From Pseudomonas entomophila L48 (lineage in GTDB: Bacteria; Pseudomonadota; Gammaproteobacteria; Pseudomonadales; Pseudomonadaceae), in the NCBI RefSeq assembly GCF_000026105.1, contig NC_008027.1, positions 4,918,501 through 4,982,500 of the forward strand: a stretch of 64,000 nucleotides of DNA, given 5' to 3'. Of this stretch, positions 1-64,000 are shown in pieces (positions within the stretch are counted from its first letter, which is position 1; every line of letters begins with the position of its first letter). A program made the translations under genes and the position numbers. The notes under the pieces are model-generated. The model was not told the origin of the DNA. It worked only from the letters and a program-made list of their open reading frames with translations, and did no database searches.

Positions 1-1145
1 CCGGTGGCACGCACCTGGGCCGGGTAGAAGTTGCTGACGAAGGCATTGAGCGTCAGTTGCCCGCCGATGATGCAGAAGCCTGCGGCGAACACGCTGGGCA
101 CCAGCCAGCGTGGGTCGTCGTGGTTCAGGCCGACCAGCACGCTGAACACCGCCGCCCCCAACAACACGCCGGCCAACAGGCGGGCCTTGTTCTTCATGCG
201 GTCGGCGCACCAGGCCAGGCACACCGCGCCGAAGGTGCCGGCGAACAGGAACAGCGAAGTGACGAGGTTGGCCTGGTTCAGTGCCAGCCCGCTTTCCTGC
301 AACAGCGACGGCAGCCAGCTGATCATGAAATACAGCAGGATCAGGCTGACGAAGAAAGTGCCCCACAGCAGCAAGGTTGGCCGGGCGAAACCGTCGCGGA
401 ACAACGCCACCATGGTGAGCTTGCTGTCTGCGGGTTCATCGGTGGCGACTTGGGCCATTGGAACCTGCCAGCCTGGCAGCAAGCGGGCGACAATTCGTTG
501 CAACCGAGCGTACGGCGGTGCATCGCGCAGCAAGCGTGGCAGCGACTCGGGCAGGTACAAAGCCAGGAAAGGGAACAACAGCAACGGCGCCACCCCGCCG
601 GCGAGGAACACTGCCTGCCAGCCGTGCTGGTCGATGAAGCCCGCCGCGACGAAACCGCCCGCAGCGCCTCCCAGCGAAAAGCCGCAAGCGGCCAGGGTCA
701 CCATCAATGTGCGTAGGCGCGGCGGCGCGTAGTCGGCCATCAACGCCATGGCACTGGGCATGGCGCCGCCCATACCGATACCGCAGAGGAATCGCGCCAG
801 CATCAAGCTGTCGAGGGAAGTAGCGAACACCATCAGCACCGTCAGGCTGGCGTACAGCAGTATGCAGCACAGCAGCACCCGACGTACACCGAAGCGGTCA
901 GCCAAGGGCGTCACCGCCAGCGAGCCGACCGTCAGGCCGAACAGGTTGGCGCTGAACACCGGCCCGAAGGCGGCCTTCTCCAGCCCCCAGTCCTGGGCCA
1001 GCGCGGGAATCACGTAGCCCAGCACCTGGGCATCATAACCATCGGTGACCAACAGCAGGATCAACAGCAGCAGCAGGCGCCACTGGTAGGGTGACACCGG
1101 GCGCGCGTCGAGCGCCGCGCGAAAGCTGGCTATCTGGTTGTGCAT
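1..1145 (-). CDS. MFS transporter, aromatic acid:H+ symporter type (3' end outside window)
   Basis: The frame is open from an ATG at 1145 to the window edge, so at least 381 residues are present and the C-terminus is missing. The N-terminal helix carries a DGYD motif, the acidic pair typical of TM1 in PcaK/BenK-like aromatic acid:proton symporters, followed by the loop signature LADRFGVRR (MFS motif between TM2 and TM3). Multiple hydrophobic segments run through the rest. It lies downstream of maiA in the same orientation, separated by a REP pair, so it probably imports an aromatic acid linked to homogentisate metabolism. The substrate is inferred from family and context only. Confidence 0.85.
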   Translation of the reverse strand, partial: MHNQIASFRAALDARPVSPYQWRLLLLLILLLVTDGYDAQVLGYVIPALAQDWGLEKAAFGPVFSANLFGLTVGSLAVTPLADRFGVRRVLLCCILLYASLTVLMVFATSLDSLMLARFLCGIGMGGAMPSAMALMADYAPPRLRTLMVTLAACGFSLGGAAGGFVAAGFIDQHGWQAVFLAGGVAPLLLFPFLALYLPESLPRLLRDAPPYARLQRIVARLLPGWQVPMAQVATDEPADSKLTMVALFRDGFARPTLLLWGTFFVSLILLYFMISWLPSLLQESGLALNQANLVTSLFLFAGTFGAVCLAWCADRMKNKARLLAGVLLGAAVFSVLVGLNHDDPRWLVPSVFAAGFCIIGGQLTLNAFVSNFYPAQVRAT

Positions 1146-1194
1146 CGCAAGGTACCTGTCTTTTGTTGTTATGCCATAGGAACGCGATGGTATG

Positions 1195-1279
1195 TGTAGG
1201 AGCCGGCTTGCCGGCGAACCAGGCACCACGGTGCATGGCACCGGCTTTGCCGGTGTTCGCCGGCAAGCCGGCTCCTACA
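1195..1279. repeat. REP pair (inverted)
   Basis: Two facing copies of the REP core GTAGGAGCCGGCTTGCCGGC flank an inner imperfect palindrome between the MFS gene and maiA. Such pairs can fold into long hairpins in RNA and often sit at operon ends. Confidence 0.9.
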
Positions 1280-1335
1280 AGGTTGACGCGGCACCCTGTG
1301 AGAACGGGTTTCCAGCCAACACAATGAGTTGGTGT

Positions 1336-1965
1336 TCAGTTGGGGGTGTCGGGCTGCCTCGCCGGGTGGGCTTTCTGGAAGGCCGGGTGCTGCTCGGCCA
1401 AGGCGGCGACCCGGCGAATGCGCGGGTAGCCGGCAAGGTCGATGTTGAAGCGCTCGGCCGCATACAACTGCGGGATCAGGTAGACATCGGCCAGCCCCGG
1501 CGTGGCGCCGAAGCAGAAGCCGTCATCGCCGATCAGTTGCTCGATCGCCGCCAGCCCCTGGCTGATCCAGTGGCCGATCCACTGGTTGACCTGGGTTTCG
1601 TCATGCCCCAGCTGACGTAGCTGATTGAGCACGCTGACATTGTGCAGCGGATGAATATCGCAACCGATGATCGCCGCCACGCCGCGCACCTTGGCCCGGG
1701 CCTCGGCGGAGGTCGGCAGCAGTGCAGGCTGTGGATAAACCTCCTCCATGTACTCGATGATCGCCGGCGATTGCACCAGCAACTCGCCGTCGTCAGTGCG
1801 CAGGGCCGGCACCCGCCCTTGCGGGTTGAGTGCCAGGTATTGCTCGCCACGCTGCTCGCCCTTGAGCAGGTTCACCGGCTCGGCCTGGTAATCCAGGCCC
1901 TTGAGCGCCAGGGCGATGCGCACGCGGTACGACGAGGTGGAACGGTAGTAAGTGAACAGCTCCAT
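1336..1965 (-). CDS. maiA: maleylacetoacetate isomerase
   Basis: This 209-residue zeta-class glutathione transferase isomerises maleylacetoacetate to fumarylacetoacetate in the homogentisate branch of Tyr/Phe breakdown. The N-terminal thioredoxin fold starts MELFTYYRSTSSYRVRIAL, close to the SSCSxRVRIAL signature of the class, followed by the cis-proline region VPAL and the QSPAIIEY glutathione-binding segment. Length is normal. A G-rich ribosome site precedes the ATG. It follows fahA by 12 bases, so it is the third gene of the hmg operon (hmgC in P. putida nomenclature). Confidence 0.95.
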   Translation of the reverse strand: MELFTYYRSTSSYRVRIALALKGLDYQAEPVNLLKGEQRGEQYLALNPQGRVPALRTDDGELLVQSPAIIEYMEEVYPQPALLPTSAEARAKVRGVAAIIGCDIHPLHNVSVLNQLRQLGHDETQVNQWIGHWISQGLAAIEQLIGDDGFCFGATPGLADVYLIPQLYAAERFNIDLAGYPRIRRVAALAEQHPAFQKAHPARQPDTPN

Positions 1966-1977
1966 CGCCCCGCCCCC

Positions 1978-3270
1978 TTATCTGGCCGCGACGACGGTGC
2001 CGCGGCACTCGCCGAAGCCGATGCTGGCCACGCCATCGCGCACGCAACGGGCGCGCAGGATGATCTCGTCACCGTCCTCGAGGAACTTGCGCACCTCGCC
2101 GCTGGCCAGCTCCACCGGGTGCTTGCCGCCCTCGGTGATCTCCAGCAGGCTGCCGAACGAACCCGGCGCCGCACCCGACAGGGTGCCCGAGCCGAACAGG
2201 TCGCCCGGTTGCAGCTGGCAGCCGTTGACGCTGTGGTGGGCAACCATCTGCGCCACGGTCCAGTACATGCTGCGGGTGTTGCTCAAGGTCAGGCGATGGG
2301 CCGGCAGGTTCTGCTCGCGCATGCCTGCGGTCAGCAGCAGCACTTCCAGCTCGATGTCGAAGGCGCCAGCGGCCTGGTCGCGCTTGTCCAGCAGGTAGGA
2401 CAGCGGCTGCGGATCACCCTCCGGGCGCGCCGGCTGGGCGCAGCGGAACGGCTCCAGGGCCTCGGCGGTCACCACCCACGGCGATACCGTGGTGATGAAG
2501 CTCTTGGACAGGAACGGGCCCAGCGGCTGGTATTCCCAGGCCTGGATATCACGCGCCGACCAGTCGTTGAGCAGGCAGAAGCCCGCCACGTGCTCGGCGG
2601 CGTCGCCAATCGGGATCGGCTGGCCCATCTCGTTGCCCTGGCCGATCCAGATCCCCAGCTCCAGCTCGTAGTCCAGGCGCGCGCAGGGGCCGAAGTTCGG
2701 TTCGGTCTGGCCGGCCGGCAGGGTCTGGCCCTTGGGGCGGCGCACGTCGGTGCCGGACGGGCGGATGGTCGAGGCGCGGCCGTGGTAACCGATCGGCACG
2801 TGCTTGTAGTTGGGCAGCAGCGGGTTGTCCGGGCGGAACAGCTTGCCGACATTCTTGGCGTGCTCGATGCCCACGTAGAAGTCGGTGTAGTCACCAATTT
2901 TCGCTGGCAAGTGCAATTGGCATTCAGCGGCCGGATACAGCGCGGCCTTCAATGCAGCCTGGTGCTCGCTGCCTTCACCCAGCAGCGCCAGCAGGCGCTC
3001 GCGCAGGGCCACGCGGGCCGGGCGGCCCAGGGCGAAGAAGGCGTTCAGCGCCCCCTCTTGGGTGGCCTCGACGGCGGCCTTGGCCTGGCCGTCGAACAGC
3101 CCGGCGGCCAGCACGGCTTCCAGGTCAAGGATGGCGTCGCCGATGGCCACGCCGCAACGCGGCGCCTGCCCTGGGCGGCTGAAGATGCCCAGAGGCAGGT
3201 TCTGCAGCGGGAAGTCGCGGTGCCCGTTGGCGTGCTCGACCCAGCTACGGGCGTTGGCGGTCTGGTTCAT
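1978..3270 (-). CDS. fahA: fumarylacetoacetase
   Basis: The 430-residue enzyme hydrolyses fumarylacetoacetate to fumarate and acetoacetate, the last step of the pathway. Family residues are visible: the metal-binding DFY motif, the nearby catalytic His in GIEHAKNVG, the paired acidic residues in LDYELELG, and NDWSARDIQ with the later Lys in FLSKSF. Its start is only 3 bases downstream of the hmgA stop, so the two are translated from one transcript (hmgB in P. putida nomenclature). Confidence 0.96.
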   Translation of the reverse strand: MNQTANARSWVEHANGHRDFPLQNLPLGIFSRPGQAPRCGVAIGDAILDLEAVLAAGLFDGQAKAAVEATQEGALNAFFALGRPARVALRERLLALLGEGSEHQAALKAALYPAAECQLHLPAKIGDYTDFYVGIEHAKNVGKLFRPDNPLLPNYKHVPIGYHGRASTIRPSGTDVRRPKGQTLPAGQTEPNFGPCARLDYELELGIWIGQGNEMGQPIPIGDAAEHVAGFCLLNDWSARDIQAWEYQPLGPFLSKSFITTVSPWVVTAEALEPFRCAQPARPEGDPQPLSYLLDKRDQAAGAFDIELEVLLLTAGMREQNLPAHRLTLSNTRSMYWTVAQMVAHHSVNGCQLQPGDLFGSGTLSGAAPGSFGSLLEITEGGKHPVELASGEVRKFLEDGDEIILRARCVRDGVASIGFGECRGTVVAAR

Positions 3271-3273
3271 CGG

Positions 3274-4575
3274 TTATCTCCGGTTCGGGTTGAAGGTGCT
3301 CGGCAAGGTGGCCCAGCAACTATCGTAGTCGGCCTGCAACTGCGGGCTTTCGAGGGCCTGGCGGCTCGGGCGCAGCACTTGGCTGGTCTCGAACATGAAG
3401 GCCATGGTGTTGTCGATCTTGTGCGGCGCCAGGTCCACCGAGATGGCCTTGTCGCAGGTCTCGGCGTCCGGGCCATGGGCGCTCATCACCCCGTGCAGCG
3501 AGGCGCCGCCGGGCAGGAAGCCTTCGGCCTTGGCGTCGTAGGCGCCCTGGATCAGGCCCATGAACTCGTTCATCAGGTTGCGGTGGAACCATGGTGGGCG
3601 GAAGGTGTTCTCGGCCACCATCCAGCGCGGCGGGAAGATCACGAAGTCCATGTTGGCCATGCCGTGGACGCTGGTCGGCGAGGTGAGCACGGTGAAGATC
3701 GACGGGTCGGGGTGGTCGAAGCTGACGGTGCCGATGGTGTTGAAGCGGCGCAGGTCGTACTTGTACGGCACGTTGCTGCCGTGCCAGGCGACCACGTCCA
3801 GCGGCGAGTGCTGCAGCTCGCAGGCCCAATGCTCGCCAAGGAATTTCTGCACCAGCTGTACCGGGCCGCTGGTCTCTTCGTAGTGCGCCACCGGGGTGAG
3901 GAAGTCACGTGGGTTGGCCAGCCCGTTGCTGCCGATCGGCCCCAGGTCCGGGATGCGCAGCGGCGCCCCGTGGTTTTCGGCGATGTAGCCACGGGCCTGG
4001 TCGTCGAGCAGTTCGACGCGGAATTTCATGCCGCGCGGAATCACCGCGATCTCCAGCGGCTCGACTTCCAGCACGCCCAGCTCGGTGGCGATGCGCAGGC
4101 GGCCCTGCTCGGGCACCAGTAGCAGTTCGCCGTCGGCGTTGAAGAACACCCGCTCCATGGAGCGGTTGGCGCGGTAGATGTAGATGCTTACCCCCGCCGG
4201 TTTCTCGGAAGCCGAGTTGGCCACCATCGGCAGCCAGCCTTCGATGAAGTCGGTGGGCTCGGCCGGCATCGGCTGGGGGCTCCAGCGCAGGCGGTTGGGG
4301 GTGATGGCGCCCAGCGCGCCGGTCAGCGGCTGGCGCTCCAGGCGCTCGAAGCGTGGGTGCAGCGCCGACGGGCGGATGCGGTACAGCCAGGTGCGACGCA
4401 GTTCGCTGCGGGTCATGGTGAACGCAGTGCCCGACAGCAACTCGGCGTACAGCCCGTAGGGCGCCTTCTGCGGCGAGTTCTGCCCCACCGGCAAGGCGCC
4501 GGGCAGGGCTTCGCTGGCGAATTCGTTACCGAAGCCGCTCAGGTACTGAAGTTGGGGTGATGTGTCGCGGGTCAT
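3274..4575 (-). CDS. hmgA: homogentisate 1,2-dioxygenase
   Basis: The Fe(II) dioxygenase opens the ring of homogentisate to give maleylacetoacetate. I chose the ATG at 4575 (433 residues) because a GGAGG sits just upstream and the protein then begins near the conserved YLSGFGNEF; the frame stays open further upstream without support. The three iron ligands are recognisable: His and Glu in [14 protein letters not shown], and His in [15 protein letters not shown]. It is the first gene of the hmg operon, divergent from its IclR-type regulator, with the HmgR operator in the shared promoter. Confidence 0.97.
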
Positions 4576-4673
4576 CGGGGCCTCCGGGCTCGCGCGGAGC
4601 CGTTGCTGGCAGCTGGCTGCTGGCCCGATCCGGAGACTGGCACGGGGGTGGCAGCGCGTCTGCATTGTTTTTA

Positions 4674-4690
4674 TCGTAATCAGATTACGA
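4674..4690. promoter_or_regulatory. HmgR operator palindrome
   Basis: A perfect 17-base palindrome TCGTAATCAGATTACGA lies in the hmgA-hmgR intergenic region. A 17-bp palindromic operator for the IclR-type repressor HmgR is known from P. putida, where homogentisate is the inducer. A further half-site-like AACGTAAT follows at once. Confidence 0.85.
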
Positions 4691-4764
4691 ATAACGTAAT
4701 TTGCTCGTGCGCAGGCGTCAAGCTATAAAGGCGCCACCCAATGAAATCTGCGTAGAAGTCCCTC

Positions 4765-5541
4765 ATGGCCAAAGCCAGCACCACCGCCGACAACGGCAAA
4801 CAGAAGGTCCGCTCGGCGGAAGTCGGTACCGACATCCTCAAGGCCTTGGCTGAACTCTCCCCCTCTACTTCGCTGTCGCGCCTGGCCGAGCATGTGCAGA
4901 TGCCGGCAAGCAAGGTGCACCGGTACCTGCAGGCGCTGATCGCCAGCGGCTTCGCCGAGCAGGACCCGGCCACCAACCATTACGGGCTGGGCCGCGAGGC
5001 GTTGCGCGTGGGCATGGCGGCGCTGGGCAGCATCGATGTGCTGAAGGTGGCGGCGCTGCCGCTGTCGCAGTTGCGCGACGAACTCAACGAAAGCTGCTTC
5101 ATCGCGGTGTGGGGCAACCAGGGCGCGACAGTGGTGAGCATCGAGCCTGCGGTGCGCGCGGTGACGGTGGTGACGCAGATCGGCTCGGTGCTGCCGCTGC
5201 TGAGCTCGTCCACCGGGCTGGTGTTCGCCGCCCACTTGCCGGAGCGGGAAACCGTCGAGTTGCGCGACCAGGAACTGGCCGCGCGGCAGCAGACTGCCGA
5301 CGACTACACGGCACTGCTGGCACAGATCCGTCAGCGTGGCCTGCACCATGTGCACGGCCTGCTGATGCCCGGGGTGGATGCACTGTCCGCCCCGGTGTTC
5401 AACGCCATGGGCCAGATTGCCGCAGTGATGACCGTGGTCGGGCCGACCTCGATCTTCCATGCCGATGAACAGGGGCCTGCGGCGCAGCGCCTGCTGGCCG
5501 CCGTGGAGGCGGTCAGCAGGCGGATGGGCTACCAGCCTTAG
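4765..5541 (+). CDS. hmgR: IclR-family repressor of homogentisate catabolism
   Basis: This 258-residue IclR-family regulator has an N-terminal winged helix-turn-helix (SLSRLAEHVQMPASKVHRYLQ, about residues 35-55) and a C-terminal effector domain with the family's LPLLSSSTGLVFAA stretch. It is divergent from hmgA and the palindrome at 4674-4690 lies between them, so it most likely represses hmgABC and responds to homogentisate. The ATG is used because nothing better precedes it; the ribosome site is weak. Its stop codon overlaps the stop of the convergent large gene by two bases. Confidence 0.92.
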   Translation: MAKASTTADNGKQKVRSAEVGTDILKALAELSPSTSLSRLAEHVQMPASKVHRYLQALIASGFAEQDPATNHYGLGREALRVGMAALGSIDVLKVAALPLSQLRDELNESCFIAVWGNQGATVVSIEPAVRAVTVVTQIGSVLPLLSSSTGLVFAAHLPERETVELRDQELAARQQTADDYTALLAQIRQRGLHHVHGLLMPGVDALSAPVFNAMGQIAAVMTVVGPTSIFHADEQGPAAQRLLAAVEAVSRRMGYQP

Positions 5542-8500
5542 GCCGTCAGGCGATCAGGCTCCTTTCCCAGGGCGATGTAGGCGGTGTAGAGCAGCAGTTC
5601 CTTGTCGAACTTTTCGTAAAGCCCCGAAACGACTTCGCCGCCTATCTCCATGGTGATTCGTCTTTCCAGCTTGTGGGTCAGGATGAACGTCTTGAGTTTG
5701 CTGAACCAAGGCGACGATGGGCCTGGGAACAGATTCGACCAGACCTTCATGACCGGCGTGATGAGCACTGCCTGGGCCAACGGTTTCAACGCATCGATGA
5801 TGCCAGGGAAGGCGAGCGTGCCGGTCACGTAGAGTTTGATCGCCAAGAACTGATCGCCATCGCAAAGCGCCACGGCTGCCTTGTAGAAGCTATAGACTGC
5901 ATCGACGAAGCCAATCACCAGACGTGCAGGGGGGAACGGCAAGGTCACGACTTTCAGGATCGTCCACAGGTGCGAATAGATCTGCCAGCCGATACGCGCC
6001 AGCACACCCCGGGCATTGCTTTCGGCCTCATCGAGCAGTTGCCGCAGCTGACCGCGTAGCGAAGCCCCCAGGTGGTCGATATTGCGATAGGCCCGCAGCG
6101 AAAAGAGTATTCGCTCGTAGCCCTTGAACCCCGTCGGATCGTCCTCGTTGTCGTTGGCAAGCTCCCTCAACAGCGCATGGATCTTTTCCTCCTGCGCCAC
6201 CGGGATGTGCTTGAACATCCAATCCTGGATGTCGTCCCCCTGCCATTGCTGGGCAAAGTCCCACGCGGTCAGCAGCGAGCACCCTCGTGGACCATCGGTC
6301 AGATAGACCAACGTGCCTTGTGCCGCCTCGGACTGAAGCAAGTAAGCCCCCTGAATCGGGCAGCCGTTGATCATCAGTTCTGCCAGCTTGCAGTCTTCGA
6401 TGAAACTGCCCTCATTGAACTGCGCGCATACCTCGGACAGCCATTCGACATGCGCCGGATCCTGAACTGATCCACGCATGATCTCGACCAGGCAATCACG
6501 CTGCAGGGTCAACCCCAACAGGTACCGATGCAGTTCCAGCACAGGTGTGTCAATCCGATCGTCCGGCCCAAGGTAGAGCTGCTCCAGTCCTGACTGATAG
6601 CTGATCTGGATCGTGCGCTCACGCATGCATCGCTCGATCACCATCTTGTTCAGATGCGACAAGTCCTGGCCAACGGTCGAGTGAAGCCGGGTGACACTGG
6701 GCGTGAAGAAACTCTCACCGGACTCGATCAGCAGGCTGACCAGCGCCTGCCTCTCACCGTTGTCTTGCTCGACCACAACAGTATCAGGGTCGATCCACGA
6801 CCCCACGCCCCCCACATTGAGCAAATCATCCGCAGCCTTGTGGAAATACACTTCGGCGGTGGGGATATTCACGACGGCCTGATATTCCTGCGCCAGCACC
6901 CGCAGTTCATGACCAAGATCCGTCACGCGCTGCAGCTTGGATGCGTCGGCATGGGGATACGCTTCAGGCCTGATCGCCTTGAGGTCATCCTTGATCTTCT
7001 CCTTCTTCAACACCGCCCACACTTCAACCACTTCATTCCAGTTTTCGGCCTGAGCGTCTTGCAAGCTCACGGTTTGCCCAGACCAGGCAGAAGGCAGACG
7101 CTGGATCAGCCGGAGGAACCTGTCCAGTTCAAGACGATCGTCGTGCAGCCCATGCTCCAACAGATAGGCATTGCCCTCGGCGGTGGCGGTCAACTCACCC
7201 ACACCGAAGCTCAATGCCTCCATCGATGTGAAAAAGCGGAAATCTCCTTTCGGCGAGCCCGGCGCGTAAAGGAGGTAGCCGTCGTCGTTGCTCAGGCACA
7301 GGTGATTGGTGAGGGAGAACTGATGATCGTCGTGCAGGATGCACACCCCCGCGATCCCCATCGACGAGCCTGACCAGTCGTTTTCCAAGGCAGCCTCGAG
7401 CAGGGCCACCCCACGCCGGTCGAGCCCTTGATAGTCGGCCGCCTGGATCGCAAGCCGCAGCTTGGCGTCCAGCGTTTCGCGCAACAGCGTGTCAGTGGCA
7501 TCCCCCTGGTAAGCGTTCTCGACCATTTCGGCATAGCTCGCCTGAAGGTCCAGCGCTTGTGCCATCTGCGCCAGATGCTCTGGCGTCAACACCTCCCGCA
7601 GGTCTTCACTGGTACACTCCACCGTCAGGTGATCGCCGAGGTAGGCGCCGCCACATACCCACTCCAGCAAGCTGGTCGCATGCGTCTTCCCCTCGGCAAC
7701 GAAGTCATGGCTGACGTGCAGTTCGATGTCCTGCGCGGAAACATCCATGACACCGGCCGCCTCGAGCCATTCGTTCATCTTCTGCAGGGCATACCCGTGA
7801 AAGTCGGTGTGCCCGGTGTGCTGCACAAGGGCCTCCTGCGCCTGGGCCAGCACCTCGTCGAGCTCGGCGATCCGCTTGCGCTCCTGGTCCGACAAGTTGC
7901 GCATCCACTCCGGCATCCGCCTGCGCCGGAAGGCTTCGAACAGATCGGCCACCGACTTCTGTGTCCGCTCGGCCAGTGGGTACATCGACACCGCCGTCTC
8001 GATATCACCCACCTCCTCATCCAAGGCCTGCTCGACCAACCATGCCTGAAGCACCTGCATGTCTCGGATCAGATAGTCTTCAAATGGCTCGTCCAGTGGT
8101 TCGAACTCAAGCTCGACGGCGTCCGCGCTCGACAACGCCTCATGCTGTTCCGGCAGCAAGTTAGCTAACCATTGCTCATCCTGTTTCAAATCCCAAAGCA
8201 TCTGCTTGGCCAAGTCCTGATCGATATCGAACCACTTACCCAGGCCTAAACCGTAAACCACCTTGGGCGCCTCGCTGTCAGCCCCAGGCGCGAGCATCGC
8301 CACGCATCCCGGAATTCGTATGCTCAGGTCGTCCTGCGTACGCAGCGAGACGGAGGCGATGACCAGGCTGGTTTGGCCATTGGGCAACAGTGCCTCGATG
8401 GCCGGCCCTTCAGTACGGCGTTGTATCGCCCTGGCCTGGAGCTCAAGCGCCACGTGTTGCTGAAGCTGCTGGGATAACACCTCCGACTGCTCCGACCACC

Positions 8501-8705
8501 ACTGCTCGACGTCCTCGGGTGGCCTTGGCGCACGGCTCAGCTGTGCCTGGAGCGCCAGCGTGCTCAAGGCAAGCGCACTAAGCACATCGTCCTGGAATTG
8601 CGTTGCCTGCGTACCGGGGGGAGTCAGGTTGGCGACACCGAGCATTTGCTCGGGAAAGTCAGCGGCATCGGCGATTTCGGCCAGGGAAAGCGGCTCGAAG
8701 TTCAT
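5538..8705 (-). CDS. large dermonecrotic-toxin-like protein (DUF6543/ToxA_N type), uncertain
   Basis: The protein has 1055 residues counting from the ATG at 8705, which has GGAG eight bases upstream; a longer TTG start has no such support. It resembles by eye the large Pseudomonas proteins annotated as dermonecrotic toxin domain-containing (an N-terminal all-alpha region, then a domain with the GVALLEAALENDW-like motif around residue 470). No signal peptide or catalytic motif can be named. A hydrophobic stretch near residues 920-1000 (VVTLPFPPARLVIGFVDAV and TGTLAFPGIIDAL) could insert in membranes. Gene-neighbourhood gives no immunity or secretion partner. It could be an insect- or cell-active toxin, or a member that has lost activity. 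Confidence 0.6.
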   Translation of the reverse strand: MNFEPLSLAEIADAADFPEQMLGVANLTPPGTQATQFQDDVLSALALSTLALQAQLSRAPRPPEDVEQWWSEQSEVLSQQLQQHVALELQARAIQRRTEGPAIEALLPNGQTSLVIASVSLRTQDDLSIRIPGCVAMLAPGADSEAPKVVYGLGLGKWFDIDQDLAKQMLWDLKQDEQWLANLLPEQHEALSSADAVELEFEPLDEPFEDYLIRDMQVLQAWLVEQALDEEVGDIETAVSMYPLAERTQKSVADLFEAFRRRRMPEWMRNLSDQERKRIAELDEVLAQAQEALVQHTGHTDFHGYALQKMNEWLEAAGVMDVSAQDIELHVSHDFVAEGKTHATSLLEWVCGGAYLGDHLTVECTSEDLREVLTPEHLAQMAQALDLQASYAEMVENAYQGDATDTLLRETLDAKLRLAIQAADYQGLDRRGVALLEAALENDWSGSSMGIAGVCILHDDHQFSLTNHLCLSNDDGYLLYAPGSPKGDFRFFTSMEALSFGVGELTATAEGNAYLLEHGLHDDRLELDRFLRLIQRLPSAWSGQTVSLQDAQAENWNEVVEVWAVLKKEKIKDDLKAIRPEAYPHADASKLQRVTDLGHELRVLAQEYQAVVNIPTAEVYFHKAADDLLNVGGVGSWIDPDTVVVEQDNGERQALVSLLIESGESFFTPSVTRLHSTVGQDLSHLNKMVIERCMRERTIQISYQSGLEQLYLGPDDRIDTPVLELHRYLLGLTLQRDCLVEIMRGSVQDPAHVEWLSEVCAQFNEGSFIEDCKLAELMINGCPIQGAYLLQSEAAQGTLVYLTDGPRGCSLLTAWDFAQQWQGDDIQDWMFKHIPVAQEEKIHALLRELANDNEDDPTGFKGYERILFSLRAYRNIDHLGASLRGQLRQLLDEAESNARGVLARIGWQIYSHLWTILKVVTLPFPPARLVIGFVDAVYSFYKAAVALCDGDQFLAIKLYVTGTLAFPGIIDALKPLAQAVLITPVMKVWSNLFPGPSSPWFSKLKTFILTHKLERRITMEIGGEVVSGLYEKFDKELLLYTAYIALGKEPDRLTA

Positions 8706-9017
8706 GTTCACTCTCCAATATTCGTGTAGGAGCCTGGACAATGAACAATGTAAAAGAGGGAAAGAGGAGGGAAAGCCTGACAGGCCAAAGTTCAACTAGC
8801 CTACGCAGGCTGAAGACTGCTCTGGATCTACAACCTGAAAACGGAAGGATTATCACGGACGATGTAATAGAGAATGTCAGAAGCCGGTATTTTTCCCACT
8901 GCAACAAGTGCTTATTCTTACCTCACTGGTCGGCACGAAGCGCTCTCCCCCCCCGCCTTTCGGGCCACCATGGTTCACCGACGTTGATTTTGAAGCTCCT
9001 TGATCTACGTCTCGATT

Positions 9018-9045
9018 GGCCGCTGCGGTTGCAGCGGCCTTTTTT
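9018..9045 (+). terminator. rho-independent terminator without an obvious gene
   Basis: The hairpin GGCCGCTGC-GGTT-GCAGCGGCC is perfect over nine pairs and is followed by six T residues on the plus strand. The nearest plus-strand gene upstream (hmgR) ends about 3.5 kb away behind an opposing gene, so it probably ends a small RNA transcribed from about 8710-9017. Confidence 0.75.
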
Positions 9046-9115
9046 ATTTTCTGCAAGAATCACCGGCATTTTCATGCCCTGTGGGGGCTGCTATCGCGCA
9101 GAGAACAAAACCCTC

Positions 9116-9199
9116 TGTAGGAGCGGCTTTAGCCGCGATGCATTCAACGCGGTCTGGCCCCCGCTTCGCGGGTGATCGCGGCTCAAGCCGCTCCTACAG
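9116..9199. repeat. REP pair (GCGGCTTTAGCCGCGA class)
   Basis: Facing copies of TGTAGGAGCGGCTTTAGCCG and its near-complement enclose a short spacer, downstream of the SDR gene's stop. Confidence 0.9.
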
Positions 9200-9225
9200 A
9201 GGTCGCCCCCTCCCAGAGATGCCGC

Positions 9226-10140
9226 TTACGCCAACGGAAACCGCTGCAAGTTCGCCATCATCTGTTGCAACGCCTGCAGGCTATCCTGCGGATGCACTGC
9301 ATCTTCAAAATCGCCGATCCGCTCCCAGTTGTCCGCCACCTGCTCCGGGGTGAAACCCTCGCGCGGGTCGAAGCCCACGCCCAGGCTGCGCTCCCAGCGC
9401 ACCTTGCCGACCCAGCCACCACCAACCTCGAACAACTGGCCGCTGTCCTGGCACTGTTCGCTGCCCAGGTACACCACCAGCGGGCTGATCAGTTCCGGCT
9501 TGAGGCGCTCGAATACCTGGGGCGGGATCAGCCCTTCGGTCATGCGGGTCGCGCCGGTTGGCGCAATGGCATTGACCAGGATGCCGTTCTTGCTGCCTTC
9601 GATGGCCAGGGTGCGGGTCAGGCCGTAGAGCCCGAGCTTGGCCATGCCGTAGTTGGCCTGGCCGAAATTGCCGTAGATGCCCGACGTGGACGAGGTGAAG
9701 ATCACCCGCCCCCAGTTCTGCGCGCGCAGGTGCGGCCATGCCGCGTGGGTGAGCTTGTAGGCGCCCTCCACATGCACGCGGTAGACCAGCTCCCAGTCGC
9801 TGTCCTCCATCTTGTGGAAGGTCTTGTCGCGCAGGATGCCGGCGTTGTTCACCAGCACATCGACCTGGCCGAAGCTGTCCAGGGCCTGCTCGACGATGCG
9901 TGCACCATCGGTGACCGAGTCATGGTTGGCCACTGCCGTACCGCCTGCGGCGCGGATCTCCTCCACCACCCGGTCGGCCGCCGAGGCATTGGCGCCTTCG
10001 CCATGGGTGCTGCCGCCCAGGTCGTTGACCACCACCCTGGCGCCCCTTGCGGCAAACAACAGCGCATGGGCCCGGCCCAGGCCGCCACCGGCCCCCGTGA
10101 CAATCACCACTCGATCTTGCAGACGTACCGGCTCGCTCAT
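9226..10140 (-). CDS. SDR oxidoreductase, MFE-2-like 3-hydroxyacyl-CoA dehydrogenase
   Basis: The 304-residue short-chain dehydrogenase has the Rossmann motif TGAGGGLGRAHA, NNAGILRD, the catalytic Ser in FTSSTSGIYGN and the YGMAK Tyr-Lys pair. The insertion NDLGGSTHGEG after the second strand and the overall length match the dehydrogenase domain of peroxisomal multifunctional enzyme type 2, which oxidises (3R)-hydroxyacyl-CoA. Here it is a stand-alone unit without a hydratase domain. The ATG at 10140 has GGAG eight bases upstream, and a TTG six codons earlier is less likely. It may act in fatty-acid or side-chain beta-oxidation. Confidence 0.85.
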   Translation of the reverse strand: MSEPVRLQDRVVIVTGAGGGLGRAHALLFAARGARVVVNDLGGSTHGEGANASAADRVVEEIRAAGGTAVANHDSVTDGARIVEQALDSFGQVDVLVNNAGILRDKTFHKMEDSDWELVYRVHVEGAYKLTHAAWPHLRAQNWGRVIFTSSTSGIYGNFGQANYGMAKLGLYGLTRTLAIEGSKNGILVNAIAPTGATRMTEGLIPPQVFERLKPELISPLVVYLGSEQCQDSGQLFEVGGGWVGKVRWERSLGVGFDPREGFTPEQVADNWERIGDFEDAVHPQDSLQALQQMMANLQRFPLA

Positions 10141-10255
10141 GCTCAGGGCTCCAGGCAATGGATGGATTCAACCAGTCTCCGCCTGCCATGGGCGCCGGGC
10201 AATCAAGCCCACCGTGGCGAATGCCGGGCGATAACGCCCGGCGATGTTCGTCCGG

Positions 10256-11161
10256 TCACGACCAGGCAACCTTCTGCGGGATGAAACTCAACGGCTGTTC
10301 ACGAAACGCCAGGTAATGACGCAGCACCTGCACCGGCGCCTCGGTGTGCGGGTAATGGCCGATCCCCTGCAGCACGACGGTGTCCGGCTCCGGCACCACC
10401 TGCCGGTAACGCTCGACCATGTGCGCGCCCGACAACGGGTCTACCGCGCCATTGATGAAGCGTAGCGGCACGCTCGCGCGCTGCAAGGCGCTGACCCAGC
10501 GTTCACGCTGGGCCCGACGTTCGGGCAGGAAATTGATGAGTTTGTGCAGGATACGCGGGCCATGATTGGCGGCGATCAGGCTCCAGTAGTCATCCAGGGC
10601 GCTCTCGCTGGGGTGTGTGCAGGGCCCGTAGACCTGGGTGACATTGCGTACCAGGTCGTCGCGCCCGAACGAGCGCCCGACCAGCCAACCCAGGCGGCTG
10701 AGCAACAGTTTCTGGATCAGCAGCACCCGGCAGCTTTCCGGAAACAGCCCGCTGTTCAGGAACACGCAGCTGGCGATCGCAAGACGCTGCTCATGATGCC
10801 GCGCCAGTAGCTCCTGGGCCACGCTGCCACCGTAGTCGTGGGCCAGCAGGTGCACGGGCTGGTCGATCTGCAGATGGGCGAGCAGCGCCTGTTGCAGGTC
10901 GGCCTGCTCCAGCAGGCTGTAGTCGTGGTTCGGGGGTTTGGCAGAATCGCCAAAGCCCAGCATGTCGCAGGCCACCACGCGGTAGCGTTGGGTTAGCGGT
11001 GCCCACAGGTAGTGCCAATCCCAGCTGGCGGTGGGGAAACCGTGAAGCAGTAGCAGTGGCTCTCCTTGCCCTGCCGTCCAGTAGCGGATGCTCTGGCCTC
11101 GGAAGCTGAAACTCAGGCTCCGGGTACGCCAGACGCACAGTGGAATCTCGGCCAGAGGCAT
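10256..11161 (-). CDS. alpha/beta hydrolase
   Basis: This is an alpha/beta-hydrolase fold protein of about 301 residues. It has the oxyanion motif LLLHGFPTASWDWHYLW, a nucleophile elbow HDYGG in which Asp is the nucleophile, and a late Asp (NGAVDPLSG) and His (GIGHYPH). Asp at the elbow is characteristic of epoxide hydrolases and haloalkane dehalogenases rather than esterases. The start is uncertain: the ATG at 11161 fits the family, while a GTG at 11227 would add 22 residues; neither has a clear ribosome site. Its substrate is unknown. Confidence 0.8.
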   Translation of the reverse strand: MPLAEIPLCVWRTRSLSFSFRGQSIRYWTAGQGEPLLLLHGFPTASWDWHYLWAPLTQRYRVVACDMLGFGDSAKPPNHDYSLLEQADLQQALLAHLQIDQPVHLLAHDYGGSVAQELLARHHEQRLAIASCVFLNSGLFPESCRVLLIQKLLLSRLGWLVGRSFGRDDLVRNVTQVYGPCTHPSESALDDYWSLIAANHGPRILHKLINFLPERRAQRERWVSALQRASVPLRFINGAVDPLSGAHMVERYRQVVPEPDTVVLQGIGHYPHTEAPVQVLRHYLAFREQPLSFIPQKVAWS

Positions 11162-11340
11162 CACGGTCGTCCCGGTATGTATAGGTAAGTGTCGGAATAG
11201 GGCAAGGCTGCGTTCATTGCAATTCACCTCGGCACATGCATGTGCTCTCTATGTCGAGGCACAGTCTAGAAGCCCCTACGAAGGTGATAAGTCGCCTTGG
11301 CAGCCAGCCTGATGACCGTGCGAGTCAGTGGCACGAACGG

Positions 11341-12027
11341 TCACAGCAGCATGACCAGCAATGGCGCGGCCAGCAGGTTGAGCAGACCGGTCAGGACCAT
11401 GACCAGGCCGGCCACCGAACCCTCTTCGCGCCCCACTTCCTGGGCCCGGCTCACGCCCGCGCCATGGGCACCGACCCCGAACAGCGCGCCACGAGCCAGC
11501 GGCGTGCGCAACGGCAGCCAGCGCAGCAGCACGCCGCCGAACAGCGCACCCAGCACCCCGGTGAACATCACAAATACAGCAGTCAGCTCCGGCACGCCGC
11601 CCAGGTCCTGGGCCACCGGCATGGCAAACGGCGTGGTGATCGAACGCGGCAACAGCGACAGGCTGACCGACTCGTCCAGCGCCAGCAGGTGCGCCAGCGC
11701 CCACGAACTGCCGATAGACGCCACGCTGCCGGCCAGCATGCCCACCAGCAGCGCCGGCCAGTGCCGGGCCAGCAGCGCCCGCTGCTGCCAGATCGGCACG
11801 GCGAAGGCCACGGTCACCGGGCCCAGCACGCCCATCAGCCAATGGGTGTTGCGGGCGTATTCGGCGTAGGCGGTGTGCAGCGGCACGGCCACCGCCAGCA
11901 GCAGCGCCGGCACCAGGATCAACGGCGACAGCAGGTAGCGCCCGCTGCGTTGGTACAGCCAGCGGCTGGCCAGGTAGGCCGCCAGGGTCAGCGCGAGCCA
12001 GAACACTGGCATGGGCTCAAGGCTCAT
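11341..12027 (-). CDS. LrgB/CidB-family membrane protein
   Basis: The 228-residue polytopic inner-membrane protein has the family hallmarks RSITTPFAMPVAQDLGG and GVGAHGAGVSRAQEVG. LrgB/CidB proteins work with small holin-like LrgA/CidA partners in cell-death and overflow-metabolism control; some homologues move glycolate or pyruvate. It overlaps the end of its cidA-like partner by 11 bases, so the two are translationally coupled. Confidence 0.92.
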   Translation of the reverse strand: MSLEPMPVFWLALTLAAYLASRWLYQRSGRYLLSPLILVPALLLAVAVPLHTAYAEYARNTHWLMGVLGPVTVAFAVPIWQQRALLARHWPALLVGMLAGSVASIGSSWALAHLLALDESVSLSLLPRSITTPFAMPVAQDLGGVPELTAVFVMFTGVLGALFGGVLLRWLPLRTPLARGALFGVGAHGAGVSRAQEVGREEGSVAGLVMVLTGLLNLLAAPLLVMLL

Positions 12028-12403
12028 GGCGCAGCCTCCAGCGGCACACCAGTTCCACGGTCACGGCGGTGACCACCATCACCAGCAGGGTGCTCACGGC
12101 GATCACCAGCAGGATGCGCCAGCCTTCGCTGCGCAGCAGGCTGCCGTAGTCCAGCAGGCTCATCAGTGCCGGGATGAAGAACAGCAGCATCTCGGCCATC
12201 AACCACTTGGCGCCCAGTTGCAAGGTGGCGGGTTTGAGCACGCCGGTGGCGAACAACGCCAGCAACAGGGCCAGGCCCATCACACCGCCAGGGATCGGCC
12301 AGGCGAGCCAGGCGGCGAGTTGGCCACCAATCAGGAACAGGGCGAGCAGCACCGCCAGTTCGGCGAGCAGGCGGAGGGTCTTCTTGAGTAGTTCGGCATT
12401 CAT
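12017..12403 (-). CDS. CidA/LrgA-family holin-like protein
   Basis: This 128-residue protein has four predicted transmembrane helices and the family pattern GGQLAAWLAWPIPGGVMGLALLL, then LLFFIPALMSLLDYG. It pairs with the LrgB-like protein. Divergent transcription from a LysR-family gene suggests regulation like the CidR-cidAB arrangement. Confidence 0.92.
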   Translation of the reverse strand: MNAELLKKTLRLLAELAVLLALFLIGGQLAAWLAWPIPGGVMGLALLLALFATGVLKPATLQLGAKWLMAEMLLFFIPALMSLLDYGSLLRSEGWRILLVIAVSTLLVMVVTAVTVELVCRWRLRHEP

Positions 12404-12480
12404 GGGCGGGATTCCTCGACAACGCGCCCATTGTAGAATTCGGCCACCTAGGCCAGAAGCGAATTGTTAGACTGATAGGC

Positions 12481-12495
12481 ATTCCATAATGGAAT
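12481..12495. promoter_or_regulatory. LysR-type T-N11-A palindrome in cidA/lysR intergenic region
   Basis: ATTCCATAATGGAAT is a perfect 15-base palindrome containing a T-N11-A spacing, the LysR-family binding signature. It lies at the 5' end of the LysR gene, immediately upstream of the preferred start, which suggests autoregulation together with control of the divergent cidA-lrgB pair. Confidence 0.65.
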
Positions 12496-12502
12496 GGTGA
12501 TC

Positions 12503-13381
12503 ATGGAATTCAAACAACTGCGCAGCTTCATCGAAGTCGTTCATCGAGGGGGCTTCACCCAGGCGGCGAGTACCCTGCACATCAGCCAGTCGGCGGTGAG
12601 CAAGCAGGTCGCCCAACTGGAACAGGCCATCGGCCAACCTTTGCTGGAGCGGCAAGGCTCGCAGCTGCACCTGACAGACGCCGGGCGCATCGTCCTGCAG
12701 CGTGGCGAAGTGCTGATGCGCCAGCGCCAGGAGCTGCTCAATGAGCTGGACGACCTGGGCCAGCTGGCCCGAGGCGAACTGCGTCTCGGTTTGCCGCTGC
12801 TGGGCAGCGATGCCTTGTTCGCCGGGCTGTTCGCCGAATACCGGCGCCGTTACCCGAACATTTCCGTGCAATTGCTCGAAGGTGGCAGCCGCATGGTCGA
12901 GCAGGCGGTCAGGAGTGGCGAGCTGGAACTTGGGGGCAGCCTGACACCCAGCGATCCGGCATTCGAATACCAGCCGTTCTGCAACGAGGCACTGGAGGCC
13001 TTGCTACCGTCCGATCACATCCTGGCGGGGCAGGCCGAGGTGGAACTTGCGCAACTGGCCGACACGCCGTTCCTGCTTTATCAGCGCAGCTTCGTGCTCA
13101 ACGATCGCCTGCTCAGCGCTTGCCAGCAGGTGGGGTTCACGCCGAAGGAAGGCGGGCGCAGTGGCCAGGCGGACTTTCTCGCGGCGTTGGTGGCGGCAGG
13201 CCAGGGCGTGGTGCTGTTGCCGGCCATCGTGGCGCGGGCGCTGGAGCGGCCCGGGGTGGTGCGCCTGCCGCTGCGGGCGCCGGATTACCTGAAGTGGGAT
13301 ATCGCCTTCATCTGGCGGCGGGGGGCGTACCTGTCGCGGGCGGCGCAGGCGTGGCTGGCGTTGTTGCGCGAACAGCATTAA
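12503..13381 (+). CDS. LysR-family regulator (CidR-like)
   Basis: The 292-residue LysR-type regulator has an N-terminal helix-turn-helix (GGFTQAASTLHISQSAVSKQV) and a typical effector-binding domain (ARGELRLGLPLLGSDALFA onward). It is divergent from the cidA/lrgB-like genes, so it is probably their activator. The ATG at 12503 is preferred because the protein then starts MEFKQLRSF, as is usual in the family; an in-frame ATG at 12494 lies inside the palindrome. Confidence 0.88.
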   Translation: MEFKQLRSFIEVVHRGGFTQAASTLHISQSAVSKQVAQLEQAIGQPLLERQGSQLHLTDAGRIVLQRGEVLMRQRQELLNELDDLGQLARGELRLGLPLLGSDALFAGLFAEYRRRYPNISVQLLEGGSRMVEQAVRSGELELGGSLTPSDPAFEYQPFCNEALEALLPSDHILAGQAEVELAQLADTPFLLYQRSFVLNDRLLSACQQVGFTPKEGGRSGQADFLAALVAAGQGVVLLPAIVARALERPGVVRLPLRAPDYLKWDIAFIWRRGAYLSRAAQAWLALLREQH

Positions 13382-13395
13382 TTTGGTTCGCCCCC

Positions 13396-13480
13396 TGTAG
13401 GAGCGGCTTCAGCCGCGATCACCCGCAAAGCGGGTGCCAGGTACCGCGTTGCCTGCATCGCGGCTGAAGCCGCTCCTACA
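13396..13480. repeat. REP pair (GCGGCTTCAGCCGCGA class)
   Basis: Facing copies of TGTAGGAGCGGCTTCAGCCG lie between the convergent LysR and flavodoxin genes and could act as a bidirectional terminator. Confidence 0.9.
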
Positions 13481-13491
13481 AGCGAACCGCA

Positions 13492-13947
13492 TTAGCCCTT
13501 GAGAACGGCTACAAGCTCCGCCAGCCACGGCTCGGCATCGGTCTCCGGGGTCACGGTCTCGCTGGCATCGAGCTTGAGCATCGGCAGCACCTCCCGCACC
13601 CCCAGCTCGGCGAACAACTCGCGCATCTGCTCGCCGCCGCCACAATACGTATCGCCATAGCTCGAATCGCCCAGACCGATCACTGCGCCTGGCAGGCCAC
13701 GCCAGGCCGCTGGCAGGGTGTCGCGGATGGCGCTGAACAGCGGCATCAGGTTGTCGGGCAGCTCGCCCATGCCGGTGGTCGAGGTCACGGCCAGCAGTGC
13801 TTCGGGGGCAAAACCCTGGAGATCCTGCAGGGTGGCGCGCGAAGCGTGCCAGGCTTCGAAGCCTGCCGCCTTGAGCAGGGACTCGGCGTGGCGGGCGACT
13901 TCTTCGGCGGTGCCGTACACCGAACCGGAAATAATGGCGACTTTCAT
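13492..13947 (-). CDS. flavodoxin (MioC-like)
   Basis: The 151-residue flavodoxin domain has the FMN phosphate loop SGSVYGTAEEVA near the N-terminus, TSTTGMGELPDN for the second FMN loop and GLGDSSYGDTYCGGG for the third. The ATG at 13947 gives the normal flavodoxin start MKVAIISG; upstream extension is unlikely. It is probably an electron carrier similar to MioC; the redox partner is unknown. Confidence 0.9.
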   Translation of the reverse strand: MKVAIISGSVYGTAEEVARHAESLLKAAGFEAWHASRATLQDLQGFAPEALLAVTSTTGMGELPDNLMPLFSAIRDTLPAAWRGLPGAVIGLGDSSYGDTYCGGGEQMRELFAELGVREVLPMLKLDASETVTPETDAEPWLAELVAVLKG

Positions 13948-14142
13948 CGGGTGAGGATTCCGAAACTGAGTGAAAACGTAGGATACTAGCATCCGACAGT
14001 GGCAAAAGGCCGCCTCCGCCCAAAGTCACAGACACCCGTCGGATCGAACCATGATCCGACCAACGGCATGAACCAAGCCCCTGGATCACTGTCCATCGCC
14101 GTGAAGAAATCGCCCATACCGATCGCCCCTTCGAGTTCGACC

Positions 14143-14766
14143 ATGCAAGCAGATGCCCTCCTCTCCCAGGACGAGCTGGATTTCATCCAGGACATGCAGC
14201 ATTCGCCCCACCTGAACAAGGCCGACCCCATGTCGAGCCTGCTGGTCAACGGCGACCGTCGTCTCAAGGACCTCCTCACCCGCCTGGTGGCGAATGAACA
14301 GGTCACGCTGCAGGCCAGCTTCAACAACCAGCAGCTGAGCTTCCCGCTGCAACTGGTCGAGGACGAATTCCACGCCCTGCACCTGCAACTGGGTTCGCCG
14401 GACATCTACGAAGACGGCCCCATGCTGCGGCCCTGGCGCCTGCCACTCGAACGGCCCTCACCGCTGCTGGACGATCACGGCAAGGCCAGCGGGCTTTGGG
14501 TGCGAGACATCTCCTTCAAAGGCGTGCTACTTGAAGTACGCGGCAGCTTGAAGGCACCCAACCGTTTCGACCTGCGCTTCGCGCCCGGCGATATCCCGCC
14601 AATCGGGCTGCACGGCAGGCTGCGCCGCCGCATCAACCCCACACTGGCGGCCTATGACCTGTCGCAGACCCCTGCCGAGGAAGTCGAGCGGCTGCGCGAG
14701 TACATCCTGCAGGCCCATCGCCAGGCCCACCCCGAGTTGCACGCCCAGGCCCCCGCGCCCTTCTGA
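14143..14766 (+). CDS. PilZ-like domain protein
   Basis: The protein of about 207 residues has a C-terminal beta-rich domain with DISFKGVLLEV, matching the D/NxSxxG half of the PilZ cyclic-di-GMP motif. The RxxxR half is not clear; RPWRLPLER about 25 residues earlier is the candidate. The N-terminal 80 residues (NGDRRLKDLLTRLVANEQVTLQ) resemble YcgR-N-like domains. This suggests a cyclic-di-GMP-responsive protein, possibly with degenerate binding. The start is uncertain: several in-frame starts exist between 13999 and 14143 and no good ribosome site is seen. Confidence 0.6.
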   Translation: MQADALLSQDELDFIQDMQHSPHLNKADPMSSLLVNGDRRLKDLLTRLVANEQVTLQASFNNQQLSFPLQLVEDEFHALHLQLGSPDIYEDGPMLRPWRLPLERPSPLLDDHGKASGLWVRDISFKGVLLEVRGSLKAPNRFDLRFAPGDIPPIGLHGRLRRRINPTLAAYDLSQTPAEEVERLREYILQAHRQAHPELHAQAPAPF

Positions 14767-14916
14767 CGACCGCCTGACGGCTGAAACTGACCGGTCATGA
14801 TCGATCGGCGATAATCCGTGCCCGATTCTTGCAAGCACGCCTGCGCCGCCCACCACCCCGGGCCGCGCATGAAGAGGAGCCGGCTACCCGCCAGCCCCGT
14901 CGCCAGGAGATACACG

Positions 14917-15486
14917 ATGTCTACCCCCGTCACCCTGATGGTGTCGCGCCGCGCCGCCCACGGCCGCTACCAGGACCTGCTGGCCTGGCTGCACGAAGGC
15001 GAGCAGCTGGCCACCGACTTCCCCGGCTATCTCGGCTCGGGCATCCTCGCCCCACCTACCGACGGCGATGAGTTCCAGATCATCTTCCGCTTCACCAACG
15101 AGCACACGCTGCACGCCTGGGAGCATTCCGCCTCGCGCCGCGCCTGGCTGCAACGCGGCGACGGCCTGTTCGAGCGCCCCAAAGAGAGGCGCGTCAGCGG
15201 CATCGACGATTGGTTCGGCACCAACATGGTGCAAAAGCCTCCGCGCTGGAAGCAGGCCACGGCCATCTGGCTGGCGTTCTTCCCGGTCTCGCTGCTGTTC
15301 AACCTGCTGTTCGGCCACTGGCTGGCGCCACTCGACCTGCTGCCCCGCGTACTGCTCAGCACCCTGGCCCTGACGCCGGTCATGGTGTACCTGTTCATCC
15401 CCCTGTCGACCCGCTTGCTGGCCAGCTGGCTGAACCCGGCCCCACGCCCGCAGCAAGAGCGCCCCACGGGCCTGCGCAGCCGCTGA
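14917..15486 (+). CDS. ABM-domain protein with two C-terminal membrane helices
   Basis: The 189-residue protein starts at an ATG preceded by AGGAG at good spacing. Residues 1-100 resemble the antibiotic biosynthesis monooxygenase (ABM) ferredoxin-like fold (VTLMVSRRAAHGRYQDLLAWL, then FTNEHTLHAWEHSASRRAWL). Two hydrophobic helices follow (residues about 115-170), so the domain is probably held at the cytoplasmic membrane. The reaction is unknown; ABM-fold proteins include monooxygenases and haem-degrading enzymes. Confidence 0.75.
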   Translation: MSTPVTLMVSRRAAHGRYQDLLAWLHEGEQLATDFPGYLGSGILAPPTDGDEFQIIFRFTNEHTLHAWEHSASRRAWLQRGDGLFERPKERRVSGIDDWFGTNMVQKPPRWKQATAIWLAFFPVSLLFNLLFGHWLAPLDLLPRVLLSTLALTPVMVYLFIPLSTRLLASWLNPAPRPQQERPTGLRSR

Positions 15487-15563
15487 GGCTCGGGCTCGCA
15501 AGGCCACGCAGTTCGGGTATGCTGGGGCATCACGCACGGACAGACGAACAGACCGCCCCGCAC

Positions 15564-16256
15564 ATGAACAGCCCAATCCTCATCACCGGAGCCAGCCAGC
15601 GCGTCGGGCTGGCCCTGGCCCTTGAGCTGGCACAGGCCGGCCATACGGTGGTCAGCGCCAGCCGCAGCCTGCACCCGCAGGCGCCGCACCCGAACATCCG
15701 GCAGTTCCAGGCCGACCTGACACAAGCCGCCGACCGCCAGGCCCTGATCGACCACCTGCACAGCCACTACGACGGCCTGCGCGCGATCATCCACAACGCC
15801 TCGCTGTGGCTCGACGATGGCCTCGACAACCTCGACACCATGTTCCGCCTGCACGTCGAGGCGCCCTACCACCTCAACCTGGCCCTCGGCGAACTGCTAA
15901 CGAGGGTGGACAAGGCCGACATCATCCATATCTGCGACGAGACCTCCTCGCGCGGCAGCAAGAGCCACATCGGCTACGCGGCCACCAAGGCGGCGTTGCA
16001 GAACATGGTGCTGTCGTTCGCCGAAAAGTACGCGCCCAAGGTGCGCGTCAACGGTATCCTGCCGGGCCTGCTCATTCTCAAGGAAGGCGGCGACGAGCAG
16101 TACCGCCAGCAGACGCTGAAGAAAGCCCTGCTCGAATTCGAACCCGGCGCCCGCCCGCTGATCGACGCCGTGCTGTTCCTGCTCGAAAGCCAGTACAGCA
16201 CCGGCAGCCAGGTGGTCATCAACGGTGGCCGCCATCTGAAGAACCGCATGACCTGA
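15564..16256 (+). CDS. folM: dihydromonapterin reductase
   Basis: The 230-residue SDR has the Rossmann start PILITGASQRVGLALALE, the NAS motif (IIHNASLW), a catalytic Ser (CDETSSRGS) and YAATKAAL. The GASQRVG version of the glycine motif is typical of FolM, which reduces dihydromonapterin in tetrahydromonapterin synthesis. It heads an operon with the DUF1244 and HopJ-like genes that follow within 4 bases and by overlap. The start is the ATG at 15564; no strong ribosome site is visible. Confidence 0.88.
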   Translation: MNSPILITGASQRVGLALALELAQAGHTVVSASRSLHPQAPHPNIRQFQADLTQAADRQALIDHLHSHYDGLRAIIHNASLWLDDGLDNLDTMFRLHVEAPYHLNLALGELLTRVDKADIIHICDETSSRGSKSHIGYAATKAALQNMVLSFAEKYAPKVRVNGILPGLLILKEGGDEQYRQQTLKKALLEFEPGARPLIDAVLFLLESQYSTGSQVVINGGRHLKNRMT

Positions 16257-16259
16257 GAG

Positions 16260-16562
16260 ATGCCCATGACCCCGCAACAACAGCTCGAACTCGAAGCCGC
16301 CGCGTTCCGGCGCCTGGTCGACCACCTGCAAAAACGCACCGACGTGCAGAACATCGACCTGATGAACCTGTCCGGCTTCTGCCGCAACTGCCTGTCGAAA
16401 TGGCTCAAGGCCGCCGCCGACGATCGCCAGATCGAGCTGAGCCTGGACGATGCCCGCGAGCAGGTGTACGGCATGCCCTACAACGATTGGAAAGCCCTCC
16501 ACCAGAAAGAAGCCAGCGCCGAGCAGCAAGCGGCGTTCGAACAAGGAAAACCCCGTGACTGA
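16260..16562 (+). CDS. DUF1244 family protein
   Basis: This 100-residue protein has the conserved DUF1244 core LSGFCRNCLSKWLKAAADD and the YGMPYNDWKALHQKEA tail. The paired cysteines in CRNC are family features whose role is unknown. It is encoded 3 bases after folM and overlaps the next gene by 8 bases, so all three are co-translated. Confidence 0.9.
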   Translation: MPMTPQQQLELEAAAFRRLVDHLQKRTDVQNIDLMNLSGFCRNCLSKWLKAAADDRQIELSLDDAREQVYGMPYNDWKALHQKEASAEQQAAFEQGKPRD

Positions 16563-16896
16563 CCTGAACACCCTGCGCAGCAGCCTCGCCAGCGGCGAGC
16601 ACGTGTTTGCCGACACCCTGGCGTTCGTCGCCGCCCACTACAGCTACCAGCCCCAGGCCTTCGACAATGGCGACGTGCACAATGCCGCCGGGCAGAACGA
16701 AGGCTCGTGCAAGACCCTGGGCCTGGCCCTGCTGGAAGGATTGAGCGACCAGGAAGCGCTGCTGGCCTTCGGCGAGCACTACCGCAGCGTGGTGGCCACG
16801 CCCGAGGGCAGCGACCATGGCAATATCCGTGCACTGATCAAGCATGGGCTGGCGGGCGTGAAGTTCGCCGAACAGCCGCTGGCGCGCCTGGCCTGA
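16555..16896 (+). CDS. HopJ-type effector family protein
   Basis: The 113-residue protein begins at a GTG with AAGGA upstream. It contains VAAHYSYQPQAFDNGDVHNAAGQNEGSCK, which is characteristic of the HopJ family (first described as type III effectors but widespread in non-pathogens). No secretion signal is evident and the operon context with folM argues for a cytosolic household role. Confidence 0.88.
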   Translation: MTDLNTLRSSLASGEHVFADTLAFVAAHYSYQPQAFDNGDVHNAAGQNEGSCKTLGLALLEGLSDQEALLAFGEHYRSVVATPEGSDHGNIRALIKHGLAGVKFAEQPLARLA

Positions 16897-16911
16897 AGCA
16901 GCACGCCCACC

Positions 16912-16997
16912 TGTAGGAGCCAGCCTTGCTGGCGAAAGCGCCCGTGTGATGCAGGCAAGGCTGCGCCTTGCATCGCCAGCAAGGCTGGCTCCTACAG
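16912..16997. repeat. REP pair (AGCCAGCCTTGCTGGCGA class)
   Basis: Facing copies of TGTAGGAGCCAGCCTTGCTG and its complement lie between convergent genes. The stop codon of the neighbouring hydrolase gene (16992-16994) falls inside the right-hand copy. Confidence 0.9.
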
Positions 16998-17897
16998 GAC
17001 GCGGCCTGGGGTCTTGGCGGGGAGGCTGGCGTGTTGTAGCCAGCTCAGCGCGATCGGCCACAGGCTTTCGCGGAAGCGGTCGTGGAAAAAGGCAAAATGG
17101 CCGATCGCCTCGACCGAGATATCCACAGGCGCCAGCCGCAGGTGCCTGCGCACGGCACCGTCCAGATAGCCCAACAGGCGCTCGGTCGCGGCCACCGTGC
17201 CGAACGGGTCGTCGGTCAGGCTGATGGCCAGGGTGGCGGCCTGGACCTGGGCGAACGGCGGCGCTTCAAGAGAGCGCCCGCTGGGGCGCTGCTCGTAGCG
17301 TGGCGTGCGTGTGCTCCAGTCACGCACCACCCCGGCCGGGGTGTCCTCCAGCCAACCGAGGCGCTTGCCCGGAAAGTATCCGAACACTCGCGTCAGCAGC
17401 GGCATCAGCACATGCCATTTACCGAACAGTTGCCAGCGCTGGTCGGCCGCGTAATCGCGCCAGTAGGCGAACTGCGCGCCCACCAGCACCGCATGCCTGA
17501 CCTGCGCCGCGGACGGCGCCAGCCCCAGCGCCCAGCCACCGAAACTGTGCCCGACCACATGAACCGGCTGATCAGGATGCTCGGCGGCGGCCAGTTGCAG
17601 CATGGCCTCGAAATCCAACCGCCCCCAGTCGCTCCAGCTGGCCTGGAAGCCGCGCAGCGATGCCGGGCGCGACTCGCCGATACCACGGTAGTCGTAGGTC
17701 AGTACATCGAAGCCCTGGGCGAAGAGGTAGTCGGCGAAGCGGGAATAGTAGCGGCAGCGCACCGAGGTGGCGGCATTGATGATCACCAGCGGGCGCTGGC
17801 GGTCAGGCGTGGCATGGCGCCAGCGAAAGCCCCCGAGGTTGTAGCCGTCGGCGGCGGTGTGGCGAAAGGCGGTGGCGGGTTGAGTGAGGCTGCTCAT
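16992..17897 (-). CDS. alpha/beta hydrolase (serine type)
   Basis: The protein has 301 residues from the ATG at 17897, which has GGGAG seven bases upstream. It contains the strand/oxyanion region PLVIINAATSVRCRYYSRFADYL, the nucleophile elbow GHSFGG, and a late Asp (SLTDDPFGT) and His (IGHFAFFH). It resembles the UCP037442-like alpha/beta hydrolases of Pseudomonas. The substrate cannot be predicted. Confidence 0.82.
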   Translation of the reverse strand: MSSLTQPATAFRHTAADGYNLGGFRWRHATPDRQRPLVIINAATSVRCRYYSRFADYLFAQGFDVLTYDYRGIGESRPASLRGFQASWSDWGRLDFEAMLQLAAAEHPDQPVHVVGHSFGGWALGLAPSAAQVRHAVLVGAQFAYWRDYAADQRWQLFGKWHVLMPLLTRVFGYFPGKRLGWLEDTPAGVVRDWSTRTPRYEQRPSGRSLEAPPFAQVQAATLAISLTDDPFGTVAATERLLGYLDGAVRRHLRLAPVDISVEAIGHFAFFHDRFRESLWPIALSWLQHASLPAKTPGRVL

Positions 17898-17942
17898 GGC
17901 GCGCTCCCTGCGGTTGTGCGCCCACGCTAGCAAAACGGCCCT

Positions 17943-18025
17943 TTCGCCGGCAAGCCAGCGCCTACGAGGGCTGCGCCAATCTCAGGATCGGCGCTTGCCC
18001 CGTAGGAGCCGGCTTGCCGGCGAAC
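17943..18025. repeat. REP elements (one intact, one degenerate)
   Basis: A degenerate REP (CGCCGGCAAGCCAGCGCCTA) faces an intact GTAGGAGCCGGCTTGCCGGC just after the fabV stop. Confidence 0.85.
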
Positions 18026-18037
18026 AGCCAGAAGGCC

Positions 18038-19237
18038 TTACAGCTCGACGCAGTCGAACTTCACGTCGGTGGCCACGTCTTCGTCATAGTTGACGTCAGC
18101 GCGCTCGAAGCCGAACAGGTTGAGGAACTGCTTCTTGTAACCGGCATAGTCGGTCAGTTCGAACAGGTTCTCGGTGGTCACCTTCGGCCACATCGCACGG
18201 CAGGCGTCCTGCACGTCATCACGCAGTTCCCAGTCGTCCAGACGCAGGCGGCCTTCGTCGTCCAGGGCAGCCGGCGCACCGTCCTCACGGTACATGCGGT
18301 CACGGAACATGCGGTCCAGCTGGTGCTGGGTACCTTCGTGGATACCCTTCTCCTGCATGATCTTGAAGACCATCGACAGGTACAGCGGCATTACCGGGAT
18401 CGCCGAGCTGGCCTGGGTAACCACCGACTTCAGCACCGCAACGTTGGCGCTGCCACCGACTTTCTTGCCCAGGCGCTGGGCGGTTTCGTCCAGGTCCTGC
18501 TTGGCCTTGCCCAGCGCACCGTCCCAATAGATCGGCCAGGTGATGTCGGAGCCGATGTAGCTGAAGGCCACGGTGCGGGCCTGCGGCGCCAGCACGCCGG
18601 CAGCGTTCAGGGCATCGATCCACAGTTCCCAGTCCTGGCCACCCATGACGGTGACGGTGTCGGCAATTTCCTGCTCGGTGGCCGGCTCGATGCTGGCCTC
18701 GATGATGACGTCCTTGTTGGTGTCGATGGCGGTCGACTTGTACGGCTGGCCGATCGGCTTGAGCGCCGAGCGCACCAGTTCACCGGTCTGCGGCAGCTTG
18801 CGCACTGGCGAGGCCAGGGAGTAGATGACCAGGTCGACCTTGCCGCCCATTTCGTTCTTGATCAGCTCGATCACTTTGGCGCGGGCTTCGTCGGAGAAGG
18901 CGTCACCGTTGATCGACTTGCTGTACAGGCCCTCGGCCTTGGCGAACTTGTCGAAGGCGGCGGCGTTGTACCAGCCGGCGGTGCCGGCCTTGGTCTCGGT
19001 GCCCGGCTTTTCGAAGAACACGCCCAGGGTGTCGGCCTTGAAGCCGAACGCCGCGGTGATGCGCGCGGCCAGGCCGTAGCCGCTGGAGGCGCCGATCACC
19101 AGGACTTTCTTCGGACCATCCTCGCGCACGCCCAGCTTGCGGGTGGCTTCGATCTGGTCACGGACGTTGAGCTCGCAGCCCTTGGGGTGAGTCGTGGTGC
19201 AGATGAAACCGCGAACCTTGGGATGAATGATGGCCAA
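18038..19237 (-). CDS. fabV: trans-2-enoyl-ACP (CoA) reductase, FabV
   Basis: FabV is a large SDR-like enoyl reductase of fatty-acid synthesis and is naturally insensitive to triclosan. The 399-residue protein contains the family start [20 protein letters not shown], the NAD-binding loop [14 protein letters not shown] and the Y-x8-K active site in [20 protein letters not shown]. The best start is a TTG at 19237: GAGG lies eight bases upstream and the protein then begins at the conserved residue. There is an unexplained upstream segment of about 175 bases before the REP pair that may hold its promoter. Confidence 0.95.
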
Positions 19238-19413
19238 TGTCTGTACCTCGTCAGGTTTAGGCTGGGGAAACGCCCGCATCAGGGGGCGGTTCCGTTTGAT
19301 CTAGAGGGTGAGACTACCCTCGTGGGATATCCGACACATATTACGAGGTCATTGAGATTGCTGCATGGTCTGTACAGCCTGATTCGGCTCTGAGCGTAAG
19401 GCTGGCTCGATCC

Positions 19414-19530
19414 TGTGGGAGCGGCCTTGTGTCGCGAAAGGGCCGCGCAGCGGCCCCGGCGATCTTTGTGTCAACTCTGAAATCCTGGGGCCGCTACGCA
19501 GCCCTTTCGCGACACAAGGCCGCTCCCACA
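19414..19530. repeat. REP pair (GGCCTTGTGTCGCGAAAGGGC class)
   Basis: Facing copies of GGGAGCGGCCTTGTGTCGCG surround a GGGCCGC/GCGGCCCC core between fabV and the LysR gene. With about 175 bases of fabV leader, the gap 19238-19542 contains no gene. Confidence 0.9.
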
Positions 19531-19542
19531 AGGTCGGGTCCA

Positions 19543-20400
19543 TCACGACAACGCAGGCGACAGGGCCTCTCGCAACCACGTCAGGAACTGCCGCGCCAGC
19601 GGATCCTCCTGGCTTTCCCAATGCACCAGGCAACTCCACACCGGCCCGCGCACACGCTGCTCAGACAAGGGCCGCAAGCGCCCCTCATCGACCATCCGCC
19701 GCGCCAACAACTGGCTGACCAGGGCAATCCCCAGCCCCTCGCCCGCCGCCTCCAGCAGCAACCCCGGGTCGGAGAAGTTCAGCCCTTTGCCCTGCTGCCC
19801 AACAGCCTCGCCACCCTCCAGTTGCCAGTGGCTCCAGTCCATCTCGCGCTCGCCATGCAAGGTGGTGCGCCCAGCCTCGGGTAGCGCCGGGTGGCAAGCC
19901 GGATAGAGCTGGTCCTGATGCAACACGGTAAAGCTGCATTCAGCCTGCGGCCCGATATCGTCGCGAATCGCCAGGTCGATGGTCTCGCTGGCCATGTCCG
20001 GCACCTCGAAGCTGGTGAACAGCCACAGGTCCACATCCGGATGACGCTGGTGGAAGTCCGCCAGGCGCGGCAACAGCCAATGCCGGGCAAAGGCCGGCGT
20101 GGTATTGACCACCAGCTGGTTGGGCTTGCGGTATTGATCGAGGCGACGGATCCCCACCGCCAGTTGCTGCAGCAAGGCTTGAGTAGTGCTGAGCAGGTCA
20201 TGCCCGGCATCGGTCAGGCTGACGCTGCGCCCGCTACGGTGGAACAACGGCTGCTCCAGGTAGCTTTCCAGGCTGCGGATCTGCTGGCTGATCGCCGATT
20301 GAGTGAGGTTCAGGGCCTCGGCGGCCTTGTGGAAACTGCCCAGGCGGGCGGCGGCTTCGAAGCCGCGCAGGGCGTTTAGCGGGGGCCAGTGTTTGAGCAT
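19543..20400 (-). CDS. LysR-family regulator (GcvA-like), probable regulator of the agmatine operon
   Basis: The 285-residue protein starts MLKHWPPLNALRGFEAAARLG, as is typical of the GcvA/AmpR branch, with the helix-turn-helix SFHKAAEALNLTQSAISQQI. It is divergent from aguA with 134 bases between, so it may control the agmatine/putrescine operon; this is inference from position. An ACTGATCAGT palindrome lies in the intergenic region. Confidence 0.85.
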   Translation of the reverse strand: MLKHWPPLNALRGFEAAARLGSFHKAAEALNLTQSAISQQIRSLESYLEQPLFHRSGRSVSLTDAGHDLLSTTQALLQQLAVGIRRLDQYRKPNQLVVNTTPAFARHWLLPRLADFHQRHPDVDLWLFTSFEVPDMASETIDLAIRDDIGPQAECSFTVLHQDQLYPACHPALPEAGRTTLHGEREMDWSHWQLEGGEAVGQQGKGLNFSDPGLLLEAAGEGLGIALVSQLLARRMVDEGRLRPLSEQRVRGPVWSCLVHWESQEDPLARQFLTWLREALSPALS

Positions 20401-20413
20401 GCTGATAAGCCTG

Positions 20414-20423
20414 ACTGATCAGT
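20414..20423. promoter_or_regulatory. possible regulator binding palindrome
   Basis: A 10-base perfect palindrome ACTGATCAGT lies 14 bases upstream of the LysR gene start and faces aguA. It is short and could be chance. Confidence 0.3.
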
Positions 20424-20534
20424 AATCCGCTAAATCTATCGTTTGTCGGGCCAGCTTCCTAGCCATAGCATTGACACCAACACCCGCGACGGCGGGCTTC
20501 GTTGATAAAAATCCCTAATAGATCGGAGTTCACT

Positions 20535-21584
20535 ATGACCCTGTCCCTCGACAGCGGCTGGCGCATGCCCGCCGAATGGGCCCGCCACGCCGCCACCTGG
20601 ATGATCTGGCCACACAACCAAGCGCTGTGGGAATCGGGCTGGGGCGTGACCCTGGCCGACGTGCAGCGCGACTATGCCCGTGTCGCGGCCACCATCGCCC
20701 GCTTCGAGCCGGTGAAGATGGTGGTCGACCCCTCGGCCATCGCCATCGCCCGTGAGTTGTGCGGCCCCGGTATCGAGCTGATCGAGCTGGCCGTGGACGA
20801 CAGCTGGTGCCGTGACAGCGGCCCGACCTTCCTGACCCACCCGCAACACGGCGTGGCCGGCCTGAGCTGGCGCTTCAATGCCTGGGGCGGCAAGTCCGAG
20901 CACGGCAAGGACCGCAGCCTGGCCCGGCGCATCCTCGACCAGCTCGGTTTCGAAGGCCTGAGCACCCCGCTGTGCAACGAAGGCGGCGCCATCCATGTGG
21001 ACGGCGAAGGCACGCTGATCACCACCGAGTCGGTGCTGCTCAACCCCAACCGCAACCCGGGCCTGAGCAAGGCCGAGTTCGAGGACTGCTTCGCCCGCCT
21101 GCTGGGCATCCGCAAGACCATCTGGCTGCCCGGCGACCCGCAGTACGTCACCGGCGACATGACCGACGGCCATGTCGATGGCGTGTGTGCCTTCGCCCGC
21201 CCCGGCGTACTGCTGGTGGACGCCACCCACGACCAGGGTTCGGAGTACGCCGAAGTGGCCCGCGAGAACCGCCGCGCCCTGGAACTGGCCACCGATGCCC
21301 AGGGCCGTGCGTTCGAGCTGCTCGACCTGTATGAAGCCAGCGCCGCCGTCGACCCGAACGCGGAAGTATTCTGCGCCTCGTACACCAACTTCTACCTGGC
21401 CAACGGCGCGGTGATCATGCCCGCCTATGGCATCGACGCCGACCAGGCTGCCGCCCAGCAGCTGGCCCTGGCCTTCCCCGGCCGCGAAGTCGTGCCGGTG
21501 CGCATCGACCACATCGCCCACGGCGGCGGCGGCATCCACTGCATCACCCAGCAGCAGCCGGCCTGGCAGGGAGCGCGCCCATGA
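20535..21584 (+). CDS. aguA: agmatine deiminase
   Basis: The 349-residue enzyme hydrolyses agmatine to N-carbamoylputrescine. Family motifs include DDSWCRDSGPTF, the His in DMTDGHVDGVCAF, and the nucleophilic Cys in GGGGIHCITQQQP near the C-terminus. The ATG at 20535 has GGAG seven bases upstream. It overlaps aguB by 4 bases (ATGA), so the two pathway enzymes are translationally coupled. Confidence 0.96.
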   Translation: MTLSLDSGWRMPAEWARHAATWMIWPHNQALWESGWGVTLADVQRDYARVAATIARFEPVKMVVDPSAIAIARELCGPGIELIELAVDDSWCRDSGPTFLTHPQHGVAGLSWRFNAWGGKSEHGKDRSLARRILDQLGFEGLSTPLCNEGGAIHVDGEGTLITTESVLLNPNRNPGLSKAEFEDCFARLLGIRKTIWLPGDPQYVTGDMTDGHVDGVCAFARPGVLLVDATHDQGSEYAEVARENRRALELATDAQGRAFELLDLYEASAAVDPNAEVFCASYTNFYLANGAVIMPAYGIDADQAAAQQLALAFPGREVVPVRIDHIAHGGGGIHCITQQQPAWQGARP

Positions 21585-22477
21585 GCACCCTGCGCATCGC
21601 CACCACGCAAATGGCCTGCAGCTGGGACCTGGCCGCCAACCTCGAGCGCGCCGAGCAGCTGGTGCGCCGGGCCGCCGCCCAGGGCGCCCAGGTGATCCTG
21701 CTGCAGGAGTTGTTCGCCACCCCGTACTTCTGCATCGAGCAGTGCCACAGCCATCAGGCCCTGGCCCAGGACTACCACGACAGCCCGCTGCTCAAGCGCT
21801 TCGCCGCCCTGGCCAAGGAGCTAGGCGTGGTGCTGCCGCTGAGCTGGTACGAGCGCGCCGGGAACGCCTTCTTCAATTCGCTGACCGTGGCCGACGCCGA
21901 TGGCAGCCTGCTGGGTGTTTACCGCAAGACCCACATCCCCAACGCCATCGGCTACCAGGAGAAGGAGTACTTCAGCCCCGGCGACACCGGCTTCAAGGTC
22001 TGGGACACCGCCTTCGGGCGCCTGGGCATCGGCATCTGCTGGGACCAGTGGTTCCCCGAGACCGCCCGCTGCCTGGCCCTGATGGGCGCCGAGGTGCTGC
22101 TGTTCCCCACTGCCATCGGCTCCGAGCCGGGTGCCGCCGAGCTGGATTCGCGCGACCATTGGCAGATGGCCATGCGCGGCCACGCCGCCGCCAACCTGCT
22201 GCCGGTGGTCGCGGCCAACCGCGTCGGCCATGAAGTGGCGCGCACCGACGACAATCTGTCGATGCGCTTCTACGGCTCGTCGTTCATCTGCGACCACAAG
22301 GGCGCCATGCTGCAAGAGGCCGACCGCGACAGCAGCGGCGTCTGGCTGCACGACCTGGACCTGGAGCGCATGCGCGAGGACCGCCTGACCTGGGGCATCT
22401 ACCGTGACCGCCGCCCCAGCATGTACGCGCCGTTGCTCAGCCTGGACGGCCGCACCCCACAGATCGCGAGGGCCTGA
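21581..22477 (+). CDS. aguB: N-carbamoylputrescine amidase
   Basis: The 298-residue nitrilase-superfamily amidase converts N-carbamoylputrescine to putrescine, CO2 and ammonia. The catalytic triad is seen as Glu in LLQELFATPYFC, Lys in YRKTHIPN and Cys in GICWDQWFPE. It completes the arginine decarboxylase route to putrescine begun by aguA. Confidence 0.96.
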   Translation: MSTLRIATTQMACSWDLAANLERAEQLVRRAAAQGAQVILLQELFATPYFCIEQCHSHQALAQDYHDSPLLKRFAALAKELGVVLPLSWYERAGNAFFNSLTVADADGSLLGVYRKTHIPNAIGYQEKEYFSPGDTGFKVWDTAFGRLGIGICWDQWFPETARCLALMGAEVLLFPTAIGSEPGAAELDSRDHWQMAMRGHAAANLLPVVAANRVGHEVARTDDNLSMRFYGSSFICDHKGAMLQEADRDSSGVWLHDLDLERMREDRLTWGIYRDRRPSMYAPLLSLDGRTPQIARA

Positions 22478-22480
22478 ACC

Positions 22481-23575
22481 ATGCCAAGCCGTCCATCGAA
22501 ACTGCTCGCCATCGCCGCCCTGATGGCCTGCGCCGGTGTTGCCCAGGCCGAGCAGGAAGCCCTGCGCCTGTACAACTGGGCCGACTACTTTGCCGAGGAC
22601 ACCCTCAAGCGCTTCACCGCCGAAACCGGCATCCCGGTGATCTACGACGTCATGGACGGCAGCGAGGTACTCGAGGCCAAGCTGATGTCCGGGCGCAGCG
22701 GCTACGACCTGGTGTTCCCCGGCGACACCGTGGCTGAACGGCTGATGCGCGCCGGCAGCCTGCAGGCCCTGGACCGCAAGCAGTTGACCGCGCTCGACGA
22801 TATCGAGCCCGGCCTGCGCCAGCTGCACGACCGCTACCCCAAGGCCAGCCAGGCCACCGTGCCCTACACCTGGGGCACCATCGGCCTGACCATGGATGCG
22901 AAGAAGATCCGCGAACGCATGCCCGACGCCCCGCTGGACAGCCTCGACCTGCTGTTCAAGCCGGAGCTGGCGGTCAAGTTCGCCGACTGCGGCATCTCGA
23001 TCATCGACTCGCCCGACGAAGTGCTGGCCGTGGTGCTCCATTACCTGGGCCGCGAACCGCGCAGCGCCAAGCGCGAAGACCTGGCCGCCGCCAGCGAGCT
23101 GCTCAAGGGCATCCGCCCCTACGTGCGCAAGCTGCAGTCGCAGCCGGTCACCGAGCTGGTCAACGGCAACACCTGCCTGTCTCTGGGCTACAGCGGCGAC
23201 GTGATCCAGGCCCAGCGCACCGCCGAAGCCGCGGGCAAGGCCATCGACTTCCAGTACCGCGTACCGCGTGAAGGCACCACCATCTGGATGGACACCATGG
23301 CCATCCCCGCTGACGCCAAGCACCCGGAATACGCCTATCGTTTCATCAACTTCGTCATGCGCCCGGAGAACATGGCCGCGATCAGCAACTTCACCGGCTA
23401 CCCCACCGCCAGTGCCAAGGCCCGCCCCCTGGTGGACGCGCGCCTGCGTGACAACCCGGACATCTACCTCAGCGATGCCACCTACACCCGGCTGATCCCG
23501 GGCAAGGACATCCCCCAGGCCGACATGCGTGCGCGCATGCGCGTCTGGACCCGCTTCAAGACTGCACAGGACTGA
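22481..23575 (+). CDS. periplasmic polyamine-binding protein of an ABC transporter (PotF/SpuD-like)
   Basis: The 364-residue protein has a Sec signal peptide (KLLAIAALMACAGVAQA, cleavage before EQEALRLYNW). LRLYNWADYF, the DVMDGSEVLEAKLMSG segment and YSGDVIQAQ are typical of PotF/SpuD putrescine or spermidine binding proteins. It sits 3 bases after aguB. No ATPase or permease genes follow in the window, so it must share a transporter encoded elsewhere. Confidence 0.9.
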   Translation: MPSRPSKLLAIAALMACAGVAQAEQEALRLYNWADYFAEDTLKRFTAETGIPVIYDVMDGSEVLEAKLMSGRSGYDLVFPGDTVAERLMRAGSLQALDRKQLTALDDIEPGLRQLHDRYPKASQATVPYTWGTIGLTMDAKKIRERMPDAPLDSLDLLFKPELAVKFADCGISIIDSPDEVLAVVLHYLGREPRSAKREDLAAASELLKGIRPYVRKLQSQPVTELVNGNTCLSLGYSGDVIQAQRTAEAAGKAIDFQYRVPREGTTIWMDTMAIPADAKHPEYAYRFINFVMRPENMAAISNFTGYPTASAKARPLVDARLRDNPDIYLSDATYTRLIPGKDIPQADMRARMRVWTRFKTAQD

Positions 23576-23579
23576 CCCC

Positions 23580-24704
23580 ATGCCTACTCGCCGCACCTTC
23601 CTTCAACAGATGAGCGTCGTCGCCGGCCTCGGCGCCGCCGCCAGCTTTGGCCTGCCGTTGGGCAGCAACAGCGCCCGCGCCGCCGAAGCGGGCCGCTGGT
23701 TCATGCCCGACGAAGGCGAAAAGCACGCACGCGCCTACATCGCCTTCGGCGCCCAGGACGCCATCTGGGAAGACTTCACCGAAGACGTCCAGGCCGCGCT
23801 CGGGCGCATCGCCCGCGCCATCGCCGCCTACCAGCCGGTGACGGTGTTCTGCCGCGCCAGCGAGCGCGATATCGCCGAGGAAGAGTGCGGCAGCCACAAC
23901 ATCACCTACGTCGAAACCGAACTGGACGACATCTGGATGCGCGACATCGGCGCCAACTTCGTGGTCGACGACGATGGCGAGCTGGCGGCGGTGGACTTCA
24001 ACTTCAACGGCTGGGGCGGCAAGCAGCAGCACCGCCAGGACGCCAAGCTCGCTGCTCGCGTGGCCAAGCTGGCCGGTGGTGGCTACCAGCGCAGCGAGCT
24101 GGTCGGCGAAGGCGGCGGCATCGAGGTGGACGGCCACGGCACCGGGATCATGACCGAGAGCAGTTGGGTCAACAGCAACCGCAACCCCGGCTGGAGCAAG
24201 GCCCAGGTCGAGGAGGAACTGAAGGAGCGGCTGGGGCTGCGCAAGATCATCTGGCTGCCGGGCATCAAGGGCAAGGACATCACCGACGCCCATGTGGATT
24301 TCTACGCGCGCTTCGCGGCGCCCGGGGTGGTGGTGGCGAACCTGGACAACGACCCGGATTCCTACGACCACGACGTGACCCGCGAGCACCTGGAGATCCT
24401 GCAGAACGCCACCGATGCCGATGGACGCAAGCTGGAGATCCACACGATGTCGCCGCCGCTGAAGCCGCGCAACAGCAAGTTCAGCAAGGGCAACCCGGAT
24501 TTTGCTGCGGGGTATATCAACTACTTCGTGATCAATGGCGCGGTGATCGCGCCGCAGTTTGGGGATCGCAGTGCCGATGAAAAGGCCCGGGCCTTGCTGG
24601 AGCAGCTGTATCCGGGGCGGGACGTGGTGCAGTTGGACATTGATGCAATCGCGGCGGGAGGGGGCGGGATTCACTGCGTGACCAACCAGTGCCCGGCTGT
24701 GTGA
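23580..24704 (+). CDS. exported agmatine deiminase paralogue with Tat signal
   Basis: The 374-residue protein begins MPTRRTFLQQ followed by a hydrophobic stretch and an ARA-type cleavage site, a typical twin-arginine signal peptide. The rest is an agmatine/peptidyl-arginine deiminase: DDIWMRDIGANF, ITDAHVDFYARF and nucleophile Cys in GGGGIHCVTNQCP. It starts 4 bases after the binding-protein gene, so it is the fourth gene of the agu operon. The likely role is to deiminate agmatine or a related guanidine in the periplasm, with the binding protein and AguB handling the product. Confidence 0.9.
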   Translation: MPTRRTFLQQMSVVAGLGAAASFGLPLGSNSARAAEAGRWFMPDEGEKHARAYIAFGAQDAIWEDFTEDVQAALGRIARAIAAYQPVTVFCRASERDIAEEECGSHNITYVETELDDIWMRDIGANFVVDDDGELAAVDFNFNGWGGKQQHRQDAKLAARVAKLAGGGYQRSELVGEGGGIEVDGHGTGIMTESSWVNSNRNPGWSKAQVEEELKERLGLRKIIWLPGIKGKDITDAHVDFYARFAAPGVVVANLDNDPDSYDHDVTREHLEILQNATDADGRKLEIHTMSPPLKPRNSKFSKGNPDFAAGYINYFVINGAVIAPQFGDRSADEKARALLEQLYPGRDVVQLDIDAIAAGGGGIHCVTNQCPAV

Positions 24705-24708
24705 CCCA

Positions 24709-24771
24709 TTCGCCGGCAAGCCGGCTCCTACGAGTCACACGCAGACCTGTAGGAGCCGGCTTGCCGGCGAA
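24709..24771. repeat. REP pair
   Basis: Facing copies of the GTAGGAGCCGGCTTGCCGGC core lie between the convergent deiminase and cytochrome b genes. Confidence 0.9.
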
Positions 24772-24788
24772 CCTTACAGCCCCACACA

Positions 24789-25322
24789 TCACGGCTTTTC
24801 AGACGACCGGCGCCGCCCCGTCACCATCGACAACGGCAGGTTCTCACGCAACCGCACGCTCTCCACCAGCGCCGCCAGCAGGTGCACGCAGACCAGCGCC
24901 AGCACGCCATCGGCCAGCCAGCTGTGCAGCGTATCCAGCCACTCGGCGCCCCAGAACGCATCCACCTCCAGCATCATCCAGCCCGTCACGCCCAGGCTGG
25001 CGATGCCCAGCATCATCAGCACCATCACCAGCGCACCGATCGGTGTATGCCCCAGGCGGTGATAATGCTCGCCACGCCACAGCGCCCGGCCATGCACCCT
25101 CAAACGCGCCGGCGTCGGCCAGAAATCCGCCCAGCGTGCACTGCGCGGCCCGACGAAGCCCCACACCACGCGCAACAGCAGGCATGCACAGGCGTAGTAG
25201 CCCAGCCACTGGTGCCAGTCGTCACCCACCTCGTTGAAAAAGTAATCGGCGAAGAACACCCCAGCGAGCGACCAGTGGCACACCCGCAGCAACGGGTCCC
25301 ACAGCCGCACGCTGGCGGTCAT
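24789..25322 (-). CDS. cytochrome b561-type di-haem membrane protein
   Basis: The 177-residue protein has four hydrophobic helices and spaced His residues (LLRVCHWSLAG, DDWHQWLGYY, YHRLGHTPIGA, LDTLHSWLAD, CVHLLAALV) consistent with b-type haem ligation. It belongs to the small cytochrome b561 group that commonly accompanies a PepSY-like or cytochrome c partner. Its start overlaps the stop of the preceding periplasmic gene by 4 bases, which suggests electron transfer to or from that protein. Confidence 0.9.
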   Translation of the reverse strand: MTASVRLWDPLLRVCHWSLAGVFFADYFFNEVGDDWHQWLGYYACACLLLRVVWGFVGPRSARWADFWPTPARLRVHGRALWRGEHYHRLGHTPIGALVMVLMMLGIASLGVTGWMMLEVDAFWGAEWLDTLHSWLADGVLALVCVHLLAALVESVRLRENLPLSMVTGRRRSSEKP

Positions 25323-25591
25323 TTATGGATCTCGGTCTTGACCGCCTTGCCACTCACCGGGTCGTGGTAGATCTCGACCTTGCGGCCGTCCTTGTCGAAG
25401 CCGTAGATCTCGTAGCAGTTGCCCTTGGTGACCTTGAACTTGTTGATCTTGTAGCCCTCGTCCTTGAGCTTGGCCTGGAACTGGTCGGCGTCCTGCCAGG
25501 TGGCCTTGTCGGCGGTGGTGCATTTCGGTTCGGCGGCGAAGGCAGCGGTGCTGGTGAGCAGCAGGATGGGCAGGATCAGGGTTCGGCGCAT
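25319..25591 (-). CDS. small periplasmic PepSY-type protein
   Basis: The 90-residue protein has a Sec signal (RTLILPILLLTSTAAFAA). The mature part contains YKINKFKVTKGNCYEIYGFDKDGRKVEIYHDP, which fits a PepSY domain. It is coupled by a 4-base overlap to the cytochrome b561-like gene. The ATG at 25591 is chosen because it gives a complete signal peptide; the upstream open frame runs through a REP element. Confidence 0.88.
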   Translation of the reverse strand: MRRTLILPILLLTSTAAFAAEPKCTTADKATWQDADQFQAKLKDEGYKINKFKVTKGNCYEIYGFDKDGRKVEIYHDPVSGKAVKTEIHK

Positions 25592-25643
25592 GATCGGGAT
25601 TCCTTGCGGGTTGGAGAGAGGGATAGCGCCTGGCGTTGACCGG

Positions 25644-25668
25644 GTAGGAGCCGGCTTGCCGGCGAACA
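25644..25668. repeat. single REP element
   Basis: One copy of GTAGGAGCCGGCTTGCCGGC lies upstream of the PepSY gene, before the divergent thiolase. Confidence 0.85.
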
Positions 25669-25809
25669 ACTGCCAGCAAGCTTAGTTGCCCCTCGCCAAA
25701 CCCACCCATTCATTTGAAATTCGGATCAATGGCAAAGAAAAACAAACTTCCCAAATAAGCGGCGCCCATGGATGCTGTGGCGATCACGCTCGTATCCCGG
25801 AGAACAACA

Positions 25810-26991
<1,182 letters not shown>

Positions 26992-26997
26992 TCCGGC

Positions 26998-27063
26998 TCG
27001 CCGGCAAGCCGGCTCCTACGAGGGGTCTATACGATACCTGTAGGAGCCGGCCTTGCCGGCGAA
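26998..27063. repeat. REP pair
   Basis: Facing copies of CGCCGGCAAGCCGGCTCCTA and GTAGGAGCCGGCCTTGCCGG lie between the thiolase and the convergent SDR gene. Confidence 0.9.
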
Positions 27064-27123
27064 TGGGCCACCCGCAGCGTCACCACCGTCCGGGTCTGCG
27101 GCCAATTGCCCATCAAACGCATT

Positions 27124-27831
27124 TCAGAAGCGCTCGTCCCGCAACGCCGGCAGGGTGACGTCGCGCACGTAGCTGGCCGACGACAGGCTCAACATCATCC
27201 GGCACACCTGCACCACGTCGTGCAGCGGGATCAGCGAACCCTCGCCGCGCTGCTCGGCTTGCGCCAGCGGCACGTCCAGCCCGTCTTCGGTATTCAGGTA
27301 GCCGAGGTTCAGGCAACTCACGCCAAGGCCCTGGTCGCGGAAGCCTTCACGCAGTGTCTCGGCGATGCCGCGCAAGCCGAACTTGCTGACGCCGAAGGTG
27401 ACTTCAGGCCGACCGCTGCCCGGCAGGCCCGACGTGGAGCCGGTGAGAATGATCCGTGGCCGCTCGCTCTTGAGCAGCACCGGCAGCAAACGCTTGATCA
27501 ACAGCAGTGGCGCGGTGAGGTTGGTGGCGACCATGCGCTCGATCTGCCCCTCGTCATCATCGAGGAAGCTGTAGCCGTCCTCGAAGGCCCGCTCTTCCCA
27601 GATTCCGACGTTGTACACCAGTACATCCAGCCCGCCGTCGGCCACCGCTTCATGGATGACCGCCGCGGCCTGGCGCGGCTGGCCGAGGTCAGCCTCGATC
27701 CAGTGCACCGAACTCGGCAACGACGCCGGCCGGGTACGCGACACGCCTGTCAGCGTATCACCCGCGTCACCCAGGCCCTCGACCAGTGCCTTACCCAATC
27801 CCTTGCTCGCACCTACCACTAGAATTCGCAT
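27124..27831 (-). CDS. SDR-family oxidoreductase
   Basis: The 235-residue protein has the Rossmann start MRILVVGASKGLGKALVEGL, YNVGIW in place of the usual NNAG, the catalytic Ser in LTGSTSGLPG, and the FGVSKFGLRG segment, where Phe replaces the usual YxxxK Tyr. The missing Tyr suggests a noncanonical or inactive dehydrogenase. The substrate is unknown. Confidence 0.8.
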   Translation of the reverse strand: MRILVVGASKGLGKALVEGLGDAGDTLTGVSRTRPASLPSSVHWIEADLGQPRQAAAVIHEAVADGGLDVLVYNVGIWEERAFEDGYSFLDDDEGQIERMVATNLTAPLLLIKRLLPVLLKSERPRIILTGSTSGLPGSGRPEVTFGVSKFGLRGIAETLREGFRDQGLGVSCLNLGYLNTEDGLDVPLAQAEQRGEGSLIPLHDVVQVCRMMLSLSSASYVRDVTLPALRDERF

Positions 27832-27907
27832 CGAATTGCTCCCTATGGACTGAGCCAGATAGTACCCTGCCCCACCTAGTAATTCAGTCGGAAAAACCGG
27901 GCCATCC

Positions 27908-28861
27908 GTGGACAGAGATCAACTCGAACGCAATCAGATCCCCCTTTACTTCATCGCCGTGGTGCTCGCCGCCGCCATCGGCCTGCTTGCGCCGGGCGTT
28001 GCCCAGCCACTGGAGGCACTGGTGACACCTGCCATCGCGGTGCTGATGTACGCGATGTTCCTGCAGATCCCCTTCCTCGACCTGCGCGCGGGCCTGGGCA
28101 ACCGGCGCTTCATGGGCGCGCTGCTGCTGGCCAACTTCGTGCTGGTGCCGCTGCTGGTGTGGGCTGGCACCCGTGGCCTGGTCGAACACCCCGCCGTGCT
28201 GGCCGGCGCGTTGCTGGTGCTGCTGACGCCATGCATCGACTACGTGGTGGTGTTCACCCATATCGGGAAAGGTGACTCGCGCCTGACCCTTGCTGCCACA
28301 CCGGTGCTGTTGCTGGTGCAGTTGGCGCTGTTGCCGCTGTACCTGGCGTTGATGCTAGATAGCGGCCAGGTCGAGATTTCCGTCGCGCCCTTCGTCGAGG
28401 CCTTCGTGCTGCTGATCGTGCTGCCACTGCTGCTGGCCGTCGCCACCAGTGCCGGCGCACGGCGCTCGGTGCTGATTTCGAAATGGAACGACGCCTGGGC
28501 CTGGCTGCCGGTGCCGGCCATGGCGCTGGTGCTGATCGCGGTGATCGGCTCGCAGATCGGTGTGGTGGCCAGCCGGCTGGACGACCTGCTGCCGGTGGTG
28601 CCCGTATATATCGGTTTCGCCCTGCTGGCGCCGGTGCTCGGTTTGCTTGCGGCGCGGCTGTTCAAGTTGTCCACAGGCGAGGCCCGGGCCGTGACCTTCA
28701 GCGCCGCCACGCGCAATTCGCTGGTGGTGCTGCCGCTGGCGTTGGCGCTGCCCGAATCAATCCGCACACTGGCAGCGGCGGCAGTGATCACCCAGACGCT
28801 GGTGGAGTTGGTGAGCGAGTTGATCTATGTGCGCGCCGTGCCGGCGCTGGTCCGGCGCTAG
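27908..28861 (+). CDS. BASS/arsenite-efflux-like membrane transporter
   Basis: The 317-residue protein has about ten hydrophobic helices. It shows the paired-repeat look of the bile acid:sodium symporter superfamily, including LLTPCIDYVVVFTHIGKGD, which recalls the conserved Cys helix of ACR3 arsenite pumps (APC in ACR3), and SAATRNSLVVLPLALALP. A GTG start is used. There is no ars gene nearby, so arsenite transport is only one possibility. Confidence 0.75.
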   Translation: MDRDQLERNQIPLYFIAVVLAAAIGLLAPGVAQPLEALVTPAIAVLMYAMFLQIPFLDLRAGLGNRRFMGALLLANFVLVPLLVWAGTRGLVEHPAVLAGALLVLLTPCIDYVVVFTHIGKGDSRLTLAATPVLLLVQLALLPLYLALMLDSGQVEISVAPFVEAFVLLIVLPLLLAVATSAGARRSVLISKWNDAWAWLPVPAMALVLIAVIGSQIGVVASRLDDLLPVVPVYIGFALLAPVLGLLAARLFKLSTGEARAVTFSAATRNSLVVLPLALALPESIRTLAAAAVITQTLVELVSELIYVRAVPALVRR

Positions 28862-28870
28862 GCATGCCCT

Positions 28871-28993
28871 GGGGCCGCTTCGCGCCCCTTTCGCGACACA
28901 AGGCCGCTCCCACAGGTACAGCACGCCCCTCAAGGGCACTGCTGAATCTGTGGGAGCGGCCTTGTGTCGCGAAAGGGCTGCGAAGCGGCCCCG
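28871..28993. repeat. REP pair (GGCCTTGTGTCGCGAAAGGGC class)
   Basis: Facing copies of TCGCGACACAAGGCCGCTCC and its complement, each with a GGGGCCGC outer arm, separate the transporter from the convergent phosphatase gene. Confidence 0.9.
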
Positions 28994-29017
28994 GCAATAG
29001 CGGCCAATGCACAGTCG

Positions 29018-29542
29018 TCAGCCCAGTTGCAGCCGCCATTGGCCGTAATGGCTCAAGCGCACGCGGGCCAGGGGCGGCACGTCGATGCGATGGAACGACT
29101 CGATCGGCGCGCCCAGCGCATGCAGCATCGCGGCGCGGATGACGAAGGGGTGGGTGACGGCGATCCAATCACCCTCGCTCAGGGCGCTGTCCATCCAATG
29201 GGCGACACGCTGGCACAAGGCGGCAATCGATTCGCCGCCGTGGGGCGTGGCCTGCGGGTCTGTGAGCCACGCATGGAGCTCACGCTCGTCCAGTTGCTTG
29301 AGCGGCTGGCCTTTCCAGGAGCCCAGGTCGCAGTCGCGCAGGCCTTGATCGAGGGTCGCATTCAGGCTCTCGGCCGTCTGCCGAGCGCGTAGCTCCGGCG
29401 CGGTGAGGCAACGGGTGGTTGTGGACAGTTCGATGAGAGAGGACGGCGGATCGCGCAGTGGATCGTCGTCGAGGGCAAAGCGCCCCACCCGTTGCGCCTC
29501 GGTGCGGGCGTGGCAGATCAAGGTGAGGTGAATGGGCTTCAT
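29018..29542 (-). CDS. histidine phosphatase family protein (CobC/phosphoglycerate mutase-like)
   Basis: The 174-residue protein starts MKPIHLTLICHARTEAQRVGRF, where CHARTEA replaces the classical RHGxT loop. The catalytic His is present but the first Arg of the RHG motif is Cys. The later DLGSWKGQPL, ATPHGGESIAALCQRV and VTHPFVIRAAML are typical of the family. The changed RHG motif may mean altered or lost activity. The ATG at 29542 is chosen for the canonical start; the open frame extends upstream across a REP pair. Confidence 0.82.
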   Translation of the reverse strand: MKPIHLTLICHARTEAQRVGRFALDDDPLRDPPSSLIELSTTTRCLTAPELRARQTAESLNATLDQGLRDCDLGSWKGQPLKQLDERELHAWLTDPQATPHGGESIAALCQRVAHWMDSALSEGDWIAVTHPFVIRAAMLHALGAPIESFHRIDVPPLARVRLSHYGQWRLQLG

Positions 29543-29602
29543 CGAGGGATTTCCGGACAGCAGGTCGGGCCACTCTAAATGAAGTATCGGGTTGGGTGAA
29601 CC

Positions 29603-29667
29603 GTTCGCCGGCAAGCCGGCTCCTACAGGTATGGCGCACGCTCGTAGGAGCCGGCTTGCCGGCGAAT
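29603..29667. repeat. REP pair
   Basis: Facing copies of TCGCCGGCAAGCCGGCTCCT and GTAGGAGCCGGCTTGCCGGC lie just after the metE stop. Confidence 0.9.
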
Positions 29668-29673
29668 GGGCCT

Positions 29674-31962
29674 TCAGGCCGTGGCGCGCAGTTCGCGGGC
29701 AGCAGCAACCATGTTCACCAACGCCGCCTCGGTCTCCGGCCAGGCGCGGGTCTTCAAGCCGCAATCCGGGTTGACCCACAACCGCTCCGCCGGAATCCGC
29801 TGGGCCGCCTTGCGCAGCAGCTTGACCATCTCCTCCTTGGTCGGCACCCGTGGCGAGTGGATGTCGTACACGCCAGGGCCAATCTCGTTCGGATAGTCGA
29901 ACCGCTCGAACGCCTCCAGCAACTCCATGTCCGAGCGCGAGGTCTCGATGGTGATGACATCGGCATCCATCGCGGCGATCGACTCGATCACGTCGTTGAA
30001 CTCGCTGTAGCACATGTGGGTGTGGATCTGGGTTTCATCCCGCACATCCGAGGCACACAGGCGAAACGCCTCGGTGGCCCATTCCAGGTAATGCGGCCAG
30101 GCACTGCGGCGCAGCGGCAACCCTTCGCGGAAGGCGGCCTCGTCGATCTGCACGATCTTGATACCCGCCGCTTCCAGGTCCACCACCTCGTCACGGATCG
30201 CCAGCGCCAGCTGGCGGGCCTGCACTTCGCGGGTCACGTCTTCGCGGGGGAAGGACCACATCAGCATGGTCACAGGGCCCGTGAGCATGCCCTTCATCGC
30301 CTTGCGGGTCAGGCCCTGGGCGTACTTGATCCACTCAACGGTCATGGCCTTCGGGCGGCTCAGGTCACCGAAGATCACCGCCGGTTTCACGCAGCGCGAA
30401 CCGTAGCTCTGCACCCAGCCGAAGCGGGTGAACACATAGCCGTCCAGTTGCTCGGCGAAGTACTCGACCATGTCGTTGCGCTCGGCCTCACCGTGTACCA
30501 GCACATCCAGGCCCAGGTTTTCCTGGATCTCCACCGCGTGGCGGATCTCGCTGTGCATGGCCTCGACGTAGTCCGCTTCGGTCAGCTTGCCCTGCTTGAA
30601 CGACTGGCGCGCCAGGCGGATCGCCGAGGTTTGCGGGAACGAACCGATGGTGGTGGTCGGAAACGCTGGCAGGTCCAGACCGGCGCGCTGCTTGGCGATA
30701 CGCTGCTCGAAAGCGGTGGCGCGCTGGCTGTCGGCTGGTTTGATGGCCGCGACACGGGCCTGCACCGCAGGTTTGTGAATGCGTGGCGAGGTGGCGCGGC
30801 GGTGTTGCACGGCGCGGCTCTGCGCCAGTACGGTGACCACATCGGCAGCCTCGGGCTGGTTGATCGCTTTGGCCAGCAGCGCCACTTCCTGGCATTTCTG
30901 CACGGCGAAGGCCAGCCAGCTCTTCAGTTCGTCATCGAGCTTGTCTTCACGGGCCAGGTCCACCGGGCTGTGCAGCAGCGAGCACGACGGCGCCACCCAC
31001 AGGCGATCGCCCAAGCGCTCGTGGGCATGGCGCAGCACCTCCAGTGCCTTCTCCAGGTCGCAGCGCCAGACGTTGCGGCCATTGACCACGCCCAGCGACA
31101 GCACCTTGTAGGCCGGCAGGCGGTCGAGGATGGTCGGGTACTGGTCCGGGGCGCGCACCAGGTCGATGTGCAGGCCATCGACCGGCAGGTTGGCAGCCAG
31201 GCCGAGGTTGTCTTCCAGGCCGCCGAAGTAAGTGGCGATCAGCTTTTTCAAAGGGGCGCGCTGAAGGATGTTGTAGACGCGCTCGTAGGCGTTCTTCCAG
31301 TCCTGCGGAAGGTCCAGGGCGAGGATCGGCTCGTCGATCTGCACCCACTCCACCCCTTGCACGGCCAGGCGGTTGAGGATCTGGTCATACAGCGGCAGCA
31401 GGCGGTCGAGCAGTTCCAGCTTGTCGAAATCGGCGCCCTTGGTCTTGCCCAGCCACAGGTAGGTCAGCGGGCCGATCACCACCGGCTTGACTGCGTGGCC
31501 CAAGGCCTTGGCCTCTTCGACTTCTTCGAACAGCTGCTCCCAGCTCAGGGCGAACTGCTGGTCGGCGGTGAATTCGGGGACCAGGTAGTGGTAGTTGGTG
31601 TCGAACCACTTGGTCATTTCCTGGGCATGGGCGCCGCCGCAGCAGCTGTCGCTCACGCCCCGGGCCATGGCGAACAGGGTCTGCAGGGTCGGCTTGGCAC
31701 CGTCCTTGGCACGAAAGCGCTCGGGGATCACGCCAAAGGTCAGCGAGTGGGTGAGCACCTGGTCGTACCAGGCGAAGTCACCCACCGGCAGCAGCTCGAT
31801 GCCGGCGGCCTTCTGCGCCTGCCAGTGCGCGGCGCGCAGGCCACGGCCCACGGCACACAGGCCGGCTTCGTCCAGCTCGCCCTTCCAGTACGCCTCCTGG
31901 GCTTTCTTCAGCTCACGGTCACGGCCGATGCGCGGAAACCCCAGGTTGTGTGCCAGTGCCAT
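29674..31962 (-). CDS. metE: cobalamin-independent methionine synthase
   Basis: The 762-residue enzyme transfers a methyl group from 5-methyltetrahydropteroyl-triglutamate to homocysteine. The zinc ligands are seen as His and Cys in [11 protein letters not shown], Glu in [11 protein letters not shown] and Cys in [11 protein letters not shown]. The N-terminal half starts [20 protein letters not shown], as in the family. Two MetR-like dyads lie about 60-90 bases upstream, and an MTHFR-like gene is divergent, so both may be under methionine control. Confidence 0.97.
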
Positions 31963-32019
31963 GTTGTCGTCCCTCGAACCTTGAAAGTGAATGAGGGAAT
32001 TCTGGGCGCGCCGGCAAGG

Positions 32020-32053
32020 TGAGACAAACTCATAAAATTTGAGATGAACTCAA
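32020..32053. promoter_or_regulatory. two MetR-like binding dyads upstream of metE
   Basis: TGAGACAAACTCA (32020-32032) and TTGAGATGAACTCAA (32039-32053) are two dyads of the form TGAGnnnnnCTCA with centres exactly 20 bases apart. MetR, a LysR-type activator, binds TGAAnnnnnTTCA-like dyads, so these fit an adjacent pair of MetR sites. Confidence 0.6.
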
Positions 32054-32080
32054 GATCTGTTCATGATGCATCGTATGGGT

Positions 32081-32134
32081 TCGCCGGCAAGCCGGCTCCT
32101 ACCTGGCCCCTGTAGGAGCCGGCTTGCCGGCGAA
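32081..32134. repeat. REP pair
   Basis: Facing copies of TCGCCGGCAAGCCGGCTCCT and GTAGGAGCCGGCTTGCCGGC with a 12-base spacer lie between metE and the MTHFR-like gene. Confidence 0.9.
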
Positions 32135-32253
32135 CCAATGGCCCAGGCAAACGAAAATGTCTCAACCAGCACAGTCCCCCGCGCATCCAGACATGCCTCC
32201 ACCGCCAATATGCGCAAAACTGCCACCCTGCCCCAACCCGGTAGCCCGCCCCC

Positions 32254-33735
32254 ATGAGCCTGCTGAAAACGACCCTGGACGCCAACGCCTTCGCCTGCAT
32301 CCTGGAGTTCGTCCCCAAGCCCAGCGCCGAGCGTTTCGCCACCCTCGAAACCCTCATGGCCCGCACCCAGCTGTGCGGCTGGCCACTAACCGTGGCCATT
32401 GGCGACCGCGTCGGCAGCGCCCTGGACATGTCACCGCTGGAGGCCTTCAGCAGCCTCGCGAACCCCGTCCCCGCCCTGCTGCACTTCTCCGGCAAGGACC
32501 GCGAACGCCGCGACCTGCTCGCCCAACTGCAACGCATGGACGCCGCCGGCCTCGACCAACTGCTGCTGCTCACCGGCGACCGCCTGCCCGGTCACAACCC
32601 AGGCGAGCGCCCGGTGCGCTACCTGGAGTCCGTCGCCGCCCTGCAGATCGTCCGCCAAGCACGGCCACACTGGCTGCTGGCCGCCGCGCTAAACCCGTTC
32701 AAGTACCAGGAGGCCGAAGGCGGCGCGCAGTACTGCAAAGCCGAAAAGAAACTCGCGGCCGGCGCCGACCTGTTCATCCTGCAACTCGGTTTCGACTTCG
32801 CGAAACACCAGGAAGCCTTCGACTGGATGCAGCGCCAGCCCCGGCCAAAACCGCTGATGGCCTGCATCATGGCGCTGACCGAAGGCCGTGCCGGGATGCT
32901 CGATCACGTTGCCGGGGTGACCGTCACGCCGTCGATGCGGGCGCTGCTGGCCGCTGAAACGGCGGTGTCCAAGGCCTACGCCAAGGAGCGCGCCAACCAT
33001 CGCCTGGCCTTGCAGGTGATCGGCCTGAAATTGGTGGGCTATGCCGGCGTGCACCTGTCCGGCATCCACGAGGTGGCGCAGTTCGAAGCGCTGGAACAGG
33101 CCATCGACACACTGCAACCGCAGTTCACCTCGCTGCAAGACTGGGCCCCGGCCTGGCAAGCGGCCTGGCAGGAACCTGACCTGACGCCGGTCACCTTCCA
33201 CCCACCCGGGCATGCCTGGCGCCTCGGGCAACGGCAGATCAACGCCTCGAACAAGGAAAAGGCCCGCTACCACCTGCTGTCCGCGATGCACCATCAGCTG
33301 TTCAGCCGCACCACAGCCTTGAGCAAGGCCTTCGGCTGGGCCGTGACCCGACCGCTCTGGACCAACCCCACGGCAGCGCACTGGCTGCATCAACTGGAGC
33401 GACGCATCAAACGCCCGATGGTGGGCTGCGATACCTGCGGCAGTTGCCGGCTTGAAGACACGCTCTACACCTGCCCCGAGACCTGCCCCAAAGGCCTGGC
33501 CAACGGCCCCTGCGGCGGCACGAGCCTGGACCGTTGCGAATTTGGTGACCGGGAATGCGTGCACAGTGCCAAGTATCGGCTGGCGGTGAGTGTGGGGCGG
33601 ACCGATGTACTGACCGAGCGCCTGATCCCCTGTGTGCAGGTGGAAAGCCGGCATCGCAGTTCGTGGCCCGCATGGTTCGACACGACGCTCGCCCCTGCCC
33701 CCCAAGTGAATGCCACGCCTGAACTCACCGAATAA
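32254..33735 (+). CDS. MTHFR-like protein with C-terminal cysteine-rich domain
   Basis: The 493-residue protein has an N-terminal TIM-barrel like methylenetetrahydrofolate reductase (ILEFVPKPSAERFATL, LLTGDRLPG, AAALNPFKY, ADLFILQLGFD). The C-terminal part is a Cys-rich segment (GCDTCGSCRLEDTLYTC, CPKGLANGPCGG, DRCEFGDREC) that matches the MTHFR C-terminal zinc- or iron-sulfur-type domain found in other bacteria and archaea. It is divergent from metE and may supply methyl-THF to it. The canonical metF, if present, lies outside the window. Confidence 0.82.
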   Translation: MSLLKTTLDANAFACILEFVPKPSAERFATLETLMARTQLCGWPLTVAIGDRVGSALDMSPLEAFSSLANPVPALLHFSGKDRERRDLLAQLQRMDAAGLDQLLLLTGDRLPGHNPGERPVRYLESVAALQIVRQARPHWLLAAALNPFKYQEAEGGAQYCKAEKKLAAGADLFILQLGFDFAKHQEAFDWMQRQPRPKPLMACIMALTEGRAGMLDHVAGVTVTPSMRALLAAETAVSKAYAKERANHRLALQVIGLKLVGYAGVHLSGIHEVAQFEALEQAIDTLQPQFTSLQDWAPAWQAAWQEPDLTPVTFHPPGHAWRLGQRQINASNKEKARYHLLSAMHHQLFSRTTALSKAFGWAVTRPLWTNPTAAHWLHQLERRIKRPMVGCDTCGSCRLEDTLYTCPETCPKGLANGPCGGTSLDRCEFGDRECVHSAKYRLAVSVGRTDVLTERLIPCVQVESRHRSSWPAWFDTTLAPAPQVNATPELTE

Positions 33736-33744
33736 GCGGGCACG

Positions 33745-34080
33745 CTAGATCTTCAGGGACAGCCACATGGCCGCTTCGAAGACACTCTTGTCGGGGTTCC
33801 TGGTGCAGTAGTCCACGGTGAACGCCTTGATCTCGGGAGGTTCCGGCAGGGCTTGCAACGGTATTTTCAAGTCGAGGTTGCGCTGCATGTTGACGCCGCT
33901 CAGGAAGCCCTGCAGCCACAGGATCGTGGCCAGGCTGGTGGTCTTGTCCTGGGTCTGCGCGTTCAGGAACCGCTCGCAAGAGATCGCGCCCGCCCCGGCG
34001 ATGGCGTGTTCTTCAGCCTGAACGGCGCTGGCGGCCAAGGCCATGGACAGGGTGAAGGCCAGGCAGATGTTCCTTTTCAT
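33745..34080 (-). CDS. small periplasmic protein, HdeA-like pattern
   Basis: The 111-residue protein has a Sec signal (KRNICLAFTLSMALAASAVQA). The mature part has two Cys (ISCERFL and DYCTRN) with ILWLQGFLSGVN between, a pattern like HdeA-type acid chaperones or the related Pseudomonas periplasmic family. AGGAAG lies seven bases upstream of the ATG. Function is inferred only from this pattern. Confidence 0.75.
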   Translation of the reverse strand: MKRNICLAFTLSMALAASAVQAEEHAIAGAGAISCERFLNAQTQDKTTSLATILWLQGFLSGVNMQRNLDLKIPLQALPEPPEIKAFTVDYCTRNPDKSVFEAAMWLSLKI

Positions 34081-34251
34081 ATTCGCTTCCTGTGATGCGC
34101 GCCCCCTGGCCTCGGCGCGTGATGCACCAGGCATGGAGGGCATGCGCGGGCCGGCATCATGCCATGCCGAAAAAATAATGTCTTATTGCCATCATGCTTG
34201 CCGGACACAGGCCGATACAGCGAGTCTCCACTACTCAAGGAATATTGTCCG

Positions 34252-34935
34252 ATGCGTTACTTGCAGGGATGTGCGGTGCTCTTGTTGTGCCTGATCTTCA
34301 CCGGCTGCGCCAATGTCCAGCCCCCGGTGGAGCTCGACCAGCAGTTCTGGAACGAAAAGGACCAGGTGATCGGCGTGGCCATGACCCCCGTCACCCCGCC
34401 CAAGCTGATGCTGACCGGCAACCAGGGGATCCTGGACCTTGCGATCAACACCGGGGTCAACAGCAAGCTCAGCGAGCATGTGAGCACCTGGGACCTGGCC
34501 GACGTCAACACCCTGCCCGACGCCATCATCGCCAAGCTCGAAGCCAAGGGCTACAAGACCAAGCGCATCGAAGAACGCATCGACCTGAGCAAGTACAAGG
34601 AAACCAAGTTCAAGGAAGGCTACATGGAGCGTGACATCAGCGCCCTGAAGGCCACCTACGGCATCGACCGCCTGCTGCTGGTGGCCATCGACAGCACCGG
34701 CGCCACCCGCAGCTACTACAGCGTGGTGCCCACCAGCGCGCCGATCCCGCTGGTGGCCGGCCGCGGCATCCTGGTGGACGTGCAGGACAGCCGCCTGCTC
34801 TGGTTCAAGCCCTTCGTGGTCACCCAGCCGGCCCAGGGCGAGTGGGACCAGCCGACCTATAGCAACCTGTCCAACGCCTTCTACCAGGCGGTCGACAGCA
34901 GCCGCCAGGTGATCGTCACGCCGTTCTCGCAATGA
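34252..34935 (+). CDS. lipoprotein of unknown function
   Basis: The 227-residue protein has a lipoprotein signal (LLLCLIFTGCAN, Cys at position 19). The mature domain (WNEKDQVIGVAMTPVTPPK and LLVAIDSTGATRSYYS) is not one I can name. It overlaps the next lipoprotein gene by 4 bases, so they probably form a pair at the outer membrane. Confidence 0.85.
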   Translation: MRYLQGCAVLLLCLIFTGCANVQPPVELDQQFWNEKDQVIGVAMTPVTPPKLMLTGNQGILDLAINTGVNSKLSEHVSTWDLADVNTLPDAIIAKLEAKGYKTKRIEERIDLSKYKETKFKEGYMERDISALKATYGIDRLLLVAIDSTGATRSYYSVVPTSAPIPLVAGRGILVDVQDSRLLWFKPFVVTQPAQGEWDQPTYSNLSNAFYQAVDSSRQVIVTPFSQ

Positions 34936-35801
34936 AACGCGGGCTGCTGCTGACCCTGCTGCTGGCGGGCTGCGCCCAGCAGGCACCGCGCCCGGCCGAC
35001 ATCCACGACCCGACGGCGCTGCGCTACCTGAACGAGCACGGCGCCCGGTTGGAGATACAGGTGCCGTCGGCGGGCTGGATCGACGCCAGCCTGATGATCG
35101 ACGCCCAGGCCGCCGCGAAAGCGCGCGAGACCAACCAGTCCCTGGCCCACGGCGCCACCACCGGCGGTGGCGCTATCGGCTTGCTGCTGGCCAGCGCGAT
35201 CAACACCCAGGTCGGCGAAGCCGCCTTGCAGCGCGAAGCCGAGCGCGATGCCAAGCAGGCGGCGCAGACGATGGCGGTGGTGCTGGCCGAGCATCCCTAC
35301 AACGGCAAGCTCCAGCAGCGCTACGGCGAGGCGGCCGGCAATGCCGGGCTGCGCCCCTCCACCGGCGGCGTCAGCGCCAGCCTGCGCATTGCCCCGCAAG
35401 TGGTGGTAAGCCCTGATCGCGGCAGCTTCGTGCTGGTCAGCCAGGTGGAATTGCAGGACATCGCCGGCAGCCTGCTGTACCGCACGCGCCTCGAGGTGCA
35501 GAGCCTGTCGGTGCGCCGCTGCGGCGAGCAATGCATCGACGACGGTGGGATGGATGCACAGAAGGTCGATGCGCTGCTGGGGATCTGCATCGACGAGTCG
35601 ATGCGGATGCTGGCGCAGGACCTGAACCGGGACCCGTCGGCCCAGCGGGGCAAGGCAGAAACGGTGCGCTACCTGCTCGACGGGCGGCGGATGGTGGAGC
35701 GTGGGCAGTTGTTGCCGGCGTCGGGGGAGTACACCCGCTACCGCAACCTGGATGGTGCGCTCAAGGCTGTGCCGTTGGTGTTGGTCAAGGCGGCGCAGTG
35801 A
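34932..35801 (+). CDS. lipoprotein of unknown function
   Basis: The 289-residue protein starts MKRGLLLTLLLAGCAQQ, a short lipoprotein signal. An Ala/Gly-rich hydrophobic segment (HGATTGGGAIGLLLASAINTQVG) follows around residue 75, then a beta-rich region with a paired-Cys motif (RRCGEQCIDDGG). Start and stop overlap indicate co-translation with the preceding lipoprotein. Function unknown. Confidence 0.85.
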   Translation: MKRGLLLTLLLAGCAQQAPRPADIHDPTALRYLNEHGARLEIQVPSAGWIDASLMIDAQAAAKARETNQSLAHGATTGGGAIGLLLASAINTQVGEAALQREAERDAKQAAQTMAVVLAEHPYNGKLQQRYGEAAGNAGLRPSTGGVSASLRIAPQVVVSPDRGSFVLVSQVELQDIAGSLLYRTRLEVQSLSVRRCGEQCIDDGGMDAQKVDALLGICIDESMRMLAQDLNRDPSAQRGKAETVRYLLDGRRMVERGQLLPASGEYTRYRNLDGALKAVPLVLVKAAQ

Positions 35802-35961
35802 GGCCATTGGGCCGCGCAGTGCCTGGCCGAGTGTGGGCGACTGCCTGCCTTCGACGGCACCACGGCCAGCCGCAAACCCGCTTGTTGGAATACCGCTGCA
35901 CAACGCGTATAACGCATGCCAACCTGGCCACGCGCCGTTTTTGTGAAGATAAGGAAGTCCG

Positions 35962-36393
35962 ATGAAGAAACTGCTCGCCGCTTCGATGCTGATGCTGCTG
36001 TCTGCCTGTGTCACCGTGCCTAAAGGTGACCCCATGGTGGATGCTCAGATGAAGCGCTTCGAGACCGTTCCAGGCATGACACGGGTCTACATCTATCGCA
36101 ATGAAACGATGGGAGCCGCCATGAAGTACGACGTGCTGATCGACGGGCGCATGATCGGCGCAACGGCGGCCCACACCTACCTGGTGGCGGAAGTGCCGCC
36201 TGGGCCGCACACCATTGCTTCCGACGCCGGCACCTTGAGGGTGATCAAGGTCGAGGCCCAGCCGGGCAAGAACCTGTTCATCTGGCAGGAGATGAAAATG
36301 GGCTTTGGCGCCGCCGATGCCAAGTTGCACGTGGTTTCCGAGGCTGTTGGCCGCAAAGGCGTGCTGGAGACGAAGTTGGTGGGTGGGCTGTGA
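35962..36393 (+). CDS. DUF2846-type lipoprotein
   Basis: The 143-residue protein has a lipoprotein signal (LAASMLMLLSACVTVP). VYIYRNETMGAAMKYDVLIDG, then YLVAEVPPGPHTI and FIWQEMKMG, match the DUF2846 pattern. It follows the two lipoproteins in the same orientation after 160 bases, so it may have its own promoter. Confidence 0.85.
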   Translation: MKKLLAASMLMLLSACVTVPKGDPMVDAQMKRFETVPGMTRVYIYRNETMGAAMKYDVLIDGRMIGATAAHTYLVAEVPPGPHTIASDAGTLRVIKVEAQPGKNLFIWQEMKMGFGAADAKLHVVSEAVGRKGVLETKLVGGL

Positions 36394-36593
36394 GCATTTT
36401 GCGCGGCAGGAACGGCTAAGGAAGCGGTCCGGCGCGTGCGGGGATCGCCTGGCTTGCGGAGCTAAGCTGCCACATGGATGGTGGTATGCGAGCATGGGTT
36501 GACACGCCCGTCGGCAATCGCGTCGGCCCTCTTGCTCAATTGCCAGCCTTGGCCCATTGTACAGACCATTGTCATTACAAAGAGGTTGCAAGC

Positions 36594-36833
36594 ATGGCGT
36601 CCATCAATGTGCGTATCGACGACGACCTCAAGGTGCGCGCCTACCGTGAGCTGGAAAAGCTGGGTGTGACCCCTTCCGAACTGATGCGCCAGGCACTGCA
36701 ATATGTGGCTGAGCGCGGACAGTTGCCATTCAAACCCGTGTTGCTGACCGAAGAGGACGAAGCATTGCTCGCCACGGTACGCGAGCGCTTGGCCGCGCCG
36801 CAGAGGGTGAAGGTAACGCTGGATGACCTATAG
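36594..36833 (+). CDS. RelB/DinJ-type antitoxin
   Basis: The 79-residue ribbon-helix-helix protein starts MASINVRIDDDLKVRAYREL, followed by GVTPSELMRQALQYVAE, the RelB/DinJ pattern. The ATG of the toxin remnant overlaps its end by 11 bases. TTGTACAGACC...TTACAA about 30 bases upstream may be an operator. The antitoxin is intact while its toxin is broken. Confidence 0.9.
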   Translation: MASINVRIDDDLKVRAYRELEKLGVTPSELMRQALQYVAERGQLPFKPVLLTEEDEALLATVRERLAAPQRVKVTLDDL

Positions 36834-36970
36834 CCTCGAATTCGATGCACGCGCACTCAAGGAAGGTCTATCAGGCCATCGATCTTGAAGTCGTGGTATT
36901 CGTGGTTGCCGTGGATAAACGTGAGCGGGATCAGGTTTACCGTAAGGCGGCCGAACGCCTGAGCGAGTAG
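36823..36970 (+). pseudogene. RelE-type toxin, internally deleted and frameshifted
   Basis: The first 14 codons read MTYSLEFDARALKE, the usual start of a RelE/StbE-type toxin, and then hit a stop after a frame change. From 36872 the +1 frame reads VYQAIDLEVVVFVVAVDKRE and RDQVYRKAAERLSE up to the stop, which is the usual end of the toxin. The middle of the gene (roughly 45-50 codons including the YKIKLR-type catalytic stretch) is missing, so the toxin cannot be active. Confidence 0.9.
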
Positions 36971-36972
36971 CT

Positions 36973-37746
36973 TCAGGCTGACTCAGCGACACCCAGAGGC
37001 ACGAACACCTCGTGCCCTCGCCATTCGCCCGCCTGTCCGGAAACAACCAACAGCCGATTCCCGCTCCCTGAGGCAGCCGCTACACACCGCCCCTGCTCGT
37101 CCCAGAACGCGCTGCGCCCAGCCGCCGCCCAGCCGCCCGTGGTGCCGCCATGATTGGCCATGAGCACTGCCATCGCATGCCGCTGTGCATGCCCCTGCAG
37201 CAACGCGCTGTCCGCCGGATACCCGCCCTCCCCGATCAACACGCCCGTCGCATACACCTGCGCGCCGCGCTGCGCCGCCTGGGCGGCATGCTCGGGATGG
37301 CTGAAATCGGCACACACCGACAAGGCCACGGACAGCCCGGCGACGGACAACAACTCGCCGCCGCTCCCGGCACTGAAGAACATGTCCTCGCCGGTATGCA
37401 GATGCTGCTTGGTATAGGCGGCAATCGAGCCATCCGGGTGGAGGATGCAAGCCGCAATTCGAGGCTTGTCCTGACCCGGCACCCTGAGCGGCATCCCGAC
37501 CACCGTGGTCATGCCCGCTGCCTGGGCGAGCTGGCGCAGGGGCGCCAGCAGCGGCGTATCCAGGTCCTGCGCCAGGCCACTGGACACGGCGGGGGCGTAG
37601 CCCGTGAGGGACAGTTCGGGGAAGAGCAACAGGTCCACGCCTTGCTCATGGGCTTGGCGCATGAACGCCAGGTGCAAGGCCAGGTTGGCGGGGATATCGC
37701 CATCACGAATGGCGCATTGGGCGGCGGCGAAAACGGCTGGTGGCAT
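36973..37746 (-). CDS. carbon-nitrogen hydrolase (nitrilase superfamily)
   Basis: The 257-residue protein has the nitrilase-fold triad Glu (LLLFPELSLTGYAP), Lys (YTKQHLHTGEDMFFSAG) and Cys (SVCADFSHPEHA). This is the usual length of a small amidase. It is a single gene starting just after the toxin remnant; the amide substrate is not predictable. Confidence 0.9.
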   Translation of the reverse strand: MPPAVFAAAQCAIRDGDIPANLALHLAFMRQAHEQGVDLLLFPELSLTGYAPAVSSGLAQDLDTPLLAPLRQLAQAAGMTTVVGMPLRVPGQDKPRIAACILHPDGSIAAYTKQHLHTGEDMFFSAGSGGELLSVAGLSVALSVCADFSHPEHAAQAAQRGAQVYATGVLIGEGGYPADSALLQGHAQRHAMAVLMANHGGTTGGWAAAGRSAFWDEQGRCVAAASGSGNRLLVVSGQAGEWRGHEVFVPLGVAESA

Positions 37747-37837
37747 GGGCGTCTCCTGACAAGGTAGGCAGACTCTGCTTGACCGCTATCCAGAAGACAA
37801 CATCGACATCAACGATACGAAACCATGGAGAGTTTGC

Positions 37838-37870
37838 GTGGGAGCGGGCTTGCCCCGCGATTGGGCCACA
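37838..37870. repeat. single REP element (GGGCTTGCCCCGCGAT class)
   Basis: One copy of GTGGGAGCGGGCTTGCCCCG lies in the intergenic region before the EamA transporter gene. Confidence 0.8.
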
Positions 37871-37979
37871 GGGCGCCCCAGCATCCAGCCGGACGTGAGT
37901 CCACTCTTCACATAACGCATACCCAGGCAACGCTATGATGCTCCCCTGCACGCAATGAGCCTGACAGGACAGCCCCATC

Positions 37980-39020
37980 ATGAATCTGAGTGTTCTCTAC
38001 GCGCTGGTTGCAGCGGCGCTGTTCGGCGCAAGCACACCGCTCGCCAAACTGTTGGGTGTCGATACCCCGCCCATCCTGCTGGCCGGGCTGCTCTACCTGG
38101 GCAGTGGCGTCGGCCTGACCCTCGTCCGTCTGGTGCGCGATCGCGGCTGGCAGCGGCCCGGGCTGCCTGCCGGAGAATGGTCCTGGTTGCTGGGTGCGAT
38201 CTTCTTCGGCGGCGTGCTTGCCCCTGTGGCGCTGATGTTCGGGCTCACTCGCACAGCGGGGGCCACTGCATCGTTGATGCTCAACCTTGAGTCGGTCCTG
38301 ACGGCAGTGCTGGCATGGGTGGTGTTCAAGGAAAACGCCGACCGCCGGATCGTGATCGGCATGGTTGCCATCGTCCTGGGCGGTATCGTGCTGTCATGGC
38401 CACAAGAGACCGCAACCGCCCATGACTGGACCGGGCCGCTGGCGGTGGCATTCGCCTGCCTTTGCTGGGCGATCGACAACAACCTGACCCGCAAGGTCTC
38501 CGCCTCGGACGCGCTGTTCATCGCTGGCAGCAAAGGCCTGGCGGCGGGCGTGGTCAATGGCGGCCTGGCCTTGGCCATCGGCTCGCAACTGCCGGCCCTG
38601 GGCACGTTGGGGTCGATCCTGCTGGTTGGGTTTCTCGGCTACGGCGTCAGCCTGGTGCTGTTCGTCCTGGCCCTTCGCGGATTGGGGAGTGCGCGAACCG
38701 GAGCATACTTTTCCACGGCGCCGTTCCTGGGGGCTGCGGTCGCGATCCTGATGCTGGGTGAGACGGTTTCCGTGATGTTCCTGCTCGCTGCGGCGTTGAT
38801 GGCCTTGGGTGTGTGGATTCACCTGATGGAGAACCATGTTCACGAGCATCAGCATGAGGCCCTCGATCATAGCCACCGGCATACGCACGATGAGCACCAT
38901 CAGCATGAGCACGACTTCGAGTGGGACGGTACCGAGCCGCACAGCCACCCGCATGTGCATGCACCGCTTCGACATAGCCATGCGCATTTTCCGGATGTTC
39001 ATCATCGGCATAGGCACTGA
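37980..39020 (+). CDS. EamA/DMT-family transporter with His-rich tail
   Basis: The 346-residue protein has ten hydrophobic helices in two EamA repeats (LYALVAAALFGASTPLAKLL and VAFACLCWAIDNNLTRK). The last 65 residues carry about 23 His in patterns such as HSHRHTHDEHHQHEH, like the metal-binding tails of zinc and nickel proteins. A metal cation or metal-chelate substrate, or a metal-sensing role for the tail, is likely. No metal regulator gene is adjacent. Confidence 0.88.
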   Translation: MNLSVLYALVAAALFGASTPLAKLLGVDTPPILLAGLLYLGSGVGLTLVRLVRDRGWQRPGLPAGEWSWLLGAIFFGGVLAPVALMFGLTRTAGATASLMLNLESVLTAVLAWVVFKENADRRIVIGMVAIVLGGIVLSWPQETATAHDWTGPLAVAFACLCWAIDNNLTRKVSASDALFIAGSKGLAAGVVNGGLALAIGSQLPALGTLGSILLVGFLGYGVSLVLFVLALRGLGSARTGAYFSTAPFLGAAVAILMLGETVSVMFLLAAALMALGVWIHLMENHVHEHQHEALDHSHRHTHDEHHQHEHDFEWDGTEPHSHPHVHAPLRHSHAHFPDVHHRHRH

Positions 39021-39219
39021 GCCAGTCAGGGTAAGGGGACTGGTTTTTCTCATCCGTCAGCGGTAGAGAAATTCGTCCTCTTTTCCGTTCGACGAATCGC
39101 CGCCTGTTAACCATTTTTTTGACTTGTTAACTGCTCAGGTTTACAGCACAAAAAATCACTTAACACCACACATCCTCGACATGGCCAAATCACACAAGGA
39201 AACCAAGCGTCACCTTGGG

Positions 39220-40302
39220 TCAGTCCTTGGTATGTCCACTCAGAGCAGCTGCATCCAGTAACTCCAGTTTGCGCGCCTGGTGGAACTGATAGACCGTCAT
39301 GCCCAGCAGCTCCGCCGCCTTGGACTCTCCGACAATCCCCTCCCCCAGCGCACGGTAAACCAGTTGCTGGAACAACCGCGTGGTTTCCTGCCGGTATGCA
39401 GCCCCTGGCTCCTGCTTACGCCAACCCTGTTTGACGAACACCATGAACAGCCGCTCACGCACGGCGTGCGGGATGATCTCCAGGTCGCCAGCGCGATACA
39501 GGCAACCCTGCATGCTGAGGCCAAATTCCGCCTTGAGCAGATACAACTCGCGCACCTCCAGCATGTGGCGTTTGACGCCCAGATGCTGCCGCATGGCGCT
39601 GGCAGGCACCAGCAATGCCGAGGCAAAACGGTTACAGGCCTTTTCCTCGTCCAGCCCTTCGGCCAACCGACCGTGCATCAGCAAGTGACCTAGTTCGTGG
39701 GCCAAGGTGAACCGCTGCCGGTCACCCGGCCAGTCCGCCGACACCACGATGACCGGCTGCCCCGCCACGCTGGCCTGCAAGCCATCGAACTTCGCCTGTG
39801 CATCGACCTGGGTGATGATCACCAGAATCCCGTGCGTCTCCAGCACGTCGATCAAATCGGGAATCGGGCTCGCTCCCAGGCCCCACAGCTGCCGCACCTG
39901 GTCCGCCAGGTTGTCGACCGCCTGCAGCGAATCCAACTGCGCGGGCATCCCTGCCGGCGCGCTGAACGCCTGCACGGGATAATCCGGCCATAGATTGGTC
40001 AGTTCCTGCCAGCGCTCCGCCTGATCCAGCACATCGGCCTCGATGCGCTTGAGGATCGCCTTGGGTGTGCTGCAACGCTTGCGATATTCGACACCCGCCA
40101 GCTCGACCTTGGCAGGGCGGAAGAAATACTCGGCGCGCACCGACAGCGCCTTGCACAGACGCACGAGCACGCCGGAACTGGGCATGCTCTGGTCATGTTC
40201 ATACTTCTTGATCATGTTGGCGCTCACGCCCACCTGATCACCTAGCGCCTGCATCGACAGGCCAGCAGCAGCGCGGGCACGTTTGAGCCGCTCGCCGATC
40301 AT
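39220..40302 (-). CDS. XRE-family regulator with ImmA/IrrE peptidase domain
   Basis: The 360-residue protein starts MIGERLKRARAAAGLSMQALG, with an XRE helix-turn-helix to residue 55. The central domain is an ImmA/IrrE zinc metallopeptidase with HELGHLLMH and a downstream acidic residue in LDEEKACNRFAS. Such fusions are HigA-like or phage-repressor-cleaving regulators. GGGAG lies eight bases upstream of the ATG at 40302. Two nested palindromes in the promoter suggest autorepression. No partner toxin gene is adjacent. Confidence 0.88.
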   Translation of the reverse strand: MIGERLKRARAAAGLSMQALGDQVGVSANMIKKYEHDQSMPSSGVLVRLCKALSVRAEYFFRPAKVELAGVEYRKRCSTPKAILKRIEADVLDQAERWQELTNLWPDYPVQAFSAPAGMPAQLDSLQAVDNLADQVRQLWGLGASPIPDLIDVLETHGILVIITQVDAQAKFDGLQASVAGQPVIVVSADWPGDRQRFTLAHELGHLLMHGRLAEGLDEEKACNRFASALLVPASAMRQHLGVKRHMLEVRELYLLKAEFGLSMQGCLYRAGDLEIIPHAVRERLFMVFVKQGWRKQEPGAAYRQETTRLFQQLVYRALGEGIVGESKAAELLGMTVYQFHQARKLELLDAAALSGHTKD

Positions 40303-40317
40303 CGGCTGTCTCCCTCG

Positions 40318-40353
40318 GTTTACGATTCCATAAAATTTCAAAGAAATATAAAC
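40318..40353. promoter_or_regulatory. nested palindromes in the XRE-ImmA promoter
   Basis: GTTTA (40318-40322) and TAAAC (40349-40353) are inverted, and ATTTC-AAA-GAAAT (40335-40347) is a perfect inner palindrome. The AT-rich block lies 15-50 bases upstream of the XRE gene start, where an autoregulatory operator would be expected. Confidence 0.5.
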
Positions 40354-40506
40354 CCGATACACTTACCCGTCGAGCCATGGGCGACGACCGTCCCACCGCG
40401 TCCAGCTCGGCATCGCGCAACAGTCCCCTGATTCATATGCCTCCCCAAAGCCTGTATAAAGCGCCAACCACCTGCGCCCCCGACGTCTGCCAAAGGAAAC
40501 CCCTTC

Positions 40507-41103
40507 ATGCTTCGGCTCTTGATGCCAGCCCTGCTCCTGCTGCTTGCCGGCTGCGCCACCAAGCCCCCGGCCAACCCCGACAACCTCTGCGAGATCTTCC
40601 GCGAGAAGCCGAAATGGCACGAGGCGGCGCTGAAGATGCAGGCGCGCTGGGGTGCGCCGGTGCAGGTGCCGATGGCGATGATGTACCAGGAGTCCTCGTT
40701 CAAGCACGACGCCCTGCCGCCGCGCTACTACTTCCTCGGCTTCATCCCCTGGGGCCGGGTCAGCACCGCCTACGGCTACGCCCAGGCCAAGGACGAGACC
40801 TGGGCCGACTACAAGCGCGATGCCGGCGGTTGGGGCGCCGCCCGCGACGACTTCGCCGACGCTATCGACTTCATGGGCTGGTACATGCAGAAGAGCCAGC
40901 AGGTCAACGGCGTGTCCAAGTGGGACGCCTATGGCCAGTACCTGAATTACCACGAAGGCTGGGGCGGCTACCGCAACCGCAGCTACGACGCCAAGCCGTG
41001 GCTGAAGAACGTTTCGCAGAAGGTCCAGGCCCGGGCTTCGGTGTTCGGGGCGCAGTATCGGAGCTGCGAGCAGGAGCTCGCGCGGGGTGGGTGGTTCTGG
41101 TAG
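40507..41103 (+). CDS. lytic-transglycosylase-like lipoprotein
   Basis: The 198-residue protein has a lipoprotein signal (LLLLLAGCATKP). MAMMYQESSFKHDALPPR contains the catalytic-type Glu in the ES motif of SLT-like lysozyme folds, and STAYGYAQAKDETW is the usual G-Y-x-Q segment. It is likely to be an outer-membrane murein hydrolase similar to the EmtA/MltC type but shorter. Confidence 0.85.
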   Translation: MLRLLMPALLLLLAGCATKPPANPDNLCEIFREKPKWHEAALKMQARWGAPVQVPMAMMYQESSFKHDALPPRYYFLGFIPWGRVSTAYGYAQAKDETWADYKRDAGGWGAARDDFADAIDFMGWYMQKSQQVNGVSKWDAYGQYLNYHEGWGGYRNRSYDAKPWLKNVSQKVQARASVFGAQYRSCEQELARGGWFW

Positions 41104-41236
41104 GGCCTGACGCAGGTGTGCTTTGAGAATTTTGGCCTGCTCAGTTAGCGCGTCATCGCCACTAACGAGGCTGCAGTGCAGAGCGCACCGCCGCTCAAAC
41201 AGGACTGCGCAAAATCTAAAGCTAACGCCGTACCTG

Positions 41237-41280
41237 TAGGAGCGGCCTTGTGTCGCGAAAGGGCCGCAAAGCGGCCCCAA
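41237..41280. repeat. single REP element (GGCCTTGTGTCGCGAAAGGGC class)
   Basis: One copy of TGTAGGAGCGGCCTTGTGTC with its GGGCCGCAAAGCGGCCCC hairpin arm marks the left side of duplicated cassette copy 1. The same hairpin arm recurs at 43287-43304 beside copy 2. Confidence 0.85.
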
Positions 41281-41292
41281 TATCCCGCAGCA

Positions 41293-41523
41293 TCAATCCC
41301 CAGAAACACTCTCCTCCTTCATCGCCTCCAGCTTGCCAAACTGCTCACTGGCCAACCGGCTGATGATCCGGATCGCCTGGTGAATCCCCGCCGTATTGCG
41401 AAAGCTCAGCTGCGGGTTGTGCTCGCACTCCAGCACCTCGTCATGCTGCACCAGCGCCTCACCGAGCAGTTCGAGGGTCCAGACGTAGCTCTGGAGGGTA
41501 GACAGGCGTTCATGGTCAGGCAT
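41293..41523 (-). CDS. conserved small protein, cassette copy 1 (unknown function)
   Basis: The 76-residue protein (MPDHERLSTLQSYVWTLELL at the start) is nearly identical to the protein at 43318-43548. It is predicted all-alpha with SFRNTAGIHQAIRIISRLAS in the middle. Its start overlaps the stop of the upstream 46-residue ORF by 8 bases, so they form a coupled pair. I do not recognise the family. Confidence 0.75.
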   Translation of the reverse strand: MPDHERLSTLQSYVWTLELLGEALVQHDEVLECEHNPQLSFRNTAGIHQAIRIISRLASEQFGKLEAMKEESVSGD

Positions 41524-41656
41524 GGGGCACCTCCCGGTTGGTGCGGGTGGCGAGGGAGTGGCTGTCGATCGGGTAGAAGGTTGGGGATGGGGTGGCCGCG
41601 GGGGTTGGGCGGCGGAGAGCGGATGCGAGGATCCTGTACAGACGTGTGATGGTCAT
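41516..41656 (-). CDS. very small protein upstream of the 76-residue protein, copy 1
   Basis: The 46-residue ORF starts at an ATG with GGAG nine bases upstream and ends EVPHA. Its copy at 43541-43678 is conserved from ILASALRRPTPAATPSP to the end with only a few changes, so it is probably translated. It is Pro/Ala-rich in the middle and has no recognisable domain. Its start follows the structured leader at 41712-41785. Confidence 0.6.
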   Translation of the reverse strand: MTITRLYRILASALRRPTPAATPSPTFYPIDSHSLATRTNREVPHA

Positions 41657-41711
41657 GCATGAGACTCCAAGTTAGGTTGGAACCACCACGCACTGTCGCC
41701 AAACAATGGGT

Positions 41712-41785
41712 GGCAGCTGTACGCAGGTTGGCGAACCGGGAACTTGGAACCCGGCAGACCCGAAGGTCTCCCGCGCACAGCCGCC
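41712..41785 (-). ncRNA. candidate structured leader RNA, copy 1
   Basis: Read on the minus strand, GGCGGCTGT pairs with ACAGCTGCC, GCGCGGG with CCTGCGT, and two hairpins lie inside: AGACC-TTCG-GGTCT (a C-UUCG-G tetraloop) and a CCGGG/CCCGG hairpin. It precedes the small two-gene cassette. The same layout recurs at 43732-43806 and, degenerately, at 41999-42053. An ATG at the 5' edge opens a short frame in all copies, so a leader peptide cannot be excluded. Confidence 0.55.
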
Positions 41786-41806
41786 ATGGCACGAGGCTGC
41801 GGACGC

Positions 41807-41845
41807 AAAAAAAGCGCCTGCAATCGTGTGGGGCGCTGCTGCGCC
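41807..41845 (-). terminator. terminator with alternative antiterminator arm, copy 1
   Basis: On the minus strand GCGCC pairs with a downstream GGCGC followed by seven T residues (terminator). The same GCGCC can instead pair with an upstream GGCGC separated by AGCA. The arrangement lies just 5' of the structured leader and is conserved at 43831-43870. Confidence 0.55.
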
Positions 41846-41998
41846 AAGTTTATCCGGGTCGCCAAACCCGGTCGCGGAATTTGCCGCGACTGGTAGGGAA
41901 TTTATTCCTTGGGGGCTTCTGGTGCAAGGTTCTTGGGGTTAGGAAATGGCGATGGAAAGCGTAGGAAATGGCTTGCAGGAAGGAGTTAAGTGGCAACA

Positions 41999-42053
41999 GT
42001 GCGTTGGCCGAGCGGGACGAATGAGACCGGTACACCGGAGGTGTCCAACGTAC
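41999..42053 (-). ncRNA. candidate structured leader RNA, degenerate copy 3
   Basis: On the minus strand CGTTGG pairs with CCAACG, ACACC-TCC-GGTGT forms an inner hairpin, and CGGnnn...CCCGCTCGG-like sequence matches the second hairpin region. Sequence is diverged from copies 1 and 2 but the pairing potential is kept. No terminator or cassette follows it. Confidence 0.45.
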
Positions 42054-42167
42054 TTCCTCCATGGTGAAAACCCGTGCGACATAGATAGCGTTCTGCGTGG
42101 TGAAGGTGACCGCTGTCATGGGACAGGCCCAAGATTAGCCGGCAGACTTGAAAAAATGGGGATTAAT

Positions 42168-42431
42168 TTATTGTTCAGCAGAGGCTTCAAAAACAAATCC
42201 GTCCCCTTCTTGCGCTATTTGCGCTGTCCCTTTTTCGCGCTTGGCTTCCTCAGTAGGCTGGTTGGGCTCGGCTTCGTGGTACTGCTGCATGACATCGACG
42301 CCCTGCTGAATCAGCGGCTCACCAGGCTGTACCATTCCTACAAAGCTGCGCTTGTTGTCCACGTCCCTGCTCCGTCTTGACGGGAGATCAATATAGGCTT
42401 CCCTGCGGAACCCTACCGCCTCGTATGCCAA
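42168..42431 (-). CDS. possible small hypothetical protein
   Basis: The frame would encode up to 87 residues from a TTG, or 55 from an internal ATG at 42335 (MVQPGEPLIQQGVDVMQQ). The sequence is hydrophilic with Glu/Gln-rich C-terminal part. There is no convincing ribosome site and no recognised family, so it may not be a gene. Confidence 0.3.
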   Translation of the reverse strand: MAYEAVGFRREAYIDLPSRRSRDVDNKRSFVGMVQPGEPLIQQGVDVMQQYHEAEPNQPTEEAKREKGTAQIAQEGDGFVFEASAEQ

Positions 42432-42510
42432 GCCCGCTATTCGGCTTCGATCAAACGCTGCCGCGAAGTCGGGAGTTTCGTAAAGTAATTACTTATACAG
42501 ATTTCTGCGA

Positions 42511-42990
42511 TCAGCAACTGCCCCACCCTCCCCAGTGTGAAGGATTGACAGTTTTAGTGGTGATGCTCTCCTTGACAGTTCCTTTTACGCAAGATTCAAG
42601 AGAGCTCTTGAATGTTGCAGCCGCGGCGGAAAGACCAGCTGCCCCCCCCGTTGCATAGCCCGTAATGAGTCCGGCAGCTGCACCAGATACAGCGGCTTCA
42701 GAAAAACACCTATTCACTTCATTCTTTGCTTCTTCTCCGTCAGGCCCCTCAACTACAACCGCAAGCTCTGAGTACATATAATTACATTGACTTGTCGGAG
42801 CCACGCATATTTTCGCACCCGGCCACGGATAAGCCCAATTAGAGCACCCTCCCTCTTTAACCTGCGGCAATGTAAAAGGGTCTCTACCATTATGAATTAC
42901 CGAACGAAAAAGCTCTGCCGAAACGGCTAATTGTGAAACAGAGACAATAAGAGACAGCAAAGCAATCTTGGCGAGCTCAAGTCTATGCAT
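42511..42990 (-). CDS. secreted glycine/alanine-zipper protein (unknown function)
   Basis: The 159-residue protein has a Sec signal (MHRLELAKIALLSLIVSVSQ) cleaved near VSA-EL. The mature region has five or so Cys, and a Gly/Ala-rich helix (AAVSGAAAGLITGYATGGAA) that looks like a glycine zipper able to insert in membranes. GAGGG lies about eight bases upstream of the ATG. The gene is AT-richer than the chromosome. It sits between the two duplicated cassettes, so it is probably accessory cargo; a membrane-active toxin or its decoy is possible. Confidence 0.7.
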   Translation of the reverse strand: MHRLELAKIALLSLIVSVSQLAVSAELFRSVIHNGRDPFTLPQVKEGGCSNWAYPWPGAKICVAPTSQCNYMYSELAVVVEGPDGEEAKNEVNRCFSEAAVSGAAAGLITGYATGGAAGLSAAAATFKSSLESCVKGTVKESITTKTVNPSHWGGWGSC

Positions 42991-43317
42991 TTTAGCGCCC
43001 TCAAACCGGTCTATGTTAGCCAGTTCGGCGAGCAATCAACAACCACCCAAACCAGCAACTTAAATATCGAATACGGTGACAATATTATCAAGCAAGCCTA
43101 ATACTTTATCGGAATAAAACATAATTCTTTTTGCTTTAACTCAACTCTCTTAAACAGGTCCAACAAAGCCCGAGGCAAATTTGGATTACACTGAATTTAA
43201 AAATTTGTAGCCAATGGGGACCAGCCCAGATGTTATTTCTCGGTGACGGTTCATCTGGAGCCCGATCAGGACGGGCCACACAATAGGGCCGCAAAGCGGC
43301 CCCGATGATGCGCGGTA
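42991..43317. other. AT-rich intergenic region
   Basis: No coding frame is supported. The segment 43040-43210 is markedly AT-rich and probably holds the promoter of the glycine-zipper gene; the right end (43287-43304) is a GGGCCGCAAAGCGGCCCC hairpin that marks cassette copy 2. Confidence 0.6.
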
Positions 43318-43548
43318 TCAGTCTCTAGATACACATTCTTCTGTCATCGCCTCCAGCTTGCCGAACTGCTCACTGGCCAACCGGCTGATGATCCGAATCG
43401 CCTGGTGAATCCCCGCCGTGTTGCGAAAGCTCAGCTGCGGGTTGTGCTCGCACTCCAGCACCTCGTCATGCTGCACCAGCGCCTCGCCGAGCAGTTCGAG
43501 GGTCCAGAGGTAGCTCTGGAGGGTGGACAGGCGTTCATGGTCAGGCAT
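43318..43548 (-). CDS. conserved small protein, cassette copy 2 (unknown function)
   Basis: The 76-residue protein differs from the copy at 41293-41523 at only a handful of positions, mainly near the C-terminus (TEECVSRD against KEESVSGD). The start overlaps the upstream small ORF by 8 bases. Conservation of both reading frames in the duplicates supports translation. Confidence 0.75.
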   Translation of the reverse strand: MPDHERLSTLQSYLWTLELLGEALVQHDEVLECEHNPQLSFRNTAGIHQAIRIISRLASEQFGKLEAMTEECVSRD

Positions 43549-43678
43549 GGGGCACCTCCCGGTTGGCGCGGGTGGCGAGGGAGTGGCTGTCGATTGGATA
43601 GAAGGTTGGGGATGGGGTGGCCGCGGGGGTTGGGCGGCGGAGAGCGGATGCGAGGATCCTCAGGATCTTGGTGGTCAT
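43541..43678 (-). CDS. very small protein upstream of the 76-residue protein, copy 2
   Basis: The 45-residue ORF begins MTTKILRILASALRRP with AAAGGA about nine bases upstream and ends EVPHA. It is the duplicate of the ORF at 41516-41656 and lacks one residue near the start. Role unknown. Confidence 0.6.
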   Translation of the reverse strand: MTTKILRILASALRRPTPAATPSPTFYPIDSHSLATRANREVPHA

Positions 43679-43731
43679 GCATGAGTTCCTTTCGTTGTGG
43701 AACTGCCACCGCTCGCGGCCAAGCAAGTTTA

Positions 43732-43806
43732 GGTGGCAGCAGTACGCGGGTTGGCCGACCGGGACGAAAGGGGCCCGGCACACCCGAAGGTGTCCCGCGC
43801 ACCACC
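43732..43806 (-). ncRNA. candidate structured leader RNA, copy 2
   Basis: On the minus strand GGTGG pairs with CCACC, GTGCGCGGG with CCCGCGTAC, and inside lie ACACC-TTCG-GGTGT (C-UUCG-G tetraloop) and a CCGGG/CCCGG hairpin. Compared with copy 1, the first hairpin changes AGACC/GGTCT to ACACC/GGTGT, a compensatory change that keeps the pairing. It lies directly upstream of the small-protein cassette. Confidence 0.55.
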
Positions 43807-43830
43807 GCCATGACGCGACATCGCGGGCAC

Positions 43831-43870
43831 AAAAAAAGCGCCTGCGATGAAGACTGGGCGCTGCTGCGCC
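43831..43870 (-). terminator. terminator with alternative antiterminator arm, copy 2
   Basis: On the minus strand GGCGC-AGCA-GCGCC can fold as one hairpin, or GCGCC can pair with the GGCGC that precedes seven T residues. The three arms and the T run are the same as in copy 1 although the loop between differs. Confidence 0.55.
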
Positions 43871-44131
43871 TTTCGATTCCGACCGGCCAAGGTCGCGTCG
43901 CCGATGCTTCGGCGACGGAGGGAATACCAACACGAAAGGGTCTGAATTCAATGGGTATTATTCTTAAGGATACAACTCTTTATCTCTAAAATTATCCCCA
44001 GCCTATTTTTAGGATCCCGACCACTGCGAGAAAGGCATGACAGGATGATGGAAAACGGCTACCCATTCGCCAAATCCAGGCTCAAGCTCATCAGGGGAAA
44101 GGCAGCTATCGACCCATTGTGGACGTTCATT

Positions 44132-44220
44132 TTCGCGACCAATCGCCGGCAAGCGCGGCTCCTACATGTATGGCGCGGACCTGGAGGCTCCATCTAATCT
44201 TACGGAACGGTGCCCGAGCA
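44132..44220. repeat. left inverted repeat of the AT-rich module
   Basis: About 85 bases here reappear inverted at 48654-48738 with a handful of mismatches and short gaps. The core includes a REP-like segment (GGCAAGCGCGGCTCCTACA) and a flank (ATGGCGCGGACCTGGA, then CTCCATCTAATC). With the leader at 43732-43870, this accounts for the gene-free stretch 43679-44295. Confidence 0.85.
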
Positions 44221-44295
44221 GGCTGGTCTCGTGCTGTGAAGACGGGCCCGATTGATGTATCCTTTAGAACCTTGCGCCATCTCAGGAAGGACCCT

Positions 44296-45594
44296 TTGAA
44301 CCATTCATTTTCCGGTATTTTGGTTCGCTATCTCCTTAAAAAAAAGGACAGCACGGCAGTGGTAGCTGAGGCCCAGAGCGCAACTGGGACAGCGGTTACT
44401 ACCGAAGTTGAGACTGCGGAATCAAAAGACGCGGGCCTTGGGCCACGACCGCTTCATTTACACGCAGCCCGAAAAGACGAGTTGCATGTCAACCTTTGGG
44501 AGACTGGTCAAGGGCACTTTTCGCCTTTTCTCGATATCGGCGTTATGGTCGGGATGCGTGCGGACGTTGAGGCCGTTGTAGTCGATCTTCCATGGTTGCT
44601 TGATGAAAAGCATGTCAGTGACCTTGGGTCGCGGCTGAATGGCGAGAAAAGCGTCGCGGCCATCTTCAACGAGGTTGTTCATTACGATGGTTTTGCGGAA
44701 GGAAATTTCGCAAATATTAGCTTTAGGAAAGATGGTCTCGATCACAAGCCATTTTCGCTTTTGAGGCTAAATTCGAACTCATTTAAAATTGAGCGAACCT
44801 ACTGGAGTGAGGGTGGAAGCTGCAGTCGGCTGGTGGTCAAGCTTCCCGAGATGAATCAAGATACGGTGAAGGAAGAAGATAGGCGAAAATCTGCATATAT
44901 TCGCTTTCGCATAAGAAATATTCCTCCATCAGTTTATTCGGTTAAGTTTAATCAAAAAGATCGGGCGCTTATTAGTTCGACGAATGAGACAAGAATCATT
45001 GATTTTCGTATTAATGTTTTGCGTGGTGTGCCTGAAGAGCTAATAAGCACAAATGTGCCGCTGTCGTTCCCGAAATTTGAAAGGATTCATTGCTTTCTTA
45101 CCACGTTGAGAGATGAAGAATGCGCGTCGGTAACCAATCATTATAAGGGATATCGGTCTCTGATGGATGAAGACGTCTGGAACGAATACATTCGCCTGGA
45201 TAGCTCCGTCGCTATATCCGACTCGAACAGTGTAAGGAATTATTTGGGGTATCAGTGGACCGCTTCGGCTGGGAAGGAGGCCGGTTCTTACGCAAAAGAT
45301 CTGGTGGTTTTAGGACGATTTACGAAGCTGCGTTCAAATTATTGGTCGATCACCAGATTTATTTTCTTGGTAATTCTCTTCGGGGCGGCCGGAAGTGGCA
45401 TATGGGACATTGGTACAGTTTGTGCGTTTGTCGATCCTCCGCCTAAGGATGTCGACTGTTCGCGCAAATACAGTCTCCTAACAACATACATTATCTGTGG
45501 TATTGTAATTATCGGCGCCATGCCATTTTTACGTTATCTTTGGAATTCTGTTCGGCCTAAGCTTGCCGCTTCGCTGGAAGAATTAACCCGCTAG
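44296..45594 (+). CDS. unknown protein with two C-terminal membrane helices
   Basis: I place the start at a TTG at 44296 with AGGAAGG just upstream (432 residues); the frame also runs 59 codons upstream through the inverted repeat and is unlikely to be coding there. Residues 1-340 look soluble and contain no motif I recognise. Two hydrophobic helices near the C-terminus (WSITRFIFLVILFGAAGSG and LLTTYIICGIVIIGAMPF) anchor it in the inner membrane. Codon use and GC are lower than the chromosome. It is convergent with, and overlaps by 38 bases, the GNAT gene of the neighbouring operon. Confidence 0.75.
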   Translation: MNHSFSGILVRYLLKKKDSTAVVAEAQSATGTAVTTEVETAESKDAGLGPRPLHLHAARKDELHVNLWETGQGHFSPFLDIGVMVGMRADVEAVVVDLPWLLDEKHVSDLGSRLNGEKSVAAIFNEVVHYDGFAEGNFANISFRKDGLDHKPFSLLRLNSNSFKIERTYWSEGGSCSRLVVKLPEMNQDTVKEEDRRKSAYIRFRIRNIPPSVYSVKFNQKDRALISSTNETRIIDFRINVLRGVPEELISTNVPLSFPKFERIHCFLTTLRDEECASVTNHYKGYRSLMDEDVWNEYIRLDSSVAISDSNSVRNYLGYQWTASAGKEAGSYAKDLVVLGRFTKLRSNYWSITRFIFLVILFGAAGSGIWDIGTVCAFVDPPPKDVDCSRKYSLLTTYIICGIVIIGAMPFLRYLWNSVRPKLAASLEELTR

Positions 45595-46159
45595 GGGAAA
45601 TTCTGGAGCTGATAGGCACCGGGATAAATTTAGGCTCAATCAGGCCATTGAAGCTAAGTTCGTCTTTCAATGGCCTGTAGTAGCTTTTGTATTCCTTCGC
45701 CAATTCAAAGCCATAGTGAGAAAAAAGCTTTTTGAAAGTGTCTCTTTGCTCTTCTGCTATGGAGAGAAGTGGCATATCGTTTTCTAGGTGTTCAAATGCT
45801 CGCTCAAATAGTCGAAGCCCGGTGCCAGAGCCTTGGAACTCGGGCATGACTCGCAAGCAACAAAGCTTCTGCTCTATCCCATCGTCCTTTATTATCGCCA
45901 GGCCCGAAAAGCGGCGCCGATAATATTCCACTAAGATGCTTCTTTCGCCGGACAGTATTCCCGGCAATACTTTGGACTCCAGCCACTGATCGAAAAGCGG
46001 ATAGTATCCGGACAGTCCGAATAGAGAAGTTCTTATAAAACCCCCTATTTGAGGAAAAGAATCCGGATTCGCAATTATGAAATCTCGATCAATAATCTTG
46101 GTCGAATTCAAAAGCAGGCGCAACTCCGAGTTAGCATTAAGTAATGACTGATTGGCCAT
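45557..46159 (-). CDS. GNAT-family N-acetyltransferase
   Basis: The 200-residue protein has the acetyl-CoA-binding motif A as CLRVMPEFQGSGTGLRLFER, with a following helix and the YGFELAKEYKSYY end segment. It is the last gene of the kinase/GNAT-ASCH/ASCH/GNAT operon and starts 1 base after the ASCH stop with GAGG six bases upstream. The substrate is unknown; stand-alone GNATs in such sets may be toxins, nucleobase modifiers or self-protection enzymes. Confidence 0.82.
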   Translation of the reverse strand: MANQSLLNANSELRLLLNSTKIIDRDFIIANPDSFPQIGGFIRTSLFGLSGYYPLFDQWLESKVLPGILSGERSILVEYYRRRFSGLAIIKDDGIEQKLCCLRVMPEFQGSGTGLRLFERAFEHLENDMPLLSIAEEQRDTFKKLFSHYGFELAKEYKSYYRPLKDELSFNGLIEPKFIPVPISSRISPSGLILPAKRQA

Positions 46160-46160
46160 G

Positions 46161-46577
46161 CTACACCTCTAGCTCTCGCTGCTTATACCTGGCGAATTCA
46201 TCACTCTTAATATATCTGAAAGACTGAGGGGGAGTAGTGCCAACCCCCAGCTCGGAAAGGCATTTGGGCTCTGCGTATTGTTTAACCTCTCCAACGGCAA
46301 TCGCCACAGCTTGTTCTTTGCCGTGGTAATACGAGTCGAAGAAATGCCTATCGATACCTGCGTGCCTCTTAGTGCGCTCCCATATTTTAGAGGGCGAGTC
46401 AATGAGGATTCGAAGAATTTCGAACTCGCCAACAAGTTTCCCAATAGGCTTGGTGGCGTAGATAATAACTGTGCTAACGCTACTATCGTTAAATCCGACT
46501 TTTCTGAATTCGAATTTCTTCTCGCCGCTTAAAATCTTTCGAGCATATTCAGGTTTAATCGATAATAATACTTTCAT
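46161..46577 (-). CDS. ASCH-domain protein
   Basis: The 138-residue protein begins MKVLLSIKPEYARKILSGEK with FEFRKVGF after it, the standard ASCH/PUA-like start, and has the later PIGKLVGEFEI strand. ASCH proteins bind RNA or nucleosides, and one bacterial branch hydrolyses N4-acetylcytidine. The start overlaps the preceding GNAT-fusion gene by 23 bases, so they are translationally coupled. Confidence 0.88.
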   Translation of the reverse strand: MKVLLSIKPEYARKILSGEKKFEFRKVGFNDSSVSTVIIYATKPIGKLVGEFEILRILIDSPSKIWERTKRHAGIDRHFFDSYYHGKEQAVAIAVGEVKQYAEPKCLSELGVGTTPPQSFRYIKSDEFARYKQRELEV

Positions 46578-47613
46578 TAATTTCGCCCTTCTCCGCGATC
46601 CACCTAATTTGAGTTTCGTTGAGAGCAATAAAATCCCATCTAGTCCGGGTGCTAATATTGCATTCCTCAATGAGGCGGCCGCGAATGATTCTTTTTTTCA
46701 GGGCGGCACTATATGTAAAGCGTATTATATACGATCTTTGCTTGTTAGTAAAATATTCTTTTAATTGCTCAGTGGTGAATATGCTGTAAGGCTTGGTGTA
46801 TTTAATGAATTGCGACTCAGTGGCGAAGGATTTTATCTGTCGAACTTCCTCTACTACTCCAATTGAAGAAACCACAGATCGATAAAACGCCTTTCCCTTT
46901 CCGTCGGATGTTCGATAAATGGCGACCGTATCGCCTGGTTTCATTACCTTGGTCCGTGAGATTCCTGAGATGTAAACCTTGTGAATGCTGTTGGTGTGTG
47001 ACACATCCTGAACAATGTCGTGGTTTTCGTTGTTTAAGATGGAGTCTGGGAGGAAAGAGGAGTGGTACTCCGGGTAGATGGCTAGCAAATAGTGTTTGCG
47101 GCCAGCAATACTGAAGTGGGGGAAGTCCTTGGTCACATCACTCGTTAGTGTTTTGAGCTCTCGGACATAAACGTTTTCAATGCCGTTTTTCCCAATTTTT
47201 CTTCCGTGTAAAACAAAGCCATAGCGCTCAATCAATGAAATTAAGCCGCTATGTTTTTCAAAAATGGTAACGTACATATAGTCGGCACGTTCAATCATAG
47301 CATGGTCGAAGGCTTTTTTTAAAAAACGCTCTCCAAGCTTGGTGCCATGTGCGTTTATTTTTAACGTCCCGACTTTTACGCTAAGTCCGCCTGGCAGTGG
47401 CGGCGAAATCTTGTCGTCGGGCTGATCCTCTCTTTTGAGATAGAGGAAACCATCAAGACGCTTGCGAGAGTTGAAGAAAACGTAGGCTTCGGCGCCGTCT
47501 TGGGCCTTTCTTTTGAACCACTCTTCAAATTCGGCGTAATCTGATTTCAACGAAGAGAAGAAGTCGTCAGAAATATCAATATTACTAAATTTTTCATATT
47601 TAAGGCTTTTCAA
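46555..47613 (-). CDS. GNAT acetyltransferase fused to ASCH/EVE-like (PUA-like) domain
   Basis: The 352-residue protein starts at a TTG with GGAG seven bases upstream. Residues 1-150 are a GNAT-like fold (VGTLKINAHGTKLGERFLKK, then YVTIFEKHSGLISLIERYGF). From about residue 165 a second domain includes the KPGDTVAIYRTSDGKGKAFYRSVV strand pair and SVVSSIGVVEEVRQI, resembling PUA-like EVE/ASCH folds that recognise modified bases. It lies 3 bases after the kinase gene. A role in modified-nucleotide handling is an inference. Confidence 0.82.
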   Translation of the reverse strand: MKSLKYEKFSNIDISDDFFSSLKSDYAEFEEWFKRKAQDGAEAYVFFNSRKRLDGFLYLKREDQPDDKISPPLPGGLSVKVGTLKINAHGTKLGERFLKKAFDHAMIERADYMYVTIFEKHSGLISLIERYGFVLHGRKIGKNGIENVYVRELKTLTSDVTKDFPHFSIAGRKHYLLAIYPEYHSSFLPDSILNNENHDIVQDVSHTNSIHKVYISGISRTKVMKPGDTVAIYRTSDGKGKAFYRSVVSSIGVVEEVRQIKSFATESQFIKYTKPYSIFTTEQLKEYFTNKQRSYIIRFTYSAALKKRIIRGRLIEECNISTRTRWDFIALNETQIRWIAEKGEINESIIID

Positions 47614-47616
47614 TCC

Positions 47617-48195
47617 CTAGCTCCTTGGACTGACGTTTTTTGGCCATGCTGATACTTCGTACAGAAAACCATCATCCATGTCAAGTGGCGTATCGCCATT
47701 ACGAATTACGTAAGGGATTTCTCTGGATAGACAGTATTTGATTGCCTGCTCCCTCTCTGCGTTCATTAGCTCAACTATTAGAGGGATTTTCCAGGTTGCC
47801 CTGTCTCGCAAGGTCAGTCGTTCGGCCACAATCTCAGGTGCCGACTGAACTAGGATGGTGCCGGTGATTTGCAGTTCGTCAAAAACCTTTGAGTCTATGC
47901 TTGTGGCTGATCCATCACTGCTGAGTAGTACGAAATGACCGTCCAGTATGAAAAATGGGGTGTGGCGTTTTACTGCGTTCACAGCCGAAATCAGAGCGTG
48001 TTGGTTTTCTCTAATTTGGCGTGCTCTCTTGTCCTCGCTCCATGACTGATCCTTACTCCATGCCTTTATGAGGGTGCTCGCGGAGTAGGTAGGTACCCCT
48101 AAAGCCTTTGATAGGCCAGAGCAGAAAGTCGTTTTGCCCGATCCATGAATTCCCGCAACGAATATCACATCCGCTTCCTTAGTCTGGAAAACCAT
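47617..48195 (-). CDS. P-loop kinase-like ATPase
   Basis: The 192-residue protein has a Walker A motif (FVAGIHGSGKTTFCSGLSKA), a likely Walker B/lid region (FFILDGHFVLL) and a region rich in Arg (ERLTLRDRATWK) typical of adenylate-kinase-like folds. It begins MVFQTKEADVIF. It is the first gene of the operon. It resembles small nucleotide or polynucleotide kinases more than AAA+ motors; the substrate is unknown. Confidence 0.8.
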   Translation of the reverse strand: MVFQTKEADVIFVAGIHGSGKTTFCSGLSKALGVPTYSASTLIKAWSKDQSWSEDKRARQIRENQHALISAVNAVKRHTPFFILDGHFVLLSSDGSATSIDSKVFDELQITGTILVQSAPEIVAERLTLRDRATWKIPLIVELMNAEREQAIKYCLSREIPYVIRNGDTPLDMDDGFLYEVSAWPKNVSPRS

Positions 48196-49422
48196 AATAT
48201 ATAGCCTTTGGTTCTAGCTATTTAGAAAATTAGGAATAACGGTGACTATTCATCTAATCGTATATTAATCGCTCAGCTTTTTGGATAGTTCACGATGTTG
48301 CTTGGGGTGAGCGCGCGCCTGCGACGCTTTGGGTCTAGGAGCACGAGGGGCGTGGCAGCAGATACGCCTTTTTGGACTTCGAGAGCTGATGGGAGGCTTA
48401 GGAGCCGAATTCGATGCGCGTCCACTCTAGCTAAAGGAGAGCGCTGATTGAACCCTATGCGCAGACCAGCAAGAAATCCGAGGCAGGTATCGCGGCACTC
48501 GCGGCTCAATTCATTGATTTGGCGATCACAGAAATCCGCAATACGGATGGATGAGCCTGATCGAAGCCGCGAGCGCGGCAGATGAAAAATTCCCAGGCCG
48601 AAGCGAAGGTGGCAGTTGATGCGCTTGATGGGCTGCTCCAGGCGGAGCTTAGTTGCTGGGCAGCGTTCCGATTAGATGGAGCTTCCAGGTCCGCGCCATA
48701 CCTGTAGGAGCCGCGCTTGCCGGGCGATTGGCCGCGAAGTAGGTAAACGAGACAGAGGCGGTCGAGCAAGTGGCCACGGGCTCCTGCACATCTAGCATGG
48801 AAAGAAAGCGTTTCTACGCAAAAGGGGGATCAAAAACCCGGATCAGCTGGCGGCTTTCATCGCCTCACTCATGGCAAAGGGCACCGAGATCTACCACGAC
48901 GCCAATCATCCTCTAGCGTCTAAAAAGCGCATCACACTGCTGCAAACGCTAGACGGGACGCTAACGCTAGAACCACGCGAGGGAGATCGCGTACTCGGAT
49001 TCCATGACTCGGTAGTGACCTGGACGCCCCAGCCCACCCCATGAGGAACCAAAGTCAGTGAAATCATGATCGATTGGGCAAAAGAAAAGGCGACCCTTGT
49101 GGGGTCGCCTTCGGATGTGAATGAGGCTGTAGTCGCAGCGATTCTTTAGTTTCCAGATCTACGACCCTTAAGGTCAGAACCCAGTCAAATCAACGGCCAT
49201 ATGGTGGGGCCTATCGACTGTCCCTACGTCAGTGAGTGCCAGCTTCACTGCTGCCGGATTCGGGGGGCCAATTACTGGCAAGCCATGCCCAAACATGCAC
49301 GGTTGCAGTCCTCGGTGCTCATCCTCGAAGATTTGCATGGATAGGTCAAACCACCAGTACTCGGTAATTTGTTTCAGCGGGCGACTCGCCTTGCCCTGGG
49401 CCTATCGACTTTTTCGAAGCAC
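48196..49422. other. gene-poor region with remnants at the right end of the island
   Basis: No full gene is supported. The right inverted repeat is at 48654-48738. Open but truncated frames are seen: 48438-48552 (ends FIDLAITEIRNTDG, AAAGGAG upstream), an ATG frame at 48551 of 22 codons, and 48840-49044 (contains IASLMAKGTEIYHDANHPLA, no convincing start; a Met at 48874 would give 56 residues). The 13-mer GGGCCTATCGACT occurs at about 49207 and again at about 49399. These look like decayed small genes and recombination scars. Confidence 0.55.
48654..48738. repeat. right inverted repeat of the AT-rich module
   Basis: This is the inverted partner of 44132-44220. Its complement contains CGGCAAGCGCGGCTCCTACA, then GTATGGCGCGGACCTGGA and GCTCCATCTAATC. 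Pairing differs by about six substitutions and a few single-base to 4-base gaps. Confidence 0.85.
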
Positions 49423-49450
49423 AAAAAAGGCCTGCATCGCTGCAAGCCTT
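49423..49450 (-). terminator. terminator of the tRNA-Thr gene
   Basis: On the minus strand AAGGCTTGCAGCGATGCAGG forms a hairpin followed by six T residues, ten bases downstream of the tRNA. Confidence 0.85.
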
Positions 49451-49459
49451 CTTGATTTC

Positions 49460-49535
49460 TGGTGCCGGAGACAGGAATCGAACCTGCGACCTTCGCGTTA
49501 CGAGTGCGCTGCTCTACCGACTGAGCTACACCGGC
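49460..49535 (-). tRNA. tRNA-Thr (CGT)
   Basis: A cloverleaf is present on the minus strand with acceptor GCCGGTG/TCTCCGGC-type pairing, D arm GCTCAGTCGGTAGAGC, anticodon CGT in ACTCGTAAC, T arm GCAGG-TTCGATT-CCTGT and encoded CCA. Position 39 is C opposite A31, an A-C mismatch at the base of the anticodon loop. The gene sits at the right edge of the accessory island. Confidence 0.95.
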
Positions 49536-49593
49536 GTGTTGCGCAACGTACCATTGCCGTGTCCGTTACGCAAACCCCTGTTTCACCTCACTT

Positions 49594-50004
49594 TCACGGC
49601 GCCTTGCAGCCATTCGGCGCGAGGTCTTCCTCCACCGTGGTCACACAACTCCACCCGGCCTGGGTGCGAGCCAGGGTCACGGTCTTGCCCAACACATTGG
49701 CCGGTGCGTCGGCCAGGGTGCAGGCGATGCTGGCGGTGCCGTCGGCCGCCGTGCCGCTGGCGGTGATCGCGCAATGGGTGGTGGCGGGCTGGCCGCCGAG
49801 GCTGGCGACGTCGGGCACATCCTTGCCTTCGTTCAGGCGGATGTCCATCGGTGTTTTCAGCGCGGAGATTTCCAGCAGCGCCGCCGCAGCTTTGGCCCGG
49901 GCCTGGTGGTTGGTGTACATGGGGATGGCGATGGTCGCCAGGATGCCGATGATCGCGACGACGATCATCAGTTCGATCAGGGTGATACCTCGTTGCCCTT
50001 TCAT
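49594..50004 (-). CDS. pilA: type IV major pilin
   Basis: The 136-residue prepilin starts [20 protein letters not shown], with the cleavage after Gly6 and Glu5 of the mature protein. The residue after the cleavage site is Ile where Phe/Met is most usual. The C-terminal Cys pair ([16 protein letters not shown]) forms the D-region loop. The ATG at 50004 has GGAAG eight bases upstream. It is divergent from pilC, as in P. aeruginosa but with no pilB between. Confidence 0.95.
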
Positions 50005-50231
50005 GAACGGTCTTCCTTCGTAATACATGGAGGCGCGGTCGGCGCATGTTCAACTTTTCGGCGCCCCGGCCGGCAGGCGCGCAGTAGGCCTGAACCGACA
50101 CCTTTTGTCACCCCTGCACGGCAGGGCGTCATCTTCGCTGAACTACTCTAGTGAGCGTCATGGAAACGCGCTCGCCCTCGGGCCCGGCAAGCTGTTACGG
50201 GGCTTGTCGCCGCACTGCAAAGGACCTTCGC

Positions 50232-51440
50232 ATGCCACCGTCTACCCGCCTCTACGCCTGGGAGGGCATCGATGCCTCCGGCGCTCGTCAGCACGGCCAG
50301 CAACCGGGGCGCAGCCCTGCATTCGTGCAGGCCTGGCTGCAGCGCCAGGGCATTCGGGCCACGCGGGTGAAGTTGGCGGGTGGGTTCCAGTGGCGCTGGC
50401 CGCAGCGGGCGGGCAAGCCGGATGCGCCGGGGTTCAGCCGGCAACTGGCGACCTTGCTGACGGCGGGAGTGCCGTTGTTGCAGGCGTTCGAGGTGATGGC
50501 GCGCAGCACGGTGGACAGCGGCATGGCGGTGTTGCTGGCGCGGTTGAAACAGGATGTGGCGGCGGGGCTTGGGCTGGCGGAGGCGTTGCAGCGGCATCCG
50601 GCGTGGTTCGATGCGCTGTATTGCAACCTGGTGCGGGTGGGCGAGCAGTCGGGCACGCTGGACCGGCAGCTGGAGCAGATGGCGGGGATGCTGGAGAAGC
50701 GCCAGGCGCTGCGGCAGAAGGTGCGCAAGGCGATGCTGTATCCGGCGGTGTTGCTGCTGACCGGGCTCGGGGTGGCGGCGTTGTTGCTGTTGGAGGTGGT
50801 GCCGCGCTTTCAGGGGCTGTTCGCCAGTTTCGACAAGGCGCTGCCGGCGTTCACCCAGTGGGTGATCGATTTATCCACAGGGCTGGGCAATCACCTGGGG
50901 TGGCTGGTGCTGTTGATAACTGTGTTGGGGATTGGTGGGCGGGAGGTTTATCGGCGGCATCTGCCGGCGCGGCTGTGGATGGTGCGCTGGGGGCTGCGGG
51001 TGCCGGTGGTCGGCACCTTGCTCGGGCAGGCGGCGTTGGCGCGGTTTGCGCGCAGCCTGGCGACATCTTATGCAGCGGGCGTGGCGTTGCTGGATGCGCT
51101 GGCAACGGTGGCGCCGGTCAGTGGCAACTGCCTGCATGAGCGGGCGATCCTGGCGTTGCGCCAGCACGTGGCCAATGGGGCCAGCCTGCAACAGGCGATG
51201 GAGGCGGACGGGCTGTTCCCGCCGCTGCTGCGCCAGCTGGTGGCGGTCGGCGAGGCCAGTGGCACCCTCGACACCATGCTGGACAAGGCCGCGCTACATT
51301 ACGAAGAGCAGGTGAGCCAGGCGCTGGAGCAGTTGACCACGCTGCTGGAGCCGGCCATCGTGCTGATCCTCGGGCTGCTGGTGGGGGGCCTTGTCGTGGC
51401 GATGTACTTGCCGATCTTCCAGTTGGGTAGCCTGATCTGA
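50232..51440 (+). CDS. pilC: type IV pilus inner-membrane platform protein
   Basis: The 402-residue GspF/PilC-family protein has the duplicated F domain (FSRQLATLLTAGVPLLQAFE and FARSLATSYAAGVALLDALA) and the YPAVLLL and LEPAIVLILG helices. The ATG at 50232 has AAGGA seven bases upstream. It anchors the pilus assembly ATPase. pilB, which normally precedes it, is absent. Confidence 0.95.
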   Translation: MPPSTRLYAWEGIDASGARQHGQQPGRSPAFVQAWLQRQGIRATRVKLAGGFQWRWPQRAGKPDAPGFSRQLATLLTAGVPLLQAFEVMARSTVDSGMAVLLARLKQDVAAGLGLAEALQRHPAWFDALYCNLVRVGEQSGTLDRQLEQMAGMLEKRQALRQKVRKAMLYPAVLLLTGLGVAALLLLEVVPRFQGLFASFDKALPAFTQWVIDLSTGLGNHLGWLVLLITVLGIGGREVYRRHLPARLWMVRWGLRVPVVGTLLGQAALARFARSLATSYAAGVALLDALATVAPVSGNCLHERAILALRQHVANGASLQQAMEADGLFPPLLRQLVAVGEASGTLDTMLDKAALHYEEQVSQALEQLTTLLEPAIVLILGLLVGGLVVAMYLPIFQLGSLI

Positions 51441-51442
51441 AC

Positions 51443-52309
51443 ATGAATGCCTGGGCCGTCGTCGTCGATCATCCGCCGTTCTTTTACACCCTGGCCGCGG
51501 TGCTGGGGTTGCTGGTGGGCAGTTTTCTCAATGTGCTGGCGTATCGGCTGCCGGTGATGCTCGAGCGCCAGTGGCAGCGGGAGGCGCAGGAGGTGCTGGG
51601 GCTGCCGCAGGCCGAGTACGAGCGCTTCGACCTGTGCTTGCCCGCGTCGCGTTGCCCCCACTGCCAGCGCCCGATCCGGGCGTGGGAAAACATTCCGGTG
51701 TTGAGTTACCTGGCCTTGCGCGGGCGTTGCTCGGGGTGCAAGGCGCGGATCAGTGCGCGTTATCCACTGGTGGAGCTGGCCACCGCCCTGCTGTCGTTGC
51801 TGGTGGCCTGGCATTTCGGGCCCGGTGTGGAAGCGCTGGCGGTGATGCTGCTGACCTGGGGCCTGATCGGCTTGAGCCTGATCGATGCCGAGCACCAGTT
51901 GCTGCCGGATGTGCTGGTGCTGCCGCTGTTGTGGCTGGGGCTGGTGGTCAATGCCTTCGGGCTGCTGGTGCCGCTGGCCGACGCGGTGTGGGGCGCGGTG
52001 GCGGGTTACCTGAGCCTGTGGGCGGTGTACTGGGTGTTCAAGCTGGTGACCGGCAAGGAGGGCATGGGCTTTGGCGACTTCAAGCTACTGGCCATGCTCG
52101 GGGCCTGGGGTGGTTGGCAGATCTTGCCGCTGACCTTGATGCTGGCCTCGCTGGTGGGGGCGCTGATCGGGCTGGCGCTGGTACGTTTGAAGCGCACGCA
52201 AATGGGCGCTGCGCTACCTTTCGGGCCTTATCTGGCGATTGCGGGGTGGATCGCCGTGCTCTGGGGTGATGAAATAGTCGCTTCTTACCTGCAACTGCTT
52301 GGAACCTGA
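51443..52309 (+). CDS. pilD: prepilin leader peptidase/N-methyltransferase
   Basis: The 288-residue integral membrane aspartyl protease has the two CxxC pairs (CPHCQRP and CSGCKARI) and the catalytic Asp residues in [11 protein letters not shown] and [11 protein letters not shown]. It cleaves prepilins and type II pseudopilins and methylates the new N-terminus. It begins 2 bases after pilC and its stop overlaps the coaE start by one base. Confidence 0.97.
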
Positions 52310-52932
52310 TGAGCACAGCGCCTTTCACCCCCTGGATTCTCGGCCTGACCGGCGGCATCGGCAGCGGCAAGAGCGCCGCCGCCGAGCGTTTCGTCGAGCT
52401 GGGCGTGCACCTGGTCGACGCCGACCAGGCCGCGCGCTGGGTTGTCGAGCCGGGGCGCCCTGCCCTGGCCCGTATCGTCGAGCGCTTCGGCCCCGGCGTG
52501 CTGCTGGAGGATGGCCAGCTCGACCGTGGCGCCCTGCGCCAGCAGATCTTCGCTGACCCTGCGCAACGGCAATGGCTGGAGCAGCTGCTGCACCCGCTGA
52601 TCGGCCAGGAGATTTTCAGCTACCTGGCCAAGGCCGAGACGCCCTATGCGGTGTATGTGTCGCCGCTGCTGATCGAGTCGGGGCAGTTCAGCAAGACCCA
52701 GCGCATCCTGGTGATCGATGCGCCGACCGAGTTGCAGGTGCAGCGCACTCTGCAACGGGACAACACCAGCCCCGAGCAGGTGCAGGCGATTCTCAAGGCC
52801 CAGCTGGCCCGGGAAGAGCGCCTGCGCCATGCCGATGATGTGGTGGTCAATGATCGTGACCTGCAATCGCTGCACGACGAGATCGACCGCCTGCACCACT
52901 TTTACCTGACTTTGCGAGGAGGCCAGCCATGA
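52309..52932 (+). CDS. coaE: dephospho-CoA kinase
   Basis: The 207-residue kinase phosphorylates dephospho-CoA in the last step of CoA synthesis. The P-loop is [16 protein letters not shown] and the LVDADQAAR and VVEPG segments follow. The end overlaps yacG by 4 bases. Confidence 0.96.
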
Positions 52933-53129
52933 GCCAGCCGATGACCGTTGATTGCCCGACCTGTGGGGCGCCTGTGGAATGGGGGGAGAAGAGCCCGTTC
53001 CGGCCGTTTTGCTCGGACCGCTGCAAGTTGATCGACCTGGGGGCCTGGGCGGCCGAGGAGCATAAGATCGCGGGGGCCGAAGAGTCCGAGGATGAGTTGT
53101 ATTCGGGGGATCTGGAGCCGCGGCATTGA
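52929..53129 (+). CDS. yacG: DNA gyrase inhibitor YacG
   Basis: The 66-residue zinc-finger protein has the four Cys in [11 protein letters not shown] and [18 protein letters not shown]. YacG binds GyrB and blocks gyrase. It is the last gene of the pilC-pilD-coaE-yacG operon. Confidence 0.95.
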
Positions 53130-53160
53130 CCTGGTTTTTGGGTTGGCTGTGATGGCCTCT

Positions 53161-53231
53161 TCGCCGGCAAGCCGGCTCCTACAGGGCTTGCGGCCTGCCC
53201 CGGCCCCGTAGGAGCCAGCCTTGCTGGCGAA
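53161..53231. repeat. REP pair
   Basis: Facing copies of TCGCCGGCAAGCCGGCTCCT and CGTAGGAGCCAGCCTTGCTG lie between yacG and the convergent membrane protein gene. Confidence 0.9.
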
Positions 53232-53279
53232 CCAGGCGACGCGGTGAATGGCTCGACGATTGAGCCCCGCGATGCACGT

Positions 53280-53987
53280 TCAGCGTTCTTCGTCCTTCCA
53301 GGGCGCCTGCAGATAACGGGAGCGGTTGAAGGTTTCCAGCCACTCCGGGCAAAACACCACCAAAGCACTGATCACAGTGCCGTTGATAAACGCCTCGGGG
53401 AACATCATCAACCACAGGTAACCGACAAAGTCGCTGAGCCACTCGGGCATGGCGAAACGCTCGTCCATCCACAGCAACCCCAACCCGGCCGCCAGGCACA
53501 CCAGCACGGTCAGCGCAGCGGGAAAGAACCCAGAACAGAAGATATACACGAACAGGTTACGCGGCTGGGCGCGCTCGACCAGGATCGCGCACACCTCGGT
53601 GACCAGCACCGGTAAGCCGACGATCAGCAGGCCGTTCACACCGATGGCGGCAAGGTCCTGACGACCGAGCAGCAACAGGCCGAGCTGAGCCAGGAAGCCA
53701 CCGAGCACCGCCAGCGGCCAGTCTAGCAATAGGGTCACGGCGGTCATGCCGATGAAGTGATACGACACGCCAGTGTCGAAGTCGCGCCGTACCAGCCATA
53801 GCACGAACAAGCAGAACACCGTGCCGAACAGCAGGTGCTGGCGGCGGGTGTCGGTGAACAGCTCCACCCAGCGCGTGCGGCTGGCAGCCCAGACCAGCAG
53901 GGGCACGTAACCGAGCCAGCCAAGGGTGAGGCTGGTGCTGGACAAGACCTGTGCGCTGATCACCTGAACACTATCCCTGTCGGCCAT
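53280..53987 (-). CDS. CbiM-like energy-coupling-factor permease-type membrane protein
   Basis: The 235-residue protein has about six transmembrane helices. SYHFIGMTAVTLLLDWPLAV and PEAFINGTVISALVVFCPEW recall the CbiM/ECF-type family that Pseudomonas carries as a stand-alone copy. No cobalt or nickel transport partner genes are adjacent, so the substrate is open. Confidence 0.75.
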   Translation of the reverse strand: MADRDSVQVISAQVLSSTSLTLGWLGYVPLLVWAASRTRWVELFTDTRRQHLLFGTVFCLFVLWLVRRDFDTGVSYHFIGMTAVTLLLDWPLAVLGGFLAQLGLLLLGRQDLAAIGVNGLLIVGLPVLVTEVCAILVERAQPRNLFVYIFCSGFFPAALTVLVCLAAGLGLLWMDERFAMPEWLSDFVGYLWLMMFPEAFINGTVISALVVFCPEWLETFNRSRYLQAPWKDEER

Positions 53988-54073
53988 GTGGACATGCCTG
54001 AGTCTACACCCATTCTCCCTTTCGTCCGGTTGCTATAGGCTGGCACCTCCTTTCAGTGCAGGACGCATTACCG

Positions 54074-54505
54074 ATGACCGAAGGAATCAACCTGCCCTTG
54101 CTGCTGGGCGCGCTGTTCAGCGCCATCGCGGGGGTGCTGCATCTGATGGTCATCGCCGTGGGTCCGCGCTGGTACCGTTTGTTCGGCGCCGGTGAACGCA
54201 TGGCCCGGGCCGCCGAACAAGGGCGCGCCTACCCTGCCCTGGTCACTGCGGCGATCGCGTCGGTACTGCTGGTCTGGGCCGCCTACGCGCTGTCGGCGGC
54301 CGGTGTGATCGCGCCCTTGCCGTTGCTGATGCCGATCATCTGCCTGATCACCCTGGTGTACCTGGCCCGTGGCCTGCTGGGGCCGCTGTTGCTGGCCGGC
54401 ACCGGGCGCAGCCGGCGCTTCATCGCGGTCAGTTCGGCCATTTGTGTGGGTGGCGGGCTGCTGCACCTGTTCGGGGTTGTCCAGCAATGGCTGGTGCTGG
54501 GCTGA
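54074..54505 (+). CDS. small integral membrane protein (unknown function)
   Basis: The 143-residue protein starts MTEGINLPLLLGALFSAIAG and has four hydrophobic helices with an Arg-rich cytoplasmic loop (GRSRRFIAVS). It is conserved-looking by length and helix pattern but I cannot name the family. Confidence 0.8.
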   Translation: MTEGINLPLLLGALFSAIAGVLHLMVIAVGPRWYRLFGAGERMARAAEQGRAYPALVTAAIASVLLVWAAYALSAAGVIAPLPLLMPIICLITLVYLARGLLGPLLLAGTGRSRRFIAVSSAICVGGGLLHLFGVVQQWLVLG

Positions 54506-54560
54506 TTCCCACGCACAAACAGCATCTTACCGTCATCAATTAGCGACTAAGCTTGTCCCC

Positions 54561-55190
54561 ATGGATGACTCAGACTACCTGCGCCTGCTTACCATCCAGG
54601 CCGAACAAGCCAATGCGTTCCTGTCCAATGCCCGCAAATGGGAACGCGAGCGTTGGGTCTGCCAGCGCCTGCTGCAGGGGCTGAACATTCCCTACCGCAG
54701 CGAGGACTTCACCCCGGCCGGGCAGGAGCCGCCAGACGTGCTGTTCCGCGACGCGGCGTTCGAGGTGTTCTTCGTGCTCGACGAAGGCCGGCGGCTCAAT
54801 GATGAATGGCGCGAAGAGCTGCAACGTCGGCGCAGCGCGTTCTCCCTCAGCCAACTGGTGCGCCGCGAACAGCGCCCCCGGCGTATCAGCGCCCAGGAAC
54901 TGCTGGCACGTCTGGCGCCCACGCTACGCAAGAAATCGCACAACTACCGCGAACGCGGGCTGGACCTGGGCGAGCTGGACATCATCGCTTTCGCCAGCCT
55001 CAAGCGCGAAGTGCTCGACCTCAACAGCCATTTCCCGCCGCCCACCGAATACTTGCGCCAGGGCTGGCGTTCACTGTCACTGGTGGGGCCGACCTTCGCC
55101 CGGGTGCTGTTCGCCCACCCGGACGCGCCGGATTTCCTGCGCGGCAACCTGGGGCGCAGCATCGTGTTCGACGTCGGGATCAGTCTTTGA
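54561..55190 (+). CDS. DUF1780 family protein
   Basis: The 209-residue protein starts MDDSDYLRLLTIQAEQANAF. ERERWVCQRLL, PPDVLFRDAAFEVFFVLDEG and YRERGLDLGELDIIAFAS fit the DUF1780 family, which has a PD-(D/E)XK-like acidic pattern (the D and E in DVLFRDAAFEVFFV); nuclease activity is a suggestion only. The next gene, 132 bases on, is a DUF3094-type protein. Confidence 0.85.
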   Translation: MDDSDYLRLLTIQAEQANAFLSNARKWERERWVCQRLLQGLNIPYRSEDFTPAGQEPPDVLFRDAAFEVFFVLDEGRRLNDEWREELQRRRSAFSLSQLVRREQRPRRISAQELLARLAPTLRKKSHNYRERGLDLGELDIIAFASLKREVLDLNSHFPPPTEYLRQGWRSLSLVGPTFARVLFAHPDAPDFLRGNLGRSIVFDVGISL

Positions 55191-55322
55191 TCCAGTGCCG
55201 GGTGTCTTTGCGATCACGTACACTCGGCGCCAGGGATAGAAAGCATTATCATTCGACCTATGCGTTTGCGTGAGCGCTGTAGCGTTTGCGCATCCACCAA
55301 CGTCTATCTGACGAGGCCCACC

Positions 55323-55496
55323 ATGACCAGCCGCCTGAATCCTGAAGATCAGCGTCGCGTCGATGAGTACTTGCGTGCCCCCCAGCATCGTGTCGAGCGC
55401 AGGCCTTTCCGGCCGTTGCTGCTCCTGTTGCTGGTGGTGGCCGTGACCATCGGTCTGGGCCTGTTGAGCCGCCTGCTGAGTGGACTGGTGCTATGA
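55323..55496 (+). CDS. DUF3094-type small membrane protein
   Basis: The 57-residue protein starts MTSRLNPEDQRRVDEYL and has one C-terminal helix (LLLLLLVVAVTIGLGLL). GAGG lies six bases upstream of the ATG. It is a single-pass protein of unknown role that commonly precedes ndh in Pseudomonas. Confidence 0.85.
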   Translation: MTSRLNPEDQRRVDEYLRAPQHRVERRPFRPLLLLLLVVAVTIGLGLLSRLLSGLVL

Positions 55497-55580
55497 GCTG
55501 CCTTGCGCTCGCCCTCCCCTCGTGCCGGACGCGGCCGGGCCTTGTGCCCACGAATTCCGTAAAACTTGTGAGATATCCCC

Positions 55581-56876
55581 ATGACTCATCGCATCGTGAT
55601 TGTCGGCGGCGGCGCCGGCGGCCTGGAACTGGCGACCCGCCTGGGTAAAACCCTGGGCAAGCGCAAACAGGCCGAGATCACCCTGGTTGATGCCAACCTG
55701 ACGCACATCTGGAAGCCACTGCTGCACGAAGTGGCGGCCGGCTCGCTGAACTCCTCGGAAGACGAACTGAACTACGTGGCCCAGGCCAAGTGGAACCACT
55801 TCAACTTCCAGATGGGGCGCATGAGCGGCCTGGACCGTGAAAACAAACTGATCCAGCTGGCCGCGACCCTCGATGACGAGGGCCGTGAGCTGTTGCCTGC
55901 GCGCACCATCGGCTACGACAGCCTGGTGATTGCCGTGGGCAGCAACACCAACGACTTCGGCACCCTGGGCGCGGCGCAGCACTGCCTGTTCCTCGACAGC
56001 CGCAAGCAGGCCGAGCGCTTCCACCAGCAACTGCTCAACCACTACCTGCGCGCCCACGCGGGCGATGTAGCCAGCGAGAAGATCAGCGTGGCCATCGTCG
56101 GTGCCGGCGCCACGGGTGTTGAGCTGGCGGCCGAGCTGCACAACGCCGCCCATGAGCTGGCGGCCTATGGTTTGGACAAGATCCAGCCGAAGGACATGCA
56201 CATCACCCTCATCGAGGCCGGTCCACGGGTGTTGCCAGCACTGCCGGAGCGCATCAGCGTGCCCGTGCACAAGACCCTGGAAAAACTCGGCGTGACGGTG
56301 ATGACCAACGCCGCGGTCAGCGAAGTGACCGAGGATGGCCTGAAGACGGCGGCCGGCGAAGTGATCCAGGCCAGCCTGAAGGTGTGGGCGGCGGGTATTC
56401 GCGCGCCGGGCTTCCTCAAGGATATCGACGGCCTGGAGACCAACCGCATCAACCAGCTGGTGGTGCGCCCGACCCTGCAGACCACCCGCGACGACAACAT
56501 CTTCGCCTTCGGCGACTGCGCCGCCTGCCCGCAGCCGGGCAGCGACCGCAACGTGCCGCCACGGGCGCAGGCTGCGCACCAGCAGGCGTCGTTGCTGGCC
56601 AAGAGCCTGAAGGCGCGCCTGGAGAACAAGGCGCTGCCGACCTACGAGTACAAGGACTACGGCTCGCTGGTGTCGCTGTCGCGGTTCTCGGCGGTGGGCA
56701 ACCTGATGGGTAACCTGATGGGCAGCGTGAAGCTGGAGGGCTGGCTGGCGCGGATGTTCTATGTGTCGCTGTACCGGATGCACCAGATGGCGTTGTATGG
56801 GTTCTTCCGCACGGCGATGATGATGCTGGGCAGCAAGATTGGCCGGGGCACCGAGCCGCGTCTGAAGCTGCACTGA
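55581..56876 (+). CDS. ndh: type II NADH dehydrogenase
   Basis: The 431-residue flavoprotein oxidises NADH and reduces quinone without proton pumping. FAD binding is IVIVGGGAGGLELATRLG, the NADH loop is VAIVGAGATGVELAAEL, and the FAFGDCAACPQ segment near residue 310 closes the FAD site. The C-terminal part is amphipathic for membrane docking. Confidence 0.96.
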   Translation: MTHRIVIVGGGAGGLELATRLGKTLGKRKQAEITLVDANLTHIWKPLLHEVAAGSLNSSEDELNYVAQAKWNHFNFQMGRMSGLDRENKLIQLAATLDDEGRELLPARTIGYDSLVIAVGSNTNDFGTLGAAQHCLFLDSRKQAERFHQQLLNHYLRAHAGDVASEKISVAIVGAGATGVELAAELHNAAHELAAYGLDKIQPKDMHITLIEAGPRVLPALPERISVPVHKTLEKLGVTVMTNAAVSEVTEDGLKTAAGEVIQASLKVWAAGIRAPGFLKDIDGLETNRINQLVVRPTLQTTRDDNIFAFGDCAACPQPGSDRNVPPRAQAAHQQASLLAKSLKARLENKALPTYEYKDYGSLVSLSRFSAVGNLMGNLMGSVKLEGWLARMFYVSLYRMHQMALYGFFRTAMMMLGSKIGRGTEPRLKLH

Positions 56877-56890
56877 TAGCCTGACGCGGT

Positions 56891-57010
56891 TCGCCGGCAA
56901 GCCGGCTCCTACAGAAGCGCTGTCCGTAGGAGCCGGCTTGCCGGCGAACACCGGCGTAGCCGGTGCCATGCACCGCGGCGCCTGGTTCGCCAGCAAGGCT
57001 GGCTCCTACA
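56891..57010. repeat. REP cluster (three or more elements)
   Basis: Two facing GCCGGCTTGCCGGC-class elements are followed by a GGCGTAGCCGGTGCC palindrome and a CGCCAGCAAGGCTGGCTCCT element, giving an extended BIME between ndh and the convergent reductase gene. Confidence 0.9.
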
Positions 57011-57019
57011 GTTTCTATT

Positions 57020-57556
57020 TCAACGCACGATGCGATACGTGCTCTGCACGAACCCACTCTCGTAGCTGGTCGTCTTCATGTGCTGCAACAGCACATCCTT
57101 CGCCAACCCGCCGAACAACGGAATCCCCTGCCCCAGCAACACGGGAATGCGGGTGATGGTCAGTTCATCCACCAACCCCTCACGCAAGAACCCCTGGATC
57201 AGCTTGCCGCCGTCCAGGTACAGGCTCTTCGCGCCCGTGGTTTCCAGGTGCTCGAGCAAAGCCGGGATCGGCCCAGGATGCAGCTCGACCCGCTCGGGCG
57301 AATGTTGAGGCAACGCAGGCAGGGTACTGCTGACCACCACGACGCGTACATCAGGATAAGGCCACTGGCCGAAGGTCATGACCTTGTCGAACGTCCCCCG
57401 CCCCATCACCAGCGTATCGACGCCCGCCATGAACCCGGCGTAGCCGTGGTCGTCGGTGGATTGAGTGGCGCCCATCAGCCAATCGAGGCCGCCGTCTTCA
57501 CGGGCGATATAGCCATCCAGGCTGGTGGCGATGAAAACACGGGCTTTGAGGGACAT
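57020..57556 (-). CDS. RibD C-terminal/dihydrofolate reductase-like protein
   Basis: The 178-residue protein starts MSLKARVFIATSLDGYIARE with AGGAG about eight bases upstream. DWLMGATQ, VMGRGTFDKVM and SLYLDGGKLIQGFL are typical of the RibD-C reductase family, which uses NADPH. The substrate is unknown. Confidence 0.88.
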   Translation of the reverse strand: MSLKARVFIATSLDGYIAREDGGLDWLMGATQSTDDHGYAGFMAGVDTLVMGRGTFDKVMTFGQWPYPDVRVVVVSSTLPALPQHSPERVELHPGPIPALLEHLETTGAKSLYLDGGKLIQGFLREGLVDELTITRIPVLLGQGIPLFGGLAKDVLLQHMKTTSYESGFVQSTYRIVR

Positions 57557-57622
57557 GTGCGGCGCTCCTGCGGGCAGAAGCCACAGGGTAGCAAGGGTAG
57601 GGAGATAAATCGCGGGCAAAAG

Positions 57623-57654
57623 AAAAAGGGCATCTCAGTCGAGATGCCCTTTTT
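57623..57654 (-). terminator. terminator of the tRNA operon
   Basis: GGGCATCTC-AGTC-GAGATGCCC is a perfect hairpin with a T run on the minus strand (and five T on the plus strand), just downstream of tRNA-Lys. Confidence 0.9.
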
Positions 57655-57657
57655 ACA

Positions 57658-57733
57658 TGGTGGGTCGTGTAGGATTCGAACCTACGACCAATTGGTTAAA
57701 AGCCAACTGCTCTACCAACTGAGCTAACGACCC
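57658..57733 (-). tRNA. tRNA-Lys (TTT)
   Basis: The cloverleaf on the minus strand starts GGGTCGTTAGCTCAGTTGGT, has anticodon TTT in CTTTTAAC, T arm GTAGG-TTCGAAT-CCTAC and an encoded CCA. It is the last of three tRNAs in one transcript. Confidence 0.97.
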
Positions 57734-57739
57734 GGAAAA

Positions 57740-57816
57740 TGGTCGGGGTGAGGGGATTCGAACTCCTGACATCCTGCTCCCAAAGCAGGCGCGCTACCGG
57801 ACTGCGCTACACCCCG
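57740..57816 (-). tRNA. tRNA-Pro (TGG)
   Basis: The minus-strand cloverleaf starts CGGGGTGTAGCGCAGTCCGG, has anticodon TGG in CTTTGGGAG, and an encoded CCA. Six bases separate it from tRNA-Lys. Confidence 0.97.
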
Positions 57817-57820
57817 AGAT

Positions 57821-57896
57821 TGGCTCCGCGACCTGGACTCGAACCAGGGACCCAATGATTAACAGTCATTTGCTCTACCGACTGAGCTATCGCGGA
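57821..57896 (-). tRNA. tRNA-Asn (GTT)
   Basis: The minus-strand cloverleaf starts TCCGCGATAGCTCAGTCGGT, has anticodon GTT in CTGTTAATC and an encoded CCA. It is the first tRNA of the Asn-Pro-Lys transcript. Confidence 0.97.
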
Positions 57897-57991
57897 ACTG
57901 AACTTCGGTACATCTTTACTGCTTCGAAGCCTGTGTTAGCTTCGAACTCTTTAGCTGCTTCGCTTTCGCGTTGTCGCTGCTGAGGCCGGCT

Positions 57992-58019
57992 ATTCTACAT
58001 TCTTCGTTTTGCTTGTCAA
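57992..58019 (-). promoter_or_regulatory. sigma-70 promoter of the tRNA operon
   Basis: On the minus strand TTGACA (58014-58019) and TAGAAT (57992-57997) are 16 bases apart, followed by a GC-rich stretch of the discriminator type typical of stable-RNA promoters. The region 57897-58209 holds only this promoter and the leader. Confidence 0.85.
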
Positions 58020-58210
58020 CCACTTTTTTTCATTCAACTTACTGATTTGTAAGTTGTTTTGCGATCTCCGATGTTGCTGGTGATTCGCTCAGTGCCTGAC
58101 AGCGGGGCGAATATTAGGGGCACTCTGATTTTTGTGCAAGCATTTTTTTCAAAAATTTCAGCAAGTTATCTGGAAAGCCCGAAAAGCCCGGGTTTTCTGG
58201 GCCTGTGCGG

Positions 58211-58290
58211 GCCTCATCGCGGGTAAACCCGCTCCTACAGGTTTCAAGGCCTGTGCTGATCCTGTAGGAGCGGGTTTACCCGCGATGAGG
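58211..58290. repeat. REP pair (CGGGTTTACCCGCGATGA class)
   Basis: Facing copies of TCATCGCGGGTAAACCCGCT and its complement, the classic P. putida REP form, lie between the tRNA promoter and clpB. Confidence 0.92.
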
Positions 58291-58309
58291 CCAGTACAGG
58301 CAAATATGC

Positions 58310-58335
58310 AAAAAAAGCCCCGCACATGCGGGGCT
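58310..58335 (-). terminator. terminator of clpB
   Basis: On the minus strand AGCCCCGCATGTGCGGGGCT is a perfect palindromic hairpin followed by six or more T residues, 20 bases after the clpB stop. Confidence 0.92.
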
Positions 58336-58353
58336 CTTCATTGATTGCCGTAA

Positions 58354-60918
58354 TCAGGCAAAGACGATCTCATCGCCCTCCACCTTCGCGGTGATTGCCG
58401 CGCCAGGCAGGAACTCGCCTCCCAAGATCAACTGCGCCAGCGGGTTCTCGATCCAGCGCTGGATCGCACGCTTGAGCGGCCGTGCGCCATACACCGGGTC
58501 GTAACCGACGGCGATCAGCTTGTCCAACGCCTCCGGGCTCAGGCTCAGCGACAGCTCGCGCTCGGCCAGGCGGCCGCGCAGGCGGCCAAGCTGGATCTCG
58601 GTGATGCCGGCGATCTGCTCGCGGCCCAGCGGTTCGAACACCACCACTTCGTCGATGCGGTTGATGAACTCCGGACGGAAGTGCGAACCCACCGCGTCCA
58701 TCACCGCCGCGCGCTGTGCCTCGCGATCACCGGCCAGTTCCTGGATCTGCGCCGAGCCCAGGTTGGAGGTCATCACGATCACCGTGTTGCGGAAGTCCAC
58801 GGTACGGCCGTGGCTGTCGGTCAGGCGGCCGTCTTCCAGCACCTGCAGCAACACGTTGAACACATCCGGGTGGGCCTTCTCCACCTCGTCGAGCAGCACC
58901 ACCGAGTACGGCTTGCGACGCACGGCCTCGGTCAGGTAGCCGCCCTCTTCATAACCCACGTAGCCTGGCGGGGCGCCGATCAGGCGAGCCACGGAGTGTT
59001 TCTCCATGAACTCGGACATGTCGATGCGCACCATGGCCTCTTCGGTGTCGAACAGGAACTCGGCCAGCGCCTTGCACAGTTCGGTCTTGCCCACGCCGGT
59101 CGGGCCGAGGAACAGGAACGAGCCGCTGGGGCGGTTCGGGTCGGACAGCCCGGCACGGGAACGGCGCACGGCGTTGGCCACGGCGGTCACCGCCTCGTCC
59201 TGGCCGATCACCCGCTCATGCAGCAGGCTTTCCATCTTCAGCAGCTTCTCGCGCTCGCCTTCGAGCATCTTGGCCACCGGGATGCCGGTCCACTTGGAGA
59301 CCACTTCGGCGATTTCTTCCTCGGTGACCTTGTTGCGCAGCAGCTGGTTGTCGGTCTTGCCGTGCTGGTCGACCATCTGCAGGCTGCGCTCCAGGTCCGG
59401 GATCACCCCGTACTGCAGCTCGGCCATGCGGCTGAGGTCGCCCTTGCGGCGGGCGGCTTCCAGCTCCTGGCGGGCCTGCTCGATCTTCTGCTGGATCTGC
59501 GCCGAACCCTGCACCTCGGCTTTTTCCGAGGCCCAGATCTCTTCGAGGTCGGCGTACTCGCGCTCCAGGCGGTCGATTTCCTCGGTCAGCTTCTCCAGGC
59601 GTTTCTTCGCCGCTTCGTCTTCTTCTTTCTTCAGTGCCTGGGACTCCACCTTCAGCTGGATCAGGCGACGGTCGAGGCGGTCGAGCACTTCCGGCTTGGA
59701 GTCGATCTCCATGCGGATGCGGCTGGCGGCTTCGTCGATCAGGTCGATGGCCTTGTCCGGCAGCTGGCGGTCGGTAATGTAGCGGTGGCTGAGCTTGGCC
59801 GCGGCAATGATGGCGCCGTCGGTGATGGCCACCTTGTGGTGCACTTCATAGCGTTCTTTCAGGCCGCGCAGGATGGCGATGGTGTCTTCCTCGCTCGGTT
59901 CCTCCACCAGCACCTTCTGGAAGCGGCGCTCGAGGGCGGCGTCCTTCTCGATGAACTGGCGGTATTCGTTGAGCGTGGTGGCGCCAACGCAGTGCAGCTC
60001 GCCACGGGCCAGGGCCGGCTTGAGCATGTTGCCGGCGTCCATGGCGCCCTCGCCCTTGCCGGCACCGACCATGGTGTGCAGTTCGTCGATGAACAGGATG
60101 ATCTGGCCTTCCTGCTTGCTCAGTTCATTGAGCAGCGCTTTGAGGCGTTCTTCGAACTCACCACGGTACTTGGCGCCGGCAATCAGCGCGCCCATGTCCA
60201 GGGCCAGCAGACGCTTGCCTTTCAGGCCGTCGGGCACCTCGCCGTTGATGATGCGCTGGGCCAGGCCCTCGGCGATGGCAGTCTTGCCCACGCCGGGTTC
60301 GCCGATCAGCACTGGGTTGTTCTTGGTCCGGCGTTGCAGCACCTGGATGGTGCGGCGAATCTCGTCGTCACGGCCGATCACCGGGTCCAGCTTGCCCTCT
60401 TCAGCGCGCTTGGTGAGGTCGACGGTGTACTTGTCCAGGGCCTGGCGCGATTCCTCGGCGTTGGCGTCGTTCACCGCCGCGCCGCCGCGCAGGTTGTTGA
60501 TGGCGTTCTCCAGGGCCTTCTTGCTCACGCCCTGGCCGAGCAGCAGCTTGCCGACCTTGCTGTTCTCGTCCATGGCGGCGAGCAGCACCAGTTCGCTGGA
60601 GATGAACTGGTCGCCCTTCTGCTGTGCCAGGCGGTCGGCCTGGTTGAGCAGGCGCGCCAGGTCCTGGGACATGTTCACGTCACCGGTCGGGTTCTGGATT
60701 TTCGGCAGCTGGTCGAGCTCTTTGGTCAACGCCTTGCGCAGGCTGTTGATGTCGAAGCCCACCTGCATCAGCAGCGGCTTGATGGAGCCGCCCTGCTGGT
60801 CGATCAGCGCCTGCAGCAGGTGCAGGGGCTCGATGGCCGGGTGGTCCATGCCCACGGCCAGGGATTGGGAATCGGATAATGCCAGTTGCAGCTTGCTGGT
60901 CAGTCGGTCTATTCGCAT
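58354..60918 (-). CDS. clpB: disaggregase chaperone ClpB
   Basis: The 854-residue Hsp100 ATPase resolubilises aggregates with DnaK. The N-domain ([20 protein letters not shown]), Walker A/B of NBD1 ([20 protein letters not shown]), the coiled-coil middle domain (residues about 410-520) and NBD2 ([24 protein letters not shown]) are all present, ending with the sensor-2 [10 protein letters not shown]. Length is normal. The ribosome site GGAAGG precedes the ATG, and a heat-shock-like promoter lies 75-105 bases upstream. Confidence 0.98.
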
Positions 60919-60993
60919 GGGGGATACCTTCCTTTAAAGGGCAGGCGGAGCGATGGACAGCACCTTTTATGAAGAACCTGCCTGAGATGACCA

Positions 60994-61023
60994 ATAGATA
61001 AGGCTGATTCTGGAAGATTCAAG
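60994..61023 (-). promoter_or_regulatory. sigma-32-type promoter of clpB
   Basis: On the minus strand CTTGAA (61018-61023) is followed after 14 bases by CCTTATCTAT (60994-61003), close to the CTTGAA-N14-CCCCATnT heat-shock consensus. Confidence 0.65.
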
Positions 61024-61059
61024 CTTAGCGGGGTTGACAGAGGTCAGCAGGCGGGGGAA

Positions 61060-61165
61060 TGGCTGGGGGCGCTTTGCGCCCCTTTCGCGGCTAAAGCCGC
61101 TCCTACAGAGGATTGCGCTCCCCTGTAGGAGCGGCTTTAGCCGCGAAAGGGCTGCAAAGCAGCCC
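61060..61165. repeat. REP pair with extended GGGGC arms
   Basis: Facing CGCGGCTAAAGCCGCTCCTA and its complement, with GGGGCGCTTTGCGCCCC and GGGCTGCAAAGCAGCCCC outer hairpins, lie between clpB and pgeF. Confidence 0.9.
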
Positions 61166-61173
61166 CGGCGTCC

Positions 61174-61911
61174 TTACGACTGCAACCAGACCAGCGAAGC
61201 GAAACGCCCACCCTGCGGGGTACGGCGATAAGAGAAGAAGCGCGGGTCGCTGACCGTGCAGAAGCCACCGCCATAAACAGCCGTGACACCACGCGCCGCC
61301 AGGCGAATCCGCGCCAGCTTGTAGATATCGGCCATCAGCTTGCCCGGACGCTCGCCCGCCACAAAGGCATCAGCCGCTTCAGGATGCACGGCCGTGAAGG
61401 CATCGCGCACCTCTAGACCGACTTCGAACGCCTGCGGCCCGATCGCTGGCCCCAACCACACCAGTACCTCTTCAGGCGGCGTAGCCAGGCGGTCGAGGGT
61501 GGCCTCCAGCACACCACCCGCCAACCCGCGCCAGCCGGCATGGGCAGCCGCCACACGGGTGCCGGCGCGGTCGCAGAACAACGCGGGCAGGCAGTCGGCG
61601 GTCATCACGGTGCAGGCAATACCGGGCTGGTTGGTCCAGCTGGCGTCGGCTTCGGCGACCACGGCGGGGTCGGCATCCGCCACCACCAGGCCATGCACCT
61701 GCTTGAGCCAGGCGGGCTGGATGGCGAACTCGTCGCTGAGGCGACGACGGTTCTCGGCCACCGCCAGCGGGTCATCGCCCACATGGTCGCCAAGATTGAA
61801 GGATTCGTAGGGCGGCAAACTGACGCCGCCCTCACGGGTGGTGACGCAGGCGCGAACCGAGGCCGGGGCCGGCCAGTCGGGGATGATCAGCGACTGCGTC
61901 AGGCCGCTCAT
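61174..61911 (-). CDS. pgeF: peptidoglycan editing factor, laccase-domain protein
   Basis: The 245-residue YfiH-family enzyme has the motif TADCLPALFCD and HAGWRGLAGG with the catalytic Cys and His, and the end segment FFSYRRTPQGGRFASLVWL. PgeF keeps L-Ser out of the murein stem. The ATG at 61911 overlaps the rluD stop by 4 bases, so the two are co-translated. Confidence 0.92.
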   Translation of the reverse strand: MSGLTQSLIIPDWPAPASVRACVTTREGGVSLPPYESFNLGDHVGDDPLAVAENRRRLSDEFAIQPAWLKQVHGLVVADADPAVVAEADASWTNQPGIACTVMTADCLPALFCDRAGTRVAAAHAGWRGLAGGVLEATLDRLATPPEEVLVWLGPAIGPQAFEVGLEVRDAFTAVHPEAADAFVAGERPGKLMADIYKLARIRLAARGVTAVYGGGFCTVSDPRFFSYRRTPQGGRFASLVWLQS

Positions 61912-62870
61912 CCGATAAAGCTCTCGCGGTCGTCGTTGAGCAGCGACAACAGCCAGAGGAAATCGTCCGGCAGCGGCGAGGCCCATTCCATGCGTTCACC
62001 GGTGGTCGGGTGGTCCAGCGCCAGGAAGCGCGCATGCAGGGCCTGGCGCGGGAAGTTCTTCACCGCCTCGACCATGGCCACGCTGGCGGCCGGCGGAATG
62101 CGGAAGCGCACGCCATAGGTCTGGTCGCCGACCAACGGATAACCGACATGCGCCATGTGCACGCGGATCTGGTGGGTACGGCCGGTTTCCAGCTTGACCC
62201 GCACATGGGTGTGCGAGCGGAAGCGCTTGAGCACGCGGTAGTGGCTGACGGCCGGCTTGCCGCCGTCAGTGACCGCCATGCGCTGGCGCTCGCCACCGTG
62301 GCGGCCGATCGGGGCGTCGATCTTGCCACCGGCGATCACCACGCCGACCACGATGCACTCGTAGATGCGGCTGACCGAGCGCTTCTGCAGCTGGTCGACC
62401 AGATTGGTTTGCGCCTGCAGGGTCTTGGCCACCACCATCAGGCCGGTGGTGTCCTTGTCCAGACGGTGCACGATACCGGCGCGCGGTACGTTGATGATGT
62501 CCGGCACATGGTGCAGCAGGGCATTGAGCAGGGTGCCGTCCGGGTGGCCGGCCGCCGGGTGCACCACCAGCCCGGCGGGCTTGTTGATCACCAGGATCTG
62601 GTCGTCTTCATAGACGATGTCCAGCTCGATGTCCTGGGCCACCCATTCGCCCTGGGCTTCCTGCTCGGCCTCGAGGGCCAGGATGGAGCCACTGTGGACG
62701 GTGTCGCGCGGCCGCAGCACCGCGCCATCGACGGTCAAACGGCCATCTTTGATCCACGAGGACAGGCGCGAGCGCGAGTACTCGGAGAACAATTGGGCGG
62801 CGACCTGGTCGAGGCGTTGGCCGCCCAGTTCGGACGGGACCTCTGCGCTAAGTTGAATGATCTCGGACAT
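61908..62870 (-). CDS. rluD: 23S rRNA pseudouridine synthase RluD
   Basis: The 320-residue RluA-type enzyme modifies helix 69 of 23S rRNA. An N-terminal S4 domain (RLDQVAAQLFSEYSRSRLSSWI) is followed by the catalytic loop GIVHRLDKDTTGLMVVAKT with the active-site Asp, and ETGRTHQIRVHMAHVGYPLVGD. It is divergent from bamD, a linkage common in Pseudomonas. Confidence 0.96.
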   Translation of the reverse strand: MSEIIQLSAEVPSELGGQRLDQVAAQLFSEYSRSRLSSWIKDGRLTVDGAVLRPRDTVHSGSILALEAEQEAQGEWVAQDIELDIVYEDDQILVINKPAGLVVHPAAGHPDGTLLNALLHHVPDIINVPRAGIVHRLDKDTTGLMVVAKTLQAQTNLVDQLQKRSVSRIYECIVVGVVIAGGKIDAPIGRHGGERQRMAVTDGGKPAVSHYRVLKRFRSHTHVRVKLETGRTHQIRVHMAHVGYPLVGDQTYGVRFRIPPAASVAMVEAVKNFPRQALHARFLALDHPTTGERMEWASPLPDDFLWLLSLLNDDRESFIG

Positions 62871-63019
62871 GCTCGAATCGACGGGCGTTCAGCCTTTGGT
62901 TTCGGCTGCGCGCTTGTGGTTAAATACGGCTTCTTTTGCCCCGGGGTTTGGCCGGGGGCGCTCATCATAACAGGACGGCACCGCCCAAGACAGCGGCCGT
63001 CAAAGGGACGCAAGCCGCC

Positions 63020-64000
63020 ATGCAAGTGAAACACCTGCTGCTGATCGCCATCCTCGGGCTCACCGCTGCCTGTTCCTCGAACAAGGAAGTCATTGACGAG
63101 AACCTCAGCGAGGCCGAGCTGTACCAGCAGGCGCAGGCCGACCTGGACAACTCCAGCTACACCAGCGCCGTGAACAAGCTCAAGGCCCTGGAGTCGCGCT
63201 ACCCGTTCGGCCGCTACGCCGACCAGGCCCAGCTCGAGCTGATCTACGCCAACTATAAAAACTCCGAGCCCGAGGCCGCCAAGTCCGCCGCCGAGCGCTT
63301 CATCCGCCTGCACCCGCAGCACCCGAACGTCGACTACGCCTACTATCTGAAAGGCCTGACCTCGTTCGACCAGGACCGCGGCCTGCTGGCGCGCTTCCTG
63401 CCGCTGGACATGACCAAGCGTGACCCGGGTGCCGCGCGCGACTCGTACAACGAGTTCGCCCAGCTGACCAGCCGCTTCCCCAACAGCCGTTACTCGCCGG
63501 ACGCCAAGCAGCGCATGATCTACCTGCGCAACCTGCTGGCCTCCTACGAAATCCACGTGGCCAACTACTACCTCAGCCGCGAGGCTTATGTGGCCGCCGC
63601 CAACCGTGGCCGCTACGTGGTCGAGAACTTCCAGGAAACCCCGTCGGTGGGCGATGGCCTGGCGGTGATGGTCGAGTCGTACCAGCACATGCACCTGGAC
63701 GAGCTGGCCGCCACCAGCCTCGAGACCCTCAAGCTCAACTACCCGGACCACCCGAGCCTGGTCGATGGCCAGTTCGTGGTCAAACAGGACGAGAATGGCA
63801 ACCGCTCCTGGCTGTCGAAGGCGACTTTGGGCCTGATCGATACCAAGACTCCGCTGCCGCCAGGTGAGACCCGCGCCAACCAGGACGTGGTCAAGCAGTT
63901 CCAGGACGCTCGCTCCGAGATGCCGGAAGAGCTGCTGCCCAAGGACGAGAACGGCGACCCGATTCTGCCGGCAGGTCCCAAGGAAGCCGAGCAGGACCGT
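63020..64000 (+). CDS. bamD: outer-membrane assembly lipoprotein BamD (3' end outside window)
   Basis: The lipoprotein signal is [18 protein letters not shown], followed by TPR motifs ([36 protein letters not shown] and [16 protein letters not shown]). BamD is the essential partner of BamA in beta-barrel insertion. 327 residues are present; P. putida BamD is only a little longer, so just the last codons are missing. Confidence 0.96.

Follow-up and report, generated by a model that had tools for sequence, protein, structure and literature searches.

A mobile, extended GNAT-EVE/ASCH cassette with a membrane-protein partner in Pseudomonas entomophila, a candidate toxin-antitoxin-type phage-defence module

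We describe here which genes make up a cassette from Pseudomonas entomophila L48, how their products are predicted to fold and how often the parts recur together, as analysed within a 64,000-nucleotide stretch of contig NC_008027.1 (the window). Four tightly packed genes lie on the minus strand. The operon's first gene (47617..48195, 192 aa) encodes a P-loop nucleotide-kinase-like protein, and is followed by the genes for a GNAT-EVE fusion (46555..47613, 352 aa, with a TTG start), an ASCH protein (46161..46577, 138 aa) and a second, single-domain, stand-alone GNAT (45557..46159, 200 aa). The GNAT-EVE and ASCH genes are adjacent with a 23-nt overlap, and the coordinates and gaps that an earlier note, made from the sequence alone, had given for the four genes were all confirmed. 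The set in that note lacks a fifth, convergent gene on the plus strand (44296..45594, 432 aa), which shares 38 nt with the second GNAT gene and codes for a membrane protein modelled as a beta-rich domain with membrane helices at the C-terminus; its TTG start was picked to match the length annotated in the conjugative plasmid NZ_CP087161.1. GC content rises from 43-47% over the cassette genes to 50-57% in the neighbouring few kb and then to 59-67% farther out. The fusion has one match in the whole 5.89-Mb genome, and its closest named relatives are from Pseudomonas.

The cassette is bracketed by the two arms of an inverted repeat (left arm, 44132..44215, plus strand; right arm, 48658..48738, minus strand, genome positions 4967158-4967238), which pair over 54 nt at 96% complementarity and contain a core that we take to be REP-like. 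The right arm is the only other long match to the 84-nt repeat among the genome matches reported, at 89% identity, and at least 49 shorter partial matches lie elsewhere in the genome; these counts are lower bounds because 40 of 254 candidates were scored. No long inverted repeat of this kind was reported in three related loci, so that the one in the window may simply be two REP copies. The segment from 44190 to 48661 is 93.6-93.7% identical to part of plasmid NZ_CP087161.1, and homologues are carried by phages, viral contigs and conjugative plasmids. Across 28 relatives the right flank matches mainly around tRNA-Thr and a neighbouring gene, and promoter and terminator scans gave scores at the level of shuffled sequence. 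C4 antisense RNAs adjoin the cassette, and do so at two further loci (L185 and L082); as a component of the cassette they were rejected, with at least 30 copies genome-wide (150 of 2217 candidates scored) and none in 14 control genomes.

The fusion protein matches the PADLOC model PDC-M11A (E 4.3e-136, residues 2-352) and the ASCH protein matches PDC-M11B (E 5.8e-50). An AlphaFold model of the fusion (pLDDT 85.9, pTM 0.83) has GNAT and ASCH/EVE folds by Foldseek and VIA, with an acetyltransferase domain followed by a PUA/EVE-like domain within one protein, as in (PIN)-GNAT-EVE systems. The N-terminal PIN RNase is absent and the protein begins with its GNAT domain, which places it in the PIN-less subclass. 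N-terminal acetyltransferases are top-ranked for the GNAT half by VIA, where folds absent from its tables were not counted as evidence. Foldseek ranks PaiA, a polyamine-type acetyltransferase, first and there is a weak NCBIfam match to PaiA (E 0.007), so a small molecule may be the substrate of the modelled GNAT half. The usual GNAT acetyl-CoA loop has the motif Q/R-x-x-G-x-G/A. Its first glycine is missing in all 153 distinct fusions, replaced by K in 57, R in 57 and L in 39, and its second glycine is invariant (153/153); because the first is missing throughout, use of acetyl-CoA by this family is unsure. The fusion also differs in this respect from type II GNAT toxins of the TacT/AtaT type, which have a small ribbon-helix-helix antitoxin, whereas the partner in the cassette is an ASCH protein.

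A sequence search of the PDB with the fusion gave two weak matches only (E 0.15 and 0.16), and its EVE half matches ZmASCH, the ASCH protein of Zymomonas mobilis, by Foldseek. YqfB-type ac4C amidohydrolases have a catalytic Lys/Thr/Glu. For the cassette's ASCH protein, ZmASCH is the closest solved relative by sequence (5gus_A, E 4.4e-12), and all 141 distinct ASCH sequences retain the tyrosine and the PQS motif of the cleft. Comparison with ZmASCH (PDB 5gus, 5guq and 5y6b; PMC5615036, accessible text) shows that Tyr47 and Ser128 are kept but that Lys53 is not found at the aligned place; the same text reports that ZmASCH binds and cleaves single-stranded RNA. Neither Pfam nor PADLOC detected a DNA-binding domain in the cassette's ASCH protein.

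The kinase matches Pfam AAA_17 (E 1.7e-16) and AAA_18 (E 1.7e-10). Among 53 distinct aligned homologues the glycines and lysine of GxxGxGK and the histidine of DGH are 100% conserved, with Asp85, Arg126 and Arg130 at 98%, 96% and 98% respectively; a PDB sequence search gave no relative at E up to 0.01, and PADLOC matches were weak. The second GNAT matches Acetyltransf_10 (E 1.5e-5) and, weakly, PDC-M11A (E 0.0013), and profile-profile comparison (94% probability and E 1.4e-7 against the fusion family) makes it remotely related to the GNAT half of the fusion. Of 12 stand-alone GNATs, 11 retain the first glycine in the acetyl-CoA loop. Relatives of this GNAT are solitary, within the sequence stretches examined around them, at four of seven GNAT-first loci; these four lie on viral contigs between 7 and 437 kb long.

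The core formed by the fusion and the ASCH protein is already known. Both defining proteins of PDC-M11 match over nearly their full length and are adjacent in the cassette, although the membrane protein, the kinase and the second GNAT are extra to the PDC-M11 models. In its accessible text, Bell et al. 2020 (PMC7641849) predicts that (PIN)-GNAT-EVE proteins with ASCH and often AAA_17 partners are toxin-antitoxin or defence systems, notes that the PIN-less form is common in prophages and that no module of these systems had been experimentally characterised, and credits Iyer et al. 2013, including for a proposal of base acetylation. The order of domains in the fusion, the ASCH partner, the AAA_17 neighbour and the association of the PIN-less form with prophages are all shared with the cassette, but that portion of the paper makes no mention of a second stand-alone GNAT or a membrane protein. 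The record of Escherichia phage PhiR47_2 (PV340567.1) annotates homologues as GevT toxin and GevA antitoxin. GevT is 47% identical to the cassette's GNAT-EVE and has an ASCH partner and a 23-nt gene overlap as in the cassette, but the phage pair consists of two genes only, and the other parts of the cassette were not found in that stretch, in which the pair directly follows cI and precedes kil, gam and bet. Among the papers listed from mainly open-access literature we found no experimental study of GevT/GevA, PDC-M11 or this ASCH-GNAT system; PMC12839542, in its accessible text, concerns a different GNAT context.

Contrary to the pattern that would have spoken against the earlier note, homologues lying singly with no co-occurrence, the parts of the operon recur together. 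In loci picked by the fusion (the best 80 of 175 from genomes and the best 80 of 142 viral ones), ASCH shares the locus in 79/80 of each set and lies within 100 nt of the fusion on the same strand in 77 genome and 76 viral loci; such pairs are spread across many groups of bacteria and are also present in phages. The kinase, whose position varies, is present in 24/80 genome and 19/80 viral loci, and the second GNAT in 6/80 and 2/80 (a third viral match, in L156, was the fusion itself and was left out). These kinase and second-GNAT counts rule out an invariant combination of a kinase with a writer, a reader and an eraser of the sort envisaged in the earlier note.

For the membrane protein, even the best Pfam match falls below the cut-off, and no PADLOC model matches it up to E 0.5. 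Comparing its fold with the N-terminal part of M1 aminopeptidase and with the beta domain of an oligosaccharyltransferase subunit gave no clear assignment. Homologues number 123 by protein search, and 125 by profile among 8000 candidates scored, and there is no hit among 10,863 reversed ORFs. Searching with this protein alone yielded 16 distinct places, comprising eight viral contigs, four plasmids and four genomes (the window's own included); one of the plasmids carries a cassette almost identical to the window's, and one of the viral contigs breaks off within the ASCH gene. These places have ASCH in 16/16 and GNAT-EVE in 14 of the 15 that could be evaluated, across three phyla, with the kinase in at least 10/15 and a stand-alone GNAT in at least 10/16; the last two are lower bounds because some viral contigs stop shortly after ASCH. 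Gene order is shuffled between the window and the loci from Paenibacillus (L168), Nitrosophilus (L169), Rhizobium (L167) and L194. On five viral contigs (L204-L208) the membrane protein, GNAT-EVE and ASCH lie in a row, the stretches examined contain neither a kinase nor a second GNAT, and the five membrane proteins are mutually 49-72% identical. The trio of L207, the one contig of the five run through Pfam, has a CI repressor gene on one side and an integrase gene on the other, and a CP76 gene beyond. At L184 a kinase-ASCH pair faces a membrane protein-GNAT pair, with an integrase and an AbiD homologue nearby, and a fusion search across the whole genome concerned (G251) found no GNAT-EVE.

The reverse association is weak, in that with a wider profile the membrane protein is found in 8/160 GNAT-EVE loci, which are the same eight that carry the second GNAT and no others. 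Among 398 Pseudomonas genomes the membrane protein occurs in three, the fusion in eight (five GNAT-EVE and three longer proteins of 510-552 aa that we treat as PIN-type, with two weak GNAT-only matches left out) and both in two, for a hypergeometric P of 0.001, or a modest 0.035 without the query genome. A phylum-wide set of 398 genomes has the membrane protein in two, one of which is the query genome.

The best reading of these data is that the cassette belongs to the known predicted defence or toxin-antitoxin kind in an extended, membrane-linked variant. We put at roughly 0.5 the probability that the locus is a mobile, extended (PIN)-GNAT-EVE/ASCH (PDC-M11, 'GevT/GevA') module acting as a toxin-antitoxin-type phage defence. 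This rests on the PDC-M11 match, the published prediction, the GevT/GevA naming and the co-occurrence of fusion and ASCH; on the co-occurrence of the membrane protein, the trios on viral contigs and the four-gene form of L184 near an AbiD homologue and an integrase; and on the VIA ranking of N-terminal acetyltransferases, the match of the EVE half to ZmASCH and the plasmid copy at about 93.7% identity. Set against it are L184, with no GNAT-EVE, the presence of the membrane protein in 8/160 loci, split genes in L004 and L006, the missing loop glycine, the PaiA matches and the P of 0.035 in Pseudomonas. Such a module could work by the EVE half docking the GNAT half on RNA, most plausibly (aminoacyl-)tRNA, where the GNAT would acylate an amino group and translation would stop. 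The ASCH protein would restrain the toxin by binding either the toxin itself or the RNA on which it docks. The tail-anchored membrane protein could serve as an additional sensor or tether, or else be a second effector that acts on the membrane, and the kinase and second GNAT may tune the toxin or its target.

There are several other models to consider, each of them clearly less probable. The cassette could be a five-part membrane-linked immune system, which we regard as unlikely. The tail-anchored beta-domain protein, from a nameless family travelling with GNAT-EVE/ASCH, would then sense infection or kill through the membrane, a role that we likewise hold to be unlikely; the kinase and stand-alone GNAT would form a regulatory pair, which is similarly doubtful, and it is just as speculative that the lone stand-alone GNAT of large phages would serve in counter-defence.

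It is also improbable, to about the same degree, that two systems merely sit together in one island, the first being a GevT/GevA-like pair and the second an independent kinase/ASCH/GNAT/membrane-protein system. L184, with its kinase-ASCH and membrane protein-GNAT pairs and no GNAT-EVE, has the composition of the second, and the extra genes are absent from most GNAT-EVE/ASCH pairs. However, GNAT-EVE is present in all 14 other evaluable places of the membrane protein, the five viral contigs join that protein to GNAT-EVE and ASCH with neither kinase nor second GNAT in the stretches examined, and the window's cassette has a single ASCH gene.

A comparably slim prospect is base modification, in which the GNAT half would acetylate a DNA or RNA base and the EVE and ASCH domains would read or remove the mark. 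Both are modified-base-binding folds, Iyer et al. 2013 put forward base acetylation according to the accessible text of Bell et al. (PMC7641849), and in L169 there is a gene for an N-6 DNA methylase within a few kb. The GNAT half, however, is most like protein and polyamine acetyltransferases, and most fusion loci lack the kinase and second GNAT. The earlier note's interpretation survives in part: use in defence or as a toxin-antitoxin system fits the PDC-M11 match, the published prediction, the GevT/GevA record and the phage, plasmid and viral-contig contexts, but its nucleobase writer/reader/eraser chemistry finds no support, given a fusion family devoid of the first acetyl-CoA-loop glycine and a closest solved ASCH relative that cleaves single-stranded RNA. 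Least probable of all is an addiction module that maintains a plasmid or prophage and plays no direct part in phage defence, since, despite homologues in phages, on viral contigs and on conjugative plasmids and the toxin-antitoxin names in the one PhiR47_2 record, exclusion is suggested by the five-part complexity, by the AbiD homologue near the L184 cassette and by the position of the PhiR47_2 pair right after cI, where rexAB lies in lambda.

Returning to the extended toxin-antitoxin-type module, the combination of a known but little-studied predicted pair with a kinase, a second GNAT and a membrane protein without a family name, which accompanies the pair in distantly related bacteria too, suggests that the cassette probably helps cells to resist phages. 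The membrane partner, for which the accessible text of Bell et al. 2020 has no counterpart, would be an addition to the known GNAT-EVE/ASCH kind. The known system thus gains a specific membrane partner and another GNAT, whose acetyl-CoA loop is of the usual form, together with compact natural versions of two, three, four and five genes that lend themselves to dissection. With these partners and versions, the acylation target of GNAT-EVE and its trigger become directly testable questions.

To the left of the cassette lies a short AT-richer insert that is flanked on both sides by copies of a 300-nt direct repeat (window positions 41260-41559 and 43285-43584), which are 92% identical to each other. 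The same flank contains two matches to the C4 antisense RNA, both on the minus strand (41706-41791 and 43729-43815); at least 30 matches above the cut-off are present across the whole P. entomophila L48 genome, and there are none in the 14 control genomes searched. Further left, a minus-strand gene (39220-40362) encodes a protein with a helix-turn-helix and an M78/IrrE peptidase domain that matches PADLOC RmrA (E 1.4e-52) and is possibly a component of a separate defence system. A tRNA-Thr (CGT) is situated in the vicinity of the cassette, and the related cassettes of two other Pseudomonas genomes (L184 and L185) also have a tRNA-Thr (TGT), together with a radC RNA motif, nearby.

The GNAT-EVE and ASCH homologues GevT and GevA (comparison locus L162, 5225-7411) immediately follow cI in a lambda-like phage, and in lambda the corresponding position, right after cI, is occupied by rexAB. 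Four viral contigs (L212-L215) of 7 to 437 kb encode stand-alone proteins related to the cassette's second GNAT, with which they share 33-51% identity; the stretches examined contain no other cassette parts, and the genes for these relatives are possible counter-defence genes.
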